From positions 248,001 through 312,000 of the forward strand of contig NZ_PCPT01000005.1 of the NCBI RefSeq assembly GCF_002975435.1: 64,000 nucleotides of DNA, given 5' to 3'. This document shows, piece by piece, positions 1 to 64,000 of this stretch (position 1 is the stretch's first letter; every line of letters starts with the position of its first letter). The notes beneath the pieces are model-generated. The model was not told where the DNA came from. It saw nothing but the letters and a program-made list of their open reading frames with translations, and ran no database searches. The position numbers were made by a program, and so were the translations under genes. This DNA comes from Arthrobacter sp. MYb227 (lineage in GTDB: Bacteria > Actinomycetota > Actinomycetes > Actinomycetales > Micrococcaceae).

Positions 1-580
1 CGGGATCGACTGCACCGTACCGGCGATGGTCGAGGACGCCGTGGCAGGGCTCGACGCACTCGATGACACGGTCCCGGCGGGTGCCGCCGGCGTGGAGGCG
101 GCCTTGGGGGGAGTCGTCACCGCGGCCATCGTGGTCTTGAGGACCAAGAATGCGGCGCTGAAGGCGCTGGATTCCTCGGCGGACTCGGTCAACTCGGTGG
201 TGTGGGCGGCCGGCAAAGCCACCTACCTGCCGGTGCTGAATGCCGCGATGGACCGCGCCACGGGCATCGAGAGCATGCTGGCCGGAAAGCAAGCCGCTTT
301 GGCACAGGCCAAGAAGGAAGCCGAAGAGGGAAAAGTCGCCAAGGCCAAGAAAGAGGCCGAGCAAAGGAAGGCAGCGCTGGAGCGCCAGGCCGAGGAACGC
401 GAGGAGGAACAGAAGGGTAACGAGCGTGAGACCGAGACCGAGGTAAAGAAGACGCCGGGAGACGGGGCTCTGGAAAAGAAGGGCAAGCCCAAGAACGGCG
501 GATTCCCCGGCTACAACGGGCCACGTTGCTACGGGAACGGCGGCACGGACTGGGAGTTCTGCTGGCCGGAGTCCGAATAA
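1..580 (+). CDS. C-terminal part of a secreted nuclease-like protein, cut by the window edge
   Basis: The reading frame is open from base 2 and has no start inside the window. The first codons read GIDCTVPA and align with AIACTVPA, the end of the nuclease domain in the intact paralogue at 27976-29169. What remains is an alanine-rich linker with a short hydrophobic stretch, a Lys/Glu/Ala-rich coiled coil (roughly residues 95-150 of the visible part), and a tail with the motif GYNGPRCY, a GG pair, and a final W-x-x-C. The paralogue carries the same tail. GC is much higher than in the paralogue, so this looks like a version from a GC-richer relative, not a recent duplicate. The catalytic domain would lie left of the window and cannot be judged. 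The ATG at 26 is internal, not a start. Confidence 0.75.
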   Translation, partial: GIDCTVPAMVEDAVAGLDALDDTVPAGAAGVEAALGGVVTAAIVVLRTKNAALKALDSSADSVNSVVWAAGKATYLPVLNAAMDRATGIESMLAGKQAALAQAKKEAEEGKVAKAKKEAEQRKAALERQAEEREEEQKGNERETETEVKKTPGDGALEKKGKPKNGGFPGYNGPRCYGNGGTDWEFCWPESE

Positions 581-680
581 CCGCTCGCGGTTCGCGTGGC
601 CCATGTCCCGGGACCTGATTTGTTGCTAGACTCCGCGCCAAGTGGCTGCACCGACGATGCGAGGAAAACGGGGATACGAC

Positions 681-1145
681 ATGGGTACGTTCAAGGAGGA
701 ACTTCCGGCGGATCTTGCCGCGGTGGCCGGGCCATTTGCGGCCGCGGCGGCACCGTTCGAGGCCGCGCGCGGCAACGACAAGGCGCCCGACACGCACGCC
801 GAATTCCTCGAGGTGGCGGGGTTCCTCGTCGGTGTGGTGGGGCTGCTGGTGTCGTTGATCGGCGTGTATAGCGCGGGGATCGAGGCCCGGCGCAGACGCG
901 TCCCGGATTTCCAGCAGCTGCTTGACGGGCTGGTTGCCGGAACCACCAGCCCCCAGGAAGCCCTCGCCACGCTGGGCCGCTGGAAGCCGGAACTGACCCC
1001 GGCCGAGGTGGCCGAGCAATGGAAGAGCGGGAACATCGCCCGCTACCAGGAGGTCCTGGGCCGGCTGGGGTACCCGCCTGCTGTGGTCGAGAAGATCCTG
1101 CAGGCCAGCTTCGGGGCCATCGCGGAGTTGGCACAAAAGCCCTGA
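681..1145 (+). CDS. Small single-pass membrane protein of unknown function
   Basis: 154 residues. I chose the ATG at 681 because a purine-rich AACGGGGA lies just upstream; an ATG at 657 is also possible. Residues about 40-65 form one hydrophobic segment (FLVGVVGLLVSLIGVYSAG) followed by basic residues, so a single transmembrane helix with a cytoplasmic C-terminal domain is likely. The soluble part is predicted helical. I do not recognise the family. It sits between the nuclease tail and the isochorismatase-like gene. The corresponding gap in the paralogous block (29170-29605) has no counterpart, so this gene was either gained here or lost there. Confidence 0.6.
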   Translation: MGTFKEELPADLAAVAGPFAAAAAPFEAARGNDKAPDTHAEFLEVAGFLVGVVGLLVSLIGVYSAGIEARRRRVPDFQQLLDGLVAGTTSPQEALATLGRWKPELTPAEVAEQWKSGNIARYQEVLGRLGYPPAVVEKILQASFGAIAELAQKP

Positions 1146-1304
1146 GCGTGGCTTCCGGTTACAGCGCGCTGGGTGGTGCAATGCCAGTGCCGCGGCCCGG
1201 CTGAAGGGGCAGTAAAAACGGGTCTTGGGGTGTTCCAAAATGTCGGTGCCCGCGCCTATTGTGGGTACCGGAAAACCACCGGAGACACCCGAAGGAGAAT
1301 CACC

Positions 1305-1859
1305 ATGAGCACCTTGATCGATCGAACGAACACCGCGCTGATGGTGATCGATGTCCAGAACGACGTCGTGGGCGATGCCTACCACCGCGAGGAAACCATC
1401 GCCAACATCAATGCGCTGGTTCGCAAGGCCCGCGCCGCGAACACCCCGGTTATCTGGGTCCAGCACTCGGACGAAGACATGGAAATCGGAAGTCAGGGCT
1501 GGGAAATCGTTCCCGAGCTTTCACCGGCGCCCGGGGAGCCGGTCATCCAGAAAACCTACGGCGATGCCTTCGAAGCAACGGACTTGGAAACGGTGCTGGC
1601 AGGAGTGGGGGTCGGGAAGCTGGTGGTATCCGGTGCCCAGTCGGATGCGTGCATCCGGTCCACCGCCCACGGCGCCTTCGCTCGCGGCTACGACGTCACG
1701 CTGGTTTCCGACGCGCACACCACCAGCGACATGACCCCGTGGGGTGCCCCGGCACCCGAGCTGGCGATCTCGCACATCAACATGTACTGGCAGTTCCAGG
1801 GCGCGCCGGGCCGTCGCGCAGCGGTGGTGTCAACCGCGGACATGGAGTTCGGAAGCTAG
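1305..1859 (+). CDS. Isochorismatase-like cysteine hydrolase (copy 1)
   Basis: 184 residues, full length for the family. The ATG at 1305 follows GAAGGAG at 1291. The cysteine hydrolase triad is visible: Asp in MVIDVQND near residue 13, Lys in VIQKTYGDAF, and the nucleophile Cys in SGAQSDACIRS. The family hydrolyses amides or vinyl ethers (nicotinamidase, N-carbamoylsarcosine amidase, isochorismatase); the substrate here is unknown. The gene at 29606-30169 is a clear paralogue along the whole length, with the same WGAPAPE-type C-terminus. Codons here are strongly GC-ending, unlike the paralogue. N-carbamoylsarcosine amidase-like activity would suit the nearby betaine operon, but that is speculation. 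Confidence 0.85.
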   Translation: MSTLIDRTNTALMVIDVQNDVVGDAYHREETIANINALVRKARAANTPVIWVQHSDEDMEIGSQGWEIVPELSPAPGEPVIQKTYGDAFEATDLETVLAGVGVGKLVVSGAQSDACIRSTAHGAFARGYDVTLVSDAHTTSDMTPWGAPAPELAISHINMYWQFQGAPGRRAAVVSTADMEFGS

Positions 1860-1960
1860 CTTCCCCGCGTGCACTACTTGCTTCCGACAAGCCGTTTCAT
1901 TGTTTTCGGGGATATTGGTGCACCGGGCCTGGCCGGAATCTTGAGGAGCCCTGGCAGCTT

Positions 1961-2556
1961 TTAGCGGGCCGGTCGCGCGGTCCAGACGGTGCGGCTGCCG
2001 CGCATCGCCAGGTCGGTGCGTTGAAGCACCGAGTGCGGGCCGTGCGTGGCCAGCAGCGCATCGAGCGTGGCCAGGTCCTCAGCCGGGAGGGTGCCGGTGA
2101 GGTTCTCGCGCATCCGGGTCAGGAAGTTCTGCGCGTTGGACGCCACCAGTTCCTTCTCCTCGGCGATGGAGTAGGTGAAGGTGCGTTTCGCGGTGGTCGC
2201 CATGCCGGACCGGTCGATGTCCTCGGCCCAGTCCGGGTGGGAGTTCCAACCGGCGCTGTTCACCGCGGCGTGGCAGCGTTCCTCCAAGCCCGGGGTTCCG
2301 AAGCCCAAATCCTCGGGCAGGTAGCGCGGCAGTACGTCCATCTCCACGACCACCAGCAGGCAGTCCTTGGATAGCGTGGTGCCGATCTTCTCGAAGACGC
2401 GGGCCGGGTTGGCCATGCGGTGCATCGAGGATGCGGCCCAGATAAGGTTCACGTCCGTGGCCGCGGGCCACGAGGTTGCGCGGTGTCCACGCGCCCGGTA
2501 AGCCCGTGTGCCTCGATCTTTGCGGCCAGCCGCCCGAGCATGAACTCCGACTGGTC
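1961..2556 (-). pseudogene. Methyltransferase remnant, 5' deleted and frameshifted
   Basis: Read on the minus strand, about 165 codons match the C-terminal two thirds of the class I SAM methyltransferase at 30198-31073. Shared stretches include WAASSMH, PRYLPEDL and RGSRTVW. Just upstream, in another frame, FMLGRLAAKIEAHGL (near 2510-2545) matches MLERLHSRVVALGL of the intact copy, so there is an indel near 2480. The whole SAM-binding N-terminus (GSGTGTG in the intact copy) is missing. Homology stops where the cupin remnant on the opposite strand begins (about 2556). No function is expected. Confidence 0.8.
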
Positions 2557-2923
2557 CGAGGACGTGGTGATCCGCCCCGAACCCGAGCACCAACCCGGGC
2601 TCACCACCTGGCTGCTCTCCCGCGAGCACTCGGCCAACGGGACCACCGTGGCCAAGATGCGCATCACCAGGGAACGCTCCATGAAGGATGTATCCTTGAG
2701 CGTGCACCCTGGACGAGAGTGGTTCACGGTGCTTTCCGGGACGGTGTCACTGGTGCTGGGGGAGCGCACCATCCTGGTCCACCCGGGCCAGGCCTCGAAA
2801 TTCTCCACCATGGTCCCGCACCGCATTGGGGCGCACGACGGGCCGGTGGAGATCCTAACGATCTTCGACCACGGCGGCAAAAAGGCCTACCTGCACGGCG
2901 CGCATCCCGGGCACGAGCACTAA
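2557..2923 (+). pseudogene. Cupin domain of an XRE-cupin regulator, DNA-binding half deleted
   Basis: From EDVVIRPEPEHQPGL onward about 120 residues match the C-terminal cupin of the XRE-cupin regulator at 31121-31702, including REWFTVLSGTVSLVLGERTIL. The N-terminal helix-turn-helix (about 70 residues in the intact copy) is absent; upstream sequence is the methyltransferase remnant on the other strand. An open frame from 2420 exists but its N-terminal 45 residues are antisense methyltransferase sequence. A stand-alone cupin could in principle still be made, but without start signal or promoter I treat it as dead. It ends tail to tail with the LysR gene, overlapping by four bases. Confidence 0.8.
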
Positions 2924-3831
2924 GTCGGGTTCGCCGCCGCCGCGATTTGCTTCAGCACCTCCAGCGCCTCGGCGATGACCGGCTGGGAAGCACTGCCGCG
3001 GCGCACCACGGTGCGGATGTGCCGCGACGGGGCGGGGTCCCCGCGCAGCGGGATGCGGGTGATCGGGTAGCCGGAAGGGATCCGGGCCAGCTTCGGGACC
3101 AGGCAGACCCCGAAGCCCGCTGCGACAAGTGCCGCCCCGGTGTCCCATTCGGCGGCCTCGTGCGCGACCCGCGGGGTGAAGCCTGCCTCGGCGCAGGAAT
3201 TGAACACCAGCTGGCGGTGCGGGCGGCCGGGCCTGTCCACGATCCACGGCTCGTCGGCCGTCTCCTGAAGGCCCACCGCCGTGCGGCCGGCCAGCTTGTG
3301 GCCCAGCGGCAGCAGCAGCTCAAGCGGGTCATCGAGCAGGAACTGGGTCTCGAAGCGGGCATCGGCACTGGAGGGCGCGGCCCGCGTGGAGACGATCACC
3401 GCCACATCGGCGTCATCGGCCAGCAGCATGGCAAAGCAGTCGGCCGGGTCGGCCTCGATGATCCGCACCTCGAGTTCCGGTCGGGTGGTGTTCAGTGCCG
3501 TGACGACCCCCGGCAGCAGGGCCGCGGCGGCGGTGGAGAACCCGCACATCCGCAGCGTCCCGGCATAGGCTCCCGACTCGGCGGCCAGCAGCCCGCGGAT
3601 GTGCTCCCAATCCGAAAACAGCGAGTCGATGTGGCTGAGCAGGATGCGTGCGGCGGGGGTCAGCCGGACCCCGCGCCCGGCCGGGGCCAGCAGCACCACG
3701 CCGAGGTCCTCGGACAGCGTGCGCAGTTGCGCCGAGACCGCCGAGGGAGTGTAGTGCAGGGCCTTGGCGGTGGCGGTGACCGTGCCGTGCGCGGCCAGCA
3801 TCCGCAGTACGTGGAGCCTTGAATCGATCAT
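2920..3831 (-). CDS. LysR-family transcriptional regulator
   Basis: 303 residues, typical LysR length. The N-terminal winged helix-turn-helix is clear (residues about 3-60: HGTVTATAKALHYTPSAVSAQL, then LFxxxGRGVRLT-type wing with the usual Phe replaced, VVLLAPAGRGVRLT). The C-terminal effector domain is of the periplasmic-binding type. It is divergent from the demethylase operon that starts at 3956, with about 125 bp between start codons. By the usual LysR layout it probably controls that operon and itself, perhaps in response to a methylated substrate. That role is inferred from position only. Confidence 0.88.
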   Translation of the reverse strand: MIDSRLHVLRMLAAHGTVTATAKALHYTPSAVSAQLRTLSEDLGVVLLAPAGRGVRLTPAARILLSHIDSLFSDWEHIRGLLAAESGAYAGTLRMCGFSTAAAALLPGVVTALNTTRPELEVRIIEADPADCFAMLLADDADVAVIVSTRAAPSSADARFETQFLLDDPLELLLPLGHKLAGRTAVGLQETADEPWIVDRPGRPHRQLVFNSCAEAGFTPRVAHEAAEWDTGAALVAAGFGVCLVPKLARIPSGYPITRIPLRGDPAPSRHIRTVVRRGSASQPVIAEALEVLKQIAAAANPT

Positions 3832-3955
3832 GCACGAAGGCTACACGGTATCGTGCGAAATCGTTCGCTGGTCTTCAACGGTTCGGCGGTCGACACTGGA
3901 GCCACCAGGTCCTTGCGACAGCGGGTCCCTGGATCGCCAAAGGGGGCCCAGCACC

Positions 3956-6001
3956 ATGCGCAGCACCGACCCGTTGCTCCAGCCGTTCGCCATCCGGAAC
4001 CTCGAGCTGCGCAACCGCATCGTGAGCACCTCGCACGAGCCGGCCTACGGGCAGGACTCGCTGCCCACCGAGCGCTACCGCGCCTACCACGTGGAGCGCG
4101 CCAAGGGCGGGACCGGGCTGCTGATGGTCGGCGGTTCGGCGGTGGTCTCGCCCGACAGCCCGCCTTCCTTCGGCAACCTGCAGCTGCACCGCGGGCAGAT
4201 CGCGCCCTGGCTGGAAAAGCTCACCAGCGAAATCCACACCCACGGTGCCGCGGTGATGTGCCAGATCACCCACCTGGGCCGGCGCACCAGCAACTACTCC
4301 GGACACTGGCTGCCGGTGCCCTACCCCTCGGCGATGCGCGAGCCCGCGCACCGGGCCTTCCCCAAGGTCGCCGAGGAATGGGACCTGCACCGCATTGCCG
4401 CCGACTACGCGGCCGCCGCGGTGCGCTGCCGTGACGCCGGGATGGACGGGGTGGAGATCCAGTCCTACGGGCACTTCATGGACGCCTTCCTTTCCCCGGC
4501 CACCAACACCCGCACCGATGCCTGGGGCGGGAGCTTCGAGAAACGGCTGGCCTTCCCGCTGTTGGTCATCAACGCGGTGCGCGCCGCGGTGGGCGCGGAC
4601 TTCATCGTGGGCATCCGGATGTCCATGGACGAGGACCGCGAGCACGGGCTGGGCCGCGCCGAAGCGCTGGCGGCGCTGCGCCGCTACACGGGCGCGGGCA
4701 TCGATTTCCTCTCGGTGATCAAGGGATCCATTGAATCCGATGCATCCCTGGCCAAGGTGATCCCCTCGATGGGCACCGCCTCGGCGCCGTTCCTGGATTT
4801 CGCCGGGGCCATCAAGGCCGAGATCGACATCCCGGTCATGCACGCCTCGCGGATCGCCGACATTGCCACGGCCCGGCACGCGATCAAGGCCGGGCTGCTG
4901 GATCTGGTGGGGATGACCCGGGCGCAGATCGCCGACCCGCACCTGGTCGCCAAGCTTGCGGCAGGTCAGGAAGAACGGATCCGGCCCTGCGTGGGGGCCA
5001 ACTACTGTCTGGATTCGATCTACGCCTCCGGGGACGCCAAGTGCATCCACAACCCGGCCACCGGGCGCGAGCTGAAGCTCGCCCACGTGATCCTGCCCAA
5101 CCCCGCGGTGCGCCGCCGCAAGGCAGTGGTCATCGGCGCCGGGCCGGCCGGGTTGGAGGCGGCCCGGGTGCTGGGCGAGCGCGGGTACGCGGTGGTGGTG
5201 CTGGAGGCCGGGTTCGAACCCGGTGGGCAGGTCCTGCTGGCCGCCGCACTGCCGCGGCGCCGGGATTTGATCGGCATCATCGACTGGCGCGTGTCCGAGG
5301 CGCAACTGGCCGGGGTGCAGATCCGCTACGGCGTCTTTGCCGAGCGCGCCACCGTGCTGGCCGAGGAGCCCGACGTGGTGTTGGTGGCCACCGGCGGGAC
5401 GCCCAACCACGACTTCTTGCCCCGCGGCGGGGAACTGGCCTCCGATCCCTGGGACGTGCTCGGGGCGCTGTCCGAGGCTCCCGACAGCGTACTGGTCTAT
5501 GACGACAACGGTGCCGAACCCGGGCTGGATGCCGCCGAGCAGCTGGCCGCCGCCGGGGCACGGGTGGAAATCATCACCCCCGAACGCATGCTGGGCCCCG
5601 ACGTGGGAGCCATGAACTCCCCGGCCTACCTGCGCGCCTTCTCCGAGCACGCGGTCACTGTGACCCTGGCGCACCGGCTGCGCGAGATCACCGAGGAACC
5701 CGACGGGAGCTACACCGCGGTGCTGTTCAGCGAGTACTCGGGCCGCGAGATCACCCGCAACGTGGATTTGGTTCTCATCGAACACGGCACGCTGCCCAAC
5801 GACGAGCTCTACTTCGAGCTGCTGGCCGATTCGACCAACGCCGGGGTGATCGATTACCCGGCGCTGCTGGCCGGTGCGCCGCAGCCGGCCGGCACAAACC
5901 CGGAAGGGCGCTTTGCGCTGTACCGGGTGGGGGACGCGGTGGCCTCGCGCAACATCCACGCCGCGATCCTCGACTCCCTGCGCCTGTGCCAACCCATGTG
6001 A
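3956..6001 (+). CDS. Flavin / Fe-S demethylase, DgcA / N-methylproline demethylase type
   Basis: 681 residues. The ATG at 3956 follows AAAGGGGG; the longer open frame upstream overlaps the promoter region. The N-terminal half is an OYE-type FMN barrel (residues 1-330, with THLGRR and GVEIQSYGHFMDAF). A cluster region follows, then FAD and NAD(P) Rossmann parts beginning at VVIGAGPAGLEAA. This is the architecture of trimethylamine dehydrogenase, DgcA and 2,4-dienoyl-CoA reductase. By alignment to trimethylamine dehydrogenase the cluster cysteines are Cys345, Cys351 and Cys363, but the fourth position (348) is Ala. Next to a Rieske oxygenase and its reductase, it most likely demethylates dimethylglycine or N-methylproline after the oxygenase step. 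The substrate is not decided by sequence. Confidence 0.82.
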   Translation: MRSTDPLLQPFAIRNLELRNRIVSTSHEPAYGQDSLPTERYRAYHVERAKGGTGLLMVGGSAVVSPDSPPSFGNLQLHRGQIAPWLEKLTSEIHTHGAAVMCQITHLGRRTSNYSGHWLPVPYPSAMREPAHRAFPKVAEEWDLHRIAADYAAAAVRCRDAGMDGVEIQSYGHFMDAFLSPATNTRTDAWGGSFEKRLAFPLLVINAVRAAVGADFIVGIRMSMDEDREHGLGRAEALAALRRYTGAGIDFLSVIKGSIESDASLAKVIPSMGTASAPFLDFAGAIKAEIDIPVMHASRIADIATARHAIKAGLLDLVGMTRAQIADPHLVAKLAAGQEERIRPCVGANYCLDSIYASGDAKCIHNPATGRELKLAHVILPNPAVRRRKAVVIGAGPAGLEAARVLGERGYAVVVLEAGFEPGGQVLLAAALPRRRDLIGIIDWRVSEAQLAGVQIRYGVFAERATVLAEEPDVVLVATGGTPNHDFLPRGGELASDPWDVLGALSEAPDSVLVYDDNGAEPGLDAAEQLAAAGARVEIITPERMLGPDVGAMNSPAYLRAFSEHAVTVTLAHRLREITEEPDGSYTAVLFSEYSGREITRNVDLVLIEHGTLPNDELYFELLADSTNAGVIDYPALLAGAPQPAGTNPEGRFALYRVGDAVASRNIHAAILDSLRLCQPM

Positions 6002-6027
6002 CCCCCCGCCATTGATAAGGACCCGCC

Positions 6028-7326
6028 ATGACTTCCCCCGATGCCCGCACCCTGGCGCTGCCCGCAGCGCCCCCACTTTCCGCCGCGCTCGCCGACCTGG
6101 TAGTAGCGCGCGTGCCGGGGCTGAGCCTTGACGCGGCGTTCTACACCTCACCAGCGGTGTTCGACATGGACATCACGCACGTCTTTGCCCGGCACTGGAT
6201 CTTCGTGGCCACCGATGCGCAGATTCCGGAGCCCGGGGACTACCTCACCATCGAGGTGGGTGCGTATTCGGTGATCCTGCTGCGCGATGACGAGACGGAA
6301 CTCTCCGCGCTGCACAACGTCTGCCGGCACCGCGGGGCCCGGATCTTGAACGACCCCTCCGGCGAGGTCGGGAACCTGGTCTGCGGCTACCACCACTGGA
6401 CCTACGGCTCCGACGGGGCGCTGCTGCACGCCGACTCGCAGCCGGCGGACTTCGACAAGACCGCGTTCGGGCTGCGCAAGGTCGCGGTGCGCTCGGTCGG
6501 CGGGCTCATCTTCATTTGCCTGGCCACCGACCCGCCGGAGGACTTCGACTCCTACGCCGCACGCGTCACACCCTACCTGGCCCCGCACGCGCTGGGCCGC
6601 ACCAAGGTCGCCGCGCAGGTGGACCTGGTGGAACACGGGAACTGGAAACTGGTGATGGAGAACAACCGCGAGTGCTACCACTGCGACGGGCACCCGGAAC
6701 TCTCCTGCTCGCTCTTCCCCACCTACGGCTACGACCCCGACTCGCTGCCGCCCCGGCTGCACCCGGCCTACGACCGCTACCTGGCCGCCGAGGCCGACCT
6801 GCAGCGGCTCAGTGAGGCCCACGGGCTGCCCTACGCGCAGATCCAGGAGCTGCGCGAGCCCGACACCGCCTTCCGCATCCAGCGCGAACCGCTGGACGGG
6901 GCCGGGGAATCCTTCAGCGCCGACGGGACCCTGATGTGCCGCAAGCTCCTCGGGGAGCTGGCCGAACCCAGGCTCGGGCGGCTGTCGATGCACCTGCAGC
7001 CCAACGCCTGGTTCCACCTGCTTTCCGACCACGCGGTGACCTTCTCGGTGCTGCCGCTGGCCCCGGACAGGACGCTGCTGCGCACCACCTGGCTGGTGCA
7101 CGAGGATGCGGTGGAGGGCGTTGACTACGATGTGGAGGCGCTGAAGCTGGTCTGGGAGCGGACCAACGCGCAGGATGGCACCTTCGTGCAGCGCGCCCAG
7201 CTGGGGGTCTCCAACCCCGCCTACCAGCCCGGGCCCTACGCCCCGAACGAATACCAGGTCGAGGACTTCTGCTCCTGGTACATCAACACGCTGCGCGCCG
7301 GCAGCGGAATGGAGCAGCTGCCATGA
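6028..7326 (+). CDS. Rieske oxygenase alpha subunit, glycine betaine / stachydrine demethylase type
   Basis: 432 residues, start at 6028 after AAGGACC. The Rieske 2Fe-2S ligands are C99-x-H101 and C119-x2-H122 (CRHRGAR and CGYHHW). The mononuclear iron motif is ENNRECYHCDGH with His218 and His222. Hydrophobic substrates are less likely than quaternary amines, because the ENxxECYHC form is typical of GbcA and carnitine/stachydrine demethylases. The expected reaction is O2-dependent removal of a methyl group as formaldehyde. Electrons would come from the reductase whose start overlaps this stop codon (ATGA at 7323). Assignment to betaine or stachydrine is by family and neighbours, not proven. 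Confidence 0.85.
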   Translation: MTSPDARTLALPAAPPLSAALADLVVARVPGLSLDAAFYTSPAVFDMDITHVFARHWIFVATDAQIPEPGDYLTIEVGAYSVILLRDDETELSALHNVCRHRGARILNDPSGEVGNLVCGYHHWTYGSDGALLHADSQPADFDKTAFGLRKVAVRSVGGLIFICLATDPPEDFDSYAARVTPYLAPHALGRTKVAAQVDLVEHGNWKLVMENNRECYHCDGHPELSCSLFPTYGYDPDSLPPRLHPAYDRYLAAEADLQRLSEAHGLPYAQIQELREPDTAFRIQREPLDGAGESFSADGTLMCRKLLGELAEPRLGRLSMHLQPNAWFHLLSDHAVTFSVLPLAPDRTLLRTTWLVHEDAVEGVDYDVEALKLVWERTNAQDGTFVQRAQLGVSNPAYQPGPYAPNEYQVEDFCSWYINTLRAGSGMEQLP

Positions 7327-8384
7327 CCCAGGAACTCCACGCCCCGCAGGCCCCGCTGCCGTCCGCCCCGGCGGACCGGGTGCTGCGCTGCACGTCCATC
7401 AGGGAGGAAACCGCCAGCGTGAAGACCTTCGCCTTCGAGCCGGTTTCCGGGGAGGGCTTTGGCTGGCTGCCGGGCCAGTACCTCACCTTCACCCTGCCGC
7501 TGCCCTCAGGGGATGTGCACCGCTGCTATTCGATCAGTTCCATCCCCGGTGAGGGGATCGAAATCACCGTCAAGGCCCTGGTCGGCGGCCCGGGATCGGG
7601 CTGGCTGCACGGGGAGCTGGAACCCGGCACCGTGCTGGAGGCCCACGGGCCGCTGGGGTCCTTCACCCCGGAAACCGAGGCCCCCTACCTGTTGCTGGCA
7701 GCCGGCAGCGGCATCACCCCGCTGATGTCCATCGCCCGCCACCTGCTGCAGTCCGGGCAGTCGGTGGATGCGGTGCTGCTCTACAGCGCGCACGAACCGG
7801 CCGAGGTGATCTTCCACCGCGAGCTGCGCTCGATCCCCGAGGCCAGCGGCCTGCGCACCGAAACCATCCTGGGCACCGGGTCCATCCCCACCCTGGGCAC
7901 CCCGCGCGCCCCGGGGCGGCTGGATGCGGCCCTGCTGCGCGAGCTGGTCCCCGATGCCCACCTGCGCGAGGTCTATGCCTGCGGTCCGGCCGGGTACCTA
8001 GACTCGGTGCGCGGCATGCTTGAAGCCGTGGGCCACGACCCGGCACGTTTCCACACCGAAAGCTTCGACATCGCCGCCCACGCCCCACCGGCTCCGGCTG
8101 TTGCGCCCGCGGCCGGCAGCCAGGTGTTTAGCGTCGAGTTCACCCGCAGTGGTCGCACCATCGATTGCGCGGCGGATGCCTTCATCCTCGACGCCGCGCT
8201 GGCCGCCGGGATCCCGCTGCCCTCCTCCTGCACGCAGGGGATGTGCGGCACCTGCAAATGCCCCCTGCTGGAAGGGGAAGTAGAGATGAACCATGCCGGC
8301 GGGATCAGGCCCAAGGAGATCGCCGCGTGCAAGATCCTGATCTGCTGCTCCACGCCGACCGGGAACCTGGTGATCGATGCTTGA
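7323..8384 (+). CDS. FAD / 2Fe-2S hybrid reductase partner of the Rieske oxygenase
   Basis: 353 residues. The start overlaps the previous stop by four bases, so translation is coupled. Order: FAD-binding barrel (RCYSISS near residue 60), NAD(P)H domain (LAAGSGITPLMSI), then a plant-type ferredoxin domain at the C-terminus. Cluster ligands are C303-x4-C308-x2-C311-x29-C341. It passes electrons from NAD(P)H to the Rieske enzyme, as GbcB does. Two broken relatives lie at 9672-10060 and 11425-11978; the last 170 bases of this gene and of the second relative are nearly identical. Closest named analogue is gbcB. Confidence 0.87.
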   Translation: MTQELHAPQAPLPSAPADRVLRCTSIREETASVKTFAFEPVSGEGFGWLPGQYLTFTLPLPSGDVHRCYSISSIPGEGIEITVKALVGGPGSGWLHGELEPGTVLEAHGPLGSFTPETEAPYLLLAAGSGITPLMSIARHLLQSGQSVDAVLLYSAHEPAEVIFHRELRSIPEASGLRTETILGTGSIPTLGTPRAPGRLDAALLRELVPDAHLREVYACGPAGYLDSVRGMLEAVGHDPARFHTESFDIAAHAPPAPAVAPAAGSQVFSVEFTRSGRTIDCAADAFILDAALAAGIPLPSSCTQGMCGTCKCPLLEGEVEMNHAGGIRPKEIAACKILICCSTPTGNLVIDA

Positions 8385-8407
8385 ACCGTGCGCCGGGAGC
8401 CGGGCGG

Positions 8408-9394
8408 CTACTTCATGTGGTAGCTGAAGGTGGCCCCGCTGCGCTCCACGACGCACTTGCCCGGGTTGCCGGGGTACGGCAGCTCGCAGGCCCCGTGGCC
8501 CATGATCTCCACGGCGCCGGCGCTGGGCCGCGAGTCGGAGAGCTTCTGGACAAACGACTTTGCCTCGGCGCAGCTCAGGCCCGAACCGGCCAGGTCGTAG
8601 GTGTACACCGCGCCGATGCACGTCCCGGCGCCTTCGGCCTGGGCTGATCCCGTGCCGGTCGACTTGGTCTGCTTCAACGAGAGCAACATGGCCTTGATCT
8701 GCCCGTACTCGGCGGTCTTGGCGTAGGCCTGCAGCCGCTCCATGCCCTTGGCGGAAGCCGGGACGCCATCCAGTTTCTCGTCCCCGGAGATCTCGCGGCC
8801 AAAGTAGCCGTGGCCGTCGTCGTAGGAAACCATGGATCCAAGGTCCGAGAGCGTGGCCGCCTGGCCCAGGTCGAAGGCGCTCAGGTTGATGGAGGCCTTT
8901 TCCCCCTTGGCGCCCAGCGCCTCGAATGAGTAGAAGTTCGGTGTCTTGAGCGCGGGTTTTGCCTTGTCGAGCTGGGTGTACTTTTCCCCCTCGTCCATCA
9001 GTGTCAGGCCGCTTGGGCCCGGGCCGCCGGACTTGAATACCGCCATGTCCCGGCCCTGGGCGTTTTGGATCCGCAGGCTGGTGGCCGCGCTGCGGTCTTC
9101 CTGCCACGGTTCGAGCTTTATCTCCTTCATTCTCCAGTCAGCCGGCATGGTCAGTTCGAAGTGGCCCTTGGCAATGCTGTGGGTGGTCAACCGCGGGGCC
9201 TGGGGTGTGGCGGAGATTGTCGCCGGGGCCGCCGGCATGCTCGAGGGGGCCGCCGTGGTTGCGGGGGCAGTGGTGCTTGGCGTCGGGGTCGACGCGGTGG
9301 AGCCGGGTGAGCTGCAGGCTGCCAGGGCCAGGGATCCCAGCGTGACCAGGGCGGCGAAGGCCACCGTCTTGTGCTGTGGAATACGGGTGGACAT
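8408..9394 (-). CDS. Secreted lipoprotein of unknown function
   Basis: 328 residues. The N-terminus is a signal peptide ending in the lipobox LALAACSS, followed by a Thr/Ala/Pro-rich spacer of about 40 residues, as in actinobacterial lipoproteins. The mature part has no domain I recognise. Two cysteines near the C-terminus (GACELPY, GKCVVER) could pair. It converges on the reductase gene with a 23-base gap. A short C-terminal match to this protein lies at 12083-12133, downstream of the second reductase remnant, which suggests the pair was copied together. Confidence 0.75.
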   Translation of the reverse strand: MSTRIPQHKTVAFAALVTLGSLALAACSSPGSTASTPTPSTTAPATTAAPSSMPAAPATISATPQAPRLTTHSIAKGHFELTMPADWRMKEIKLEPWQEDRSAATSLRIQNAQGRDMAVFKSGGPGPSGLTLMDEGEKYTQLDKAKPALKTPNFYSFEALGAKGEKASINLSAFDLGQAATLSDLGSMVSYDDGHGYFGREISGDEKLDGVPASAKGMERLQAYAKTAEYGQIKAMLLSLKQTKSTGTGSAQAEGAGTCIGAVYTYDLAGSGLSCAEAKSFVQKLSDSRPSAGAVEIMGHGACELPYPGNPGKCVVERSGATFSYHMK

Positions 9395-9551
9395 GAGGCT
9401 CCAGTTTTTGGTTGCATCTGGTCAGGCCGTAGTTGGCTGCCAAGTTGGGCAAGATAGAGCATAGGTGGGTCAGCAGGCCGGAGCCAAAAGCCCGGCTCTT
9501 TTGGGTCGTGGCGAAGTAACGAACGGGAAAGAAACCTTGCCCGCGGAGATC

Positions 9552-9670
9552 AGGCCGCGGCGGCGCGGTCCAGCCGGCACCGGCGCAGCACCACGTAGCC
9601 GGCCAGAGCCACGCACAACCGTAGATCACGGCCACCGCGCTCCAGCCCAGCACTAAACCGCCGGAGGGCT
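9552..9670 (-). pseudogene. Possible C-terminal remnant of a membrane protein
   Basis: On the minus strand the sequence reads VLGWSAVAVIYG and, after a one-base frame change near 9610, CVALAGYVVLRRCRLDRAA followed by a stop. A final transmembrane helix and a basic tail of this kind are common at the end of ABC-2 type permeases. The fragment is very short and directly abuts the reductase remnant at 9672, so I regard it as debris from a rearrangement. Family assignment is weak. Confidence 0.3.
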
Positions 9671-9671
9671 G

Positions 9672-10060
9672 GGGGATCGCCCCGCTGATGTCCATGACCG
9701 GGCGCTGCTGGATACCGGCGCCCCGGTGGAAGCGGTGCTGCTCTGCAGCGCGCACGGCCCGGTCGAGGTCATCTTCCACCGCGAGCTGCGCTCGCTCCGA
9801 AGCGGCCAGCGGGATCTGCGTGGAAATGGTGCTGAGCACCGGGGCCATTCCCACAGTTGGCATCCCGCGGGCACTCGGCCGGTTGGATGCCAACCTGCTG
9901 CTCGAACTGGTTCCGGATATGCGGCACCTGCAAATGCCCCCTGCTGGAAGGCGAGGTGGAAATGAACCACGCCGGCGGGATCAAGCTCAAGGAGATCGCC
10001 GCGGGCAAGATCCTGATCTGCTGCTCCAAGCCGACAGGGAACCTGGTGATCGATGCCTGA
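9672..10060 (+). pseudogene. Reductase remnant B, both ends and an internal segment lost
   Basis: Matches the reductase at 7323-8384 from its GITPLMSI region onward. It reads through HGPVEVIFHRELRSLR, then jumps near 9919 straight to CGTCKCPLLEGEVEMNHAGGI and the normal end NLVIDA. The jump removes about 260-285 bases compared with the other copies and lies where they share the short direct repeat GGATGTGCG. There are frame changes as well. Between 9785 and 9920 it is much closer to remnant C (11425-11978) than to the intact gene, so B and C descend from a second reductase gene. Confidence 0.85.
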
Positions 10061-10210
10061 GTAGTGTGCTGGGTCGCCGGCGATAGCGCGACCGCGGATC
10101 CGGGGCCGGGCCCTGTCCGTGACCGAAACGGGACTCGTCATCCAGGGCAAGTCTCGGCCCCCGGAAGTCATGTAGTTGGCGCGCAGGTGTCCGGACGTAG
10201 CCAACGCCTA

Positions 10211-10245
10211 TTGAGAATCTACACAGAAATCTATATAGTTATGGT
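10211..10245 (+). promoter_or_regulatory. Promoter and probable operator of the toxin-antitoxin pair
   Basis: TTGAGA (10211-10216), a 17-base spacer and TATAGT (10234-10239) form a near-consensus sigma-70 type promoter. The perfect 8-bp palindrome CTATATAG (10231-10238) overlaps the -10 element and could be the antitoxin operator. The predicted transcript would begin at about the ATG at 10246, so the mRNA is probably leaderless. Confidence 0.65.
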
Positions 10246-10554
10246 ATGACCGCAATGACCATCACAGAAGCTTCTCGTGCAGGACTATCCGCGCTTGTGG
10301 CCTCTGCTGAAGAGGGGAATGACATTCCTCTCTCCCGGCATGGCAAGGTCGTTGCCGAGGTGGTTTCCGCGAAGGAAATCGCCAGTTTGCGGCGAGACCG
10401 TGACACCCTTCGCGATGCAGCACTTGTCATGGCCCGTTTCGCAACGGATTCCGGCATTCGAACCGACTTGGACCAGGCCATGGAATTCTTTGGCTTTACG
10501 CGTGCTGAGCTTGAGGCCGAGATTGCCGCAGATATCGCCGCGGGTCGAGCATGA
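10246..10554 (+). CDS. Phd/YefM-like antitoxin
   Basis: 102 residues. The N-terminal 45 residues (MTITEASRAGLSALVASAEEG, then IPLSRHGKVVAEVVS) have the Phd/YefM fold pattern that binds DNA as a dimer. The acidic C-terminus would wrap the toxin. The stop overlaps the toxin start (ATGA at 10551). Either ATG 10246 or 10255 may be used. Base composition is clearly poorer in GC than the flanking reductase remnants, which suggests separate acquisition. Confidence 0.8.
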   Translation: MTAMTITEASRAGLSALVASAEEGNDIPLSRHGKVVAEVVSAKEIASLRRDRDTLRDAALVMARFATDSGIRTDLDQAMEFFGFTRAELEAEIAADIAAGRA

Positions 10555-11111
10555 CGGGGCATCCTCTGCGAGTCTGTATTGTTCGACTAACCGAGGATGC
10601 TATCGCTGATCTGCACCGGCTTGGCAAGAAGGACCCCAACATCGTACGAAACGTTTTCAAGAAGATGTTGCTTCTTGAAAGGTCGCCAGATGCGGGTGAA
10701 CCGCTGCTGGGAGCCTTGGTTGGTTTTCGGAAACTTGTAGTTGGTGACCGTGATTGGCGAATTGTCTGGCGCGTCACTGAAGACGCCGACGGGACGCCTG
10801 TCCTTGACATTTCCGAGGTGTGGGCCGTTGGCGCCCGATCCGATGGGGAGATTTACGACGAGCTCAAAGACCGCGTGGCTCGGATTGGCGATGACCCCAA
10901 GCTTCGGCCCCTGAAAGACGTCATTGCCCAGATGGGTCGCCTTTACGAGTCGGTTGAAGCCACGGCTGAACCTGATCGGGAGACTTCCCTGCCGGACTGG
11001 TTAAGAACTGCCCTTCGGGATCAGCTGAACCTTGCGCCGGATGAGGTCGACAAGATTTCAGAGCAGCAGGGCCAGGAAATGTTGATGAATTATTGGTCCA
11101 GCCGCAGGTAG
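10551..11111 (+). CDS. RelE/ParE-type toxin with a long C-terminal extension
   Basis: 186 residues. The first 90 residues look like the RelE/ParE fold: VRLTEDAIADLHRL, then LLGALVGFRKLVVGDRDWRIVWRV, then a strand with EVWAVGAR. Usual toxins stop there. This one continues with about 95 residues that are helical and acidic/basic mixed (DELKDRVARIG to the end). I do not recognise the extension. The gene is coupled to the antitoxin. Expected activity is mRNA cleavage or gyrase inhibition; which one cannot be told. Confidence 0.75.
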   Translation: MTGHPLRVCIVRLTEDAIADLHRLGKKDPNIVRNVFKKMLLLERSPDAGEPLLGALVGFRKLVVGDRDWRIVWRVTEDADGTPVLDISEVWAVGARSDGEIYDELKDRVARIGDDPKLRPLKDVIAQMGRLYESVEATAEPDRETSLPDWLRTALRDQLNLAPDEVDKISEQQGQEMLMNYWSSRR

Positions 11112-11330
11112 CCACGTCGTACCCGGCGAGGATTCCTTTAGGTAATCCCGTTGAGGCACGCCGCATGTTCGTGCACAAGGATTGGAAAACCCGTCAATAG
11201 CTGCCTGCGACGGCACCATTTATCCGAACGTCAACGTCAATAAGTGGGCAACCGACGTCATCAATAAACAAGACAGGCATGACTCCTGCCAAACACATTT
11301 TCACCAAGAAAACGTTTGAATGGAAGAACC
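11112..11330. other. Gap without recognised gene between the toxin and the IS5-like scrap
   Basis: 219 bases of mixed composition. I see no promoter, repeat or open frame that I would defend. It probably contains debris from the insertion that left the IS5-like fragment downstream. Confidence 0.4.
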
Positions 11331-11420
11331 GTGTCTGCCCTTGTGCCATGCCTTATCGAACCCCTTTGGTACCAATTCGAGGCGCTGATTCCGCCCGCGG
11401 AAAGACCGCCACCCGCTGGG
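11331..11420 (+). mobile_element. IS5-like transposase N-terminal scrap
   Basis: From the GTG at 11331 about 30 codons read SALVPCLIEPLWYQFEALIPP, the characteristic N-terminus of a group of actinobacterial IS5-family transposases. The match stops abruptly and runs into reductase remnant C in the same frame. This gives a chimeric open frame of about 216 codons that I do not consider a real gene. The rest of the element is absent. Confidence 0.5.
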
Positions 11421-11424
11421 CTGC

Positions 11425-11978
11425 CACCGGCCGAGTTCATCTTCCGCCGTGAGCTGCGCTCGCTCCGAAGCGGCCAGCGGGATCTGCGTGGAAATGGTGC
11501 TGAGCACCGGGCCCTTCCCACCGTTGGCATCCCGCGGGCACTCGGCCGGTCGGATGCCAACCTCCTGCTCGAACTGGTTCCGGATGTGCGCAGGCGCGAG
11601 GTCTTTGCCTGCGGCCCGCAGCAATACCTGGATGCGGCGGGCTGCGAAGCCTCGGCGCGCACGGTCGAGTGCTTCGACATCGCCGACCACGCACCACCGG
11701 CCCCGGCCGGTGCGCAGGTGTTTAGCGTCGGGTTCGTGCGCAGCGGGAGAACCATCGATTGCGCGGTGGATGCCTTCATCCTCGATGCCGCACTGGCCGC
11801 CGGGATCCCGCTGCCCTCCTCCTGCACGCAGGGGATGTGCGGCACCTGCAAATGCCCCCTGCTGGAAGGCGAGGTGGAAATGAACCATGCCGGCGGGATC
11901 AGGCCCAAGGAGATCGCCGCGTGCAAGATCCTGATCTGCTGCTCCACGCCGACCGGGAACCTGGTGATCGATGCCTAA
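11425..11978 (+). pseudogene. Reductase remnant C, 5' truncated
   Basis: About 185 codons matching the C-terminal half of the reductase at 7323-8384. It starts at the RELRSL segment and includes the ferredoxin domain with all four cluster cysteines (SCTQGMCGTC and ILICC). The FAD domain and most of the NAD domain are missing, and a few residues are lost near FACGPQQYL. The middle part (11455-11580) is closest to remnant B. The last 170 bases are nearly identical to the intact gene, which suggests gene conversion or recent exchange. The ferredoxin half could fold if expressed, but no promoter is evident. Confidence 0.85.
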
Positions 11979-11997
11979 GCGCCCGGAAGAAAAACGT

Positions 11998-12034
11998 CGG
12001 GCCGCACCTTCCCTCCGAGGGGAAGCTGCGGCCC
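11998..12034. terminator. Strong hairpin after reductase remnant C
   Basis: CGGGCCGCACCTTCCC pairs with GGGAAGCTGCGGCCCG (one mismatch) around a tight loop. No U-run follows. It would stop transcription from the reductase side and from prfC alike. Confidence 0.7.
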
Positions 12035-12082
12035 GATATCTAGCGTGCGCGGTATGCGGCTTGGATTCCAGGGGGAGTCGGG

Positions 12083-12133
12083 CTACTCCTTGATCTCGTA
12101 GATGAAGGTGGCCTCTGTTCGACCCGCGAGGCA
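12083..12133 (-). pseudogene. Possible C-terminal scrap of the 8408-9394 lipoprotein family
   Basis: The minus strand reads CLAGRTEATFIYEIKE then stop. This resembles the end of the lipoprotein at 8408-9394 (CVVERSGATFSYHMK), with the same position relative to the reductase 3' end and the same convergent orientation. Only about 17 codons match, so this rests mainly on position. Confidence 0.35.
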
Positions 12134-12165
12134 CCGGCCGGACCCGGTCCCCGCAGGTTCCCGGG

Positions 12166-13791
12166 CTATTTGGCTTCGTTGTCGGTGATGCCGAAGAGCT
12201 CGGGGCTGTCGGCCATGGTGCGACCGAGCTTCCACTGGTTCCTGAAGAGCCCCACGGGATTCCCGTTCGACCGGTAGACGACATCGATGGCGGCGGCCTT
12301 GGCGGTCTGTACCGGATCCGGGCCGTATAGGTCCCTGGCCATTTCGAAGGGCAGTACCTCTTCGATGACGGCCGGAGCGTTGAACTCGCGCTTCAGCCGA
12401 TCCAGGGCCACCTCGAACTGCAAGACTCCGACCGCCGCGAAGATTGGCGACTGGCTCGTCCCGAAACCGCGGTAGAGAACCTGAATGGTGCCTTCTTCTT
12501 CGAGGTGGGAGATTCCCCGGGCGAAGGCCTTGGAACGGCCTGCATCCAGGCTGCGCACCACGCGGAAGTGCTCGGCGTTGAAGTGCGGCAAACGCGGAAA
12601 AGAAACAGCCTTGCCGGCATGTACCGTGTCGCCAATCCGCAATCCGCTGGCGTTGCTGAAGCCCACCACGTCGCCGGGCCACGATTCATCTGCTGAATCG
12701 CGGTCCCTGCCGCTCATGTGGTGAGTGTATTTGGAGGAAACGGGCTTTGCCGTGGATTCGTTTAGCAGGGCCATGCCGCGTCGGAACGTCCCCGAGCAGA
12801 CCCGGATAAAGGCAAGCTTGTCGTGGTGGGCAGGGTTCATGCCCGACTGCATCTTGAAGACGAACCCGGAGAAATCCGAATCCAGTGGACGTTCGGCCCC
12901 GGCCGAATCCGGGCGTGGACCAGGCGCTGGCGCCCGGTCCACCAGGAAATCCAGGAGCGGGGCGACCCCGAAGTTTGATGCCGCGGCAGCGAAAAGCACC
13001 GGCGTGGCCCGGCCAGCCAAGAAATCGTCCGAGTTGAAGTTGCCATTGAGAGCCACAGCCATGTCGCAGTCTTCGCGGGCGGCCTCCCAAGCGTCCCCGG
13101 CGTCCAGAGCGGCCTCTTCGGGGCCGAGCTCCTCGGCCTGTGCGAGACTGGCGCCTGCATTGGTGCGAGATAGGCGCGTGTAGGTTCCGCTCTCCGGGTT
13201 GTACAGTCCGCGGAAGTCGCCCGCGATGCCTACGGGCCAGTTCAAGGGCACCGGCATTCGGCCGGTGGCATCCTGGACCTCATCGAGCAGCTGCAACGTT
13301 TCCTGTCCGGGTCGGTCCCATTTGTTGAACACGGTGACCACCGGCAGCCCGAGTTCCTTGCAGACGGCAAAGAGTTTCAGGGTCTGGGTTTCCATTCCCC
13401 GGGAGGAATCGACAAGCATGATGGCGCAGTCCACGGCTGTCAGCACCCGGTAGGTGTCCTCGGAGAAGTCCGCGTGCCCCGGGGTGTCGAGCAGGTTGAA
13501 AATGACATTGCCGTGTTCGAACCGCAATGCGGTGGAGCTGATGGAGATACCGCGTTCGCGTTCCATGCTGCCCCAGTCGGACATGCTCGCTTGGCGTCCC
13601 TGCTTGCCGTGTGTTACACCTGCCTCCGTGATGACCCGCGCATGGAGGGCAAGGGCCTCGGTCAATGTCGACTTGCCGGCGTCGGGGTGCGCAATGATAG
13701 CAAACGTTCTGCGCCTGCCTGCCTGGTCAAACACGTCATTGACGTCGGTGGTGGGTGGGGTGTCGAATTCAGTGAAAGTGCCGGGAACCAT
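12166..13791 (-). CDS. prfC: Peptide chain release factor 3
   Basis: 541 residues, normal RF3 length. The GTPase domain is complete: G1 AHPDAGKST, RGISISSTALRFE (switch region), G3 DTPGHADFSEDT and G4 NKWDR. Domains II and III follow, with FVFKMQ and LQFEV as expected. RF3 is a GTPase that removes RF1/RF2 from the ribosome after peptide release. The gene stands alone, between the second reductase remnant and the transposase remnant, inside the GC-rich region. I cannot tell whether it is native or a second copy. Confidence 0.93.
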   Translation of the reverse strand: MVPGTFTEFDTPPTTDVNDVFDQAGRRRTFAIIAHPDAGKSTLTEALALHARVITEAGVTHGKQGRQASMSDWGSMERERGISISSTALRFEHGNVIFNLLDTPGHADFSEDTYRVLTAVDCAIMLVDSSRGMETQTLKLFAVCKELGLPVVTVFNKWDRPGQETLQLLDEVQDATGRMPVPLNWPVGIAGDFRGLYNPESGTYTRLSRTNAGASLAQAEELGPEEAALDAGDAWEAAREDCDMAVALNGNFNSDDFLAGRATPVLFAAAASNFGVAPLLDFLVDRAPAPGPRPDSAGAERPLDSDFSGFVFKMQSGMNPAHHDKLAFIRVCSGTFRRGMALLNESTAKPVSSKYTHHMSGRDRDSADESWPGDVVGFSNASGLRIGDTVHAGKAVSFPRLPHFNAEHFRVVRSLDAGRSKAFARGISHLEEEGTIQVLYRGFGTSQSPIFAAVGVLQFEVALDRLKREFNAPAVIEEVLPFEMARDLYGPDPVQTAKAAAIDVVYRSNGNPVGLFRNQWKLGRTMADSPELFGITDNEAK

Positions 13792-13937
13792 CCCTAAAAT
13801 ATACCCTCGCGTGAGGGTTGGGCTTAGCCATGGGGCTTAGCCGTGAATATCTCAGGTCCGAATCTGTCCCGCGAACAGACCTCTCGGCGGCCGGTGGATC
13901 CCCCCGGGGCACCGCGGGCGGCTGCTCGCTTTTGGAT
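13792..13937. other. Gap between prfC and the transposase remnant
   Basis: GC-rich and without an open frame I can support. It should hold the prfC promoter on the minus strand. I see no clear hexamers. Confidence 0.4.
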
Positions 13938-14475
13938 ATTTCCCGCCCTCATGCCCAACTAAGTTGATCTCCACGAACCCGGGGACGGCATCGTCCCATT
14001 CGGCCCAGGTCCGCACGGGGATCTAGGACTTGAGCAAGGTTCCTGGTTTTGTATGTGAGCGACCGCGTAGACGCATCTTAGAGCGTTCGTGGGCCAGCCG
14101 GCAATCGATCGTTGAGGCACTCGTAAGCATCAGTCTGGTAGCTTGGGTATCAGTGACATCCAAGGCCTTTTCTGCGCGCAACATGGGCACTAGATAGTTC
14201 AGGGTGACAGCTAGAAGCTTGGAAGCCGGGGCCCGTGGCACCGACCAACATAGGATCAGTGCCGGTTGCAGATCCGCGGGATAGGTGGGCTTGCGCCCCG
14301 CTGGAACTTTGCGCGGGCGTGGTGGGTTCAAGGCTTCACGCAGAGCCGCTCGCGCGTAGTCGCGGTGCCAACCGGTGAGGTTCACCAGTTCGTCCAGAAG
14401 GGCTCCTTTGGCCTTACATCCGGTCTTCTGGTAGCGCAGAGCCATCTGCTTGGTCACTGCCTTGCGTTCGCTCAT
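13938..14475 (-). mobile_element. Integrase-core transposase remnant with an in-frame stop
   Basis: From the ATG at 14475 on the minus strand the product reads MSERKAVTKQMALRYQ, then LTGWHRDYARAALREAL, the N-terminal domain of a group of rve-type transposases. After LLKS (about 14023) a TAG replaces the Gln codon expected in the conserved segment LLKSQIP. The same frame continues past the stop with IPVRTWAEWDDAVPGFVEI before homology fades near 13940. The catalytic core is therefore lost twice, by a nonsense change and by truncation. No terminal inverted repeats could be fixed. It lies at the point where base composition drops. Confidence 0.8.
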
Positions 14476-14692
14476 TGTCAGACCCTTAGTGACGACGGAA
14501 ACCCGTAGCAACCGGAAAACAAGGACAAAGGAAGCGGTGGTTTCTTTCTGAGTCAACGCGTACCCTTGTGAAGCCCGCGCCCGAGTGCTAGACAGGGAAG
14601 ACTAATGCCCGACCCGGGGACGTGCCCGGTGTAAGGGCAATGACTTCACGTGCCGGGTCCTTCCGGTGGCCCGGTGAAGGGTGTGCAATGAC
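14476..14692. other. Upstream region of the molybdoenzyme gene
   Basis: Contains an imperfect tandem motif: CCCGGTGTAAGGGCAATGAC near 14629 and CCCGGTGAAGGG followed by TGTGCAATGAC near 14670. It probably also contains the lost end of the transposon. I see no clear promoter. Confidence 0.35.
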
Positions 14693-17005
14693 ATGGCCAG
14701 TAAACCGCTGAAGAACGATCCAACCGACGAAAATCTGCAGGTAGGCAAACCACAGACCAGCGCGGTAGGGCTACCCAGCTTGGTTCATTCTCTTCCGTTG
14801 GCCTTGAACGATATGGGGCCGCGGCGGGCAGCGCGGACCTTGCTGAACATGAATCAAAAAGACGGCTTTGACTGTATGAGTTGCGCTTGGCCGGATCCGC
14901 CGGAGCGCAAGATTGCCGAATTCTGTGAAAACGGGGCCAAGGCCGTGAGCTGGGAGGCCGACCCGCTGAAGGTGCCCCGCTCCTTCTGGGCCGAAAACCC
15001 GGTGGGGGGGCTCAAAGGCCGCAGCGAATACTGGCTGGGCCAGCAGGGCCGGCTGGTCGAGCCCGTCTATAAGCCCGCCGGCCAGGATCATTACCGGCCT
15101 ATCTCGTGGGATAACGCCTTTGGCATCATTGCCCGGGAGCTGGGTACGCTGCAATCCCCCGATGAGGCAACCTTTTATACCAGCGGGCGAGCGAGTAATG
15201 AGGCGGCGTTTGCCTATCAGTTGTTCGTGCGTGCCTTTGGCACCAATAACCTGCCGGATTGCTCAAATATGTGCCACGAATCAACGGGCACCGCGATGAC
15301 CGAAAGCATCGGCGTGGGTAAGAGCGCCATCCACTACGAGGATTTTGAAAAGGCCGATCTAATCATCATCATGGGCCAAAATCCCGGGACCAACCACCCA
15401 CGCATGCTCACCGCGTTAGAGGAAGCCAAACGGGCCGGGGCCAGCATTATTGCCATCAATCCACTGCGCGAGGCAGGACTGCTGAATTTTAAAAACCCGC
15501 AACGCCCGCGCGGACTCATCGGTCGGGGAACCGATCTGGCAGACCAATACCTACAGGTTCGCCTGGCAGGAGATATGGCTCTGATGCAAGCTCTGGCCAA
15601 GCGGGTCTTCGAGGCCGAGGACGCGGCCCCCGGCTCGGTACTAGACCACACATTCCTCACCGAACACTGCATCGGCCTAGAGGCCTACAGGCAGCACCTC
15701 GCATCCCTCGATGAGGCGCAGGTACTGGCGGCCACGGGGCTCTCCAGCGCTGCAATTGACGAGCTCGCCCAACGCTACCTGGATGCAGAAAACGTCATCA
15801 TCACCTGGGCCATGGGCATCACCCAGCACAAAAAGGCGGTGGACACCATCAAGGAAATTATGAACGTGCTGCTGCTGCGCGGGAACATTGGCAAGCCCGG
15901 TGCCGGACCATGCCCCATCCGCGGACATTCAAACGTACAGGGGGATCGGACCATGGGCATCTGGGAACAAATGCCTCAGGAATTCATGGACAAACTGGGA
16001 ACAGAATTCGATTTCGTGCCCCCTGCCACACACGGTCTTGACGCCGTGAAAAGCATTGCGGCAATGCGTGAAGGGACCATCAAGGTGCTGGTGGCGCTCG
16101 GTGGGAATCTTGTCCACGCAATATCGGATACGCAGGTGGCCCAGGAAGCCATTGCACGCACGCGCCTGAGCGTGCAGATTTCCACCAAACTCAATAGGTC
16201 CCACGCCTATACCGGAGAACAAGCCCTGATCCTGCCGACGCTGGGGCGCAGCGATATCGATATGCAAGCCTCGGGGGAACAATTCGTGACGGTCGAAGAC
16301 ACCGTGTGTGCGGTACACGCCTCGGCCGGCCGAGTTAAACCAATCTCGGAGAAAATGCTTTCGGAAATCTCCATCATTACCCGCATGGCACGGGCCGTGT
16401 TGGGGGATAAATACCCCGTGGATTGGGAAAGCTTCGAAGCGAGCTATGACACCATCCGGGAGCACATCTCCCACGTGGTCCAGGGATGCGAAAACTACAA
16501 TGCCCGCATCCGACGGCCCGGCGGATTCATCTTGGCTCACCCACCACGGGACTCACGGACCTTCCCCACGCCCAGTGGCAAGGCGGTCATTACCGTCAAT
16601 GAGCTGGAGACCATTGCGTTGCTCGCCGGGCGGCTGATCCTCCAAACCCTGCGTTCGCACGATCAATTCAACACCACCACTTATTCCCTCAACGACCGCT
16701 ATCGCGGGATCCGCAAGGGACGCGACGTGCTCTTTGTAAACCCCGAGGATCTTACCGAGCTTGGCCTGAGCGATGGTGGTTATGTGGATGTGCACGGCGA
16801 AGCGGACGATGGGCGCGAACGGGTCATGCGCACGCTACGTCTGGTTTCCTATCCCACGGCGCGTGGCTGTGTCGCCACGTACTTTCCCGAGGCCAATGTG
16901 TTGGTTCCGCTGGATGCCACGGCCGAGGGCAGCAATACTCCGGTATCCAAGTCGGTCATCGTGCGCCTGGTGCCGGTTGCTGCGCCGGCCTATGCGGCAC
17001 GCTAA
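14693..17005 (+). CDS. FdhF/YdeP-type molybdopterin oxidoreductase
   Basis: 770 residues from the ATG at 14693; a GTG at 14681 is in frame but too close to GAAGG. The N-terminal part has only two cysteines, in GFDCMSCAWP, where classic formate dehydrogenases have four. The molybdopterin domains are evident: YTSGRASNEAAF, NNLPDCSNMCHEST, MGQNPGTNHPRM, RGHSNVQGDRTMG, and the C-terminal MGD domain TTTYSLNDRYRGI. This fits the YdeP branch, tied in enterobacteria to acid resistance and otherwise poorly defined. No partner subunit or fdhD lies next to it. A terminator follows directly. Confidence 0.88.
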   Translation: MASKPLKNDPTDENLQVGKPQTSAVGLPSLVHSLPLALNDMGPRRAARTLLNMNQKDGFDCMSCAWPDPPERKIAEFCENGAKAVSWEADPLKVPRSFWAENPVGGLKGRSEYWLGQQGRLVEPVYKPAGQDHYRPISWDNAFGIIARELGTLQSPDEATFYTSGRASNEAAFAYQLFVRAFGTNNLPDCSNMCHESTGTAMTESIGVGKSAIHYEDFEKADLIIIMGQNPGTNHPRMLTALEEAKRAGASIIAINPLREAGLLNFKNPQRPRGLIGRGTDLADQYLQVRLAGDMALMQALAKRVFEAEDAAPGSVLDHTFLTEHCIGLEAYRQHLASLDEAQVLAATGLSSAAIDELAQRYLDAENVIITWAMGITQHKKAVDTIKEIMNVLLLRGNIGKPGAGPCPIRGHSNVQGDRTMGIWEQMPQEFMDKLGTEFDFVPPATHGLDAVKSIAAMREGTIKVLVALGGNLVHAISDTQVAQEAIARTRLSVQISTKLNRSHAYTGEQALILPTLGRSDIDMQASGEQFVTVEDTVCAVHASAGRVKPISEKMLSEISIITRMARAVLGDKYPVDWESFEASYDTIREHISHVVQGCENYNARIRRPGGFILAHPPRDSRTFPTPSGKAVITVNELETIALLAGRLILQTLRSHDQFNTTTYSLNDRYRGIRKGRDVLFVNPEDLTELGLSDGGYVDVHGEADDGRERVMRTLRLVSYPTARGCVATYFPEANVLVPLDATAEGSNTPVSKSVIVRLVPVAAPAYAAR

Positions 17006-17007
17006 CT

Positions 17008-17035
17008 AATTCACCTAAAGACCGGTGAATTTTTT
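17008..17035. terminator. Terminator between the molybdoenzyme gene and the lipid kinase gene
   Basis: AATTCACC (17008-17015) and GGTGAATT (17024-17031) form a perfect 8-bp stem with a TTTT tail on the plus strand. It lies across the stop codon of the convergent lipid kinase gene. Confidence 0.8.
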
Positions 17036-17895
17036 GGCACCAATACCTTCACTGCGTGAGGAATCACGCTAATGGTTGCCGGCAGTGGGCCAACCTTTTC
17101 CCCGTCGGCATAAATGTTCAGTGGTGTGCCGGATTCAATCCTGATTTCGCGCCCACGCATCGATGAGATGCCCGGCACCTGCAAGTGTTTGCCCCGGTAG
17201 GAGCGCACAAAGACCTCGGCCACGCGCAGAATGCTGGCATTACCCAGGCTCACTACATCCAGCGCCCCATCATCGACTTTTGACTCGGGACAAATGCGCA
17301 GTCCACCGCCGTATTGACCCACGTTTCCCACAGCCACAAGCCAGCCGGGGAATTCGCGTTGCCCACCCTCCACATAGAGCGTGAAGCTCACATTGCGCCA
17401 GCTCAGGAACGCCTTGATCCCGCCATAGAGATAGACAAGAGGTCCAAGATTGATCTTGGCGCCATTGCCCAACTCATTGGCGAGCCCATCAAACCCAACG
17501 TTTGCCACGCCCAGGAACACTCGTCCGTTCACCACCCCAAGATCTACGCGTCGTTCGCACAGCGCATTGATGTTCTTGATGGTTTTGACCGGATCCAACG
17601 GTAGGCCCAGACGGCGCACGCTATCGTTCCCGCTTCCACCGGCCAGCGGCAACACCACGGCTCCCGAATCCTTGGCACCCGCTACCACCGCGCCCAGGAA
17701 ACCGTCCCCACCGAGTACCGCGATGAGTGTTCCTACGTCGGCCGCGCGAGCAAGTTCGGTGGCCTCGGCCAACGAGACCGTCACATGCACGGTGGGGGAG
17801 TGCCCAGCCTGGTACAAGGCCTCGGTTGTTGCTTTCTGCAGTTTCAGGGCCCGCCCGCGTCCGGAGGTGGGGTTTACCAACAGCAGGACGCTCAT
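17011..17895 (-). CDS. Diacylglycerol kinase family lipid kinase
   Basis: 294 residues, normal DagK/YegS length. Shows the family motifs NPTSGRG at residues 8-14 (nucleotide site) and GGDGFLGAVV with LPLAGGSGND. Such enzymes phosphorylate diacylglycerol or related lipids with ATP at the membrane. The start overlaps the glpD stop by four bases, so it is the last gene of a TetR-glpD-kinase operon. In Mycobacterium tuberculosis a similar kinase (Rv2252) lies in the related glpD1/TetR/flavoprotein locus. The first Gly-rich loop reads GGDGFLGAV where many relatives have GGDGT. Confidence 0.87.
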   Translation of the reverse strand: MSVLLLVNPTSGRGRALKLQKATTEALYQAGHSPTVHVTVSLAEATELARAADVGTLIAVLGGDGFLGAVVAGAKDSGAVVLPLAGGSGNDSVRRLGLPLDPVKTIKNINALCERRVDLGVVNGRVFLGVANVGFDGLANELGNGAKINLGPLVYLYGGIKAFLSWRNVSFTLYVEGGQREFPGWLVAVGNVGQYGGGLRICPESKVDDGALDVVSLGNASILRVAEVFVRSYRGKHLQVPGISSMRGREIRIESGTPLNIYADGEKVGPLPATISVIPHAVKVLVPKNSPVFR

Positions 17896-19451
17896 GCTTC
17901 ATCGGCCTTGGCCAGCTCAAAAATTTCACTCATGCGTGAGTGGGCCTTGTGTGCATCCTCGGGTACAAATGCGAGTCGGGTGCGTCGCTGCAGCAAGTCT
18001 TCAACGCTATTGGCGCCCTCGGCCAGCACCCCAAAGTAGATGTGTGCCCCGGTGATCTCACTTCCGGCAAAGAGTGGTTCTTGTAGCAGCGGATTGGTGT
18101 TGCCCAGCTGCACGAGTGCTGCTGCCTCGGTTCCGTAGGCCTCCACCAGAGGCTTCGGCGCATTGATGCGCCCAAGTGCAGCACGGCTGGCGGCGCCAAC
18201 TAATGGCAGGTGCTTGGTTGAACAGGGGGTTGTGTTGCCGATCCGTTTGGCCGCGGCATCAACTGCTTCTTCTGCCATCTTGCGGTAAGTGGTCAGCTTT
18301 CCGCCGGCCACGGTGATTGGCTCCCCGGGGTTATCGCGCAAGAGATGACGGCGGGAGATATCGGCACTGCCATCGTTCCCGTTTTGATGGTTGGTATGTA
18401 CCAAGGGACGCAGCCCGGCAAAAGAACCAACAACGTCCTCCGGGCTCAACGGCACAGAGAGCGTGCGGTTGACCGTTTCGAGCAGAAACGTAATGTCTGT
18501 TTCCGGAACGCTTGGATGGTGCCCGTCGGCGGTGCGGTCTTCCTCATCGGTCAACCCAATATAGGTGCGTCCGCCGGGCTGTGGCAGCACAAAGACATAC
18601 CTGCCAAAATGCCCCGGGGCCGCCACCGTATGTGCCGCATGCGGGTTGCCCACGGCCGCCGAGCGTACAACCAGATGGGTTCCGCGGCTGGGTGTCATGG
18701 AGAGGTTGTTGGCAAAGTCGTGTGCCCAGATCCCGGTGGCATTGATAACCACGCGCGCCTTGAAGTCCAGAGTTTCCCCGGTGCGGGTGTCAAGGCCCCG
18801 CATCGAGGTTTCGGTCATCTCGGTGACCCGCAGATCGCGTATGACGTGCGCGCCGAGTGAGGCGGCTGTGCGTAAGACCCCAAGCACCAACCGGGCATCA
18901 TCAACAACCTGCCCATCCCAATACAACCAACCGCGACGCACGGATTTTGCCGCTACGCCCGGGGCCAGTGCATGCACCGCCGCGGGGCTCAAGAGCTGGG
19001 GACGTGGCAGGATCCTTGAACTGAGACCGGTGGCGCGGCGCAGCCCGTCGTAGATCAGCGTGCCGAATCCGGCGAGCGCACCCTCGAGACGTGGGGCGAT
19101 CTTGGCATCGGGGATCACAAAGCCCAGCGGGCGGATCAGGTGTGGGGCAATTGATTCCATGAGCCAACGGCGTTCAACCGCCGATTCCCAGGCCACGGGA
19201 AAATCTCCCTTGGCCAGATAGCGCAGCCCACCGTGGATGAGCTTTGAGGAGTATCCGCTGGTGCCGGAGGCGAAGTCGTGTGATTCAATCAGGGCCACGG
19301 ACATGCCGCGACGCGCTGCATCAAGTGCAATACCGGCTCCGGTAATTCCACCCCCCACCACCAACACCTCTACGTGGTTACTGGCCAGATGCTCTAGGGC
19401 GCGGGTGCGTGAGGCATTGTTGATCCAACTGCGGTTGGCTCCGGGCATCAT
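17892..19451 (-). CDS. glpD: Glycerol-3-phosphate dehydrogenase, FAD-dependent
   Basis: 519 residues. The FAD-binding motif GGGITGAGIALDAARRGMSVALIE is at residues 34-57; HGGLRYL and GGKLTTYRKMAEE are GlpD signatures, and a C-terminal helical domain is present. It oxidises glycerol-3-phosphate to dihydroxyacetone phosphate at the membrane. The start overlaps the TetR stop (ATGA-type). Because the divergent genes encode an AGPS-like flavoprotein and an SDR, the DHAP made here may feed an ether-lipid-like pathway and not only catabolism. That is inference from the neighbourhood. Confidence 0.92.
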   Translation of the reverse strand: MMPGANRSWINNASRTRALEHLASNHVEVLVVGGGITGAGIALDAARRGMSVALIESHDFASGTSGYSSKLIHGGLRYLAKGDFPVAWESAVERRWLMESIAPHLIRPLGFVIPDAKIAPRLEGALAGFGTLIYDGLRRATGLSSRILPRPQLLSPAAVHALAPGVAAKSVRRGWLYWDGQVVDDARLVLGVLRTAASLGAHVIRDLRVTEMTETSMRGLDTRTGETLDFKARVVINATGIWAHDFANNLSMTPSRGTHLVVRSAAVGNPHAAHTVAAPGHFGRYVFVLPQPGGRTYIGLTDEEDRTADGHHPSVPETDITFLLETVNRTLSVPLSPEDVVGSFAGLRPLVHTNHQNGNDGSADISRRHLLRDNPGEPITVAGGKLTTYRKMAEEAVDAAAKRIGNTTPCSTKHLPLVGAASRAALGRINAPKPLVEAYGTEAAALVQLGNTNPLLQEPLFAGSEITGAHIYFGVLAEGANSVEDLLQRRTRLAFVPEDAHKAHSRMSEIFELAKADEA

Positions 19452-20038
19452 GGGGTAGTCCCGTGGTGCAGGTAGGAATCGAGCATGATGCCCAGCTCGT
19501 TGAGTGCCTCATCGAACGAGTGATTTTTGAGCAAAACCTTTGAAGAGATCGCCACACCCTGCAGCGACAGCAAAACAAGTGTCGCGGTGCCCGCCCGGGC
19601 GCTGATGCTGCCATCGGTGAGCCCGGCATCCAGCAGGGCGGTGATTTCCTCGAGCACCAATTGTTGGCTGGTGCCAAATCTGTCGGTGACGTAGGGAATC
19701 AAGAATTCGGGGTCACGTTCGGCAATGGAGGCCAGCAGTGGGGAAGTGGCAAAGACCCGTACGGAGTCAACCGCGAAGTGGACGAGCCGCTCACGTCCTG
19801 TCCCACCGGGGCTTGAGGAGCGCAGCGTAGCTGTCGCCGCGCGGAATTCCTCGGTCAGCGTGGCAAGCACCGCGTTCTCCACCGAGCCGGCACGCCTGTA
19901 AAACGTCATGCGGGAGATCCCTGCACGCTCGGCAATGTCATTGGCCGTGGTGCGCCGCACCCCATGCAGGATTACCGACTCTCGGGTGGCTGCCAGTAGC
20001 CGTGTCTCACCATCCGTGCTGGTACGTTGTGACGCCAT
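19448..20038 (-). CDS. TetR-family regulator of the lipid locus
   Basis: 196 residues. The N-terminal helix-turn-helix is typical (TTANDIAERAGISRMTFYRRAGS, residues about 30-52). The rest is the usual helical ligand domain with no recognisable ligand signature. First gene of the minus-strand operon with glpD and the lipid kinase. Its start codon is only 17 bases from that of the divergent flavoprotein gene, and a palindrome lies across its own start, so it should repress both directions. Order and orientation recall Rv2250c. Confidence 0.88.
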   Translation of the reverse strand: MASQRTSTDGETRLLAATRESVILHGVRRTTANDIAERAGISRMTFYRRAGSVENAVLATLTEEFRAATATLRSSSPGGTGRERLVHFAVDSVRVFATSPLLASIAERDPEFLIPYVTDRFGTSQQLVLEEITALLDAGLTDGSISARAGTATLVLLSLQGVAISSKVLLKNHSFDEALNELGIMLDSYLHHGTTP

Positions 20039-20046
20039 GTGTCACA
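20028..20046. promoter_or_regulatory. Likely TetR operator between the divergent lipid genes
   Basis: TGTGAC (20028-20033), 7 bases, GTCACA (20041-20046) form an inverted repeat that covers the TetR start codon. A further GTGAC half-site at 20059-20063 lies just inside the flavoprotein gene. With only 17 bases between the two ATGs, promoters and operators must overlap coding sequence. Confidence 0.55.
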
Positions 20047-20055
20047 CTGTATCTC

Positions 20056-21732
20056 ATGGTGACGCACATTACAGAACAGGTTCCCCGCTCCATCTGGTAC
20101 GGCTGGGCAGACCCCGCCCGAGCCACCACACTGCGCCCCGGAGCCCTCACCTACCTCCGTGCCACACTGGCCCTCGAGAGCATCGAAAAAATCCATGAAC
20201 CGGTGGACATGTCAGCCATTCGGCTTCCCACCTCAACGCTTGACCCCGCGGCGCTCGCCGAATTGTGGGAGATCTGTGGGAGTCAGTACGTCTCAATAGC
20301 CGATCATGAACGCATCCTGCATGCCGGGGGCAAAAGCACCCCAGATCTTTTGCGGATTCGTTCCGGGGATGCGCTAGGGGCACCGGATGCGGTGATCTTC
20401 CCGGCGGATGCGGAAGCTGTACGTCGAGTCCTTGAAGTGTGTGTGGCGCACCGGATTGCGGTGGTACCTTTTGGCGGGGGAACCTCCGTGGTCGGTGGTG
20501 TCCACACCATCCGCACCGGTTTCAGTGCCGCCATCACCCTTGATCTGCGCCGCCTGGATAAGCTGGTGGACCTTGATCCAGTTGCGCGCACCGCCACGCT
20601 TCAGGCAGGAATGCGTGGCCCGGACATTGAGGCCGCCTTACAGGCCCGCGGCTTTACCCTGGGTCATCTGCCGCAAAGCCACCAGGAGGCAACACTCGGT
20701 GGTTATGTTGCAACGCGCTCGGCCGGGCAAGCCTCCACCGGTTACGGACGCTCCGACGCGCTGGTGAAATCCGTTGCCTTGCAAACCCCTACCGGTCCCA
20801 TGATGCTGGGCTCCGCGGCACCGGGGTCCGCGGCAGGACCAAAACTACTCGATCTGGTGGTGGGATCCGAGGGAACCCTTGGCGTGATCACTTCCGCCTC
20901 CATGAAGATCACGCCCGTGCCCGAACACAAATCCTATGGAGCCTGGTCTTTCCCATCTTTTGCCGCCGGAGCCGCGGCCTTGCGCCAGTTGGAACAAGAT
21001 GGTGTGCGCGGGGATATGCCGCACGTCTGTCGACTCAGTGACAGCGACGAGACCGCGGCAACCTTCAAACTCGGCGGCACTAAAACCGAGGCACTGGGCA
21101 AGTACCTGGCCCTGCGCGGCCAAAAGACCCCGGCACTTGCGCTGTTCGTGTGGGAAGGCCCGCGCGCGGAAGTCACTAAGCGTAAACGACGCAGTGCGCG
21201 GATCTTGAAGGCCGCCGCTGGTGTGCGGCTGGGACCCATGCCCGCAACGGCCTGGGAACACGGCCGCTTTTCCGGACCTTATCTACGCGATGAACTATTA
21301 ACCCGTGGCGTCTATGTAGAAACCCTAGAAACCTCTGCCACCTGGAGCGCACTAGATTCCACCTACGCGGCGGTGCGCGGCGCAATCCTTGACGCGCTGG
21401 GGGAGCACGGCAAACCAGGCTACGTACAAACCCACATCTCGCACGTCTACCCGGATGGTGCCTCGCTGTACTTCACCTTCCTTGGGGCGCTGGAGCCTGA
21501 CGGGCTGGCCCAAAACGAGCGCATCAAGGCCGCGGCCTCCAAGGCGATCGTTGGTGCGGGTGCCACCATCACCCATCACCACGCGGTCGGCATCGACCAC
21601 TCGCCCTATATGGAACACGAAATCGGTGCCCTGGGCATCGAGGTCTTGGCAAGTGTTAAACACACACTGGATCCCACCGGGATCATGAACCCCGGCAAAC
21701 TCATCCCCACCCGGAAGAAGGACAATTCATGA
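20056..21732 (+). CDS. AGPS-like FAD-binding flavoprotein
   Basis: 558 residues from the ATG at 20056. The N-terminal WYGWADP segment is typical of actinobacterial members. It belongs to the FAD-binding type 4 (vanillyl-alcohol oxidase) superfamily: PFGGGTSVVGGV (PP-loop) near residue 138, GHLPQSHQEATLGGYVATRSAG, GSEGTLGVIT, and near the C-terminus a His-rich HHHAVGIDHSPYM followed by LDPTGIMNPGKL. The closest known functional relative is alkyldihydroxyacetonephosphate synthase, which makes the ether bond of ether lipids from acyl-DHAP. The histidine run agrees with AGPS. Activity in bacteria of this group is not established, as far as I know. Confidence 0.82.
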   Translation: MVTHITEQVPRSIWYGWADPARATTLRPGALTYLRATLALESIEKIHEPVDMSAIRLPTSTLDPAALAELWEICGSQYVSIADHERILHAGGKSTPDLLRIRSGDALGAPDAVIFPADAEAVRRVLEVCVAHRIAVVPFGGGTSVVGGVHTIRTGFSAAITLDLRRLDKLVDLDPVARTATLQAGMRGPDIEAALQARGFTLGHLPQSHQEATLGGYVATRSAGQASTGYGRSDALVKSVALQTPTGPMMLGSAAPGSAAGPKLLDLVVGSEGTLGVITSASMKITPVPEHKSYGAWSFPSFAAGAAALRQLEQDGVRGDMPHVCRLSDSDETAATFKLGGTKTEALGKYLALRGQKTPALALFVWEGPRAEVTKRKRRSARILKAAAGVRLGPMPATAWEHGRFSGPYLRDELLTRGVYVETLETSATWSALDSTYAAVRGAILDALGEHGKPGYVQTHISHVYPDGASLYFTFLGALEPDGLAQNERIKAAASKAIVGAGATITHHHAVGIDHSPYMEHEIGALGIEVLASVKHTLDPTGIMNPGKLIPTRKKDNS

Positions 21733-22565
21733 GCCAGAGTCTTGAATCGCTGCACGCCTCAACCGTGCTGATCACCGGAGCCGGCATGGGCATGGGACGG
21801 ATGTATGCGCAGCTTGCCGTTGCCGATAAGGCCCGGCACGTGATCCTCTGGGACATTGATGCGGCGGCCCTTGAAGAGTCCGCGGCCTTGTTGCGCGGGC
21901 AGGGAAGTGAAATTCATACCCAGGTGGTTGATGTCTCCACACTTGAAGCCATTGAGGAAGCCGCGGCCGAGGTCCGCAAGGGGCCGGGCACCCCGGATAT
22001 CCTGATCAATAATGCCGGAATCGTGCGCGGCAAATACTTCTGGGAACACGACCAGCGCGCCGATATTGCCGCAACCATGAATATCAATGCGCTGGCACTG
22101 ATGCACATTACCCGCGAATTTTTACCGGAGATGATCCGCGGAAAACGCCCCACTCGCATCGTCAATGTGGCATCGGCGGCCGGACTGCTGGCAAACCCGC
22201 GCATGAGCATCTACTCATCCTCTAAGTGGGCGGTGATCGGCTGGTCCGATTCGCTGCGGCTGGAACTGATCCTGGCCGGGCACAAACACATATTGGTCAC
22301 CACCTTTTGCCCGTCCTACATTAAGACGGGCATGTTTGCCGGTGCCCGCGGCCCCCTGCTGACCCCGCTGATGGAACCCGAGACGGTGACCCGGCGAGTC
22401 TGGAAGGCCATGAAGGATGGTCAGGCCATGCTGATGATGCCATGGACCGTCAAGCTAAGCACCGCCCTACGCGGGGTACTGCCGCTGGCCGTGTGGGATG
22501 TTGTAGCCGGGCGCGTCTTTGGGGTGTACAAATCAATGGAGCATTTCACCGGGCGCAAAAACTAG
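21729..22565 (+). CDS. Short-chain dehydrogenase, lipid-type
   Basis: 278 residues. Cofactor motif TGAGMGMGR at residues 17-25, NNAG, and catalytic YSSSKWA preceded by a Ser. The hydrophobic C-terminal part (TALRGVLPLAVWDVVAGRVFGV) suggests membrane contact, as in retinol- and HSD17B11-type SDRs. Start overlaps the stop of the flavoprotein gene by four bases. In an ether-lipid scheme it could reduce the ketone of alkyl-DHAP; this is a hypothesis from gene order. It converges on the helD-like gene with a 4-base overlap of ends. Confidence 0.82.
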   Translation: MSQSLESLHASTVLITGAGMGMGRMYAQLAVADKARHVILWDIDAAALEESAALLRGQGSEIHTQVVDVSTLEAIEEAAAEVRKGPGTPDILINNAGIVRGKYFWEHDQRADIAATMNINALALMHITREFLPEMIRGKRPTRIVNVASAAGLLANPRMSIYSSSKWAVIGWSDSLRLELILAGHKHILVTTFCPSYIKTGMFAGARGPLLTPLMEPETVTRRVWKAMKDGQAMLMMPWTVKLSTALRGVLPLAVWDVVAGRVFGVYKSMEHFTGRKN

Positions 22566-24694
22566 GGCACAAGTACTAATTGCCCAAGTTCCTGGGTGCA
22601 ACGGGTCAGCGCAACATAGAGCCCGTTGTAGCCGCGAGGTTCGGCGGCGATTCCGGCGGGGTCAACTAGTAGTGTTGCATCCCATTCAAGGCCCTTGGAC
22701 TCGGTGGCACTGAGCACCGCGAAACCCGGCAATGCGGCTCGCAATGCTTCGACTCGGGTCACCGGAGCAATGATGCCCACCAATCCGCCGTCCCATCGAT
22801 CGGCAAGATCCGTGATGGCTGTGTGTGAATGTGTCAGCAGATTCACCTCGGAAACGTTGTGCTCCCAGGGGTCGATACCGGAGAAACGCACGGCGCGCGG
22901 AGGCTCACTATGGCTATTGGCCAGGCGCAGTACCGGGTGCGTGAGTTTCATGACCTCGCCGGGGGTGCGATAGGAAATGCTCAATTTGGCCTCGCGCCAA
23001 CGTGTGCCAAGGGGAGCGCTGACAGATTCGGCCCAGCTTGTATGTTGGTGTGGGGCCTCGGTCTGATCGATGTCACCTACCGCGGTAATCGATTTGGTGG
23101 GGCAGCGGCGCACCACCATCTGCCACTGCATATGTGAGAGTTCCTGGGCCTCATCGACAACCACATGCCCATAAACCCAGTCGCGGCGCGTGGCAGCCTG
23201 ACCCGTGGTGAATTCGCCTTGGTCGGATGACGAATCCAGCTCTCCGATCTCATGCATGAGCGCATCGAGCAGTGGAATATCGCTGGGAGCCAGCCCGGCA
23301 GGTTCTTGCGTTAGTGCCCGAATCTCGTCGTCCGATAATCCGCTAGTCCACTTTTTGAGCAGTGTTGCACTGGCTAGTAGCTCCTGCAAGGATGTGGATG
23401 CATCGAGCCGTGGCCAAAAATCCTCAAGTGATGCGGTGATTCGCGCATCGCTGGCGATGGCTTCGCGCAGCTGCTCAAGATCTTCATCGGTGTAGGAACC
23501 ATCAACATCGCTACCGCTGGCCATGGTGGTGACGCCACGGTCATCGTCCTTGGCCAACGCAGCATCAACGCCACCTAAGATGTCTTCAAGCCCGGATTCC
23601 ATCCCTGCCATGAGTTCTTCACCGCGGGTGATCACGGCATCGGTGAGCAGCTCAAAGATGTGTTCGGCGAACACCGAGCGGGCGCCGTGATAGCTGCGTC
23701 CCGAACGTGCTGCGGTAATGGCTCGCTCAATGAGCCTTGAGGGGATTGAGTAGTTTTCACCTTCCCACTGCAGCGAAAAATCGGTGGCTCGCGGAGTGAA
23801 AGACCCGGCATAGTCAACAAGTGCACCCTGCCACAGGCCGCGTCCCTTGATTTCGGCGAGTTCACGCGACTCGCCGCGGTGCGCACGAACCCCCGGAACC
23901 AAGGTATCCGGCGTTGCGGCAACCATCGCCGATTCACCCAGGGCGGGCAGTACCTGAGAAATATATTCAAGGAAGCGCGTTGAGGGTCCAAGGACCAGCA
24001 CCCCGCGAGTGGCAAGTAGCTGATGCGTAAAGAGCAGGTAGGCAACCCGGTGCAGGGCCACCACGGTTTTTCCGGTCCCCGGACCGCCCTGAACAATCAG
24101 CGGACCCGAAGCCTCGGCACGGACAATGTCATCTTGTTCGCGCTGCAAGGTCGCCACGGCGCTGCCCATCTTGCCGGTGCGTTTCTCTTGCAGGGCAGCG
24201 AGCAGCGCGCCGTTACCCACCGCATCCGTTGGGCTGCTGCCATCGAGCTGTTCATCGTCGAGGCCGATAACCGTTGCGTCGGCAATGCGTACGTGACGTC
24301 TGCGTGCCTGACCTTGCGGATCTACGGGGGTGGCGGTGTAGAAGGGCCGTGCGGCGGGGGCTCTCCAGTCAATGACCAGAGGGTCGCTGTACTCTTCGAT
24401 ACCCGGAATCCCCATCCGGCCAATGTGAAGGGTGGTTCCATTCAGCGCATCTAGCCGACCAAAGAGCAGCGAGTCTCCGGCATTGCGTAGTTCCTCGGCG
24501 CGAGCGTGCAAATTGCGCAGGCGTGTTTGTTCCACCGGGTCATTGCTTGGCACCGAAAGTTGGGCTCGAATTGTTTCTAAAGCCCTGTCACGATTCTGGC
24601 GCGCAGTATCAAGAACTGCTTGCTCCTGGGCCAGCGCCGAGGCAAGCGCTTCGGGCACGTGTTGGCTGGGGGATTCGATGGTGCTGCGCTGCAA
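22562..24694 (-). CDS. HelD/HelR-type RNA polymerase recycling ATPase
   Basis: 710 residues. N-terminal coiled coil (residues 15-75), then Walker A GGPGTGKTVVALHR, a long insertion between motifs, VVDEAQELSHMQW, SYRTPGEVM and a C-terminal VLSATESKGLEWD with LYVALTR. This is the UvrD-like class I form that pulls stalled RNA polymerase off DNA; actinobacterial HelR also gives rifampicin tolerance. The start codon is TTG (24692-24694), supported by AAGAAG close upstream, and the next in-frame candidate is a GTG 12 codons later. I did not find a convincing rifamycin-associated element upstream. Confidence 0.87.
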   Translation of the reverse strand: MQRSTIESPSQHVPEALASALAQEQAVLDTARQNRDRALETIRAQLSVPSNDPVEQTRLRNLHARAEELRNAGDSLLFGRLDALNGTTLHIGRMGIPGIEEYSDPLVIDWRAPAARPFYTATPVDPQGQARRRHVRIADATVIGLDDEQLDGSSPTDAVGNGALLAALQEKRTGKMGSAVATLQREQDDIVRAEASGPLIVQGGPGTGKTVVALHRVAYLLFTHQLLATRGVLVLGPSTRFLEYISQVLPALGESAMVAATPDTLVPGVRAHRGESRELAEIKGRGLWQGALVDYAGSFTPRATDFSLQWEGENYSIPSRLIERAITAARSGRSYHGARSVFAEHIFELLTDAVITRGEELMAGMESGLEDILGGVDAALAKDDDRGVTTMASGSDVDGSYTDEDLEQLREAIASDARITASLEDFWPRLDASTSLQELLASATLLKKWTSGLSDDEIRALTQEPAGLAPSDIPLLDALMHEIGELDSSSDQGEFTTGQAATRRDWVYGHVVVDEAQELSHMQWQMVVRRCPTKSITAVGDIDQTEAPHQHTSWAESVSAPLGTRWREAKLSISYRTPGEVMKLTHPVLRLANSHSEPPRAVRFSGIDPWEHNVSEVNLLTHSHTAITDLADRWDGGLVGIIAPVTRVEALRAALPGFAVLSATESKGLEWDATLLVDPAGIAAEPRGYNGLYVALTRCTQELGQLVLVP

Positions 24695-24768
24695 GTTGCT
24701 TCTTTCGCTCAGAAAGGGGAGGGAGTTGGCTCGGTGAACAGTGTAGTGCTCTTATCTTGGGCTTGGAC

Positions 24769-25239
24769 CTACACAATGGTCTCGGAGCTTGGTGTGCCGG
24801 ATTCGGTAGGTTCTTTCAGAGCTACTGCTGGTTCTTCGGTGCTCTGCGGCTCTAGTAAGTACGATCCGACGGTGAGTATCGCAGCGCCAACTGCCATGAG
24901 GGTGCGCGGGTTTGTAATTCCGCGCTTGACCAGGCCCTGGTGAATTTTGGCATCTAGGGCAAAGCCCATCTTGGTGCTGGCATATCCGAGTGCGGAAAGC
25001 AGAAGGGTCATCCCGGAGCGTAGCTTGATGTTGTGTTTGGTGTCAGGGTCTTGTCCAGTACCAAACCATATCGATCCGCCGACCAGCGTGCCCGTGGCAA
25101 TGCACAGGGTAGTGCGGGTTGATGAGCGCATTTTTGCCGGATCAATGAGTGTGAGCAGCCCACTTGCAAGTCCCACGCCAAGGGTAGGAAGGAGCTTGGT
25201 TTTGACTGCGCAACACTGGGTTTTGGTGGAATTTGCCAT
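24769..25239 (-). CDS. Small membrane protein of unknown function
   Basis: 156 residues from the ATG at 25239; a longer open frame upstream is Arg/His-rich non-coding-looking sequence. Hydrophobic stretches lie near residues 15-35, 48-62, 78-95 and 118-135, so three or four membrane helices are likely. The tail is Ser/Thr/Glu-rich and cytoplasm-like. Two cysteines near the N-terminus (CCAV). No family recognised. The gene is divergent from the DUF222-HNH gene and tandem to helD, probably with its own promoter. Confidence 0.65.
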   Translation of the reverse strand: MANSTKTQCCAVKTKLLPTLGVGLASGLLTLIDPAKMRSSTRTTLCIATGTLVGGSIWFGTGQDPDTKHNIKLRSGMTLLLSALGYASTKMGFALDAKIHQGLVKRGITNPRTLMAVGAAILTVGSYLLEPQSTEEPAVALKEPTESGTPSSETIV

Positions 25240-25514
25240 TCGCTCAGCGTACAAGCATCCGGCTCTACGTTCGAACGCCAAAGGGTTGTTTCCCGAACAG
25301 CACAACTCCCGCGTCCCTAGAGGTATTGGCCGACACCCCCTGAAAATACGATGGATATGTATTGGCCGCCGGCTGTGCCCTATCCAACCGAATCGTCGGT
25401 GCCGGCTGGGATGCTTGTGTATGAGGGGATTACCCAGAGTTTGGCCGGTGTTTAGGTGCTGGCTAGACACTTCGAAATAAATAGAAAATAACTTCGAATA
25501 TCTAAAATTTATAC
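25240..25514. other. Divergent intergenic region with a falling GC content
   Basis: Contains short AT-rich sequence from about 25480 on (AAATAAATAGAAAATAAC). I see no gene. It should include the promoter of the minus-strand membrane protein. Confidence 0.5.
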
Positions 25515-25549
25515 TTCAAATCACCGCTGCTTAGTTCTATACTTGTGGT
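25515..25549 (+). promoter_or_regulatory. Promoter of the DUF222-HNH gene, probably leaderless
   Basis: TTCAAA (25515-25520), 17-base spacer, TATACT (25538-25543). The ATG begins 7 bases after the -10 element and no ribosome binding site is present, so transcription probably starts at or next to the A of the ATG. The geometry equals that at 10211-10246. Confidence 0.65.
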
Positions 25550-26998
25550 ATGGCGAAGAAGTCATCAAGCGGTACTCCTACTATTGAAGCCACCCGTAGT
25601 GGTTCCAAGAAGAAGTTGAGTTACGCGGACTTGCAAGCCGACGGAGTGAACATGGTTCAGGTGATCGCCGATTTCCTCACCGTTCATGGTGCCGACGGTA
25701 TTCGTGCTTTGGCCGCGAGCCTGAACCGCATGGATGTTCCCGATAATCATTTCGATACGGTAGAAAACCTTGTGGCCATGGAGGAAACGAAAAGTGCTCT
25801 GGTGGCCAAGCAAGTCGATCATGCGGTCGCCTACGAAGATGCACTTTCTCTTGATCGGCAGAGCCGCAGAGTGCGAGAAAAGAATCCGGGCTGGGGCGCC
25901 TCTAAAGAAATTGCGTTGGCCCTGAGGTTATCTCCCAAGCGCGGAACCGAATTCACCAATAGCTCCCGCATCTTGGAAGACGATCTTCCCCAGACTTTGC
26001 AAGGGCTACGTGCAGGAAAACTCACGTGGGTTCAAGCTCAAGTGGTGATCAGCGGAACCAGACATCTGCAACAAGAGAATCGGCGGCTGATCGACCAGCT
26101 CTTGTGGGAAGAGGTTAACAGCTGTTTTGACCAGGGAACCGCGTTGCTGACCTCGGTCATTTCTTACTGGGCCTTATTGTTGGAACCTCAGACCGAAGAA
26201 GATTTGGAAGACAAAGCGTGGAAGAACCGCCATATCGGTGGATATCAGATCAATGCCCATGAAATCCTCATCAGCGGAACATTTCCGCTATCCATGGGAG
26301 CTGCGATACTTCAGGTTCTGGCGAGAGAAAAAGCCAAGGCTCAAAAACAAACCGATGAAAAACGAAATGCCGGCCAAATCCAAGCGGATGCCTTCTATGG
26401 GTTGATCACCGGAGCCCACCCCGGTCGGAAGACTCGGCTGGAAATACTCTTGGTGATGGATGCGGCAGTCTTGGCCGGACAAAGCGATGAACCGGTGATG
26501 ATCCCGGGCTATGGAATGATCAGCGCCAAGCGTGCCAGAGAGTTGATCGCCGAAGATCCCGAAGATCAGCTGGCCACTTGGGTGCGCGGGATCTACGTGA
26601 ATAGCCGCACCGGCCGCCTGATGGCCATGGAATCTCAGGCACGGCGTTTCACAGGAAACCTGAAAAAACTCATTAAAGCGCGGGACCAATATTGCCGAAC
26701 CCCGTATTGCAACGGAAAAATTCAGGATATGGATCATGTGGTCCAGGTTCGGAAGAACGGAAAAACCACTGAAGCCAACAGCTCATCGCGCTGTGCAGGG
26801 TGTAACCAGACCAAGGAAGCCCCAGGTTGGGAAGAAAAGCCCATTAAAGGGCAACGACATACCTTCAAAATCACCACCCCCAGCGGACATACCTACATCT
26901 CCAAGGCACCGCCGCTCCCGGGAATCAAAATTGAGGGTTATCCCAAGCGAAAACAAGAGGGAAACCCGCCGGGAGGCTCCCCACCGGGAAACCCCTAA
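25550..26998 (+). CDS. DUF222 / HNH endonuclease domain protein
   Basis: 482 residues. A DUF222-like helical region covers about residues 60-360. A C-terminal HNH-like zinc finger follows: CRTPYCNG, DHVVQVRKNGKTT, and CAGCNQTKEAPGW. Compared with canonical HNH the second histidine position is taken by Asn/Cys-rich sequence, so nuclease activity is uncertain. The extreme C-terminus is Pro/Gly-rich. Proteins of this kind occur in many copies in Actinobacteria, often near mobile sequences (the 13E12 repeat family in Mycobacterium). GC is lower than in the neighbours, consistent with transfer. Confidence 0.82.
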   Translation: MAKKSSSGTPTIEATRSGSKKKLSYADLQADGVNMVQVIADFLTVHGADGIRALAASLNRMDVPDNHFDTVENLVAMEETKSALVAKQVDHAVAYEDALSLDRQSRRVREKNPGWGASKEIALALRLSPKRGTEFTNSSRILEDDLPQTLQGLRAGKLTWVQAQVVISGTRHLQQENRRLIDQLLWEEVNSCFDQGTALLTSVISYWALLLEPQTEEDLEDKAWKNRHIGGYQINAHEILISGTFPLSMGAAILQVLAREKAKAQKQTDEKRNAGQIQADAFYGLITGAHPGRKTRLEILLVMDAAVLAGQSDEPVMIPGYGMISAKRARELIAEDPEDQLATWVRGIYVNSRTGRLMAMESQARRFTGNLKKLIKARDQYCRTPYCNGKIQDMDHVVQVRKNGKTTEANSSSRCAGCNQTKEAPGWEEKPIKGQRHTFKITTPSGHTYISKAPPLPGIKIEGYPKRKQEGNPPGGSPPGNP

Positions 26999-27299
26999 CC
27001 CCCAAAATAAGCACCACCAACACAGTAGGCAGCAGGACACCTCCACCCCAGAAGGGATCGGACGTGCCCTGCCGCCTACTCGTCGTTCCAAGCAGCAACC
27101 GGATGGTCAAAGGCCCAGGATCGAACCACCCCCCCGAATTCTTGAACCGAGTATCCGGAATTGAACCGACGCGGTACAACTGTTTGCTGCGTATCACCGT
27201 TCAAAGCATTGCTTTGGATAGGATGACCGGAGGATACGGTATTGCGTTACAGCGCTGCAGCAACCTTGACTCGAAGCGACCGGGGGAAGAACTAGAATC
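26999..27299. other. C-rich intergenic region
   Basis: 301 bases without a supportable gene. It has a C-run near 27130 and three GAACC motifs (27115, 27146, 27166). Two of them belong to a short repeat TTGAACCGA spaced about 20 bases. On the minus strand these look like tRNA T-arms, but no complete cloverleaf could be built. It ends with the ribosome binding region of the next gene (GGGGGAAGAAC). Confidence 0.4.
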
Positions 27300-27887
27300 A
27301 TGGCTACCAGGCGGCCCACGGCACAGAAGAACGCCGGGCAGAAACGACGTTGGCCACTATTCGCGGCGATTGGTTTACTCGTTGCTGTGCTGGCAGTTGG
27401 CAGCTGGGCGGCATACCAAATGTTCGATCCCGTCCAAGAACATGATCTAGGTTCTAAAACCTGTCATAACACCGAAAACGTTGGTGACAGAACGGGTATC
27501 ATCACCGCGCCGTCAATTCGAGTTAGACACGGTCGCTGGGTCGACATCAAGTCAATTGAAATGCTCGAGCCAGTGAACTACAGGCTCTCCGGGGCCGGTG
27601 TTCAGGACCAAATATTCGCCATCGGCAGCATTGGCTACCCACTCTTCGATGATGGAACTGCCGCCGCCGCTGCATGGACCAAGCGGGATTTGCTCCCAGC
27701 ACGTTTGGGTAATGCCCCGGTGCAATCGATCATCATGGCTTTAGAACCTGCAGAGGCAACGCGAGAATCCTCACTGTCAGGTTTCAAAGTTCGCTACACC
27801 AACCAATGGGGGATCCCCTACACGCTGAAAATCCCCGCTGTTTTTGAGGCTAAAGCCGATTGCTCTGGTGCACCGGAAACGCGCTGA
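27300..27887 (+). CDS. Membrane-anchored extracytoplasmic protein of unknown function
   Basis: 195 residues. A basic N-terminus (MATRRPTAQKNAGQKRR) is followed by one hydrophobic helix (residues 19-41), then an extracytoplasmic domain of about 150 residues rich in beta-type sequence. Two cysteines (KTCHN near 55, ADCSG near the end) could form a disulfide linking both ends of the domain. No family recognised. The ATG at 27300 is supported by GGGGGAAG upstream. It stands 88 bases before the nuclease gene and may be co-transcribed. Confidence 0.65.
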   Translation: MATRRPTAQKNAGQKRRWPLFAAIGLLVAVLAVGSWAAYQMFDPVQEHDLGSKTCHNTENVGDRTGIITAPSIRVRHGRWVDIKSIEMLEPVNYRLSGAGVQDQIFAIGSIGYPLFDDGTAAAAAWTKRDLLPARLGNAPVQSIIMALEPAEATRESSLSGFKVRYTNQWGIPYTLKIPAVFEAKADCSGAPETR

Positions 27888-27975
27888 GTTTCAAGCTCTT
27901 CATCCAGTTCAAGTACGCGGTGTAAAAGCCGATAGACTTGCGGTTTTGTGATTCGCGCATTCCAAGGGAGTCTAA

Positions 27976-29169
27976 ATGTTCGGGGGAACGAACAAAGTAG
28001 TGGCCGCCAAGCGCAAGCTTGGAGCAGCCATTGCAACGGTCATGAGCTTCGGGTTGGTCATGACGGCATGCACCGCGGTGCCGGCACCAAGTAAGAATTC
28101 TGACGAATCGGCCGCCACGGTCGTTCGAATTATCGATGGCGATACAATCGTTGCCGATATCTCCGGCACTGACACGACCGTCAGGTTGCTAAATATTGAT
28201 ACGCCGGAAACTAAGCATCCGGATAAGCCCGTCGAGTGTCTGGGCCAAGAAGCAACAGACTTTACCGAATCCCTGCTGGCTCCGGGCGATAAGGTGACCC
28301 TCGCCTATGGCATCGAACGTCTTGATCCCTATGGTCGTACGCTGGCCGGCGTCTATAAAGATGAGAAGCTTGTCAACGCACAAATAGCTGCCGCCGGACT
28401 CGGGGTAGCCGTATTGTTTCAGCCCAATGAGCGCTTCTACGCCGAAGTTAAAGCGGCCGAAGAAGCGGCGCAAACAGCTGCCACCGGACTTTTTAGTCAA
28501 GCTATCGCCTGTACGGTACCGGCTACCGTTGCCGGTGCGCTTGCCGATTTTGATGAAGTTGAGGATGCAGATCCCACCTCGGCAGTAGCCGCAGGTAGTG
28601 CGCTTGGCGTTGCAGCCGCAGCAATTCTCGCCGGCAAGGCCAAGAATGCTGCGCTGAAATCGCTTCATGAGGGTGAAAGTACCGTGGCTGCAGGTATTTG
28701 GGCTGCACGTCGTGGTGCGGCGCAACCAAAGCTTGATGCCGCGCTGAAGCGTGCGACCGATATCGAAGTGAAGCTGACGCGGAGCCAAAGTACGCTAGCC
28801 GCCTCGGAAAAGGCTGCCAAGGAAGCCGCAGCTGCGCAGAAGGTCCAAGAGGAGAAGGCAAAGCAAGAGAAAATTGTGGCCGAGCAGAAGGCTGCAGAAC
28901 TCAAGGAACAACAGAAGATCCAAGCCGAGCAGCAGGCCAAGGCCAAGCGTCAGAGCGCAGCGGCACATGCCGCCAAGGCCGAAGCGCAACGCAAGGCCGC
29001 CGCAAAGAAGAAGGCAGCGGCGCCGAAAAAGAAAAACGTTGTTCCCAAGAAAACCTACAAGGCGCCAGCCAAGAAGCGTGCACCCAAGAAATCTGGTGGC
29101 TCCTATTCCGGATACACCGGCCCACGTTGCTACGCACCAGGTGGTAAGAGCTGGAAGCCCTGCGGCTAA
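27976..29169 (+). CDS. Secreted thermonuclease-like protein with coiled coil and Cys-containing tail
   Basis: 397 residues. The N-terminus looks like a signal sequence with a Cys (FGLVMTACTAVP), so a lipoprotein is possible. A staphylococcal-nuclease domain follows (about 45-175): VVRIIDGDTIVADI, VRLLNIDTPETKH and LDPYGRTLAGVY, which preserve the Asp, Arg and Glu of the active site. After the domain come an Ala-rich hydrophobic stretch (residues 190-225), a long Lys/Ala/Glu/Gln coiled coil with basic AAKKKAAAPKKK-type runs, and a tail GYTGPRCY, GG, W-x-x-C. The tail is not the canonical Excalibur motif. A GC-richer paralogue is cut by the left window edge. Confidence 0.85.
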   Translation: MFGGTNKVVAAKRKLGAAIATVMSFGLVMTACTAVPAPSKNSDESAATVVRIIDGDTIVADISGTDTTVRLLNIDTPETKHPDKPVECLGQEATDFTESLLAPGDKVTLAYGIERLDPYGRTLAGVYKDEKLVNAQIAAAGLGVAVLFQPNERFYAEVKAAEEAAQTAATGLFSQAIACTVPATVAGALADFDEVEDADPTSAVAAGSALGVAAAAILAGKAKNAALKSLHEGESTVAAGIWAARRGAAQPKLDAALKRATDIEVKLTRSQSTLAASEKAAKEAAAAQKVQEEKAKQEKIVAEQKAAELKEQQKIQAEQQAKAKRQSAAAHAAKAEAQRKAAAKKKAAAPKKKNVVPKKTYKAPAKKRAPKKSGGSYSGYTGPRCYAPGGKSWKPCG

Positions 29170-29182
29170 ATAGATATCTGTC

Positions 29183-29239
29183 GGTGAAGAGTCTGGGTGA
29201 AGGGATCCTACAATTGGATTTTCACCGGGGCTCTTCACC
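29183..29239. terminator. Hairpin after the nuclease gene
   Basis: GGTGAAGAG (29183-29191) pairs with CTCTTCACC (29231-29239), and an inner GGTGAA (29196-29201) pairs with TTCACC (29221-29226). There is no U-run, so it may be a factor-independent actinobacterial terminator or an mRNA-stabilising structure. Confidence 0.6.
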
Positions 29240-29605
29240 TTTGAAGACGTGCTGACGGTGCTTGAGCTTGCAAGGATTCTGGATGCGATCAAGACGGATA
29301 TCAGAGGCCAAAACATGCAGTAAATCTAAAAGTACGGGCTAACGCACCTGGTCGTAGTATGGCCTTAAGCGGGTTCTATGCTCACGAGCCGTGCCGGGGT
29401 CTTCGACGGGCAACGTATCTAAACCACGCGATTCTTGGTGACGGCCCTTGGGGCACAACATCGTTTATTGCCTCCAACGAAATCACCTGATGTAGCTTCC
29501 TAGATCGCTAGGTCGCACGTCGTTGGGCAGTCACCAAAATGTCGTCGGCGTCGGCGTATCCTCAACTGTGGAACCAACCGAATGAACATCGCAAAGGACA
29601 TGATC
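29240..29605. other. Intergenic region before the isochorismatase-like gene
   Basis: 366 bases. In the high-GC copy of this block a membrane protein gene (681-1145) fills the equivalent place; nothing similar can be read here. A short perfect inverted repeat CCTAG-ATCG-CTAGG lies near 29501. No other structure is seen. Confidence 0.5.
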
Positions 29606-30169
29606 ATGAGTACGTTGGAAAACAGGATTGCAACAGCATTGGTGGTCATCGACATGCAAAATGCGGTTATCACCGATGCCCAAAATGTTGAATCGGTAAC
29701 CAAGAACATTTCTCTGCTTGTTGAATCTGCGCGAGAATCCAAGACCCCAGTTATTTGGGTACAGCACAGCGATGAAGAGTTAGTTTTTGGAAGCAACGAA
29801 TGGGAATTCGTCCAGAGCCTGAGGCCGCTCGAAACCGAGCCGCTCATCGCAAAGAACCATGGTGACTCATTTGAAGCAACGGAGCTTGAAACAGTTCTCG
29901 CCGCGGCCGGTGTGGGGCATCTTGCAATTTCCGGTGCCGAAAGTGATGCCTGTGTTCGATCTACGATTCACGGTGCTTTCACCCGTGGTTACGACGTAAT
30001 ACTTGTTTCCGATGCCCACACCTGCACAGATCGCACTGCGTGGGGCGCCCCGGAGCCAGCCTCAGTTATTGCGCACATGAATCTGTACTGGCAATTCCAA
30101 AGTGCTCCGGGCCGCACCGCAACAGTTTCCAAGACCGCCGAGGTGGTGTTTGGTTCGCGGCGAAGCTAG
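29606..30169 (+). CDS. Isochorismatase-like cysteine hydrolase (copy 2)
   Basis: 187 residues from the ATG at 29606, with AAAGGAC 9-15 bases upstream. Triad as in copy 1: Asp in VVIDMQNAV, Lys in LIAKNHGDSF, Cys in SGAESDACVRS. It is similar to 1305-1859 along the full length but has the lower GC of the local genome. Substrate unknown. The convergent methyltransferase follows with a gap of about 28 bases. Confidence 0.86.
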   Translation: MSTLENRIATALVVIDMQNAVITDAQNVESVTKNISLLVESARESKTPVIWVQHSDEELVFGSNEWEFVQSLRPLETEPLIAKNHGDSFEATELETVLAAAGVGHLAISGAESDACVRSTIHGAFTRGYDVILVSDAHTCTDRTAWGAPEPASVIAHMNLYWQFQSAPGRTATVSKTAEVVFGSRRS

Positions 30170-30197
30170 CGAGAAAACACCATACGCAGGATGTCGA

Positions 30198-31073
30198 CTA
30201 TGGCTTACGCGCAAGCCACACGGTACGTGATCCGCGCAATCTAATATCGGTTCGATTAACAAGCGCTGCGGGATGAGCTTGATCGAGCAATGCATCAATA
30301 ATTGGCAGATCTTCCGGGCTGAGCTGATCTGCGATTCCGGTTCGAACGTTGCCAAGCAGGAGTTCGGCATACGGTCCAACAACTTCGGGTTCCGGGGCAA
30401 AGTCGTAACTGAAAATGCGTTGTTCGACCTCAAATCCTGCAGCAACTAAATCGGTTTCCCAGTCCGGGTACTTGTTCCAACCCCGGTTGTCGATGATCGC
30501 ACGAATGCGTGCCTCCAGCCCGTGTGTACCGAGTTCCAAATCTTCTGGAATGTAGCGTGGGAAGCCATCCATTTCAATGACGGCAAAAACGCCGCCGGCA
30601 TTCATCGCAGCAAAAACTTCGGCAAAGGTCTTGGCGGGCTTTGCTACGTGGTGCATGGAAGAAGCGGCCCACACAAGATCAAGGTTTCCGATCTCTGGCC
30701 ACTGGGCATCAAGATCGGCATGAACGGTAACGACATGTTCGTTCAATCCCAAGGCAACCACCCTGCTGTGCAGTCGCTCAAGCATGGTTTTGGAGCTGTC
30801 AACCGCATACACCGTTCCCGCGGTGAAATGTCTCGCCAAGGCGATGGTTCCCGTGCCGGTGCCCGAACCAAGATCAGCAATCTTGTGTGGTGTTCCCGCG
30901 TTGCCCGCAATCCAGTCGGTGACTTCGGCTAGGTGGTCGGCCAGAACGCTTGCATCGAGATCGAGCATCTTGGCCATCCGCGCTTCATCTTCGGGGGAAT
31001 GCGAATGCTCGTGTGAGTGAGAACCAGTGTGTTCGGTGGGATGGTGTCCGTGCTGGTGATGGTTATTCGTCAT
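30198..31073 (-). CDS. Class I SAM-dependent methyltransferase with a His-rich N-terminus
   Basis: 291 residues. The first 30 residues contain about ten histidines (MTNNHHQHGHHPTEHTGSHS), which could bind metal. SAM-binding motif I is IADLGSGTGTGTIALA, followed by VYAVDSSKTMLERL (motif II) and LDLVWAASSMHHV (motif IV). The substrate is unknown. It is divergent from the XRE-cupin regulator (47 bases between starts), which may control it. The 5' half of this gene is what the high-GC copy at 1961-2556 has lost. Confidence 0.85.
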   Translation of the reverse strand: MTNNHHQHGHHPTEHTGSHSHEHSHSPEDEARMAKMLDLDASVLADHLAEVTDWIAGNAGTPHKIADLGSGTGTGTIALARHFTAGTVYAVDSSKTMLERLHSRVVALGLNEHVVTVHADLDAQWPEIGNLDLVWAASSMHHVAKPAKTFAEVFAAMNAGGVFAVIEMDGFPRYIPEDLELGTHGLEARIRAIIDNRGWNKYPDWETDLVAAGFEVEQRIFSYDFAPEPEVVGPYAELLLGNVRTGIADQLSPEDLPIIDALLDQAHPAALVNRTDIRLRGSRTVWLARKP

Positions 31074-31120
31074 ATACCAAGCCTAACCATGCAATGCACC
31101 TATGGCATACACTCTTGCGT
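31074..31120. promoter_or_regulatory. Divergent promoter between methyltransferase and XRE-cupin genes
   Basis: 47 bases between the two ATGs. It contains the interrupted repeat CCAT (31087-31090) and ATGG (31102-31105) around GCAATGCAC, a candidate regulator site. Neither side has a clear ribosome binding site. Confidence 0.4.
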
Positions 31121-31702
31121 ATGACGCAAGAACTTTCCATGGACACTGTTATCCGCCAACGCATCAAAGGCCTGCGCCTGGCCAAGGGCTGGTCACTTGA
31201 TGCCCTGGCAGCACGCTGCTTCCTTAGCCCCTCAACGCTCAGCCGCATCGAAACCGGCCATCGACGCATAGCCCTTGACCAACTGGTACCCATTGCCAAA
31301 GCGCTTGGAACAACACTGGATCAGCTCGTCGAACCCACGGGCGACGAAGACGTGGTTATTAGGCCAGAACCAGAGCACCAAGCAGGACTAAGCATCTGGC
31401 TGCTTTCACGCGAACATACGGCCAACGGAACCACTGTCGCCAAAATGCGCATCACCCCGGAGCGATCCAAGGGAAAGGCTGAACTCGCCGTGCATCCGGG
31501 GCGTGAATGGTTCACCGTGCTTTCCGGAACCGTTAGCCTCGTCCTCGGGGAGCGCACCATCCTCATCGAGGAAGGCAATGCCGCTGAATTCTCAACCATG
31601 GTTCCCCACCACATCGGAGCCCACCAAGGGCCCGTAGAAATCCTCACCATCTTTGATCATGGCGGAGAACGTGCACATATGCACGAGCACAAACACGACT
31701 AA
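31121..31702 (+). CDS. XRE-family regulator with C-terminal cupin domain
   Basis: 193 residues from the ATG at 31121. Residues 8-65 are an XRE helix-turn-helix (LRLAKGWSLDALAARCFLSP, then STLSRIETGHRRIALDQLVPIAKAL). Residues 110-190 form a cupin (VHPGREWFTVLSGTVSLVLG and a His-rich end). XRE-cupin regulators sense small molecules and often control a neighbouring transport or modification gene, here most likely the divergent methyltransferase. The cupin half survives at 2557-2923 in the other copy of this block. The last residues (HMHEHKHD) are again His-rich. Confidence 0.87.
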   Translation: MTQELSMDTVIRQRIKGLRLAKGWSLDALAARCFLSPSTLSRIETGHRRIALDQLVPIAKALGTTLDQLVEPTGDEDVVIRPEPEHQAGLSIWLLSREHTANGTTVAKMRITPERSKGKAELAVHPGREWFTVLSGTVSLVLGERTILIEEGNAAEFSTMVPHHIGAHQGPVEILTIFDHGGERAHMHEHKHD

Positions 31703-31880
31703 ACACGCTCGTCGGTGGGCCCGGTCCGGAGATATATTTCCGATTGATGGTTGTTGCGCTCGGAGGATAAAAAACTTGGGTTCCGCTCATTGGCGCGCGT
31801 TTACGCGTAGGGTTCGCTGGTAGGGGTACTTTCCCCTCACTTTTGGGAATGCCTCGCATTCCCGGCTAGGACGGCACAGC

Positions 31881-32009
31881 ATGTCAAAGTCACCACGTAA
31901 GGCCGAAGCTAAGAAGCCTTCGAAGTCCATCAAGGAAAAACGCGCTGAGAAGCGTAGCAAGGGCACTGTTGAGTCTGTAATTGATCCGGTGCGTAAAGCT
32001 TCCAAGTAG
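31881..32009 (+). CDS. 42-residue basic protein
   Basis: Short open frame MSKSPRKAEAKKPSKSIKEK and so on to PVRKASK, with about one third Lys/Arg. AGGACGG lies 7-13 bases upstream of the ATG. A strong bidirectional terminator follows 40 bases later. I recall similar short Lys-rich proteins in Arthrobacter-type genomes but know no function; nucleic-acid binding is a guess. Confidence 0.6.
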   Translation: MSKSPRKAEAKKPSKSIKEKRAEKRSKGTVESVIDPVRKASK

Positions 32010-32049
32010 GAATTATTTGCGGTGCTCAGCTAAGTGGGCCCGCACCTAA

Positions 32050-32095
32050 AAAGTGCCCGTGGCTACCGATTTGATTTGGTAGCCACGGGCACTTT
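32050..32095. terminator. Strong bidirectional terminator
   Basis: AAAGTGCCCGTGGCTACC (32050-32067) and GGTAGCCACGGGCACTTT (32078-32095) are perfectly complementary, with A and T runs at the outer ends. It serves the 42-residue gene on the plus strand and the glycosylase-like gene on the minus strand. Confidence 0.92.
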
Positions 32096-32115
32096 GCGTT
32101 TAGCGGAGGGTGTTT

Positions 32116-32994
32116 TTAACGAACGCCAGCTCCACGATAGATACGAACCCAGGTATCGGGTGTAACGCCGAGCGAACGGCGCTGGTTTGCCACGCTGACG
32201 GTAACCGTCACACGCCATTCGGGGCTTGGTTGGAATGCCTTGAGCAGTGGACCGTGAAGGGTCAAATTTCCGTCGGTCACCTCAACCACGCGGCCGAGGT
32301 GCTCCGGGCCTAGCTCTTCGGCACGGACCATGGTTTCGCGGCGCAAGGTTTCGCGACCATGTTCCGGGCGAACTAGATTGCGGGCTTCACGCAATGCGGC
32401 GCTGCGGCGTTCTAGGCGAGATGCCTGTTGAGCTTTGGTTCCGGTGCTTACCAGGGGAGCTGGCGCCGCATCGTTGATAGCGGTGATACGGGTGAGGGCC
32501 TCTGGATATTTCTTCGAGAGCTTGGCCCAAAAATCCTGCGGTCCCTTGCCCATTAGGATCACAGTACGAAGTGTTGGTACAAGACGCAGGAAACGGCTTG
32601 CGGGTTCCATTCCCTCATTCAGGCGGGAGGCCTTGAGCATGCCCGTTTCGTCGCTCGGGAGGTACCACGGGAAAGCATTCCAGAGAATGACTTCCTTCGA
32701 ATCGATGCGGGCCTCGGCCAACAGCGTGGCAAGAGCCTCTGCATTTGCGTCATCGTTCTCGGTCGAGAGGATGTCCGAGCCATCCTGTGGGCGGTTCACT
32801 GATTCGGGCGCCGGCAGCAATACCAAGATGCGGGCGTCGGTTCCACCATGAAGTGGGGCAGTGAACTGTACCGAACTTGTGGGGTTCTCGGCGCGCAGAT
32901 CCTCAACCAGGGAATTAATGGGAGCTACATGTTCGGCCCACAACTCCGCTTCTTGGGAGTTTCTGAAGTCGGGGTCGGTCATTAAGCGGGGCAT
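32116..32994 (-). CDS. Uracil-DNA glycosylase superfamily-like protein 1
   Basis: 292 residues from the ATG at 32994, preceded by AAGAGAG. The first 200 residues resemble a UDG fold: FTAPLHGGTDARILVLLPAPES, NAFPWYLP (typical WNAFPW) and VILMGKGPQDFW. A C-terminal region of about 90 residues (VRAEELGPEHLGRVVEVTDGNLTLHG) is not part of the fold and looks like a small beta domain. The tandem gene 33129-33752 shares APIN-L and HGG motifs. Actual glycosylase activity is not certain because the classic catalytic Asp/Asn motif is not conserved in a form I can assign. Confidence 0.65.
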   Translation of the reverse strand: MPRLMTDPDFRNSQEAELWAEHVAPINSLVEDLRAENPTSSVQFTAPLHGGTDARILVLLPAPESVNRPQDGSDILSTENDDANAEALATLLAEARIDSKEVILWNAFPWYLPSDETGMLKASRLNEGMEPASRFLRLVPTLRTVILMGKGPQDFWAKLSKKYPEALTRITAINDAAPAPLVSTGTKAQQASRLERRSAALREARNLVRPEHGRETLRRETMVRAEELGPEHLGRVVEVTDGNLTLHGPLLKAFQPSPEWRVTVTVSVANQRRSLGVTPDTWVRIYRGAGVR

Positions 32995-33128
32995 TTCAAG
33001 TCTCTCTTGGAACGGTTTGGGAACGTATCTAACTAGCATGTCACGCCGGCGTGCAAGGTGGTGGGGATTTTTGAATCAACTTGGGTGATGTTTAGCGCAT
33101 CATCAAGGGGGATAACTGCCGCAGCGAA

Positions 33129-33752
33129 TCAGGGCCTGGCCTGCTCAATCCGGGATGCAACCGCTTCCCAAAGATGCTTTTGTGCCTGGCGTTGTACTGT
33201 ACTTTTGGCACCCAGTGGATGTAACGAACGTATGATCTGGACCTCGGGATGGGCGGCCAGAAGCTCGGGCAGTACCGCATCTGCTGCATCTCTAGCCTTG
33301 CGGCCCAACAGTAGCAGTAGCTTGAGATTTTTCATGAGGGAGAGTGCTTCCACTAAAGCTTTGCCTCCCTCGAGTGCTTCGTCGGGTAGCAGATCCTTCT
33401 TGGTTTCGCGTGGCCACGGGTACCCGTTCCAGAAAGAAATCTCCTCTGGGGCTATCTCGAACTCGGTCATCAGGTGTCTGAGGCGATCCGCTGCTCGGTC
33501 AGGATTTCGAATGCAGAAAAACTCTGGAACGCCGGCTCGTTCACCGGGGTCATTGAGTACGCATAGCACCGACGCCTCGATACCGCCGTGCCACGGTGCC
33601 GAGTAGGGGAGTTGCACCGAATCCTTGGCGATAGTGAGCTCGTCGATGAGCGCGTTGATGGGTGCCACATGAGGTGCCCGTGCACCAGCGCGTTGGGATT
33701 CCCAAAAATGGTCATCGAGTTGAGCGCGTTTCCAGTGATCTGCCGGTGCCAT
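33129..33752 (-). CDS. Uracil-DNA glycosylase superfamily-like protein 2
   Basis: 207 residues. Similar layout to the neighbour: HVAPINALIDEL, SAPWHGGIEASVLCVLNDPG, SFWNGYPWPR, LLLLLGRKARDA and IIRSLHPLGAK. The late His-Pro (SLHPLGAK) matches the C-terminal HPS-type loop of UDG enzymes, better than in protein 1. It lacks the extra C-terminal domain. Most likely an old tandem duplication followed by divergence. Role in base excision repair is inferred from fold only. Confidence 0.65.
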   Translation of the reverse strand: MAPADHWKRAQLDDHFWESQRAGARAPHVAPINALIDELTIAKDSVQLPYSAPWHGGIEASVLCVLNDPGERAGVPEFFCIRNPDRAADRLRHLMTEFEIAPEEISFWNGYPWPRETKKDLLPDEALEGGKALVEALSLMKNLKLLLLLGRKARDAADAVLPELLAAHPEVQIIRSLHPLGAKSTVQRQAQKHLWEAVASRIEQARP

Positions 33753-33808
33753 CGATTCCTTCTCGTTGCAGGGTTAGCTCTGTGGTCAATCAATTATCCG
33801 GTATGAAG

Positions 33809-33852
33809 AAAGCCGCTCGCACCCCACCAGGTGGAGGGCTGCGAGCGGCTTT
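33809..33852. terminator. Terminator after the SDR gene
   Basis: AAAGCCGCTCGCA (33809-33821) pairs exactly with TGCGAGCGGCTTT. It lies 24-67 bases past the SDR stop on the minus strand. Confidence 0.88.
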
Positions 33853-33875
33853 GATTTGGTAGTGCGTGGGGGGCG

Positions 33876-34655
33876 TTAGACCGCCGACCATCCACCGTCG
33901 GAGGCAAGGATAACGCCGTTGACGTTGGTGTCATCATCGCTCAAAAGAAAGGTAATGGAGGCGGCCAGCTGTGCTGCCGTTGCCGCCGTAGGAACATTCA
34001 CGGCCATCAGCGGGCCAAGGTTTTGCTGGGCAAAGGTCGAATCCATTGGCGCTTCAATGTTGGTGATGGTTGCCCCGGGGGCCACTGCGTTGAAACGCAG
34101 GCCCGACTTGCCGTACATGACCGCCGAGTTCTTCGTGATGCCAACCACCGCGTGCTTCGATGCGGTATAGGCGGCGCCCGCGGCGGAACCGCGAATCCCG
34201 GCTTCGGAGGAAATGTTGACCACCGATCCACGCCCAGCCTCAAGCATGAGCGGAACTACCGCACGAGTTAGGCGAAGGATCGAGGTGACGTTGACGTTGA
34301 ACACGCGTTCCCAGGTGGAATCCTCAACCTCGTGGATGGGTTCAAACTTGTCCATGATTCCTGCGACGTTGGCCAGAGCGTCGATGCGGCCGTTGGCTGC
34401 TGCAACTACCGAATCAACAACCTGCTGATTGGTAATATCCCCGGCAACCGGGACCAGGTCTAGATCTGGGTTTGCAGAAACCAGAGCGTCTAGACGTTCG
34501 GTGCTGATATCTGCGGCAATGACCTTGCCGCCTTCGCGAGCCACGCGTAGCGCGGTTGCCTCACCAATTCCCGAGCCTGCGCCGGTGACGATGACCGTCT
34601 GACCCGCAAAGCGGCCGGTGGTTGGAACTTCTTGCCAAGTGGTTTCGGTGCTCAT
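33876..34655 (-). CDS. SDR-family oxidoreductase
   Basis: 259 residues from the ATG at 34655 (GGGAG about 12 bases upstream); a longer frame to 34721 would run into the palindrome. Motifs: TGAGSGIGEA near residue 23, NVAG, catalytic Ser in NISSEAG and YTASKHA. C-terminal GVILASDGGWSAV is the standard end. Divergent from a TetR gene, with a perfect operator between, so it should be repressed by that TetR and induced by its substrate. The family cannot name the substrate; mycofactocin-type alcohols are one option. Confidence 0.87.
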   Translation of the reverse strand: MSTETTWQEVPTTGRFAGQTVIVTGAGSGIGEATALRVAREGGKVIAADISTERLDALVSANPDLDLVPVAGDITNQQVVDSVVAAANGRIDALANVAGIMDKFEPIHEVEDSTWERVFNVNVTSILRLTRAVVPLMLEAGRGSVVNISSEAGIRGSAAGAAYTASKHAVVGITKNSAVMYGKSGLRFNAVAPGATITNIEAPMDSTFAQQNLGPLMAVNVPTAATAAQLAASITFLLSDDDTNVNGVILASDGGWSAV

Positions 34656-34701
34656 GGTCGACAAAGACTCCCTCATATGTGGAACAACAAGACACCTTAA
34701 G

Positions 34702-34724
34702 GTTATGACACTCTGTGTCATAAC
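34702..34724. promoter_or_regulatory. Perfect palindrome, TetR operator
   Basis: GTTATGACAC (34702-34711), TCT, GTGTCATAAC (34715-34724): two exact 10-bp arms with a 3-bp centre. It sits between the divergent SDR (start 34655) and TetR (start 34746) genes, where an autoregulating TetR binds. Confidence 0.8.
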
Positions 34725-34745
34725 TCAATAGGCCATACTTGTGAA

Positions 34746-35333
34746 ATGCACGATGAACAGCCAAATGCCACTCACAGAGGTACCGGACGCCCGGCAACTA
34801 TCGACCCCGAGGCGGTAGCGGCCATTGCCCTCCGGCTCTTCGAAGCGCGTGGATACGAGTCTGTTTCCATGGAAGACATCGCTACTGCCGCGGGCATTGG
34901 ACGCAAGAGTCTTTATCGGTATTTCCCCACCAAGGCGGCGCTGGTCTGGGGTGGACTAGATGAGGCCGTGAGCACGAGTAGAAGCCTGATGATGCAGGGG
35001 GATGTGGCTGGTGACCCATTTGGCGTTTTGTTGGCGGCCGGTCTGGCCCCGGTGGATCACTTGCCGGATCTTGCTGTCACCCGCGGCCGCCTACTGCTGA
35101 TTGGTGCCTACGAAGAGTTGGCAACCCTTGTCCATGCAAAACTCAAGCAGCAACGCGTAACGGTGCGCGACTATTTGGCTGATACAGGTGCTGATGAGGA
35201 TATCGCCGATTATCTTGCCGCAGCGTATTCGGCATGCCTCTTTGCCGGCTGGCTACGCTGGGCACGAAGCGATCAGGAGGATCCTCGCCCAATCCTTACC
35301 CGGGCGCTGAGCGTTATTCGACTCCCCGAATAG
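34746..35333 (+). CDS. TetR-family regulator, MftR-like
   Basis: 195 residues. DNA-binding domain at residues 20-65 (ALRLFEARGYESVSMEDIAT, AAGIGRKSLYRYFPTKAALVWG). The RGYESVSMEDIAT and YRYFPTKAALVWGG form resembles MftR, which controls mycofactocin genes in mycobacteria. No mycofactocin synthesis genes (mftA-F) are in the window. Probably represses itself and the divergent SDR. Confidence 0.85.
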   Translation: MHDEQPNATHRGTGRPATIDPEAVAAIALRLFEARGYESVSMEDIATAAGIGRKSLYRYFPTKAALVWGGLDEAVSTSRSLMMQGDVAGDPFGVLLAAGLAPVDHLPDLAVTRGRLLLIGAYEELATLVHAKLKQQRVTVRDYLADTGADEDIADYLAAAYSACLFAGWLRWARSDQEDPRPILTRALSVIRLPE

Positions 35334-35591
35334 GCGGTTTTTTCGAAGGTTGCGGCACTGAACTTTTTAGTCACTAAGGGCACGGTTGTGAAATTTGACA
35401 CACTACTGATGAAAATCTCCGAGTGGTCTGTGAAGTGTAAAAGTTTCTGGCATAATAGACAGGTACTCGATTTGAAGCGGCCCCTCTCTCCGCCTTGAAT
35501 CCTGTCCTTTTGAAGATCTGCGGTATGACCCGCCCCACGGGTGCAGAAACAGAACTTCGCACATGTTGAGAAAACAGGAGTGACCACTAAA
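35334..35591 (+). promoter_or_regulatory. rpsP promoter and long leader
   Basis: TGGCATAATAGA (35448-35459) gives an extended -10 element (TG-G-CATAAT, hexamer 35451-35456). A similar TGGCAAAATAGA is found before rplS (38799). No convincing -35. The leader would be about 130 bases. GAGGAG-like AGGAG at 35576 serves the GTG at 35592. Confidence 0.5.
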
Positions 35592-36002
35592 GTGGCCGTT
35601 AAAATTCGTCTGAAGCGCTTCGGCAAGATGCGCGCACCTTTCTACCGTATCGTCGTCATGGATTCGCGTGCCAAGCGCGATGGCCGTGCGATTGAAGAAA
35701 TCGGCAAGTACCACCCGACCGAAGAGCCTTCGTTCATCGAGATCACCTCGGATCGCGCACAGTACTGGCTCTCCGTCGGCGCACAGCCGACCGAGCAGGT
35801 TGCCGCTCTCTTGAAGATCACCGGTGACTGGCAGAAGTTCAAGGGCATCGAAGGCCAGGAAGGTACCTTGAAGACCAAGGTTGCCAAGCCTGCTTTCGTT
35901 ATCCCGGAGAAGGGCTCGGTCATCCTGCCCGAGGCCATCACCAAGAAGGCCGAAAAGCCTGCTGAGGCCGAGGTCGAAGCAGAAGCAACCGAGGCTGAGT
36001 AA
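35592..36002 (+). CDS. rpsP: 30S ribosomal protein S16
   Basis: 136 residues from GTG 35592, the position that gives the conserved start [25 protein letters not shown] stands 11 bases upstream. Positions 1-90 are the S16 core; an acidic Ala/Glu-rich extension of about 35 residues follows, common in Micrococcaceae. First gene of the rpsP-khpA cluster. Confidence 0.96.
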
Positions 36003-36005
36003 CCA

Positions 36006-36245
36006 GTGCTCACAGATGCGCTGGATCACCTGGTACGCGGCATCGTAGACACCCCGGATGACGTGCAGGTCGCGTTGAAGGGAAACCGTCGCGGTGACAT
36101 CCTTGAGGTGCGCGTGCACCCCGAGGATCTCGGTCGGGTTATTGGACGTCAGGGTCGCACCGCTAAAGCATTGCGCACCGTGATTGCCGCACTGGCGGAA
36201 GAATCGATCCGCGTCGACGTTGTCGACACTGATCGTCGCCGGTAG
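36006..36245 (+). CDS. khpA: KH-domain RNA-binding protein
   Basis: 79 residues, GTG start three bases after the rpsP stop. Has the KH loop GRVIGRQGRTAKALRTVI. KhpA pairs with KhpB in RNA binding linked to cell division and small RNAs in Gram-positive bacteria. Translation is probably coupled to rpsP. Confidence 0.93.
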   Translation: MLTDALDHLVRGIVDTPDDVQVALKGNRRGDILEVRVHPEDLGRVIGRQGRTAKALRTVIAALAEESIRVDVVDTDRRR

Positions 36246-36271
36246 CCAGCCTCTTTCACACTTTTTGTGTA

Positions 36272-36316
36272 GCAATGGTCTCTCGCCCCCTATCAAGGAG
36301 GCTGAGAGACCATTGT
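36272..36316. terminator. Hairpin separating khpA from rimM
   Basis: GCAATGGTCTCTC (36272-36284) pairs with GAGAGACCATTGT (36304-36316). It splits the usual rpsP-khpA-rimM-trmD series into two transcription units, or attenuates read-through. Confidence 0.75.
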
Positions 36317-36460
36317 GCGTTAAACACAAAATGGGATGCATCGCTCACCACCAACGGGTCAAAATGCTCTAAACCCCCACGTAAGATTGAACCAAGACTT
36401 AGCGGTTTTCCGGCGCACACGCACTGGGGGACCACCCCCACGTAATTCAAGGAGAAACGC

Positions 36461-37003
36461 ATGCGCCTGCAGGTAGCTCGCATTGGCAAACCACACGGTA
36501 TTCGCGGCGAGGTCACCGTGCAGGTCCTCACCGACACACCACAGGACCGTTTTGTTCCGGGTGCGGTGTTCGAGGTTGAGCACCCCGGGGTCAAAGCCCT
36601 GACGGTTGAAGGTGCCCGCTGGAACAAGGAAATCTTGCTGCTTGCCTTCGAAGAAATCCTTGACCGCAACGTTGCCGAAACTATGCGTGGAGCCAAGCTC
36701 TTCATCGAAACCGAGGAACTCGATGACGATGAAGAAGGCTGGTATGAGCACGAACTTGTTGACCTTGAAGCACGCATTGCCGACAAGGTAGTTGGCAAGG
36801 TTACCGCCCTGCGCACCAACACCGCCCAAGACCTACTGGTTATTGAAGGTCATGATGGCGAAGAAATCTTCATCCCGTTCGTTGAAGACATTGTTCCCGA
36901 GGTCAACATCGAGGGCGGCTACATTTTGTTGACCCCACCGGCAGGACTCTTTGAAGTTAACCGCGAAGAGTCGGCCGCAGATGACGCCGGCAAGGAAGCC
37001 TAG
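36461..37003 (+). CDS. rimM: Ribosome maturation factor RimM
   Basis: 180 residues, ATG after AAGGAGAA. N-terminal domain RIGKPHGIRGEVTVQVLTD and the PRC-barrel part (KVTALRTNTAQDLLVIEG, IPFVEDIVPEV) are present. RimM binds S19 during 30S assembly. The trmD start follows ten bases after its stop. Confidence 0.95.
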   Translation: MRLQVARIGKPHGIRGEVTVQVLTDTPQDRFVPGAVFEVEHPGVKALTVEGARWNKEILLLAFEEILDRNVAETMRGAKLFIETEELDDDEEGWYEHELVDLEARIADKVVGKVTALRTNTAQDLLVIEGHDGEEIFIPFVEDIVPEVNIEGGYILLTPPAGLFEVNREESAADDAGKEA

Positions 37004-37012
37004 GGACGAATC

Positions 37013-37825
37013 ATGCGCATTGATGTTGTCTCAATTTTTCCCGAGTATCTCGCTGCCCTAGATCTTTCGTTGATCGGCAAGGCCCGTCGCGAAAACCTCT
37101 TGGACCTCAACGTCCACGATCTACGCGACTACACCCACGATCGCCATCGCACGGTTGATGACACCCCCTACGGTGGCGGCGCCGGCATGGTGATGAAGCC
37201 CGAGCCGTGGGCGGCAGCACTGGGGCGTATCGCCGTGGAATCCCCGGTAGCCACCGCCACCGGAGAAAAGCCAATCCTGATTGTTCCCTCGCCCGCCGGA
37301 GCAGTCTTTGACCAGGCCATGGCCTACGAGCTTGCCGAGGCACAGCACCTTGCTTTCGCCTGCGGCCGCTATGAGGGGATTGACGAGCGCGTCATCGAGC
37401 ACGCCTCCGAAGCCTATGATGTGCGTCCGCTATCCATTGGTGACTATGTGCTCAATGGGGGAGAAGTTGCAGTGCTTGCCATGGTTGAGGCCATTGGCCG
37501 GCTGATCCCCGGAGTCATTGGCAATCCCGAGTCTCTGGTTGAGGAGTCCCACTCCGATGGCCTGCTCGAATACCCGGTCTACACCAAGCCCGCTAGCTGG
37601 GAAGGTCGTGAGGTCCCGGAGGTACTGCTCTCGGGTAACCATGCAAAGATCGCGCGTTTCCGCCGCGGCAAGCAGCTTGAACGTACCGCTGCCCGCCGCC
37701 CGGATCTGATCCTGCAGCTGGACCCGGAAACGCTGAACCGCCACGACCGCGATGCACTATGGCACAGCGGCTTCGCCGTGCACGAGGGAAAAATTATTCC
37801 GCGCAGCGAGCTTGCCTGGGGCTAA
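37013..37825 (+). CDS. trmD: tRNA (guanine-37-N1) methyltransferase
   Basis: 270 residues. The knotted SAM-binding region [10 protein letters not shown] and [13 protein letters not shown] is intact, as are [17 protein letters not shown] near the N-terminus and [11 protein letters not shown]. It methylates G37 of tRNAs to prevent frameshifting. It lies directly after rimM. Confidence 0.96.
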
Positions 37826-37838
37826 CAACTTACCCGGC

Positions 37839-38612
37839 TTAGCGCCGTGCGCCGGCTTCTTCAAGAAGCTTGGCCACGGCGCTTTGCTGTTTCTGCCGGG
37901 CATGTTCAAGTGCGCTTACGCCCTGCGCATCGGGCAGATTCACGTCGGCTCCGGCCTCGATGAGCAACTTGATGACTTCCTGATGATCGGTGCCACCGCT
38001 GCCAAGGATTACCGCTTCGAGCAGGGCGGTCCATCCCAGATTGTTGACATGGTTCACGTCGATCTCTGTTTCAAGCAAGAGCTTAATCGTTTGAACATAG
38101 CCATGTTCGGCTGCTGGAATGAGCGCGGTGCCACCGTAACGGTTAGTGGAAGCGACATCGGCTCCGTGCGCCAGCGTGAGTTTCAGGATCTCGTCTAACC
38201 CTTCGGCTCCGGCAAACAAGAACGCGGAATCCTGTTGCGTATCTTGGGCATTGACATTCGCACCGGCAAGAATTAAGGCTTTGGCTACATCTACCGCGTT
38301 GGAACGCGTGGCCAAAACCAGTGCCGGACGGCCTTCTGCATCCTTGGTATCAACATCGGCGCCAGCGCTCACGAGTCGTTGAACTTCTTGTGCGTCTTGT
38401 TCCGCTACCGCGGCACGTAGTTTTTCACTCAGGGCGGCTATATCTTGTGCCGGCGGAATGAAGTCAGCTGATTCGTTGGGTGAACGTTGCTCGGGTGTGG
38501 GCAGAGACGGAGAAATGCTACCGGTTTCTTGAATGCTGCAAGCACTCAAGGCCACAGCGGTGAGAGCCAGTGTGCCCAAGATCAGGGGGCGTTGCAAGAA
38601 TCGAGTTAACAT
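37839..38612 (-). CDS. Ankyrin-repeat lipoprotein
   Basis: 257 residues. Signal peptide with lipobox ALSACS, a spacer of about 40 residues, then five ankyrin repeats (VQRLVSAGADVDTKDAEGRP, ILAGANVNAQD, LAHGADVASTNRYGGTALIPAAEHG, and two more). It would sit on the outer face of the membrane and bind another protein. Secreted ankyrin proteins in actinobacteria sometimes accompany catalases or toxins, but no partner is visible. It converges on trmD with 13 bases between. Confidence 0.85.
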   Translation of the reverse strand: MLTRFLQRPLILGTLALTAVALSACSIQETGSISPSLPTPEQRSPNESADFIPPAQDIAALSEKLRAAVAEQDAQEVQRLVSAGADVDTKDAEGRPALVLATRSNAVDVAKALILAGANVNAQDTQQDSAFLFAGAEGLDEILKLTLAHGADVASTNRYGGTALIPAAEHGYVQTIKLLLETEIDVNHVNNLGWTALLEAVILGSGGTDHQEVIKLLIEAGADVNLPDAQGVSALEHARQKQQSAVAKLLEEAGARR

Positions 38613-39010
38613 GGCAAAAGCCTATCGGTAGCTTTTTGCTCATGGGAGTAGGAATCGACTGTGAAAGAGCCGAGGAAAAACCACGAAGAGTTATTGGTCT
38701 TCTTGCCTCCTCGGATCCGAGGATGCACCGAAGCACACCGGGGCAAGGGCGAAAACCTGGCTGTGTCCAAGTCGACTTCGCGCAGCGGCTCAAGGTGTGG
38801 CAAAATAGAATCTTGGGTCTACTGGGTTCAGCTCCTGCCGCAGGGGGAACGAGTCAACAGTCAGACCGCCGAGGGTTCACAAATGGATCCCGGTACTAAG
38901 CTTCGGAACACCAAATCTTTCCAGTGCAGCATCTTGACGCTGTGCAATGGGAAATAAGTGCTCCGTGTCTAAGGTAGGTGACCTGCGGCGTCTGCCTAGG
39001 AGATGCATTC
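38613..39010. other. Divergent region and rplS leader
   Basis: 398 bases. Holds a perfect 14-bp palindrome CCTCGGATCCGAGG (38709-38722) and a candidate extended -10 (TGGCAAAATAGAAT, 38798-38811). The latter would give rplS a leader of about 190 bases. No gene is seen. Ribosomal leaders can be autoregulatory, but I recognise no known motif. Confidence 0.45.
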
Positions 39011-39370
39011 ATGCATATTCTCGACTCTGTCGATGCAGCCTCGCTGCGCACCGATGTTCCGACCTTCCGCGCCGGTGACACCGTCAAGGTTCACGTAAAC
39101 ATCATCGAAGGCAAGAACTCCCGTGTTCAGGTCTTCCAGGGCTTCGTCCTTGGCCGCCAGGGTGACGGCGTTCGCGAAACCTTCACGGTTCGCAAGGTCT
39201 CCTTCGGCGTCGGTGTAGAGCGTACCTTCCCGGTACACTCCCCGGTACTGGACAAGATTGAAATTGTAACCCGTGGCGACGTTCGCCGTGCGAAGCTCTT
39301 CTACATGCGCGATCGCCACGGCAAGGCTGCGAAGATCCGCGAAAAGCGCGACTTCCGCACCGCCAAGTAG
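39011..39370 (+). CDS. rplS: 50S ribosomal protein L19
   Basis: 119 residues. The ATG at 39011 gives the conserved [13 protein letters not shown] start. [23 protein letters not shown]-type and the C-terminal [18 protein letters not shown] are all L19. It sits at the 30S-50S interface. It is separated from trmD by the ankyrin lipoprotein gene. Confidence 0.97.
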
Positions 39371-39426
39371 TAAGAAAAGCGAGAACCTTCCTCCCGCGCC
39401 TTTCGCGTGCGGGAAGAAGATCCATC

Positions 39427-40083
39427 GTGGATCAATCTACCGAATCGGAACGTTTTTCCGCTTCAGCAAAGCGCCGGTCCCGTTCGCGGGGCTGGCGCTT
39501 TGCCGTTGGCGCCCTCATGGCAGCAGCACTGATCACCCTGGTGATCCGTGCGACAGTCATTGACTTCTTCTATATCGGCTCCGAATCCATGGAATCGACG
39601 TTGAATCCCGGCGATGGGTTGTTAGTAAACCGTCTTGCCTATAAAAACCGCGAAATTCAACGCGGAGACATCATTATCTTCGACGGTCGTGGATCCTTCC
39701 TGCCCTATCAAAAACCAAACCCCATTGACTCGTTGGCCTGGGCCCTGCGTCTAGCCGGGAACGATGCGGTATACGTGAAACGAGTCATTGGAGTCGGCGG
39801 CGACACAATTTCCAGTAGGGGACAGGGCGGGAAACTACTTCTGAACGGAGTCCCACTTGATGAGCCGTACCTTTTTGCCGGGGATAAGCCCAGCGAACAA
39901 GAATTTAGCGTGGAAATTCCGGCTGGACGCCTCTGGGTCATGGGGGATCACCGCTCGGTCTCCGAGGACTCGCGCGCACTGCTTGGCGCACCCGGAGGCG
40001 GGATGATCAATACCAACCGTGTGCTAGGAGAAGTTACCGACGTGATTTGGCCCCTCGAAGCCAAACGATCGGTCACCGAATAA
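39427..40083 (+). CDS. lepB: Signal peptidase I (first copy)
   Basis: 218 residues, GTG start at 39427. One N-terminal membrane helix (residues 20-40), catalytic Ser in GSESMESTL and Lys in YVKRVIGVGGD, and the C-terminal box MGDHRSVSEDSR. Removes signal peptides at the outer membrane face. A second lepB lies at 45724; in related genomes such genes are adjacent, so 5.6 kb appear to have been inserted between them. Confidence 0.93.
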   Translation: MDQSTESERFSASAKRRSRSRGWRFAVGALMAAALITLVIRATVIDFFYIGSESMESTLNPGDGLLVNRLAYKNREIQRGDIIIFDGRGSFLPYQKPNPIDSLAWALRLAGNDAVYVKRVIGVGGDTISSRGQGGKLLLNGVPLDEPYLFAGDKPSEQEFSVEIPAGRLWVMGDHRSVSEDSRALLGAPGGGMINTNRVLGEVTDVIWPLEAKRSVTE

Positions 40084-40131
40084 CCAAAAACTTTGGTGCC
40101 GACAAATCTTTTTGAAAATCCCTTCTCGTTC

Positions 40132-40173
40132 TTGACCTGCGTCAAGGTAGCTACGGCGCAATCACGATGTACT
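40132..40173 (+). promoter_or_regulatory. FNR-like box and promoter of the metal chaperone gene
   Basis: TTGACCTGCGTCAA (40132-40145) is a perfect TTGAC-N4-GTCAA inverted repeat. A -10 element TGTACT lies at 40168-40173, which puts the box centre at -41.5 from the expected start (40180). This is the class II activator position of Crp/Fnr proteins. Confidence 0.75.
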
Positions 40174-40225
40174 GGTGGAACAGCGCATCAAAAGCGCAAG
40201 CACCAAAGAGACAAAGGTAGAGATC

Positions 40226-40447
40226 ATGAAAACCGCAAGATTTGAGACAGAACCATTCACCTGCCCTTCGTGCATCAAGAAGATTGAAGGGGTAGTCTCC
40301 AAGCTTCCCGGTGTTTCCTCCACACAGGTCATGTTCAATTCGAACAAGGTCAAGGTCCAATTTGATAGTGAGCAGATTCAGGCAGAGGCCATCTCCAAAA
40401 CCATCACCGATCTGGGTTACCCGGTTCTAGCACAAAAGGTTTCCTAA
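40226..40447 (+). CDS. Heavy-metal-associated (HMA) domain chaperone
   Basis: 73 residues from the ATG at 40226, with AGGTAGAG upstream. Single HMA domain with the metal-binding pair in FTCPSCIKKIEGVVSKLPGV and the usual VKVQFDSEQ strand. CPSC (not the CxGC or MxCxxC of copper chaperones) leaves metal preference open. It likely passes metal to the P-type ATPase at 41328, which lacks its own N-terminal HMA domain. First gene of the transcript that includes the Crp/Fnr regulator. Confidence 0.82.
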   Translation: MKTARFETEPFTCPSCIKKIEGVVSKLPGVSSTQVMFNSNKVKVQFDSEQIQAEAISKTITDLGYPVLAQKVS

Positions 40448-40462
40448 TCAGTTACTGATTGA

Positions 40463-41167
40463 ATGGGTGCCATGGACTTACCTCATGGACACCCGCAGGG
40501 GGACGACGCGCTCGAACAACTTGTAGCGCGCGTTCCCCTTTTCTCTGCCCTAGTGCCAGACGAACTCACAGCGGTGGCGCAACGTGTACGTCCCCGCAAG
40601 CACCCCCGTCAGGAACAGCTCTATGGTGCGGGAGAGAAAAACTCAAAACTCATGATCATTCACGCAGGACGCGTGAAGATCTACCGGATCACCGAATCGG
40701 GACACGAGCAGGTGATCCGCATTCTGGGGCCCGGGGATTTTTTGGGTGAATCAACATTTATCAGCGGCGCCACCAGCGACCATTTCGCGCTGACCCTAGA
40801 AGCTTCGGATATTTGCGAACTACACCATGACGAACTTCACGACTATTTGCTCGCCTACCCATCGGTTGCGGTAAAAATGGTTGAGACTCTCAGCGCAAGG
40901 CTTGCCGGAACCGAACACCAGCTCAGTATGCTTGCCGGCGAGGATGCCGAGCATCGGCTCGCCGCCTACCTCATGGCGCTTCACGATGCCTCGGGCAAGG
41001 CCCTGGTCAAGCTGCCCACCACCAAGAAGGATGTTGCCTCGTTCCTGGGGTTGACCCCGGAAACATTAAGTCGCAAACTCACCCAATTTGAAGAGATCGG
41101 TTGGTTGCGTCTTGGATCACGGCGGCAGATCGAACTTTTGGATGTAGAAGCGCTGCGACTGATCTGA
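40463..41167 (+). CDS. Crp/Fnr-family regulator without Fe-S cysteines
   Basis: 234 residues from ATG 40463 (40472 also possible). Cyclic-nucleotide-type beta barrel at residues 25-140 (LFSALVPDELTAVAQRV, RILGPGDFLGESTFISG). C-terminal helix-turn-helix with KKDVASFLGLTPETLSRKL. The recognition helix has Glu and Ser-Arg in the E-x-x-S-R spacing that reads TTGAT half-sites in FNR. There is only one cysteine, so no FNR-type cluster; the signal is unknown. It probably activates the two flanking promoters that carry TTGAC-N4-RTCAA boxes, including its own. Confidence 0.87.
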   Translation: MGAMDLPHGHPQGDDALEQLVARVPLFSALVPDELTAVAQRVRPRKHPRQEQLYGAGEKNSKLMIIHAGRVKIYRITESGHEQVIRILGPGDFLGESTFISGATSDHFALTLEASDICELHHDELHDYLLAYPSVAVKMVETLSARLAGTEHQLSMLAGEDAEHRLAAYLMALHDASGKALVKLPTTKKDVASFLGLTPETLSRKLTQFEEIGWLRLGSRRQIELLDVEALRLI

Positions 41168-41224
41168 GCAAAGCTGAACTCATGAATTAGCAAAGCCCAC
41201 GAGGGCTAGTAGGTTTTTGCGTTC

Positions 41225-41266
41225 TTGACCTACATCAAGGCGCAATCTTGGGGGCTTGGATGTAAT
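41225..41266 (+). promoter_or_regulatory. FNR-like box and promoter of the P-type ATPase gene
   Basis: TTGACCTACATCAA (41225-41238), and a -10 element TGTAAT at 41261-41266. The spacing is identical to the base to that at 40132-40173, so the box is again centred at -41.5. GGCGCAATC follows the box in both promoters. Confidence 0.75.
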
Positions 41267-41327
41267 GGAAGTGGAAGATCGTGAATCCGCGCGATCTGAC
41301 CTTCCACATCCAAGGAGTTAAGTTCAC

Positions 41328-43250
41328 ATGACCGGCAAGCATAAGGCACAGATTGCGGCCCTCACCGGAGCCCTGCTGTTGCTCAGCATCGTCCTGCATC
41401 CGACGGGCCTGCACATTGCCCGGGATGTGCTCTTGTTTGGCTCCGCGGTCATCGCCGGGGTGCCCACGGCAATTCGTGCGTTCCAGGGCCTGCGGATGAA
41501 GGCCTTTAGCATTGATCTTCTTGTCACCATCGCCGTCGTCGGAGCACTGATCATTGGTGAGTACGTGGAGGCGGCAGTTGTCTCATTCCTGTTCATCTTC
41601 GGAGCTTGGCTTGAGGCACGAACCCTGGAAAAGACTCGCTCCTCGCTACGAAACCTTGTTGATTCCGCCCCGCAGGAAGCAACGGTGTTGCGCGACGGGG
41701 AAAGCATCACGGTGCCGGTAGATGACATTGTTGAGGGTGACACCCTCATCATTCATTCCGGTGGCAAGGTAGCGGTTGATGGGGTGATTGTTTCGGGCCG
41801 CGGCCACTTGGTTGAAGCGGCGATTACCGGCGAATCGGTACCGGTGCCCAAAACTATCGGGCAAAAAGTTTATTCCGGAACCCTACTAGATACCGGATTC
41901 CTGCATGTGGAAGCCGAGCACGTAGGCGATGACACAACCTTTGCACAGATCATTGAGCTGGTTGAAGAAGCCCAGGAAACCAAGACCAAGGCCCAGCGCT
42001 TCCTGGATAAGTTCGCCAACATTTACACCCCTGCAATCGTTGTACTCTCCATTATTGTGTTGATCTTCAGCCGCAACATTGAATTCGCACTGACCTTCTT
42101 GGTCATTGCCTGCCCCGGTGCCCTGGTCATCTCCACGCCCGTCTCGATGGTTGCCGGATTGGGTAACGGTGCACGCCACGGCGTGCTGCTCAAGGGTGGT
42201 GACGCACTTGAGCGTCTATCCAAGATCGACACCCTGGTCTTTGACAAGACAGGTACCCTCACCGAGGGCAAGCCACGGTTGACCGAGGTCAAGACCGTCA
42301 ACGGAAATGATGAGCATCAGATTCTTGCCATGGCAGCAATTCTTGAAACCGCTTCCGAACACCCACTGGGACGCACCATCGTGCAGGGCGCGCAGGATGC
42401 CGGCATCGACATTGAATCCAAGCCACACGATGTCCAAGTCATCAAGGGCGGCGGCATTGGCGGTACCGTCAAGGGACAACATGTCGTTGTTGGTACCCGT
42501 CGAGTGCTCAACTCCCTAGGCGTGCAGATTCCCGAGGCAGTTGCCGCACACGCCGTGACGCGCGAACGGGAAGGGAATACAGTTGTCTTCGTGGTCATTG
42601 AGGAGATTCTCGTGGCCACCATGTCCATCGCCGACACGGTGCGTGCGGAGGTTAAGGACGCGATCACCGCGCTGCGTGCCGGAGGCATCAAGCACTTCTA
42701 CATGCTCACCGGAGATAACAAGCACACCGCTCACCTCGTGGCAGCTCAGCTGTCCATCGAAAACGTTCACGCCGAACTGCTGCCGGCCGATAAGGTGACC
42801 CTGGTGGCCGCGATGAAGGCCGAGGGTAAACGCGTGGGAATGGTGGGCGACGGTATCAACGATGCACCGGCGATTGCCACGGCGGATATTGGTATTGCCA
42901 TGGGTGCCGGAACCGACGTATCGATCCAAACGGCCGATGCGATTCTCATGGGCAACCGTTTTGACCAGCTGGTCCACGCGGTGTCCCTTGCCAAGGCCAC
43001 TGTACGAAACATGAAACAAAATACCTTCATCGCCATTGGCACAGTTGTCATGTTGCTCCTCGGTGTCTTGTCCCAGAAGGTGTTCATGTCCACCGGCATG
43101 CTGGTTCACGAGATTAGCGTCATCGTGGTGATCCTCAACGCCATTCGTTTGGTTCGCTTCAGTGACAAGAAGGGTGCGGCACATGCGGCTCTACCCGCCA
43201 TGGAACAAACCGAAGAGTCCAAGGAACTGCTGGAGGAAAGCCAGCGGTAG
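41328..43250 (+). CDS. P1B-type metal-transporting ATPase with CPG motif
   Basis: 640 residues, ATG after AAGGAG. No N-terminal metal domain. Two membrane hairpins (residues 5-95), actuator domain with ITGESVPVPK, then ACPGALVISTPVS (Cys262-Pro263-Gly264) in the ion-path helix, where zinc and copper pumps have CPC. Phosphorylation site DKTGTLTEG (Asp306), HP motif SEHPLGRT, GDGINDAPA hinge. The last helices have HEISVIVVILNAIRL. Metal export by ATP hydrolysis is expected, with the HMA protein at 40226 as donor; the metal is open. Regulated by the FNR-like box upstream. Confidence 0.9.
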   Translation: MTGKHKAQIAALTGALLLLSIVLHPTGLHIARDVLLFGSAVIAGVPTAIRAFQGLRMKAFSIDLLVTIAVVGALIIGEYVEAAVVSFLFIFGAWLEARTLEKTRSSLRNLVDSAPQEATVLRDGESITVPVDDIVEGDTLIIHSGGKVAVDGVIVSGRGHLVEAAITGESVPVPKTIGQKVYSGTLLDTGFLHVEAEHVGDDTTFAQIIELVEEAQETKTKAQRFLDKFANIYTPAIVVLSIIVLIFSRNIEFALTFLVIACPGALVISTPVSMVAGLGNGARHGVLLKGGDALERLSKIDTLVFDKTGTLTEGKPRLTEVKTVNGNDEHQILAMAAILETASEHPLGRTIVQGAQDAGIDIESKPHDVQVIKGGGIGGTVKGQHVVVGTRRVLNSLGVQIPEAVAAHAVTREREGNTVVFVVIEEILVATMSIADTVRAEVKDAITALRAGGIKHFYMLTGDNKHTAHLVAAQLSIENVHAELLPADKVTLVAAMKAEGKRVGMVGDGINDAPAIATADIGIAMGAGTDVSIQTADAILMGNRFDQLVHAVSLAKATVRNMKQNTFIAIGTVVMLLLGVLSQKVFMSTGMLVHEISVIVVILNAIRLVRFSDKKGAAHAALPAMEQTEESKELLEESQR

Positions 43251-43550
43251 CATCGCCACCTAAACACACTCACCAGCTGATGGCCTTGTTTCGCATGTGC
43301 GGGTGCAGGGTCATCACCTGGTGACGGTGCTGGTTCAGAACCGTAATTTTTACTTGCGCGTCAGTTATGTACGTTCACGCGCGACGGGGATTACCGCAAG
43401 ATGGGCATCGATACTGTGCCAGTGGTCTTCGGGACTACGAATATTGGAATCAACACGTGGTGAGCCAATGCCCCGAACCTGCTGTTTTGCGGATAAAGTC
43501 GTGATTCTGCGCTCCATCGTGGGCCAACAAATTCCGGGGGAGAATCACCA
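43251..43550. other. Intergenic region before the secreted protease
   Basis: 300 bases. A weak hairpin ACGGT...ACCGT followed by AATTTTT (about 43325-43352) may end the ATPase transcript. GGGGGAGAATCACC directly precedes the protease ATG. No further feature. Confidence 0.45.
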
Positions 43551-45494
43551 ATGCATCAATCGTTGCCAGCCATTATTAAACGCCTAGCGGTGCTTAGCGT
43601 GAGCATGCTGCTGGTGCTTGGTGGTGGGCAGCTTGCCACGGCAGCTAGTAGTCATGCCGCAACACCCCTGGTGATAGCCGAACAGCTACCTGCTGCCAAG
43701 AACCCGCGGACCGTAGAAGAACTCTTCAACGACTACGTGCGCCAGATCGACCCCGCAGCCTTGGACCAGCTACAGGCAATCATGCTCACCAAAAACGGGT
43801 TCATTATTCGTACAGGTGCACTATCCTCGGGCCCTCGTGCAGTTCCACGGATGGCAACCTTGGATATTTATCCACGGACAAAATTGACACCGGAACAATT
43901 TGCGAGCAAATATTCAAACGTCACCCTGCGTGAAGCCGCCGGCCCCGCAGAATCCTCCGCGGCAAACGAAGTTCTCGGCGGGATGGGATATGGTTCCGAG
44001 CTGGCACCGGAAGTCTTTGCCGTGTGTTCCATTGGATTCGCTGGATTCAATGCGGTGGGAGCACCGGCAGCGATCTCCGCAGGACATTGCACCCGGGATG
44101 GGAAAATCAAATCACTTCGGGTGGAAAAACCCTCCTCGAGTCAGGACTTTGGCGGACTTGGAACAGCACTTGGACAATTTGGATTCGCCCAATTTGGGGG
44201 ACGCAACAACACGGCAACCACGCTCAAGGGAAACTACCTGGTAGGTAACCTGGGAACAGATATATCGGTCATCAACCAATTGAATCCGGGATTTAAAACC
44301 CAGCCATACCTCAGCGGCTGGGCCCAGGGGAAAGCCGAAAGTCGCGGCCCCAAAATCACCGGGATCACTCAAGCCAAGCTTGGCACCAAGGTTTGTAAGT
44401 CCGGGCGAACCACCGGGTACACCTGTGGCACGGTTGACGAAGTCGGAATCTTTGTTGTGGGCGGCTTCAAAAACACTTCACGTGATATCCGTGCCATCCA
44501 CGGATTCGGCATGAAAAATCGTAACTACCGGCTCGCGGATGAGGGTGATTCTGGCGGTGGAGCTATCTCCGGCAGTAGCGCCGTGGGAATCACCAGTGCC
44601 ATCGCCGATGATGACGGGGGACGAGCATACTTTGCCGATATTACCCGCGCACTGAAGGCAACACCTGGCTACAGTATTAAGCTTGCCCTGAATACTCCCA
44701 AACTTAGTACCGCCGCCAGCAAAGCCGGACTCGAATTTGGCACCCGCATCAACGGTAGCGTTGCCAACGCTCCGGCAGGAACCACGGTCAGGGTGAACGC
44801 TGGTGGAAAAACGATCGCCAAGGCGAAAGTCGAAAAGGGAAAATTTAGTTTCAAAACCCCACCTGGCGCCGGAAACCTGACATTCAGTGCGCAAGCCGTT
44901 AGCGGATACAACAAGTCCTCTACCGCTACCAAAAGCTACAAACTAGTGGTTCCGCGACCAAAGATCACTTCCCTGAGCAAAGCGGCACGTGGAACCAACG
45001 CACCACAAATAATTTCCGGCACCGGTACGCCTCAGGCAACCGTGACACTCAACCGGGCGGGGAAACCTAAAGTAACTGCCACGGTCTCGGCCAAGGGGAG
45101 CTGGAGCATTAAACCGAAGGGTTCCTGGGGCTATGGGACCACTACAATCAGCACAACACAAAAAATTGGGAAAGATTCCTCGCCCGTAGCTAAATCCACG
45201 TTCAAGCTCATCCCCAAGGCACCCACGATTACCACACCCAAAACAAACGCCAAATTCGCCTACAGTAAAGCACCACGTACTATCGGCGGAACCGGAATCA
45301 ATGGGGCGACGGTCAAGATCAGCGCCGGCAAGAACACCATCAAAGTCAAGATTGTCGGCAACAAATGGAAAGCTAAACTCCCGGTGCGACTGGGAGCCGG
45401 GACGCATCAAATCACGGCAACACAAACCATCGCTAAAACTTCCTCCGCACCAACTCATAGAAGCATCACGGTTGCCAAACCTGTGCGCCGCTAA
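43551..45494 (+). CDS. Secreted S1-family serine protease with C-terminal Ig-like repeats
   Basis: 647 residues. Signal peptide (about 1-37) ending near AASSHAA. A pro-region of about 100 residues is followed by a trypsin-like domain of the streptogrisin type with His179 (SAGHCT), Asp237 (GTDISVI) and Ser334 (EGDSGGG). Cys pairs sit around the His and in CKSGRTTGYTCG. After residue 385 come three beta-rich repeats of about 85 residues that end in motifs such as SGTGTPQATV and GGTGINGATV, resembling bacterial Ig modules for wall or polymer binding. It lies directly upstream of lepB2. Target unknown. Confidence 0.88.
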   Translation: MHQSLPAIIKRLAVLSVSMLLVLGGGQLATAASSHAATPLVIAEQLPAAKNPRTVEELFNDYVRQIDPAALDQLQAIMLTKNGFIIRTGALSSGPRAVPRMATLDIYPRTKLTPEQFASKYSNVTLREAAGPAESSAANEVLGGMGYGSELAPEVFAVCSIGFAGFNAVGAPAAISAGHCTRDGKIKSLRVEKPSSSQDFGGLGTALGQFGFAQFGGRNNTATTLKGNYLVGNLGTDISVINQLNPGFKTQPYLSGWAQGKAESRGPKITGITQAKLGTKVCKSGRTTGYTCGTVDEVGIFVVGGFKNTSRDIRAIHGFGMKNRNYRLADEGDSGGGAISGSSAVGITSAIADDDGGRAYFADITRALKATPGYSIKLALNTPKLSTAASKAGLEFGTRINGSVANAPAGTTVRVNAGGKTIAKAKVEKGKFSFKTPPGAGNLTFSAQAVSGYNKSSTATKSYKLVVPRPKITSLSKAARGTNAPQIISGTGTPQATVTLNRAGKPKVTATVSAKGSWSIKPKGSWGYGTTTISTTQKIGKDSSPVAKSTFKLIPKAPTITTPKTNAKFAYSKAPRTIGGTGINGATVKISAGKNTIKVKIVGNKWKAKLPVRLGAGTHQITATQTIAKTSSAPTHRSITVAKPVRR

Positions 45495-45723
45495 GATACG
45501 GAGCAGCGGTCGGCCGCGCCTCCTGACTGTACATCTTCAGTACGTGAGTCAAAGAAACCAGCAGAATACACCGCTTCTCCCCGTGCCAGATGGGCTGATT
45601 GATAGCAAGGCAACGTAGGCTAGGAACCTGTGTTACGCGAGCGAGGAGCAACCAACTAAACAGTTGGCCACCTATTTCGAGCAGCACCAAAGAATCTTAG
45701 TTATCTGAAAGGGCACCACGTAC

Positions 45724-46479
45724 GTGACGCACGCCAGCGAGCCAACTGCACCCGAAGGCAACTCGGGAAAGAAAAGAAATCCCGTCTGGGCGGCGGTGCG
45801 TGAAATCCTCATCGTCGTGGTCATCGCGCTGATCATTTCCCTCGTAGTAAAGACCTTCTTCTTTAGGGCGTTCTACATCCCTTCGGGATCGATGGAAAAC
45901 ACCTTGCAAAAGAACGATCGAATCTTTGCAAACCTCATGGTTCCGGGTCCCTTTGAGCTACAACGCGGAGATGTAGTGGTCTTTAGGGATGATCAGGGAT
46001 GGCTGCCACCCATCGCCTCCACCGTCACCAACCCGGTGAGCGAATTCATGGCGTTTGTTGGACTCATGCCAGATCCCTCGAATCAACACCTGATCAAACG
46101 CATTATCGGAATGCCGGGGGACACCGTTACCTGCTGCGCACCCGATGGGAAACTGACAATCAACGGGGTGTCAATCACCGAACCCTATATCTTTGAAGGC
46201 GATGCTCCCTCGGACCAAGAATTCTCCAAGGTAGTGCCTGAAGGCAAAATCTGGGTCATGGGAGACCACCGCGCGGAATCCGCCGACTCCCGCTACCACG
46301 AGGACCTCCAAGGCGGCTTCGTGGATCTAGATTCGGTAGAAGGTAAGGCTTCGGTTATTTCCTGGCCGCTGGACCGCCTCGGCGGCATCTCGAACTACTC
46401 GGAAGTTTTCTCTTCTGTCCCGGACCCACAAGGTGCGGCACCGGCGGTTAATCAGCCGGCCGAAGAATCCGGCAACTAA
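45724..46479 (+). CDS. lepB: Signal peptidase I (second copy)
   Basis: 251 residues, GTG start with AAAGGG upstream. One membrane helix (residues 25-45), Ser in YIPSGSMENTL, Lys in LIKRIIGMPGD, and the box WVMGDHRAESADSR. It has a longer insertion than copy 1 (the loop with CC in VTCCAPDGKL) and an acidic tail. The stop overlaps the rnhB start by one base. This copy is in the position usual for Micrococcaceae. Confidence 0.93.
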   Translation: MTHASEPTAPEGNSGKKRNPVWAAVREILIVVVIALIISLVVKTFFFRAFYIPSGSMENTLQKNDRIFANLMVPGPFELQRGDVVVFRDDQGWLPPIASTVTNPVSEFMAFVGLMPDPSNQHLIKRIIGMPGDTVTCCAPDGKLTINGVSITEPYIFEGDAPSDQEFSKVVPEGKIWVMGDHRAESADSRYHEDLQGGFVDLDSVEGKASVISWPLDRLGGISNYSEVFSSVPDPQGAAPAVNQPAEESGN

Positions 46480-47195
46480 TGGCTTCGCAGGCACCCACTC
46501 TCGAACACGAACGCGCGTACGCCAGCGCCGGCGGATACACGCTCATTGGTGCTGCCGATGAGGTCGGGCGCGGTGCGCTCGCCGGTCCGGTCTCGGTTGG
46601 CTACGTGGTCATCGACCCGAACGTCGCCAGTGAGCTTCCGGGAGTCAAGGATTCCAAGCTACTTTCTTCAGAAGTCCGCCATGCCCTAGTGCCACAGATC
46701 AAAGACTGGGCAGCGGGTTGGGGCGTGGGGCATGCAAGTGCCGCAGAAATCGATGAAATCGGTCTGGTCCCTGCCCTGCGTCTTGCCGGATTACGTGCCT
46801 TTACAGCCAGCACGGCACAGGCTGATGCTGTGCTTCTTGATGGAAACCTAGACTGGCTCTCGGCAACTAAGCAGCCAACGCTGCTCGATTCGCTCATGCC
46901 CGGCTTCGATGACCCGGCAGCGATCGATGGGTTGCTGATTCCTGTGCGCACCCTGATCAAGGGCGATTTGCTGGCGCTTTCCATTGCTGCGGCCTCCATT
47001 TTGGCCAAGGTCGAGCGTGATGAGCTGCTCGATGGTTATGATTCAACACACCCGGCGTACGGTTGGATACAGAACAAGGGCTATGGGACTATCGGGCACC
47101 GGAACGCAATCGTAGAGCTCGGTGCCACCGACTATCACCGCAAAACTTGGCAGCTAACCCCCAAAGCCGCGCCAGTACCACGAAAGGGCAAGTAA
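46479..47195 (+). CDS. rnhB: Ribonuclease HII
   Basis: 238 residues. The acidic site DEVGRGALAGPV and KDSKLLSSEVR, later DGNLDWL and SIAAASILAKVERDELL, are typical RNase HII motifs. It cuts RNA at ribonucleotides built into DNA. Overlaps lepB and is followed after five bases by DUF2469. Confidence 0.95.
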   Translation: MASQAPTLEHERAYASAGGYTLIGAADEVGRGALAGPVSVGYVVIDPNVASELPGVKDSKLLSSEVRHALVPQIKDWAAGWGVGHASAAEIDEIGLVPALRLAGLRAFTASTAQADAVLLDGNLDWLSATKQPTLLDSLMPGFDDPAAIDGLLIPVRTLIKGDLLALSIAAASILAKVERDELLDGYDSTHPAYGWIQNKGYGTIGHRNAIVELGATDYHRKTWQLTPKAAPVPRKGK

Positions 47196-47200
47196 GCATC

Positions 47201-47527
47201 ATGAGTGCCGAAGACCTTGAAAACTATGAGTCGGAACTTGAGCTGCAGCTCTACCGCGAATACAAGGATGTTGCTAACCTCTTCAACTTTGTTGTTGAAA
47301 CCGAGCGCCGGTTCTATCTTGCGAACGGTGTTGATCTCAAAACCCGCTCGGCCGATGGTGAAGTATTCTTTGACCTCACGCTTACCGACGCCTGGGTCTG
47401 GGACGTGTACCGCACCGGCCGCTTCGTAAAATCGGTACGCATTGTCACGTTCAAGGACGTGAATATCGAGGAGCTCAACCGTATGGAAGAGCTAACCATC
47501 CCCAAGGATGGAATGGAACTGGACTAA
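47201..47527 (+). CDS. DUF2469 protein
   Basis: 108 residues, full length for this actinobacterial family: MSAEDLENYESELELQLYRE, RRFYLANGVDLKTRSADGEV, FDLTLTDAWVWDVYR. Always close to rnhB and yraN. Function unknown. Here its operon is interrupted: yraN comes 4.2 kb later. Confidence 0.93.
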   Translation: MSAEDLENYESELELQLYREYKDVANLFNFVVETERRFYLANGVDLKTRSADGEVFFDLTLTDAWVWDVYRTGRFVKSVRIVTFKDVNIEELNRMEELTIPKDGMELD

Positions 47528-47540
47528 ATAGGAGATGAGC

Positions 47541-48473
47541 GTGAACGGCGAGGAAGAACCTGAAAGCGACGTATTTGGTGAATACCATTTCGCACGAGTC
47601 TCAACCGGCGCCCCACAGGGCCTGCCGTACCTGAGCTCGCTGCGCTTCGAATTTCAGGGCGCCGAGATCGATCCGAACTTAGCCCGCGAATCCTTTGACG
47701 CGGCGGGCCACGGCCTGAAGGACTCACTTGAGCGGTATCGCGGTGAACTTCAGAAACACCAAGCCGACTTTGCGAAAGCCTTTCTAGAAGGTTCCTACGA
47801 TGAATCCTTGCTCTCGGCTTCCGATGAGCTACAGGAATCCCTTGAATCCTTGGGGCTGGCGCACCAGGGATGGACCGGTCACCCGTTTATCTCCCGTGCC
47901 ATGTACCGCCGTGAGTCGCATGAACCACAAAGCGATGAAGCCTTGGCGGCAATGCTTGAAGCCGACGAAGCTGCAAGCGCCGACGATTATCAGTCCTATG
48001 GGCCGAGGCTTAACGAACTTGGTGTCACCGTAGTGCTTGATGAAATCGTGCACGATGATGGCGAGCGGATCCTGCGGTTGAATTCGGCAACTGTCCACTC
48101 CAACGGGGTATCACTCAGCGTCGACGGGATCTTTTTGCGTGGTCCGGGCGAGGACGCACTGGCCTGGCACCACCGCGGCAACGACCAACTCGGGCAGTTG
48201 GATTTGGCCCTAGAATTGCGTGATCCAAGTACCGGAACCGGCTACAGCGGTGAGATGAACGGTGGCGATGGCAACTATGAATCGTATGGCTATCGCCTGT
48301 CGCATCGTTTCTGGATCCACAGGGCGCTAGAAGCTAATGAACTACGTGGAATCTTCACGCTCGTCAATGCCGTCACCGCTAGCGGAGACAGCGAAATTTT
48401 GGATATCGACTTCACCCTTGATACCACGCAGCTACGTGAGGCCACTACAGGTCTGCGTATTTTTGGCAGCTGA
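47541..48473 (+). CDS. Unknown protein A of a paralogous pair
   Basis: 310 residues from GTG 47541. The ATG at 47535 directly abuts AGGAG (47530-47534) and cannot use it, whereas the GTG has a 6-base spacing. This also makes it the same length as protein B at 48607. The sequence is acidic, with a helical middle (residues 50-105: ESFDAAGHGLKDSLERYRGELQ) and a beta-rich C-terminal half. No signal peptide, no recognised domain. With B it shares the pattern of a YLGEL/YRGEL helix, a Gly-His-Pro-Phe segment and an acidic hinge before a beta domain. Confidence 0.6.
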   Translation: MNGEEEPESDVFGEYHFARVSTGAPQGLPYLSSLRFEFQGAEIDPNLARESFDAAGHGLKDSLERYRGELQKHQADFAKAFLEGSYDESLLSASDELQESLESLGLAHQGWTGHPFISRAMYRRESHEPQSDEALAAMLEADEAASADDYQSYGPRLNELGVTVVLDEIVHDDGERILRLNSATVHSNGVSLSVDGIFLRGPGEDALAWHHRGNDQLGQLDLALELRDPSTGTGYSGEMNGGDGNYESYGYRLSHRFWIHRALEANELRGIFTLVNAVTASGDSEILDIDFTLDTTQLREATTGLRIFGS

Positions 48474-48606
48474 CAAGGGTCGTGCCGTAACCCTTTCTCA
48501 TAAGTGTGGGAGGTGGTTGCTAAGCTCTGCCCAATGATGTGTAGCGTTACTTCCTGCGCAATCATTCCCTTGTTCAGTGTGATGCCGCCTTGAGGAGACC
48601 CACGTT

Positions 48607-49539
48607 ATGCCCACAAACCATGTGCCAGATGAAAACCCAGCCGAAGATGATGGGCTCGGAGTGGTCAGCTTCGGATTCGTTGGCGGATCCCAAGCCTCGG
48701 ACGGGATCAATCTGCACGATCTCGGGCTTACCTTCGAAGATGGGCAACCGGATATCGACACCGGACGACAGCACTTCTCCAACAGCATTATTGAACTGAA
48801 CGAATCGCTGACCCGATATCTTGGCGAACTGATCAAACGTGAAGCCAAACTCCCGGAGCTTCTTGCCAGCTCGGACACCGATCCTGTGGTACTTGCCGCA
48901 TCGGATCAGGTTCATGACGCACTGTTTAATCTGCGTGTTGGCCACCTTGCCTATACTGCCCGTCCCTTCCTCAGTGGCTCGCTGATGAGGCAGGACGAGG
49001 ACCCGTATGAAAGCCAAGAGTTTTCGCACGATGAGATGGATTTCTATCCCAAGAACCCGGATGAGGATGAGAGTTACGGCCCCACTGAAGTCGAACTCGG
49101 ATTGCTTGTGGCACTGAATCAACCAATATATTCGGGAAACGGCCGCCGCGTCCAAGTCGTGTCCGCATGCGTGTATGAAAACGGCATCCTGGTCCAGGTG
49201 GAAGCAGGTATCTATGACAGCGTGCATGCCGATCGGGATAAGTGGCGCCAACGCAAAAATTCGATGCCGGAATTCGAGCTGGTAGCCGATGATCCAACTA
49301 CCAAGATGATGTTCACTGCTTCCCAACAAGCAGTGGACTTCCACGACTTCAACAAGATCACACGGACCACAGCCGATTTTTGGATGCCGCACGCTCAGAA
49401 GGCTACAAAACTCGCCTGCACCCTGAAGATCGCAAACATTCCCGATTACGAGCTTCGCGAAACAACATTAAACTTGAAATTCGAGCTGGACACCAGAGAG
49501 ATGCGCAACGCTTACGATCAGCGTTCACTGAAGTTCTAA
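48607..49539 (+). CDS. Unknown protein B of a paralogous pair
   Basis: 310 residues, preceded by GAGGAG. Acidic N-terminus, helical segment ESLTRYLGELIKREAKLPELL near residues 65-85, then RPFLSGSLMRQDEDPYES. The C-terminal half is predicted beta with FWMPHA and a final LKFELDTREMR that parallels the end of protein A (IDFTLDTTQLR). Not recognised. Close spacing suggests one transcript with 47541 and 49566. The position inside a conserved housekeeping operon marks it as an insertion. Confidence 0.6.
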   Translation: MPTNHVPDENPAEDDGLGVVSFGFVGGSQASDGINLHDLGLTFEDGQPDIDTGRQHFSNSIIELNESLTRYLGELIKREAKLPELLASSDTDPVVLAASDQVHDALFNLRVGHLAYTARPFLSGSLMRQDEDPYESQEFSHDEMDFYPKNPDEDESYGPTEVELGLLVALNQPIYSGNGRRVQVVSACVYENGILVQVEAGIYDSVHADRDKWRQRKNSMPEFELVADDPTTKMMFTASQQAVDFHDFNKITRTTADFWMPHAQKATKLACTLKIANIPDYELRETTLNLKFELDTREMRNAYDQRSLKF

Positions 49540-49565
49540 TTCCCACCAAATTCGAAAGATTGCGC

Positions 49566-50069
49566 ATGGAACTCTTTAACTCAATCCTCAACATTTCCTA
49601 TGGCCAGTTCTACATGCTCAGCGGTGAATCCGAGTATGACCTTGACGCTGCCTTCAAGGGGCAAACTAACGGCCTGTGTGGTGCCGCTGCCGCCCAAAAT
49701 CTCTTCTTCATCACGGGACTGCACACGGGCCACGTGGAATTGGCTGTCCACCTTCACCAGAGCACGCCCGAGCTCGACGAATCATGGGAAGACGTAGTTG
49801 AAGTTTCCTATCACCTCACCGGGGAACTGAGCCTCGAAGAATGCTGCGGCAGCACTTATGACCCATTGCCGATTCCGCTAGGAAACTATCGGGTCCGCTA
49901 CTCGGGAAAGAAGATGGATGAAGCCCGAGCGGAAGACTGCATACTCGAGGATGAACCAGCCATCGATAGCTACCGTGTGGACTTCTGGCCACGTGCCGAT
50001 CGATCCGCTGATGCGATCATCCGCCAACACAGCGAACAGGCGGCCTACTGGCATCAGGCCTGGGTCTAG
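49566..50069 (+). CDS. Conserved actinobacterial protein, immunity-like fold suspected
   Basis: 167 residues from ATG 49566. Beta-rich pattern throughout: ISYGQFYMLSG, HVELAVHLHQSTP, VVEVSYHLTG, then LPIPLGNYRVRYSGKKMDEARAED and YRVDFWP with a final AAYWHQ. The combination of PxGxYRxRY and a FWP near the end is common to small actinobacterial proteins next to secretion or toxin genes, but no function is known to me. It starts 26 bases after protein B ends, so the three genes may form one system. Confidence 0.6.
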   Translation: MELFNSILNISYGQFYMLSGESEYDLDAAFKGQTNGLCGAAAAQNLFFITGLHTGHVELAVHLHQSTPELDESWEDVVEVSYHLTGELSLEECCGSTYDPLPIPLGNYRVRYSGKKMDEARAEDCILEDEPAIDSYRVDFWPRADRSADAIIRQHSEQAAYWHQAWV

Positions 50070-50245
50070 GGGATATGAAGGGGGAGCGTCACCTAGACAT
50101 ATTTTCATACGGGTCTACGCGCTTGAGGCTGAAGTGGCGCTCCACTGTGGGGCTTGCCCTGAGTTTTCTGCGTTACACCGATGGTTCCTTGATTTACCTT
50201 GACGCGAGGTGAAATGGTGGACGTATAGGAAAAGAGGCAGCCATT
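50070..50245. other. Gap before the dead RES system
   Basis: 176 bases, no open frame. AAAAGAGG at 50229 precedes the antitoxin ATG. Confidence 0.4.
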
Positions 50246-50809
50246 ATGAGCGATTCCATTGATCGGCCGCAGGGCGATAAATCGACTGCCGAGAACTGGC
50301 GTGAACGGGTGCTTGATGGTGTGGGGCGCCGACTTGACCAGATGATGGCTTCAAAAGAGGTCACCAATTTTTCCGGCGAGTCTGAACGTGCAACCGTCAA
50401 CGCGATGGCCGATGCCGTCCTAGCGGCCAACAGGATCAATGACCGACTAGGCGCCTTTTACACGACGGACCGCGTGCGCAAGGTGCTGGGTGGGATTTCG
50501 CGCCAAGCTGTGAGTGAGCGAGTTAGGAATAATCGCCTGTTGCGTGTCACCACCGCCGATGGAGTTGTCCTCTTCCCGGCATTCTAATTCGCCAGCGGTG
50601 TCGTGCTTCCGGGACTCCAAAAACTGCTGCAGGTCCTACTAGAGACAGGCGTGGATGGATGGACCGTCGCCTACTGGATGACCTCCCGTTTGGCCCAGTT
50701 CGGTGAGGCAACGGCACTGGATGTCCTGGTTTCGGGCGATACCGATCGGGTCGCCGCGCTGCAGAAGCTTGCCGCCGATGACGCAGCTGGCTGGCACGCG
50801 GCAGCATGA
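50246..50809 (+). pseudogene. RES-associated antitoxin with an internal stop codon
   Basis: The frame runs 113 codons to VVLFPAF, then TAA (50585-50587), and continues in the same frame with FASGVVLPGLQKLLQVLLE to a natural stop at 50807. In relatives the position of the stop holds a Gln before Phe (FPxWQF type), so a CAA to TAA change explains it. The N-terminal part has a helix-turn-helix (RKVLGGISRQAVSERV). The natural stop overlaps the toxin ATG (ATGA), as in working pairs. Family call from pattern and partner. Confidence 0.7.
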
Positions 50810-51428
50810 ACCGGGCTTCCCGTACGCTTCGGTTTCCAGACCCGGAAAAAGACTTCGTAGCTATTCTCACCTACGTCCACCGTGCGCGGGTGTGCCGATA
50901 CCGCGCGCACGGACTGCACAGCCCGTGGTACTTCTCCAACAGTGGGGGCCGCTTCAACCTGGAGGCGCCGCGGCGGACGCTGAACACCGCGTCCCCGAGG
51001 AAGTTGCCGTGTGGGAGTTCCTCGGGGTGGCTTTCGTGGGGGATCCTGCTCTTCCGGCATCAATGATTGCCGAGCGCTGGATCTCCCAGCTAGAGATTCC
51101 GGGCACTAAAGCAGCGGATTTCACGGCGGGCGCCGCGTCGGCCTTCGGGATCGTTCCCGGTGATATCACCGCCCCCATGGACGATCACTATGTGATGACG
51201 CGCGTCTGGGCCGCAGCGATGGACGCCGCCGGCTTCGAGGGGATCCAGTCCCGCTCCCGCCTCGGTGCGGGAACTAACCCCACGTGCCTCTACGTCTTTG
51301 GCCCCGCAGGGGAACACGAGCTCGGCGGCACCAACGCACGGGTTACGATGCGTGCGGTGATCGAGACGATGCCGGTCTACACGATTGACAGTATCCCCAC
51401 CTCCGACGTGCTCGTCGTGGACCCCTAA
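50806..51428 (+). pseudogene. RES-domain toxin, frameshifted
   Basis: Frame 1 gives MNRASRTLRFPD, then RARVCRYRAHGLHSPWYFSN, SGGRFNLEAP, the N-terminal RES motif (Arg-x-Tyr-Arg and Gly-Arg-Phe). At the CCCC run near 50990 the homologous reading moves to another frame: EEVAVWEFLGVAF, then MTRVWAAAMDAAGFEGIQSRSR to the stop at 51426. One single-base indel would restore about 207 codons. RES toxins degrade NAD+. The toxin is dead in this sequence, as is its antitoxin. Confidence 0.75.
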
Positions 51429-51446
51429 CGGTTTCCACGACGTGTT

Positions 51447-51620
51447 CTAGGTCCAGCGGCAGCTGAGCGTTGGTGCGACGGTTCGCTCTCTGATCACGGT
51501 GGCTACGGAACTGATCAAAAAGTCGCACTGGATTACCCCGCTGAGCCACGAAAACTCGACCACATGATCTGGCGTCATACCTCCGGGTGTCATCTCAACG
51601 TAGGCGATCTCTAAGCTCAC
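51447..51620 (-). CDS. 57-residue protein with a strong ribosome binding site
   Basis: Minus-strand GTG at 51620 preceded by GCAGGAGGGAATCT. The product begins MSLEIAYVEMTPGGMTPDHV and continues VEFSWLSGVIQ to a TAG at 51447. The start pattern (short strand, GG, histidine, W) recalls DUF3892-like small proteins of phages and plasmids, but the resemblance is weak. Between the dead toxin and yraN. Confidence 0.45.
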   Translation of the reverse strand: MSLEIAYVEMTPGGMTPDHVVEFSWLSGVIQCDFLISSVATVIRERTVAPTLSCRWT

Positions 51621-51742
51621 AGATTCCCTCCTGCGCTCGCGGAATCGCTTTTATCCACATTCCTTACATCATTCACCCACGATGCACTGAACACCCTCAC
51701 CCTTGAAAGTGAAATCCACATAGGAGTGAAGGGGTAGGCGCG

Positions 51743-52105
51743 ATGGGAAATCATAAGCAGGAACTTGGTGCAAAGGGCGAAGACCTTGCCGTGGGGTACC
51801 TTGAAGAATCTGGATACGTGGTGCTCGAACGAAACTGGCGCTGTAACATTGGCGAGCTGGATATTATCGCCGAGTATGGCGGGAAGATCATCGGGGTGGA
51901 GGTCAAGACTCGCAGTTCGTTGGGGTTTGGCCATCCGGCCGAAGCAGTCAACTCAACAAAACTACGCAGGGTCTCTAGGCTGACCCGCCGTTGGTGCGTT
52001 GAACACCGCAGAAACCCCAACACCGTGCGCGTGGATGTTGTGGCAATTCTGCTCGAACCCGGACGACAACCGCATATCGAGCACCTCGCCGGGGTCGAAT
52101 CATGA
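51743..52105 (+). CDS. yraN: YraN/UPF0102 family nuclease-like protein
   Basis: 120 residues. Motifs GAKGEDLAVGYLEESGY, ERNWRCNIGELDIIAEYG and VEVKTRSS form the Endonuclease-fold core with E-x-D...E-V-K. The family is linked to recombination and competence operons. Stop overlaps yifB start by four bases. Confidence 0.92.
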   Translation: MGNHKQELGAKGEDLAVGYLEESGYVVLERNWRCNIGELDIIAEYGGKIIGVEVKTRSSLGFGHPAEAVNSTKLRRVSRLTRRWCVEHRRNPNTVRVDVVAILLEPGRQPHIEHLAGVES

Positions 52106-53652
52106 GCCTGGCACGCACCCTGGGCATCGGCCTGACAGGTTTGAACGGCCAAATTATTGAGGTCGAGGCGGATGTGGGTAATGGTATCCCCGGGTTCCTG
52201 TTGCTCGGGTTACCCGATGCCTCGCTTAACGAATCACGTGAACGTATCCGTTCAGCGGCACGAAACTCGGGACTGCCCCTGCCCAACCGGAAAATCACCG
52301 TCAATCTGACCCCGGCGACCATGCATAAACGCGGATCGGGATTTGATCTTGCCATCCTGCTGGCAATTCTTGCCGCCGACAGGCTGATCCAGCTGACACC
52401 CGAGGTCATTTACCTTGCCGAACTGGGCCTCGACGGATCACTGCGTCCGGTAGCCGGGGTGCTTCCCTCGGTTATGGCGGCCAAGGCGACCGGATACGAG
52501 CGGATCATTGTCGCCACAGAGAATCGTGCCGAGGCAGAACTCGTTGCGGGGGTCAGTGTGCGGTCCTACGATCATTTATCCCAATTACTTGCCGACTGCG
52601 GTGCCGACCCTCGGGTGCTGCTGTATCGGGCACGGCATCATTCCCCGCTGCGCAGGCCCAACATGAGCCAGGGAGCCAACGTGCGTGCGTTGGACCTAGC
52701 AGAGGTCATAGGCCAGCCACAGGGCCGCTACGCACTGGAGGTAGCCGCCGCCGGTGGGCACCACCTGTTACTAACCGGCCCGCCCGGTGCGGGCAAGACA
52801 ATGCTTGCCCAGCGATTGCCCGGCATCTTGCCGGACCTTGATGATGTACAGGCCATGGAAACCACCGCAGTACATTCCTTGGCGGCCGGCGGTGGGCAGA
52901 TCACCTCGTTGATTCGCCGGCCACCCTTTGAAGCGCCACATCACAGCGCCTCAATGGTGGCACTCATTGGTGGGGGAAGCGGGATACCGCGTCCAGGTGC
53001 CGCATCTCGAGCACACCGCGGAATCTTGTTCTTGGACGAAAGCCCAGAATTTAGTGCCGCAGCGCTTGATGCGCTGCGCCAACCCCTAGAATCCGGTGTG
53101 CTGACCCTTCATCGAGCTACCGGTACCGCAACCTATCCCGCACGCTTTCAACTAGTGATGGCGGCTAATCCTTGCCCGTGTGGGCGCAATCTCGGTAAAG
53201 GTTTGGAATGTACGTGTACTCCCATGCAACGGCGGAGATATTTGGCCAAGCTTTCCGGCCCACTGCTTGACCGGATTGATATGCAGCTATTTGTTCCGCA
53301 ACTTTCGGCCCGTGAAATGGCGACTCGTGTTCCAGCCGAGTCCTCTGCCCTAGTTGCCGTGCGGGTCAAAGAAGCCAGAGCAAAACAACAAGACCGGCTC
53401 AAACGCTGGGGGCTGAGTACCAATGCGGAGGTACCCGGTTCGATTCTGCGTCAGGAACTGCGTTTGGTCAGCACCGCAACTGCCTCACTGAGCAAAGCTG
53501 TGGAGACATTGCGGCTGAGCGCTCGCGGACATGATCGGGTCTTACGGATCGCCTGGAGCATCGCGGATTTGAATCAACATGCCTGCCCCACTGCAGAAGA
53601 TGTAGATGTTGCTTTGCAGCTGCGCCAGCATGGAAAAGGCGATATTGGGTAA
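52102..53652 (+). CDS. YifB/ComM-type Mg-chelatase-like ATPase
   Basis: 516 residues. N-terminal Lon-protease-like fold (GNGIPGFLLLGLPDASLNESRERIRSA), AAA+ domain with GPPGAGKTMLAQRLPGILP, LFLDESPEF and a C-terminal sensor domain. ComM helps branch migration of incoming DNA during natural transformation. CxCG-CTC residues (NPCPCGRN, CTCTP) are conserved. Operon with yraN; dprA usually follows at once, but here 5 kb of other genes intervene. Confidence 0.93.
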   Translation: MSLARTLGIGLTGLNGQIIEVEADVGNGIPGFLLLGLPDASLNESRERIRSAARNSGLPLPNRKITVNLTPATMHKRGSGFDLAILLAILAADRLIQLTPEVIYLAELGLDGSLRPVAGVLPSVMAAKATGYERIIVATENRAEAELVAGVSVRSYDHLSQLLADCGADPRVLLYRARHHSPLRRPNMSQGANVRALDLAEVIGQPQGRYALEVAAAGGHHLLLTGPPGAGKTMLAQRLPGILPDLDDVQAMETTAVHSLAAGGGQITSLIRRPPFEAPHHSASMVALIGGGSGIPRPGAASRAHRGILFLDESPEFSAAALDALRQPLESGVLTLHRATGTATYPARFQLVMAANPCPCGRNLGKGLECTCTPMQRRRYLAKLSGPLLDRIDMQLFVPQLSAREMATRVPAESSALVAVRVKEARAKQQDRLKRWGLSTNAEVPGSILRQELRLVSTATASLSKAVETLRLSARGHDRVLRIAWSIADLNQHACPTAEDVDVALQLRQHGKGDIG

Positions 53653-53776
53653 GGTCGCGGCCACTTCTTAAACACAATTCGACGGTTCTCAGCTTTGCTG
53701 GTGGGGAGCATGAATGCATAGGCTGGCAGCTGATTAGTTGCGCTTACGAATTCTAGATTGGTGTTTGTCCTTTCCC

Positions 53777-54454
53777 ATGTCACATAAACGATTTGGCTTC
53801 GGTGCCGTTGCAGCCGTACTGGCCATAAGCCTGTCCGGTTGTTCTTCGACAGGAACAGCGGCCCCGACCGATCAAGCATCGGTGTCCCCAAACTCCACCG
53901 GTACAACATCACCTGCTCCGACACCTCCAGCAAAGCCTGCACAGGAAACCGAAGCTCCAGCATCAAGCAGCCACAAGACCGCCGAACGCACGATGACGCC
54001 AGCGCCGACGGTACCTGTTGAAGGAGCTTATCCCGGTGCCGGTGGGCCGCGACCAGCACATGCGAAACCGGCTACCGCTTTCTTCAAAGGGGAGTATGGC
54101 GGCGAAGACACTGCGCTGATTATTACCCCCTCGGGCAATATCGGCTGCGACCTTAGCCCCGATTTCAGTGGCTGTGGCGTTGATTCATGGATGGAATCAG
54201 GTCTCTACATGGATCCGCGTGAGGGGTCTCTGTGGTGGGTCTACTTTGATGAGGGCAAGAAACCAACCGTTGGGCATAGGGGCGATGCGCCGCTATATAT
54301 GTGGAATACTCCCAAGCCGCAGGTAGTGAACTACGGCGAGGCGATTTATTACAAGAATGATGTCTGCGCCTCTGAACAGAATGGTCTGACGTGTTGGGAC
54401 ACGAAGACTGGACGTGGAGCTCTGCTGAACAAGAGCGGTTATAAGGCGTTCTAA
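53777..54454 (+). CDS. Secreted lipoprotein of unknown function
   Basis: 225 residues from ATG 53777. Signal peptide with lipobox ISLSGCSS; Pro/Ala/Thr/Ser linker of about 75 residues; then a domain of about 130 residues with four cysteines (NIGCDLSPDFSGCGVD, NDVCASE, LTCWDTKTGRGALL). The CxxDxKTG-type ending (CWDTKTGRG) is seen in other actinobacterial extracytoplasmic proteins. No function recognised. Confidence 0.8.
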   Translation: MSHKRFGFGAVAAVLAISLSGCSSTGTAAPTDQASVSPNSTGTTSPAPTPPAKPAQETEAPASSSHKTAERTMTPAPTVPVEGAYPGAGGPRPAHAKPATAFFKGEYGGEDTALIITPSGNIGCDLSPDFSGCGVDSWMESGLYMDPREGSLWWVYFDEGKKPTVGHRGDAPLYMWNTPKPQVVNYGEAIYYKNDVCASEQNGLTCWDTKTGRGALLNKSGYKAF

Positions 54455-54536
54455 ACCTCAGCGGGGCGCTACCCAGCGTTCCACGGGGTGTCCTTCTCGC
54501 GCACACAAGGTTGCGACTATAAGAGATGATGGATTT

Positions 54537-54866
54537 ATGCATACACCAACGCAATGCTGCCATGCCGAGGACACAGGTTCGATCGAGTCTGTGTCCTCGG
54601 TGGGTTCCATCTCTTCGATAGCTTCCGCCGGATCTATTAGCTCTGTTGCATCGGCAGGGTCGATAGGATCCCTCATCTCGGCAGGTTCCATTGGATCTTT
54701 GGCTTCCGCGGGTTCCATTGGTTCCATCGCTTCGATGGGCTCCATAGGTTCGATCCTATCTATTGGAGCCGTGGGCAAAATTGGCTACCTTGGCCCATAT
54801 TCGTTCCGCGTGGTGTGCTGTGCACTCGCCGTTGTCTGGCGGGCACGCGTCTCAAGCCGCGGTTAG
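54537..54866 (+). CDS. Gly-Ser-Ile repeat protein
   Basis: 109 residues. Residues 14-75 consist of about seven tandem 9-residue units of the form S-I-G-S-L-x-S-A-G, with the DNA repeating every 27 bases. The C-terminal part is GYLGPYSFRVVCCALAVVW, hydrophobic with two adjacent cysteines. Similar repetitive small proteins occur in actinobacteria without known role; a beta-helical or amyloid-like shape is conceivable. The opposite strand is also open (MEPxEAxDP repeats, 54458-54778), but a Met/Pro/Glu repeat seems less likely. The end overlaps the permease gene by 15 bases. Confidence 0.5.
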   Translation: MHTPTQCCHAEDTGSIESVSSVGSISSIASAGSISSVASAGSIGSLISAGSIGSLASAGSIGSIASMGSIGSILSIGAVGKIGYLGPYSFRVVCCALAVVWRARVSSRG

Positions 54867-55514
54867 TCGCCTGGCCGGAGAGAATCGTGCCACCAATAAT
54901 GCGAGCAGTCCGTCTACTACCAGCGCCAGAGCGGTGACCAGAGCGGCACCAACCATCACCTGCCCATAGTCATATAGAGCGAGCCCGTCGAAGATGTAGC
55001 GTCCCAGTCCGCCGAGGTTTACATAGGCCGCGATGGTTGCCGTGGCAATGACCTGCAAGAGCGCGCTGCGTAGGCCACCAAGCATCAAGGGAAGCGCTAG
55101 GGGTAGTTCTACCTGCAAAATAATGCGTGAGTCTTTCATGCCCAAGGCCCTGGCCGAATCAACCACCAATGCATCCGCGTTGGCTACACCGGAATACACT
55201 CCCGCCAAGATTGGCGGAATGGCAATCAGGATCAACGCCACCAAGGGCGGGAAAAGACCTAGACCCATGAGCAGTACCAAGAGCGTCATGATGCCCAAGG
55301 ACGGTAAAGCGCGCAAGGTATTGGACAGCGATACCAGCACGATCTTGCCGCGTCCGGTGTGACCAATGAACAATCCCACCGGGAACGCCACCACCAGGGC
55401 AAGTAACACGGCAAGGATCGAATACCAGAGGTGTTCTCCTAGACGCGCGGCAATTCCACCCTCGCCAACCCAATGTGAGCTCGTGCCCAGATAGCTGAGC
55501 ATCTCGCCGATCAT
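54852..55514 (-). CDS. Osmoprotectant ABC transporter permease 2
   Basis: 220 residues, five or six membrane helices. EAA-type loop VVDSARALGMKDSRIILQVELPLALPLMLGG. Family OpuBB/OpuCB-OpuCD (glycine betaine, carnitine, choline). Start overlaps the stop of permease 1 by four bases. Last gene of the four-gene operon. Confidence 0.9.
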   Translation of the reverse strand: MIGEMLSYLGTSSHWVGEGGIAARLGEHLWYSILAVLLALVVAFPVGLFIGHTGRGKIVLVSLSNTLRALPSLGIMTLLVLLMGLGLFPPLVALILIAIPPILAGVYSGVANADALVVDSARALGMKDSRIILQVELPLALPLMLGGLRSALLQVIATATIAAYVNLGGLGRYIFDGLALYDYGQVMVGAALVTALALVVDGLLALLVARFSPARRLTAA

Positions 55515-56194
55515 TTCTTTGCCTCGCTACCGCTCGCCGAAGCCGTTGCCGTTTCTTTGGTGGAAAGGTGCAACCAAGGGGTCAGCAACCGAGCGATCCC
55601 GGCGATCAAGCGATCAAGTAGCAATGCCAGAATCAAGATCATAATGATGCCAGCCAAAATTTGATCTGGATAGCTGCGCTGATAGCCGGAGGTGAAAAGC
55701 TGACCGAGTCCACCAATGCCAATGACCGCGCCCACCGAAACCAGCGAAACGTTTGTCACTGCTGCAACTCGAAGCCCCGCGGCCAGGGGGCCCAACGATA
55801 GTGGCAGGTCAATCAGCAGCCTGCGGCGTATGGGCGAATAACCCACGGCTTCTGCGGCGTTGAGCACCTGCGCCGGAACCGCATCAAGGGCATCAAAGAC
55901 CGTACGAACTAACAAAGACGCCGAATACAGGCTCAAGGCGATCACCACATTGAGCGGATCCAAAATCTGGGTACCCAAAATTGAAGGAAGCACAACAAAG
56001 AGGGCGAGCGAGGGGATAGTGAATACCGCGCTGGCAAGGGTGGTGATAATGCTGCGCGCTCGCCGTCGGTTTCCAAAGACCAATCCGAGTACTAGTGCTG
56101 CGACTAGTCCGGCGATGATAGGGATGATCGACAGGTAGAGGTGCTCACGGGTCAGTTCCCAGGTCTGCTCGGTGTTGTTGAGGATCCAGTTCAT
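55511..56194 (-). CDS. Osmoprotectant ABC transporter permease 1
   Basis: 227 residues from the ATG at 56194, which overlaps the ATPase stop by four bases; a longer frame to 56257 overlaps ATPase codons without need. Membrane helices throughout; EAA loop VLNAAEAVGYSPIRRRLLIDLPLSLGPLAAGLR. Pairs with permease 2 as heterodimer. Confidence 0.9.
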   Translation of the reverse strand: MNWILNNTEQTWELTREHLYLSIIPIIAGLVAALVLGLVFGNRRRARSIITTLASAVFTIPSLALFVVLPSILGTQILDPLNVVIALSLYSASLLVRTVFDALDAVPAQVLNAAEAVGYSPIRRRLLIDLPLSLGPLAAGLRVAAVTNVSLVSVGAVIGIGGLGQLFTSGYQRSYPDQILAGIIMILILALLLDRLIAGIARLLTPWLHLSTKETATASASGSEAKK

Positions 56195-57264
56195 GCCCGA
56201 GGCTCCAAGCTGAGCTTTGGAGCCAGTCTGGGTGAAAGATCCTCCAGGGTAATCCACGAGGTTGGATCACCGTGAACATCGGTGAGCAGAGCGGCACCCA
56301 CGGGGGATGCCAAGATGGCGTCTAGGGCCTCTCGCAGGGTATCTGTGCGTCTCACGGGGGTGGACACCGGGTAGCGCTGGCCCGACTCATTGACCCACGA
56401 TGCACTTGCGGTCGTGTGGCCTAGATCCAAGGCCCAGCCGGGCGCGAGCGTGGTGGCATTGATGAGGCCATCGGCTCCCGGGATGGGTAGCGCGGTGGAA
56501 GGGACTTGTCCCAGGGGTTCAAAGGATAGGGAGCGGAATCCGCGATCCTTGGACACCATTGATTGTACAAAGTCGTTGGCCGGACGAGTCAGGATTTCTA
56601 GGGGTGTTGAGTACTGCTGCAGAGTACCGCCCGGTGCCATGACCGCGATCTTGTCCCCGAGCAGTAAGGCCTCGTCAATGTCGTGGGTGACCATGACGAT
56701 TGTCTTCTTGATTTCTGCCTGGAGCCGGCGAACCTCTTGCTGTAACTCGTCGCGCACAATCGGGTCCACGGCGCTAAAAGGCTCATCCATGAGCAGAATC
56801 GGTGGATCGGCAGCCAGTGCGCGGGCGACTCCCACGCGTTGTTGCTGGCCACCGGAGAGCTGGGCCGGGAAACGCTTGGCCAGTGAGGTATCAAGACCTA
56901 CTCGTTCCATGGCTTCGAATGCCTTGGCCCGTGCGTTCTTCTTGTCCAATCCTAGGAGTCGTTGGACGGTGGCGATATTGTCGATAACGCTCCGGTGTGG
57001 GAAGAGCCCACCATTTTGCATGACATAGCCGATGCCAAGACGCAGGGAGACCGGCCGGATTTCTGCGATGTCGTTTCCATCTAGCAGGATACGGCCGCTG
57101 GTGGGAGTGACCATGGCATTGATCATGCGCATGGTTGTGGTCTTACCGCAGCCGCTGGGCCCCACCAAGACCGTGAAGGAGCCTGTTGCAATGTTCAGGC
57201 TGAGGTTTTCGACGGCTTGGGTGCCCCCGGGGTAGGTTTTGCTCACTGATTCAAAGGTGATCAT
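56191..57264 (-). CDS. Osmoprotectant ABC transporter ATPase
   Basis: 357 residues. Walker A GPSGCGKTTTMRMIN, signature LSGGQQQRVGVARALA, Walker B ILLMDEPFSAVD, followed by a C-terminal regulatory region of about 120 residues that lacks a clear pair of CBS domains. OpuCA/ProV family. A hairpin (57321-57354) separates it from the binding protein gene upstream, which may reduce its expression relative to the binding protein. Confidence 0.92.
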   Translation of the reverse strand: MITFESVSKTYPGGTQAVENLSLNIATGSFTVLVGPSGCGKTTTMRMINAMVTPTSGRILLDGNDIAEIRPVSLRLGIGYVMQNGGLFPHRSVIDNIATVQRLLGLDKKNARAKAFEAMERVGLDTSLAKRFPAQLSGGQQQRVGVARALAADPPILLMDEPFSAVDPIVRDELQQEVRRLQAEIKKTIVMVTHDIDEALLLGDKIAVMAPGGTLQQYSTPLEILTRPANDFVQSMVSKDRGFRSLSFEPLGQVPSTALPIPGADGLINATTLAPGWALDLGHTTASASWVNESGQRYPVSTPVRRTDTLREALDAILASPVGAALLTDVHGDPTSWITLEDLSPRLAPKLSLEPRA

Positions 57265-57320
57265 CGGTGTTTTGTGTCCCTTCCGGGAAATTAAAATCCC
57301 CGTGTTTTGGGGAAAAGTGA

Positions 57321-57354
57321 GGGTTGGTCACCGGCGGGCAACGGAAACCAACCC
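57321..57354. terminator. Intercistronic hairpin in the osmoprotectant operon
   Basis: GGGTTGGT (57321-57328) pairs with ACCAACCC (57347-57354). It lies between binding-protein and ATPase genes. Attenuator or 3'-end stabiliser for the binding-protein mRNA. Confidence 0.55.
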
Positions 57355-57387
57355 CCATTCGAACGTGTGTTCTATTCTGTTGTTCGG

Positions 57388-58323
57388 CTACTTCCCGATC
57401 AAGCCCTGAGCCTTGAGCCAATCGATGGCAGCGGTTTTCGGCTCGGTCTTAGTGTCCCCGGAAACTGCCTCGTTGAGCTTGATGAGTTCGGTGGTGCTGA
57501 GCTTGGCCGAAACCGCATCGATCGCCTCGATGGCCTTCATGTCAAGCTTGTCCTTCGCCGCCACCGGGATCACCTGCTGGGCGGGGAAATTATTTTTCGG
57601 GTCTTCGAGTACCACTAGATCATTGGCGGGAATCGCGGTCGAAGTTGTAAAGATGTTTGCCGCGCTGACCGTGCCATCAAGCAACGCCTTCACGGTAGCT
57701 GGACCGCCACCATCGGCAATTGGCACAAACTTCGAAGGCTCAACACCGTAATGAGTCGCAAGACCCGGTAGACCGACCGGGCGCTCCTTGAACTCTGGAG
57801 GACCAGCAATGCTCAGCTCCGCATTATGAGCCTTCAAATCACCAATGGTCTTGAGATTCCATTTCTCGGCCGTCGCACGGGTGACAACAACAGCATCCTT
57901 ATCCTCCGCCGAGGCCGGGGTGAAGGCCGTGAGGCTCTTGGCTAATAAGGCCGCGGGAAGCGCATTCAAGATTGATGCAGGAGTACTGACATCCGCCTTC
58001 GGATCCAAGAAGAGCAACAAGTTGCCGGTGTAGTCGGGGATCAGATCAATTGACCCATCGGTCAGCGCGGGAATGTATGCTTCGCGGCTGCCGATATTGA
58101 ACTTGGTTTCAACCGTAAACCCCTGGTCCTTCAGGGTTTCGGCGTATAGGTTGCCAATGATCTCCGATTCAACGAAATTCGCGGAGGAAACGGTCAGTGT
58201 CGAAGATGAGCCACCTCCGCTGGACTCCGGAGCTTTCGTGGGATCTGAACAACCGCTGAGCATCAATGCGCCAGCAAGAACCGAAACGGTTGCCAGGAGT
58301 GGAAGTCTTCGTTTATTAGTCAT
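57388..58323 (-). CDS. Osmoprotectant-binding lipoprotein
   Basis: 311 residues from ATG 58323. Lipobox LMLSGCSDP, Ser/Gly spacer, then the QAT-family fold: LTVSSANFVESEIIGNLYAE, SIDLIPDYTGNLLLF, and VVLEDPKNNFPAQQVIPV. Aromatic residues for cation-pi binding of a quaternary amine are few and cannot be assigned safely. First gene of the operon. Together with the demethylation genes at 3.9-8.4 kb it suggests use of betaine-type solutes both for osmoprotection and as nutrients. Confidence 0.9.
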   Translation of the reverse strand: MTNKRRLPLLATVSVLAGALMLSGCSDPTKAPESSGGGSSSTLTVSSANFVESEIIGNLYAETLKDQGFTVETKFNIGSREAYIPALTDGSIDLIPDYTGNLLLFLDPKADVSTPASILNALPAALLAKSLTAFTPASAEDKDAVVVTRATAEKWNLKTIGDLKAHNAELSIAGPPEFKERPVGLPGLATHYGVEPSKFVPIADGGGPATVKALLDGTVSAANIFTTSTAIPANDLVVLEDPKNNFPAQQVIPVAAKDKLDMKAIEAIDAVSAKLSTTELIKLNEAVSGDTKTEPKTAAIDWLKAQGLIGK

Positions 58324-58692
58324 CGTTCGCCTGAATTCGTTAGCTAGAAACTGTCCGGAATCACAATCCTGGCTCCACCCATGGAGCGAAGCCACCTCTC
58401 CATCGTTGCCTACATGGCAGGCCACAAGCAATATTTAAGCATCATCGAACACAAATCCAGCTATCGGCAGAACTCTTTTCCACGCACACCCTCAGCTCTT
58501 ACCCGCACAAGCCCCACGCTCAGAAGCCAAAGAATCGTGCGATCCACAGCTACCCCGGGACAATGCAGCGATAGCCACCAACGCATCCACACTAATTCTC
58601 AACCACCCCCCTCACACCTGCCAGCCAAGAACATTGCACCAGGTACCAGCCAGTGAGGAGGTAATGCAACAGAAGAGAAATGGACGGCCACC
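58324..58692. other. Divergent region with start of the C/A-rich segment
   Basis: 369 bases. From about 58480 the plus strand becomes strongly C- and A-rich. GAGGAGGT at 58655-58662 is followed by a 10-codon frame (ATG 58664, MQQKRNGRPP) whose TGA overlaps the dprA ATG. The SD-to-ATG gap of two bases is short, so a leader peptide is only a possibility. Confidence 0.45.
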
Positions 58693-59973
58693 ATGAATGA
58701 CCCTCAAACCACTGTCACCGATGAAAAGCTCGCCCGCGCAGGACTAACCCGCATCATCGAACCCAACGACCAAACAGGCACCGCACTTATCGAGATCCTC
58801 GGCGCCGTCGAAGCCTACAGCCTCGTCTGCAACCACACAGGCCCGGCCCCCGCACACACCCAGCAGCAAATCGCAGACCTACTCGACGCCAACGGAGCCA
58901 ACAAAGCGACCCTGCGCCTCAACGCGGGACTAGAGCGCTGGAGAGCACGAGCAAACAACACCAACCCCCATGCAGATCTGCAATTGATCAAGAACATGGG
59001 AGGCGGCATCCTCACCCCCACCGACCCCAACTGGCCCCAAGGCTTCGAATCCCTCCAACTCGCAGCCCCCATAGCACTCTGGTATCGAGGTAACGCCAAC
59101 ACCCAGGTCCTCCACGACCCCAAAACCCTCCTCGCCATCGTCGGCTCCCGCGACGCAACAGAATACGGACGCACCATCACCGCAGAAATCAGCGCGGGAC
59201 TCGTCACCAAGGGAATCTGCATCGTCTCCGGAGGCGCCTACGGCATCGACGCCAAAGCCCACGAAGCAGCGCTCGCCGAAGACCCACCACTAGGAACCGA
59301 CCCATCTAGACCCAACACCATCGCCGTCATGGCAGGGGGACTAGACCGCCTCTACCCGGCAGGAAACGAAGACCTCCTCTTCCGCATCCACCGCCACGGA
59401 CTACTCATCGCCGAAGTAGCACCCGGCACCACACCCTCACGCTGGCGCTTCCTGCAACGCAACCGGCTCATCGCCGCCCTCTGCGCAGCAACCATCGTCA
59501 CCGAAGCCCGCTGGCGCTCAGGCGCCCTCAGCACCGCCCACCACGCAGCAGAAATGGGCAGAGACGTCGGAGCCACCCCAGGCTCCATTTACTCGGCCAA
59601 CTCAGCAGGATGCCACCGCCTCATCCGCGAGGGAGCAGCAACACTGATCACCGACGCCACAGAAGCCCTCGAACTACTCGGAACCCTCCACGACCAACCA
59701 ACCCCAGAAGAAGCAAACCCCACCAAAGAACCAGATCGCCGAGACCACGACGACCTCACCATCCAAGACATGCTCCTACTCGACGCGCTACCCACCCGCA
59801 ACGCACGCACCGTAGACGAACTAGCCAGCAGAGCAGGACTCGGCATCGGCTCCATCCTCGGGGGACTGACCCGCCTCACCACGCGCGGACTCACCGAACG
59901 CAAAGACAATGGCTGGATCCGCCGCTACCCCAACGGGAAACAAACACACCTAGGCAAACCAACCCCATCATGA
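58693..59973 (+). CDS. dprA: DNA processing protein A
   Basis: 426 residues. Rossmann-like core with IVGSRDATEYG, IVSGGAYGIDAKAHEAAL, VMAGGLDRLYPAGNEDL, RNRLIAALC and a C-terminal winged-helix part (VDELASRAGLGIGSILGGLTRL). Loads RecA on transforming DNA. Codons overwhelmingly end in C or A, unlike yifB, rnhB or DUF3145. Usually directly after yifB; here separated. Confidence 0.93.
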   Translation: MNDPQTTVTDEKLARAGLTRIIEPNDQTGTALIEILGAVEAYSLVCNHTGPAPAHTQQQIADLLDANGANKATLRLNAGLERWRARANNTNPHADLQLIKNMGGGILTPTDPNWPQGFESLQLAAPIALWYRGNANTQVLHDPKTLLAIVGSRDATEYGRTITAEISAGLVTKGICIVSGGAYGIDAKAHEAALAEDPPLGTDPSRPNTIAVMAGGLDRLYPAGNEDLLFRIHRHGLLIAEVAPGTTPSRWRFLQRNRLIAALCAATIVTEARWRSGALSTAHHAAEMGRDVGATPGSIYSANSAGCHRLIREGAATLITDATEALELLGTLHDQPTPEEANPTKEPDRRDHDDLTIQDMLLLDALPTRNARTVDELASRAGLGIGSILGGLTRLTTRGLTERKDNGWIRRYPNGKQTHLGKPTPS

Positions 59974-60078
59974 GAGAACTTCCCTACAAGGGGGGAGTAA
60001 AGACATCCACCTGTCCCCACGGACCCCCACGGCGTGGCGCAACCACCCACACGCACCCCCACGCGAGATGGTAGAGAC

Positions 60079-61059
60079 GTGCCAACAAAACCCAAACAAA
60101 CCCCCAAACCCGTCGAAATCCCCACCGCGCTCAAAAACGCCCACGACGGATACCTCAGACACCTGGCACTCGAACGCTCACGCAGCGAACACACACTCCG
60201 CGCCTACAGCACAGACATCACCAATCTGTACACCTACGCAATCCCACGAGGCACCACAAACCTCCACGGCGTAGACCTTCCACTCCTACGCACCTGGCTC
60301 ATGAGCCTCGCCGAAAACGGCCTCAGCCGCACCACCATCTCCCGACGCTCATCAACCATCCGCTCCTTCCTCGCCTGGGCACTACGCGAAAACCTCATCA
60401 CCACAAACCCGGCAACACGCCTCCAATCACCCAAACGCGAACAACGCCTCCCACACGTCCTCCAAACAAACCAAATAAACCGACTCTTCGACCCACAAGC
60501 CCCAGAAGCCAGCACCCAAACATCTGTCAAAGAACCAACCCCACTCGAACAAGCCATCAAAACCCGCAACACTCTCATCCTCGAACTGCTCTACGCAACA
60601 GCAATCCGCGTCGGCGAACTCGTCTCCCTCGACACAACCAACATCGACCTGGACCGACGCACCCTACGAGTCATCGGCAAGGGCGACAAAGAACGCACGG
60701 TTCCCTTCGGTCAACCGGCACAGCATGCCATCGAAAAATACCTCCGCCATGCACGCCCCACACTCAAAAACCAGCACTCAGCAAACGCACTACTTCTCGG
60801 CGCCCGCGGGAAACGCCTTGACCCCCGCCAAGCCCGCCAAGTAGTCTCCGAAGCGCTCGCCGATCTCGGGGATACCGCTGCCCGCGGACCACACGCATTA
60901 CGTCATACGGCCGCCACACATTTGTTGGATCGTGGCGCGGATCTGCGTGCCGTACAAGAAATATTGGGACACTCTTCCCTTGCCACCACGCAGTTGTATA
61001 CGCACGTTTCGGTCGAACGGCTCAAGGAAAGCTACCAACGGGCCCATCCTCGTGCATAA
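60079..61059 (+). CDS. xerC: Tyrosine recombinase XerC
   Basis: 326 residues from GTG 60079 (GTG 60034 is an alternative). N-terminal SAM-like domain (GYLRHLALERSRSEHTLRAY), catalytic residues Arg in LYATAIRVGEL, Lys in GKGDKERTVPF, His-x-x-Arg in HALRHTAATHLL, His in LGHSSLATTQ and Tyr in LYTHVS. It resolves chromosome dimers with XerD at dif. Codon use is C/A-ending up to about 60890 and then switches to ordinary codons for the last 55 codons, which suggests a recombination junction in the catalytic domain. Confidence 0.93.
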   Translation: MPTKPKQTPKPVEIPTALKNAHDGYLRHLALERSRSEHTLRAYSTDITNLYTYAIPRGTTNLHGVDLPLLRTWLMSLAENGLSRTTISRRSSTIRSFLAWALRENLITTNPATRLQSPKREQRLPHVLQTNQINRLFDPQAPEASTQTSVKEPTPLEQAIKTRNTLILELLYATAIRVGELVSLDTTNIDLDRRTLRVIGKGDKERTVPFGQPAQHAIEKYLRHARPTLKNQHSANALLLGARGKRLDPRQARQVVSEALADLGDTAARGPHALRHTAATHLLDRGADLRAVQEILGHSSLATTQLYTHVSVERLKESYQRAHPRA

Positions 61060-61192
61060 GCAGAAGTCACGTGCCAAAGCAAGTGGTTGCACCGCGTATA
61101 ATCATGCTGAATACTAAAGTAGGATTTTGAGTTCTTCGAGAAGTTGATGTTGGCGTTGGGGAAGACGTTCCAACAGCACATCGGAGGATGGT

Positions 61193-61696
61193 ATGTCTGA
61201 AGCAATGACCAGGGGCGTACTCTTTGTACACTCAGCCCCTTCAGCGTTGTGCCCACATATTGAGTGGGCCATCGGTTCGGTTGTCGAGCAACGCACCGAC
61301 TTACACTGGAGCGAACAAAGCGCTGCACCCGGAATGTCTCGGGCCGAGGTCAACTGGACCGGTAAGCCCGGCACCGGAGCGCTGTTAGCATCCGCACTGC
61401 GCGGATGGGCTCACCTGCGTTACGAAGTGACCGAGGAGGCGAGTCCCGGTGTTGACTCATCGCGCTGGTCACACACCCCCGAGCTCGGCATTTTCCATGC
61501 GACCACCGATGCTGCAGGAAACATCATGGTTTCCGAAGAGCGCATTCGTTGGGCCTATGAGAAGGGTGCCGGAGATCCGGCCATCGTCTATCAGGAGCTT
61601 TCAATTGCACTGGGTGAAGCCTGGGATGAAGAGCTCGAGCCATTCCGCTACGCCGCGGAGGGCGCGCCAGTGCGCTGGTTGCATCAGGTGATCTAA
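61193..61696 (+). CDS. DUF3145 protein
   Basis: 167 residues. RGVLFVHSAPSALCPHIEWA, GTGALLASALRGWAHLRYEV and APVRWLHQVI are the family hallmarks. Found across Actinobacteria near fatty acid synthesis genes (fabF lies 1.7 kb on). Function unknown. Strong terminator follows. Confidence 0.93.
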   Translation: MSEAMTRGVLFVHSAPSALCPHIEWAIGSVVEQRTDLHWSEQSAAPGMSRAEVNWTGKPGTGALLASALRGWAHLRYEVTEEASPGVDSSRWSHTPELGIFHATTDAAGNIMVSEERIRWAYEKGAGDPAIVYQELSIALGEAWDEELEPFRYAAEGAPVRWLHQVI

Positions 61697-61724
61697 CACC
61701 CCAATTTCAGAGCTACGATTCTGA

Positions 61725-61768
61725 GTGAAGCCCGCGTGTCCACTAGCTTGAGGACGCACGGGCTTCAC
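61725..61768. terminator. Terminator after the DUF3145 gene
   Basis: GTGAAGCCCG (61725-61734) pairs with CGGGCTTCAC (61759-61768), with further pairs inside (TGTCC / GGACG), followed by TTATAT. Confidence 0.88.
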
Positions 61769-61909
61769 TTATATGGCCGATATTGCGCCTAATCATTGAG
61801 TAGTTGTTTTCACCCAATACGTACTCTTAGCCCTCGACGCAGTGTACGAAAGTAGGACGGTCTGGGTTCCTTTTTGGTTGCGTTAAAATGCTCCCCCAGC
61901 ACGGCTTCG

Positions 61910-62651
61910 TCATTGAAGGCTCATGAGTCGGAAAGAATTCCTATTTTGATCCGCAGTCTTCATGAGGAGCGCAAAAATTTGATGCCCATGCAGAATAGGT
62001 AAGTCGTAATATTGCGCGGTACTGATGAACTCTGGATCCGGTCCAACGTTTTCTGCGGTTAGTTGAACCAAGTCGTTACGTCCCGGTGCTAGGTCTAGGT
62101 CAGTTCGCCGATCCCAGTACGCCCAGCAACGCCCCTGCAGTGTTTTTGAATCATAGTTGAGTCCCAAAGGCTCGGAACCATCATCGAGTATCTGATTTCG
62201 AATAAGGTGCGCAATTAGAGTGGTTAGGTCTCGGTCTTCACCCGTGATTGACCCGCTGGTGAGTAATTGTAATTTCGCTCCAAAACCGTTGAATTTTGAG
62301 TCAAAGGATTCAATTGCTCGAAGCGTGTCTGGATGGTCAACGTGAACCCAGCACCCCTTGCCGCGACAACCGAATCTCGTAGACTGAGCGATCCATCTGC
62401 CAGTCTAAGGAGATGGCCCAGGTGGGCATCGATGCCGTTTGCTGAAGCTTCTTCTAAGACTTTGTCCACGTACTTTCTAGGATCCCAGCCGATGGATTCT
62501 GCGACTTTTGTAATAGCGGCTCTACTCTGGCGGAATCCGCTCAAGACTTCGGAGTAGGCGCAACGGCGAGAATCGGCCAAATAGATTGTGGAACCCAGGC
62601 TGTCGTAACGCCCCCTCGCAGGTTCGAGAGCCAATGGTTTCTATCATGCTG
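61910..62651 (-). pseudogene. Second RES-domain toxin, frameshifted
   Basis: Minus strand. RES-like pieces appear in three frames: RGRYDSLGSTIYLADSRRCA with AYSEVLSGF (62634-62450), then MPTWAISLDWQMDRSVYEIRL (about 62440-62370), then CWVHVDHPDTLRAIESFD (about 62355-62300) and on to QGRCWAYWDRRTDLDL and the stop near 61910. At least two indels are needed. The extreme N-terminus also seems shortened. The ATG would overlap the antitoxin stop (ATGA at 62648-62651). Confidence 0.72.
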
Positions 62652-63034
62652 CGAAAGTGTCGTTCACGAATGCCTCCGAAGCGCCGATAACATCACGTGC
62701 CAAGTTCTTTTGAATGAAAAGTATCGGGAGTTCCTCATCTAGTCTTGGGTTGGCTCCCATGAGCCAAGCAAGCACAAGATTTTTTTCCGTCTGCGTGTTC
62801 TAGAGTTTTCCAGACCCGGTATCCAAGCCTTAATCGTGTTTCAACTTCCGGACGCGGTTCGGGTCCGTCTGGTTTTGCCCATTTTGTGGGGGATGTACGA
62901 TCCTTGACCCCGGCCATGGACTGAACAATTGTGGTACCCAAGTTTTTATTGAGTTCGCTTACTATGTCGTGGATGTTCATGCGAGTCGAATCGACGTGGA
63001 TGAGGTTCCTAATAGTTGCTTCCATATCTTGCAT
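62648..63034 (-). pseudogene. Xre-like antitoxin, frameshifted in an A7 run
   Basis: MNIHDIVSELNKNLGTTIVQ, SMAGVKDRTSPTKWAKPDGP and RLRLGYRVWKTLEHADGK follow the pattern of antitoxins paired with RES toxins. At a run of seven A (minus strand, about 62779-62785) the frame breaks; the next frame continues LVLAWLMGANPRLDEELPIL to GASEAFVNDTFAA and a stop overlapping the toxin ATG. A one-base slip in the homopolymer explains it. This could be a true mutation or a sequencing error. Confidence 0.72.
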
Positions 63035-63379
63035 GTGACAGAAAAGCTTCTATAAATCAACAGAAAAGTATCGTAAAAGTACTTACAGATTGAGATCTAA
63101 AAACTGTAGGCCGCCTACAGATATGACGACCAAAGACGGGGTTATGTTGGCTCGATAGATGTCGGTAATCCCCGACAAGTAAAGAGGTGAGCCGAGCATT
63201 ACTTTCCCACCTGTCTCGTGAAAACCTACCCTTTGGTCTAAAGCCCCTTCACGTTGGATTTCAAGACGTACCGTAAGCCGTGAAATGCACGCAAAAAGCC
63301 GGGGCCGATCCCGCATCCAGTCATGGACACGGAACCGACCCCGGATTACAGGGAGACCTCGCGGGCCCACCATGTGGAA
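63035..63379. other. Region between the dead RES system and fabF, with a fabF terminator
   Basis: 345 bases. CCGGGGCCGATCCCG (from 63299) pairs with CGGAACCGACCCCGG (to 63344) with G-U pairs, a likely terminator for fabF on the minus strand. The rest is AT-richer and without a gene. Confidence 0.6.
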
Positions 63380-64000
63380 TTAGACGCTGCGAATGGCAAC
63401 CACTGCGTTGTGACCACCAAAGCCGAACGAGTTATTCAGCGCAACGATCGAACCTTCCGGAAGCTCGCGCGGGGTGCCCGTAACGACATCCAACGGAATT
63501 TCCGGGTCCTGGTTTTCGAGGTTGATGGTCACAGGTGCCTTGCGGTGGTGAATGGCAAGAACCGTCAGCACCGACTCAACGGCACCCGAGGCACCGAGCA
63601 GGTGGCCCATCTGCGACTTGGTGGCCGAGACGCACACGTTATCAAGCTGAGTACCAAGGGCTGCGCGCAGCGCGGTGTACTCCGGCTTGTCTCCCACCGG
63701 GGTGGAGGTGGCGTGTGCGTTGACGTGAACAACGTCCTCTGGCTGAATACGGCCATCGAACATTGCTGCCTTCAGCGCGCGCGTGGCGCCAAGGCCCTGT
63801 GGGTCCGGGGCGGTGATGTGGTACGCGTCCGCAGTTACCGAGGTGCCCGCAAGTTCGGCATAGATTGTCGCGCCGCGAGCGATAGCGTGCTCTTCGGCCT
63901 CAAGAACCAATGCGCCGGCGCCCTCGCCCATGACAAAGCCGTCACGGTCAATGTCGTACGGGCGTGATGCGTGCTCGGGATCATCGTTGCGCTTGGACAA
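63380..64000 (-). CDS. fabF: Beta-ketoacyl-ACP synthase II, C-terminal part cut by the window edge
   Basis: The last 207 codons of a KAS II gene; the frame is open at base 64000. Visible: RDGFVMGEGAGALVLE, active-site His in VNAHATSTPVGD, the Lys/His segment KSQMGHLLGASGA, and the final NNSFGFGGHNA. The condensing Cys lies outside the window. Elongates acyl-ACP in fatty acid synthesis. The position next to DUF3145 is conserved, with the dead RES pair inserted between. Confidence 0.95.
   Translation of the reverse strand: MSKRNDDPEHASRPYDIDRDGFVMGEGAGALVLEAEEHAIARGATIYAELAGTSVTADAYHITAPDPQGLGATRALKAAMFDGRIQPEDVVHVNAHATSTPVGDKPEYTALRAALGTQLDNVCVSATKSQMGHLLGASGAVESVLTVLAIHHRKAPVTINLENQDPEIPLDVVTGTPRELPEGSIVALNNSFGFGGHNAVVAIRSV

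Follow-up and report, generated by a model that had tools for sequence, protein, structure and literature searches.

The locus analysed here raises the question of whether a Crp/Fnr-type protein, encoded between two similar promoters, activates both its own operon and the adjoining gene for a metal pump and, if so, which signal it reads and which metal is moved. Within a stretch of 64,000 nucleotides from Arthrobacter sp. MYb227 (the window, to which the coordinates of the module refer), the original prediction had described twin class II FNR-like promoters under the control of the intervening protein, forming a self-contained metal-export regulon.

Gene content and promoter geometry

The three genes of the module are all encoded on the forward strand. 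The first specifies a 73-aa HMA metallochaperone-like protein with a CPSC motif (40226..40447, found as an ORF and by profile search). The second specifies a 234-aa Crp/Fnr regulator with an ExxSR helix and a single cysteine, C118 (40463..41167; ORF, profile search and alignment), for which the second ATG at 40472 is a possible alternative start. The third (41328..43250; ORF, profile and motifs) codes for a 640-aa P1B-type ATPase with CPG in TM6 and His-Glu in TM8, in which Pfam gave no match for an HMA domain. A weak terminator-like hairpin on the forward strand (41194..41207, from a hairpin scan) is located 3' of the regulator gene and ahead of the second promoter; the scanned region contains 7 such hairpins where 3.2 would be expected.

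Box 1, TTGACCTGCGTCAA (40132..40145), precedes the chaperone gene and box 2, TTGACCTACATCAA (41225..41238), the ATPase gene. Both are motif matches on the forward strand, at the places where they had been predicted, and both are followed by GG. The corresponding -10 elements, TGTACT (40168..40173) and TGTAAT (41261..41266), were assigned on the forward strand from their spacing and from conservation in relatives, so that the two promoters share the layout box, GG, 20 bases, TGTANT. At both promoters, the -10 element begins 29.5 bases from the centre of the box, an equality that the original prediction had claimed, and this sequence spacing is that of class II promoters with a box centred at -41.5; transcription is predicted to start at about 40180 from promoter 1 and at about 41273 from promoter 2. 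A consensus scan of positions 40050-43600 yielded no ordinary sigma-70 promoter, which fits dependence on an activator.

The box by itself was dropped as evidence, as its exact sites number 32 across the 4.31 Mb genome, compared with 11 for the reversed control, and as its one-mismatch matches in the window (7, with 4.9 expected) are close to chance level. The window has one more exact box (42279-42292), which is internal to the ATPase coding sequence, lacks the geometry, and was taken as a chance occurrence. The second exact copy of TTGACCTGCGTCAA in the genome (L020, 5053-5066) has no spaced -10 element on either strand; it is found directly 5' of a membrane-protease-like gene that is encoded on the minus strand.

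The full pattern (the box, the GG that follows it and a TRNNNT with class II spacing) occurs twice in the window and was never found in 100 shuffles. A search of the whole genome, which had been proposed as a check, retrieved two forward matches and no reverse ones (control 0), and both are the sites in the window. For the 29 box sites of the genome outside the window, taken on both strands, the best spaced hexamer agrees with TATAAT in 4 of 6 positions, and this is seen once. The regulon can thus be called self-contained in this genome, insofar as only two sites have the geometry. A point against the assignment is that position 2 of the -10 element is a G at both promoters of the window, while most relatives have TANNNT.

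Conservation of the pattern and its association with the regulator

In a survey of 295 genomes of the family, in which the regulator was called at an E-value of at most 1e-35, the full pattern was present in 51 genomes (68 sites), compared with a single genome of the 295 for the reversed control. The regulator was called in 40 genomes, 36 of which also have the pattern, as against 15 of the 255 genomes without it (Fisher p 9.7e-30, with the overlap counted by hand from two listings). Counting against the association, 4 of the 40 regulator genomes lack the pattern and it occurs in those 15 genomes without a regulator call; in one genome of the same genus (G001), the pattern site lies away from the module. 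When 30 pattern loci were read, the next gene was of HMA type in 24, encoded a flavohaemoglobin in 3 and was neither in the remaining 3. At one locus (L179, box at 1501, minus strand), the HMA-type protein behind a well-placed box has no CxxC.

The genomes that carry the pattern without a regulator match at E 1e-35 might be taken to indicate that another Crp/Fnr protein binds the boxes and that the adjoining regulator is incidental. A GlxR-like protein would be a candidate, being the only other one in the genome that scores strongly for HTH_Crp (two more barely pass the cut-off). We consider this very improbable, as the recognition helix of the GlxR-like protein reads RETVNK rather than ExxSR, and as the pattern follows the regulator, whereas GlxR-like proteins were matched in all 39 relatives searched (weaker matches being untyped). 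That the genome encodes just two proteins with a strong HTH_Crp score, the regulator among them, adds to the case for it as the activator, as originally proposed.

A wider scan of contigs used the best 80 of 458 regulator relatives, which, judging by their record titles, are mostly from Actinomycetota and Bacillota. Among 55 distinct boxes 5' of HMA or ATPase genes, TANNNT is found at offset +23 in 33 cases and at any other offset between 1 and 40 in at most 2; for 116 other boxes, the number at +23 is 23. The regulators were clustered at 70% identity (117 rows reduced to 55 representatives, rows under 180 aa having been dropped). At least 27 of the representatives are accompanied by an HMA protein, at least 26 by a CPG ATPase and at least 24 by both, these being lower bounds because some loci have flanks of only 1.5 kb. 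Boxes before chaperone or pump genes have TRNNNT at +23 in 31 of 36 cases, covering 26 representatives, while the next most frequent offset accounts for 6. Such a promoter is present on both genes in 7 representatives, including those on plasmids of Lactococcus, S. equorum and E. faecalis, and twin promoters occur on plasmids of four Bacillota genera (Leuconostoc, Lactococcus, Staphylococcus and Enterococcus). Counting against this regularity, the ATPase box of several Arthrobacter relatives has no good -10 element at +23. In a tree, the regulators of Actinomycetota and Bacillota separate.

It is extremely unlikely that chance, in an A/T-poor genome, accounts for the boxes and for their identical spacing: common as the box by itself is, with its 32 genomic sites, the spacing is kept in two phyla and goes together with the regulator. 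Conservation of the spacing in both phyla and co-occurrence of pattern and regulator support the proposal of class II promoters under the intervening protein. The recurrence of the layout in distant bacteria makes it look like a real, compact and under-described module for the control of metal handling.

The regulator and its possible signal

The protein encoded at 40463 combines a cNMP-binding fold with an HTH_Crp domain and thus belongs to the Crp/Fnr superfamily. The ExxSR recognition helix claimed for it is present as E200, S203 and R204, which align with E209, S212 and R213 of FNR, the three DNA-contact residues. A caveat to an FNR-type reading is that the fold fits CRP and FNR equally well. 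As a signal, cAMP is disfavoured. An arginine in the phosphate-binding cassette defines cAMP binding, and in the alignment this arginine is present in the GlxR-like protein of this genome, whereas the regulator has a serine there.

The original prediction also stated that there is no cysteine cluster; this is correct for the N-terminal cluster, which is absent, but it overlooked the one cysteine, C118. This residue aligns with Cys122 of FNR, one of the cluster ligands; the remaining three have no counterpart in the protein. In FNR, four cysteines hold a [4Fe-4S] cluster (PMC4505428), so that a protein with C118 only is not an FNR in the strict sense. C118 is kept in all 116 family rows that have a residue at this position and, being both equivalent to Cys122 of FNR and invariant in the family, is likely to mark a sensing site. 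H67 is mostly conserved and the N-terminus is His/Cys-rich. At the column of the N-terminal cysteine, which is a cysteine in 96 of 117 relatives, the window protein has a leucine; its clade lacks this cysteine but has kept histidines at the N-terminus, which, in the most tentative reading given below, would suggest a ligand swap by which a thiol or cluster site became a mononuclear metal site.

We regard a metal or redox signal, received via C118 and the histidines, as likely. Another option, to which we give clearly less credit, is that the signal is oxygen or nitric oxide, as for FNR or DNR, with the pump handling metal when oxygen is low or NO causes stress and the metal not being the direct signal. 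The equivalence of C118 with FNR C122 speaks for this, as does a passage of PMC5039431 that cites an oxygen-labile Fe-S cluster with non-cysteinyl ligands for FlpA. Flavohaemoglobin genes are also found behind such boxes, the class II pattern being seen in three genomes (L193, L194 and L195, box at 1501) from another genus of the family, and these promoters hint at a link to nitric oxide. In opposition to oxygen or NO sensing, the regulator has just one of FNR's four cluster cysteines, and the only two pattern sites of this genome serve metal genes.

The pump and its metal

The ATPase scores 563.9 bits against the P1B profile TIGR01525 (cut-off 346.25) and is thus a P1B-type pump. Copper pumps of the P1B-1 type have CPC in TM6, YN in TM7 and MxxSS in TM8. 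The ATPase has CPG, no YN, and HE in place of MxxSS; a copper pump is therefore disfavoured. P1B-4 pumps have SPC in TM6 and HE in TM8, and here the HE is present but TM6 reads CPG. Other pumps of the same genome are of the CPC, CPH, SPC and TPC types, so that the CPG pump represents a further type. Among the CPG-labelled ATPases, 34 of 35 rows have HE in TM8, with TM8 of the remaining row (L157) unread.

Several plasmids of relatives carry Dps or ferritin-like genes in regulator-linked operons (the ferritin-like gene of Lactococcus scoring below the Pfam cut-off), and genes for VIT1/CCC1 and FetB are close by on the Leuconostoc plasmid. Genes for a hemerythrin-domain protein, VIT1, DUF6448 proteins and flavohaemoglobin are found behind such boxes in relatives, some of these boxes having poor -10 elements (L107, L156). 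Indirectly, these neighbours, which belong to the genomes of relatives and not to this one, lean towards iron or redox. We think that a divalent metal is the most likely cargo, with Fe(II) as the best guess and Zn(II) as the next; for iron as such, we put the chance slightly below even.

Two further observations were made at these loci. DUF6448 genes (HCDT proteins; assigned by a Pfam run on L142) with boxes occur near regulator relatives in L118, L126, L130, L134, L142, L143, L154, L165 and L167. In L111 and L128, the HMA gene has a methyltransferase gene upstream, and this is preceded by another box of class II type, the second at these loci.

Damaged modules and chromosomal setting in the genus

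Two genomes of the same genus have damaged modules. In G001, the ATPase match covers only the C-terminal part, and in G005 the module sits at the edge of a contig, where the HMA match is split. Both genomes carry changes in the right half of the HMA box, with TGTA still at +23. Loss of selection on the pair would give this outcome.

In 14 of 15 genomes of the genus, including this one, a single contig carries two signal-peptidase genes no more than about 6 kb apart; in G005, the two are split between contigs. The pair encloses the module in the present genome; the modules of G001 and G010 are on contigs other than that of the pair. None of six flank proteins was matched in the stretches around the modules of G001 and G010. 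With the modules located elsewhere and the flank proteins unmatched there, a shared or clean insertion site is unsupported. Downstream of the ATPase gene, and before the second of the signal-peptidase genes, there is also a gene (43551-45494) for a protein of 647 aa that, by eye, is secreted-looking and serine protease-like with repeated C-terminal segments.

A proposed mechanism

The account that we favour, and consider likely as a whole, is that of a self-activating FLP/FNR-type module for the export of a divalent metal, responding to a metal or redox signal and probably linked to iron. It is based on the promoter geometry, its conservation, the co-occurrence with the regulator and the residue equivalences, from which we infer binding, activation, signal, metal and direction of transport. 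The 40463 protein would be an FNR-type activator that binds as a signal-loaded dimer to both boxes; its placement at -41.5 would recruit RNA polymerase to the weak -10 elements of both promoters. By activating its own HMA-crp operon, it would amplify the synthesis of chaperone and regulator (positive feedback), with the pump being made in parallel from the second promoter. The HMA protein would then pass the metal to the ATPase for export. For sensing, C118, H67 and the His/Cys-rich N-terminus would most likely hold a metal, a redox cofactor or an iron-sulfur cofactor, rather than cAMP. In our judgement, from which the gradings for activation, signal and iron cargo derive, binding and activation by the regulator at both promoters is very probable, by analogy with FNR. 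A more far-reaching and tentative idea, which we think is rather unlikely to hold in full, is that of a cross-phylum, partly plasmid-borne module in which metal sensing is done by the Crp/Fnr protein itself, the Cys122 position and histidines reading Fe(II) or another divalent metal and class II activation acting on a distinct CPG/HE subgroup of P1B pumps.

Most known regulators of metal efflux belong to the MerR, ArsR, CsoR, Fur and DtxR families. If true, the coupling of a Crp/Fnr activator to a pump and a chaperone through strictly conserved promoter spacing would provide a clean two-promoter system for FNR-like sensing without a full cluster, and the module would provide a regulatory handle on the CPG/HE pump subgroup. 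The spacing rule offers a low-background pattern in searches for regulon members (1 control match in 295 genomes).

Comparison with known systems

The partial search of the open literature found no description of the module in actinobacteria, and we do not claim that it is unpublished. An antibiotic-response table includes four plasmid genes of S. equorum KM1031, with no common direction seen in the portion of PMC9477809 consulted.

E. coli FNR at class II promoters shares with the present system the ExxSR helix, the TTGAY-N4-RTCAA box, the -41.5 geometry (FF-41.5 being a class II FNR-dependent promoter according to a passage of PMC4505428) and the cysteine at position 122. It differs in having the three cluster cysteines that are absent here, and the targets here are metal genes, not those of anaerobic respiration. 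With P1B-4-type pumps, including the SPC pump of the same genome, the ATPase shares HE in TM8, but it has CPG instead of SPC in TM6 and its HMA partner is a stand-alone protein.

By its partners, the module resembles the systems of FLP-type regulators of lactic acid bacteria (FLP of L. casei, FlpA and FlpB of L. lactis), which are FNR-like with fewer cysteines than FNR and whose binding to DNA is switched through thiols or an Fe-S site. The FlpA regulon is filed under metal homeostasis in an excerpt of PMC3616900. The setting is also similar, as relatives of the regulator on plasmids of Lactococcus, Leuconostoc and Enterococcus adjoin HMA, P-type ATPase and ferritin-like genes; these may be FlpA orthologues. 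Unlike those plasmid relatives, the operon in the window has no ferritin-like gene and, where FLP has one N-terminal and one central cysteine, the window protein has only the central one. Judged by sequence, the regulator is neither an FNR proper nor a two-cysteine FLP, and its module is one member of a widespread type that resembles FLP-type systems.
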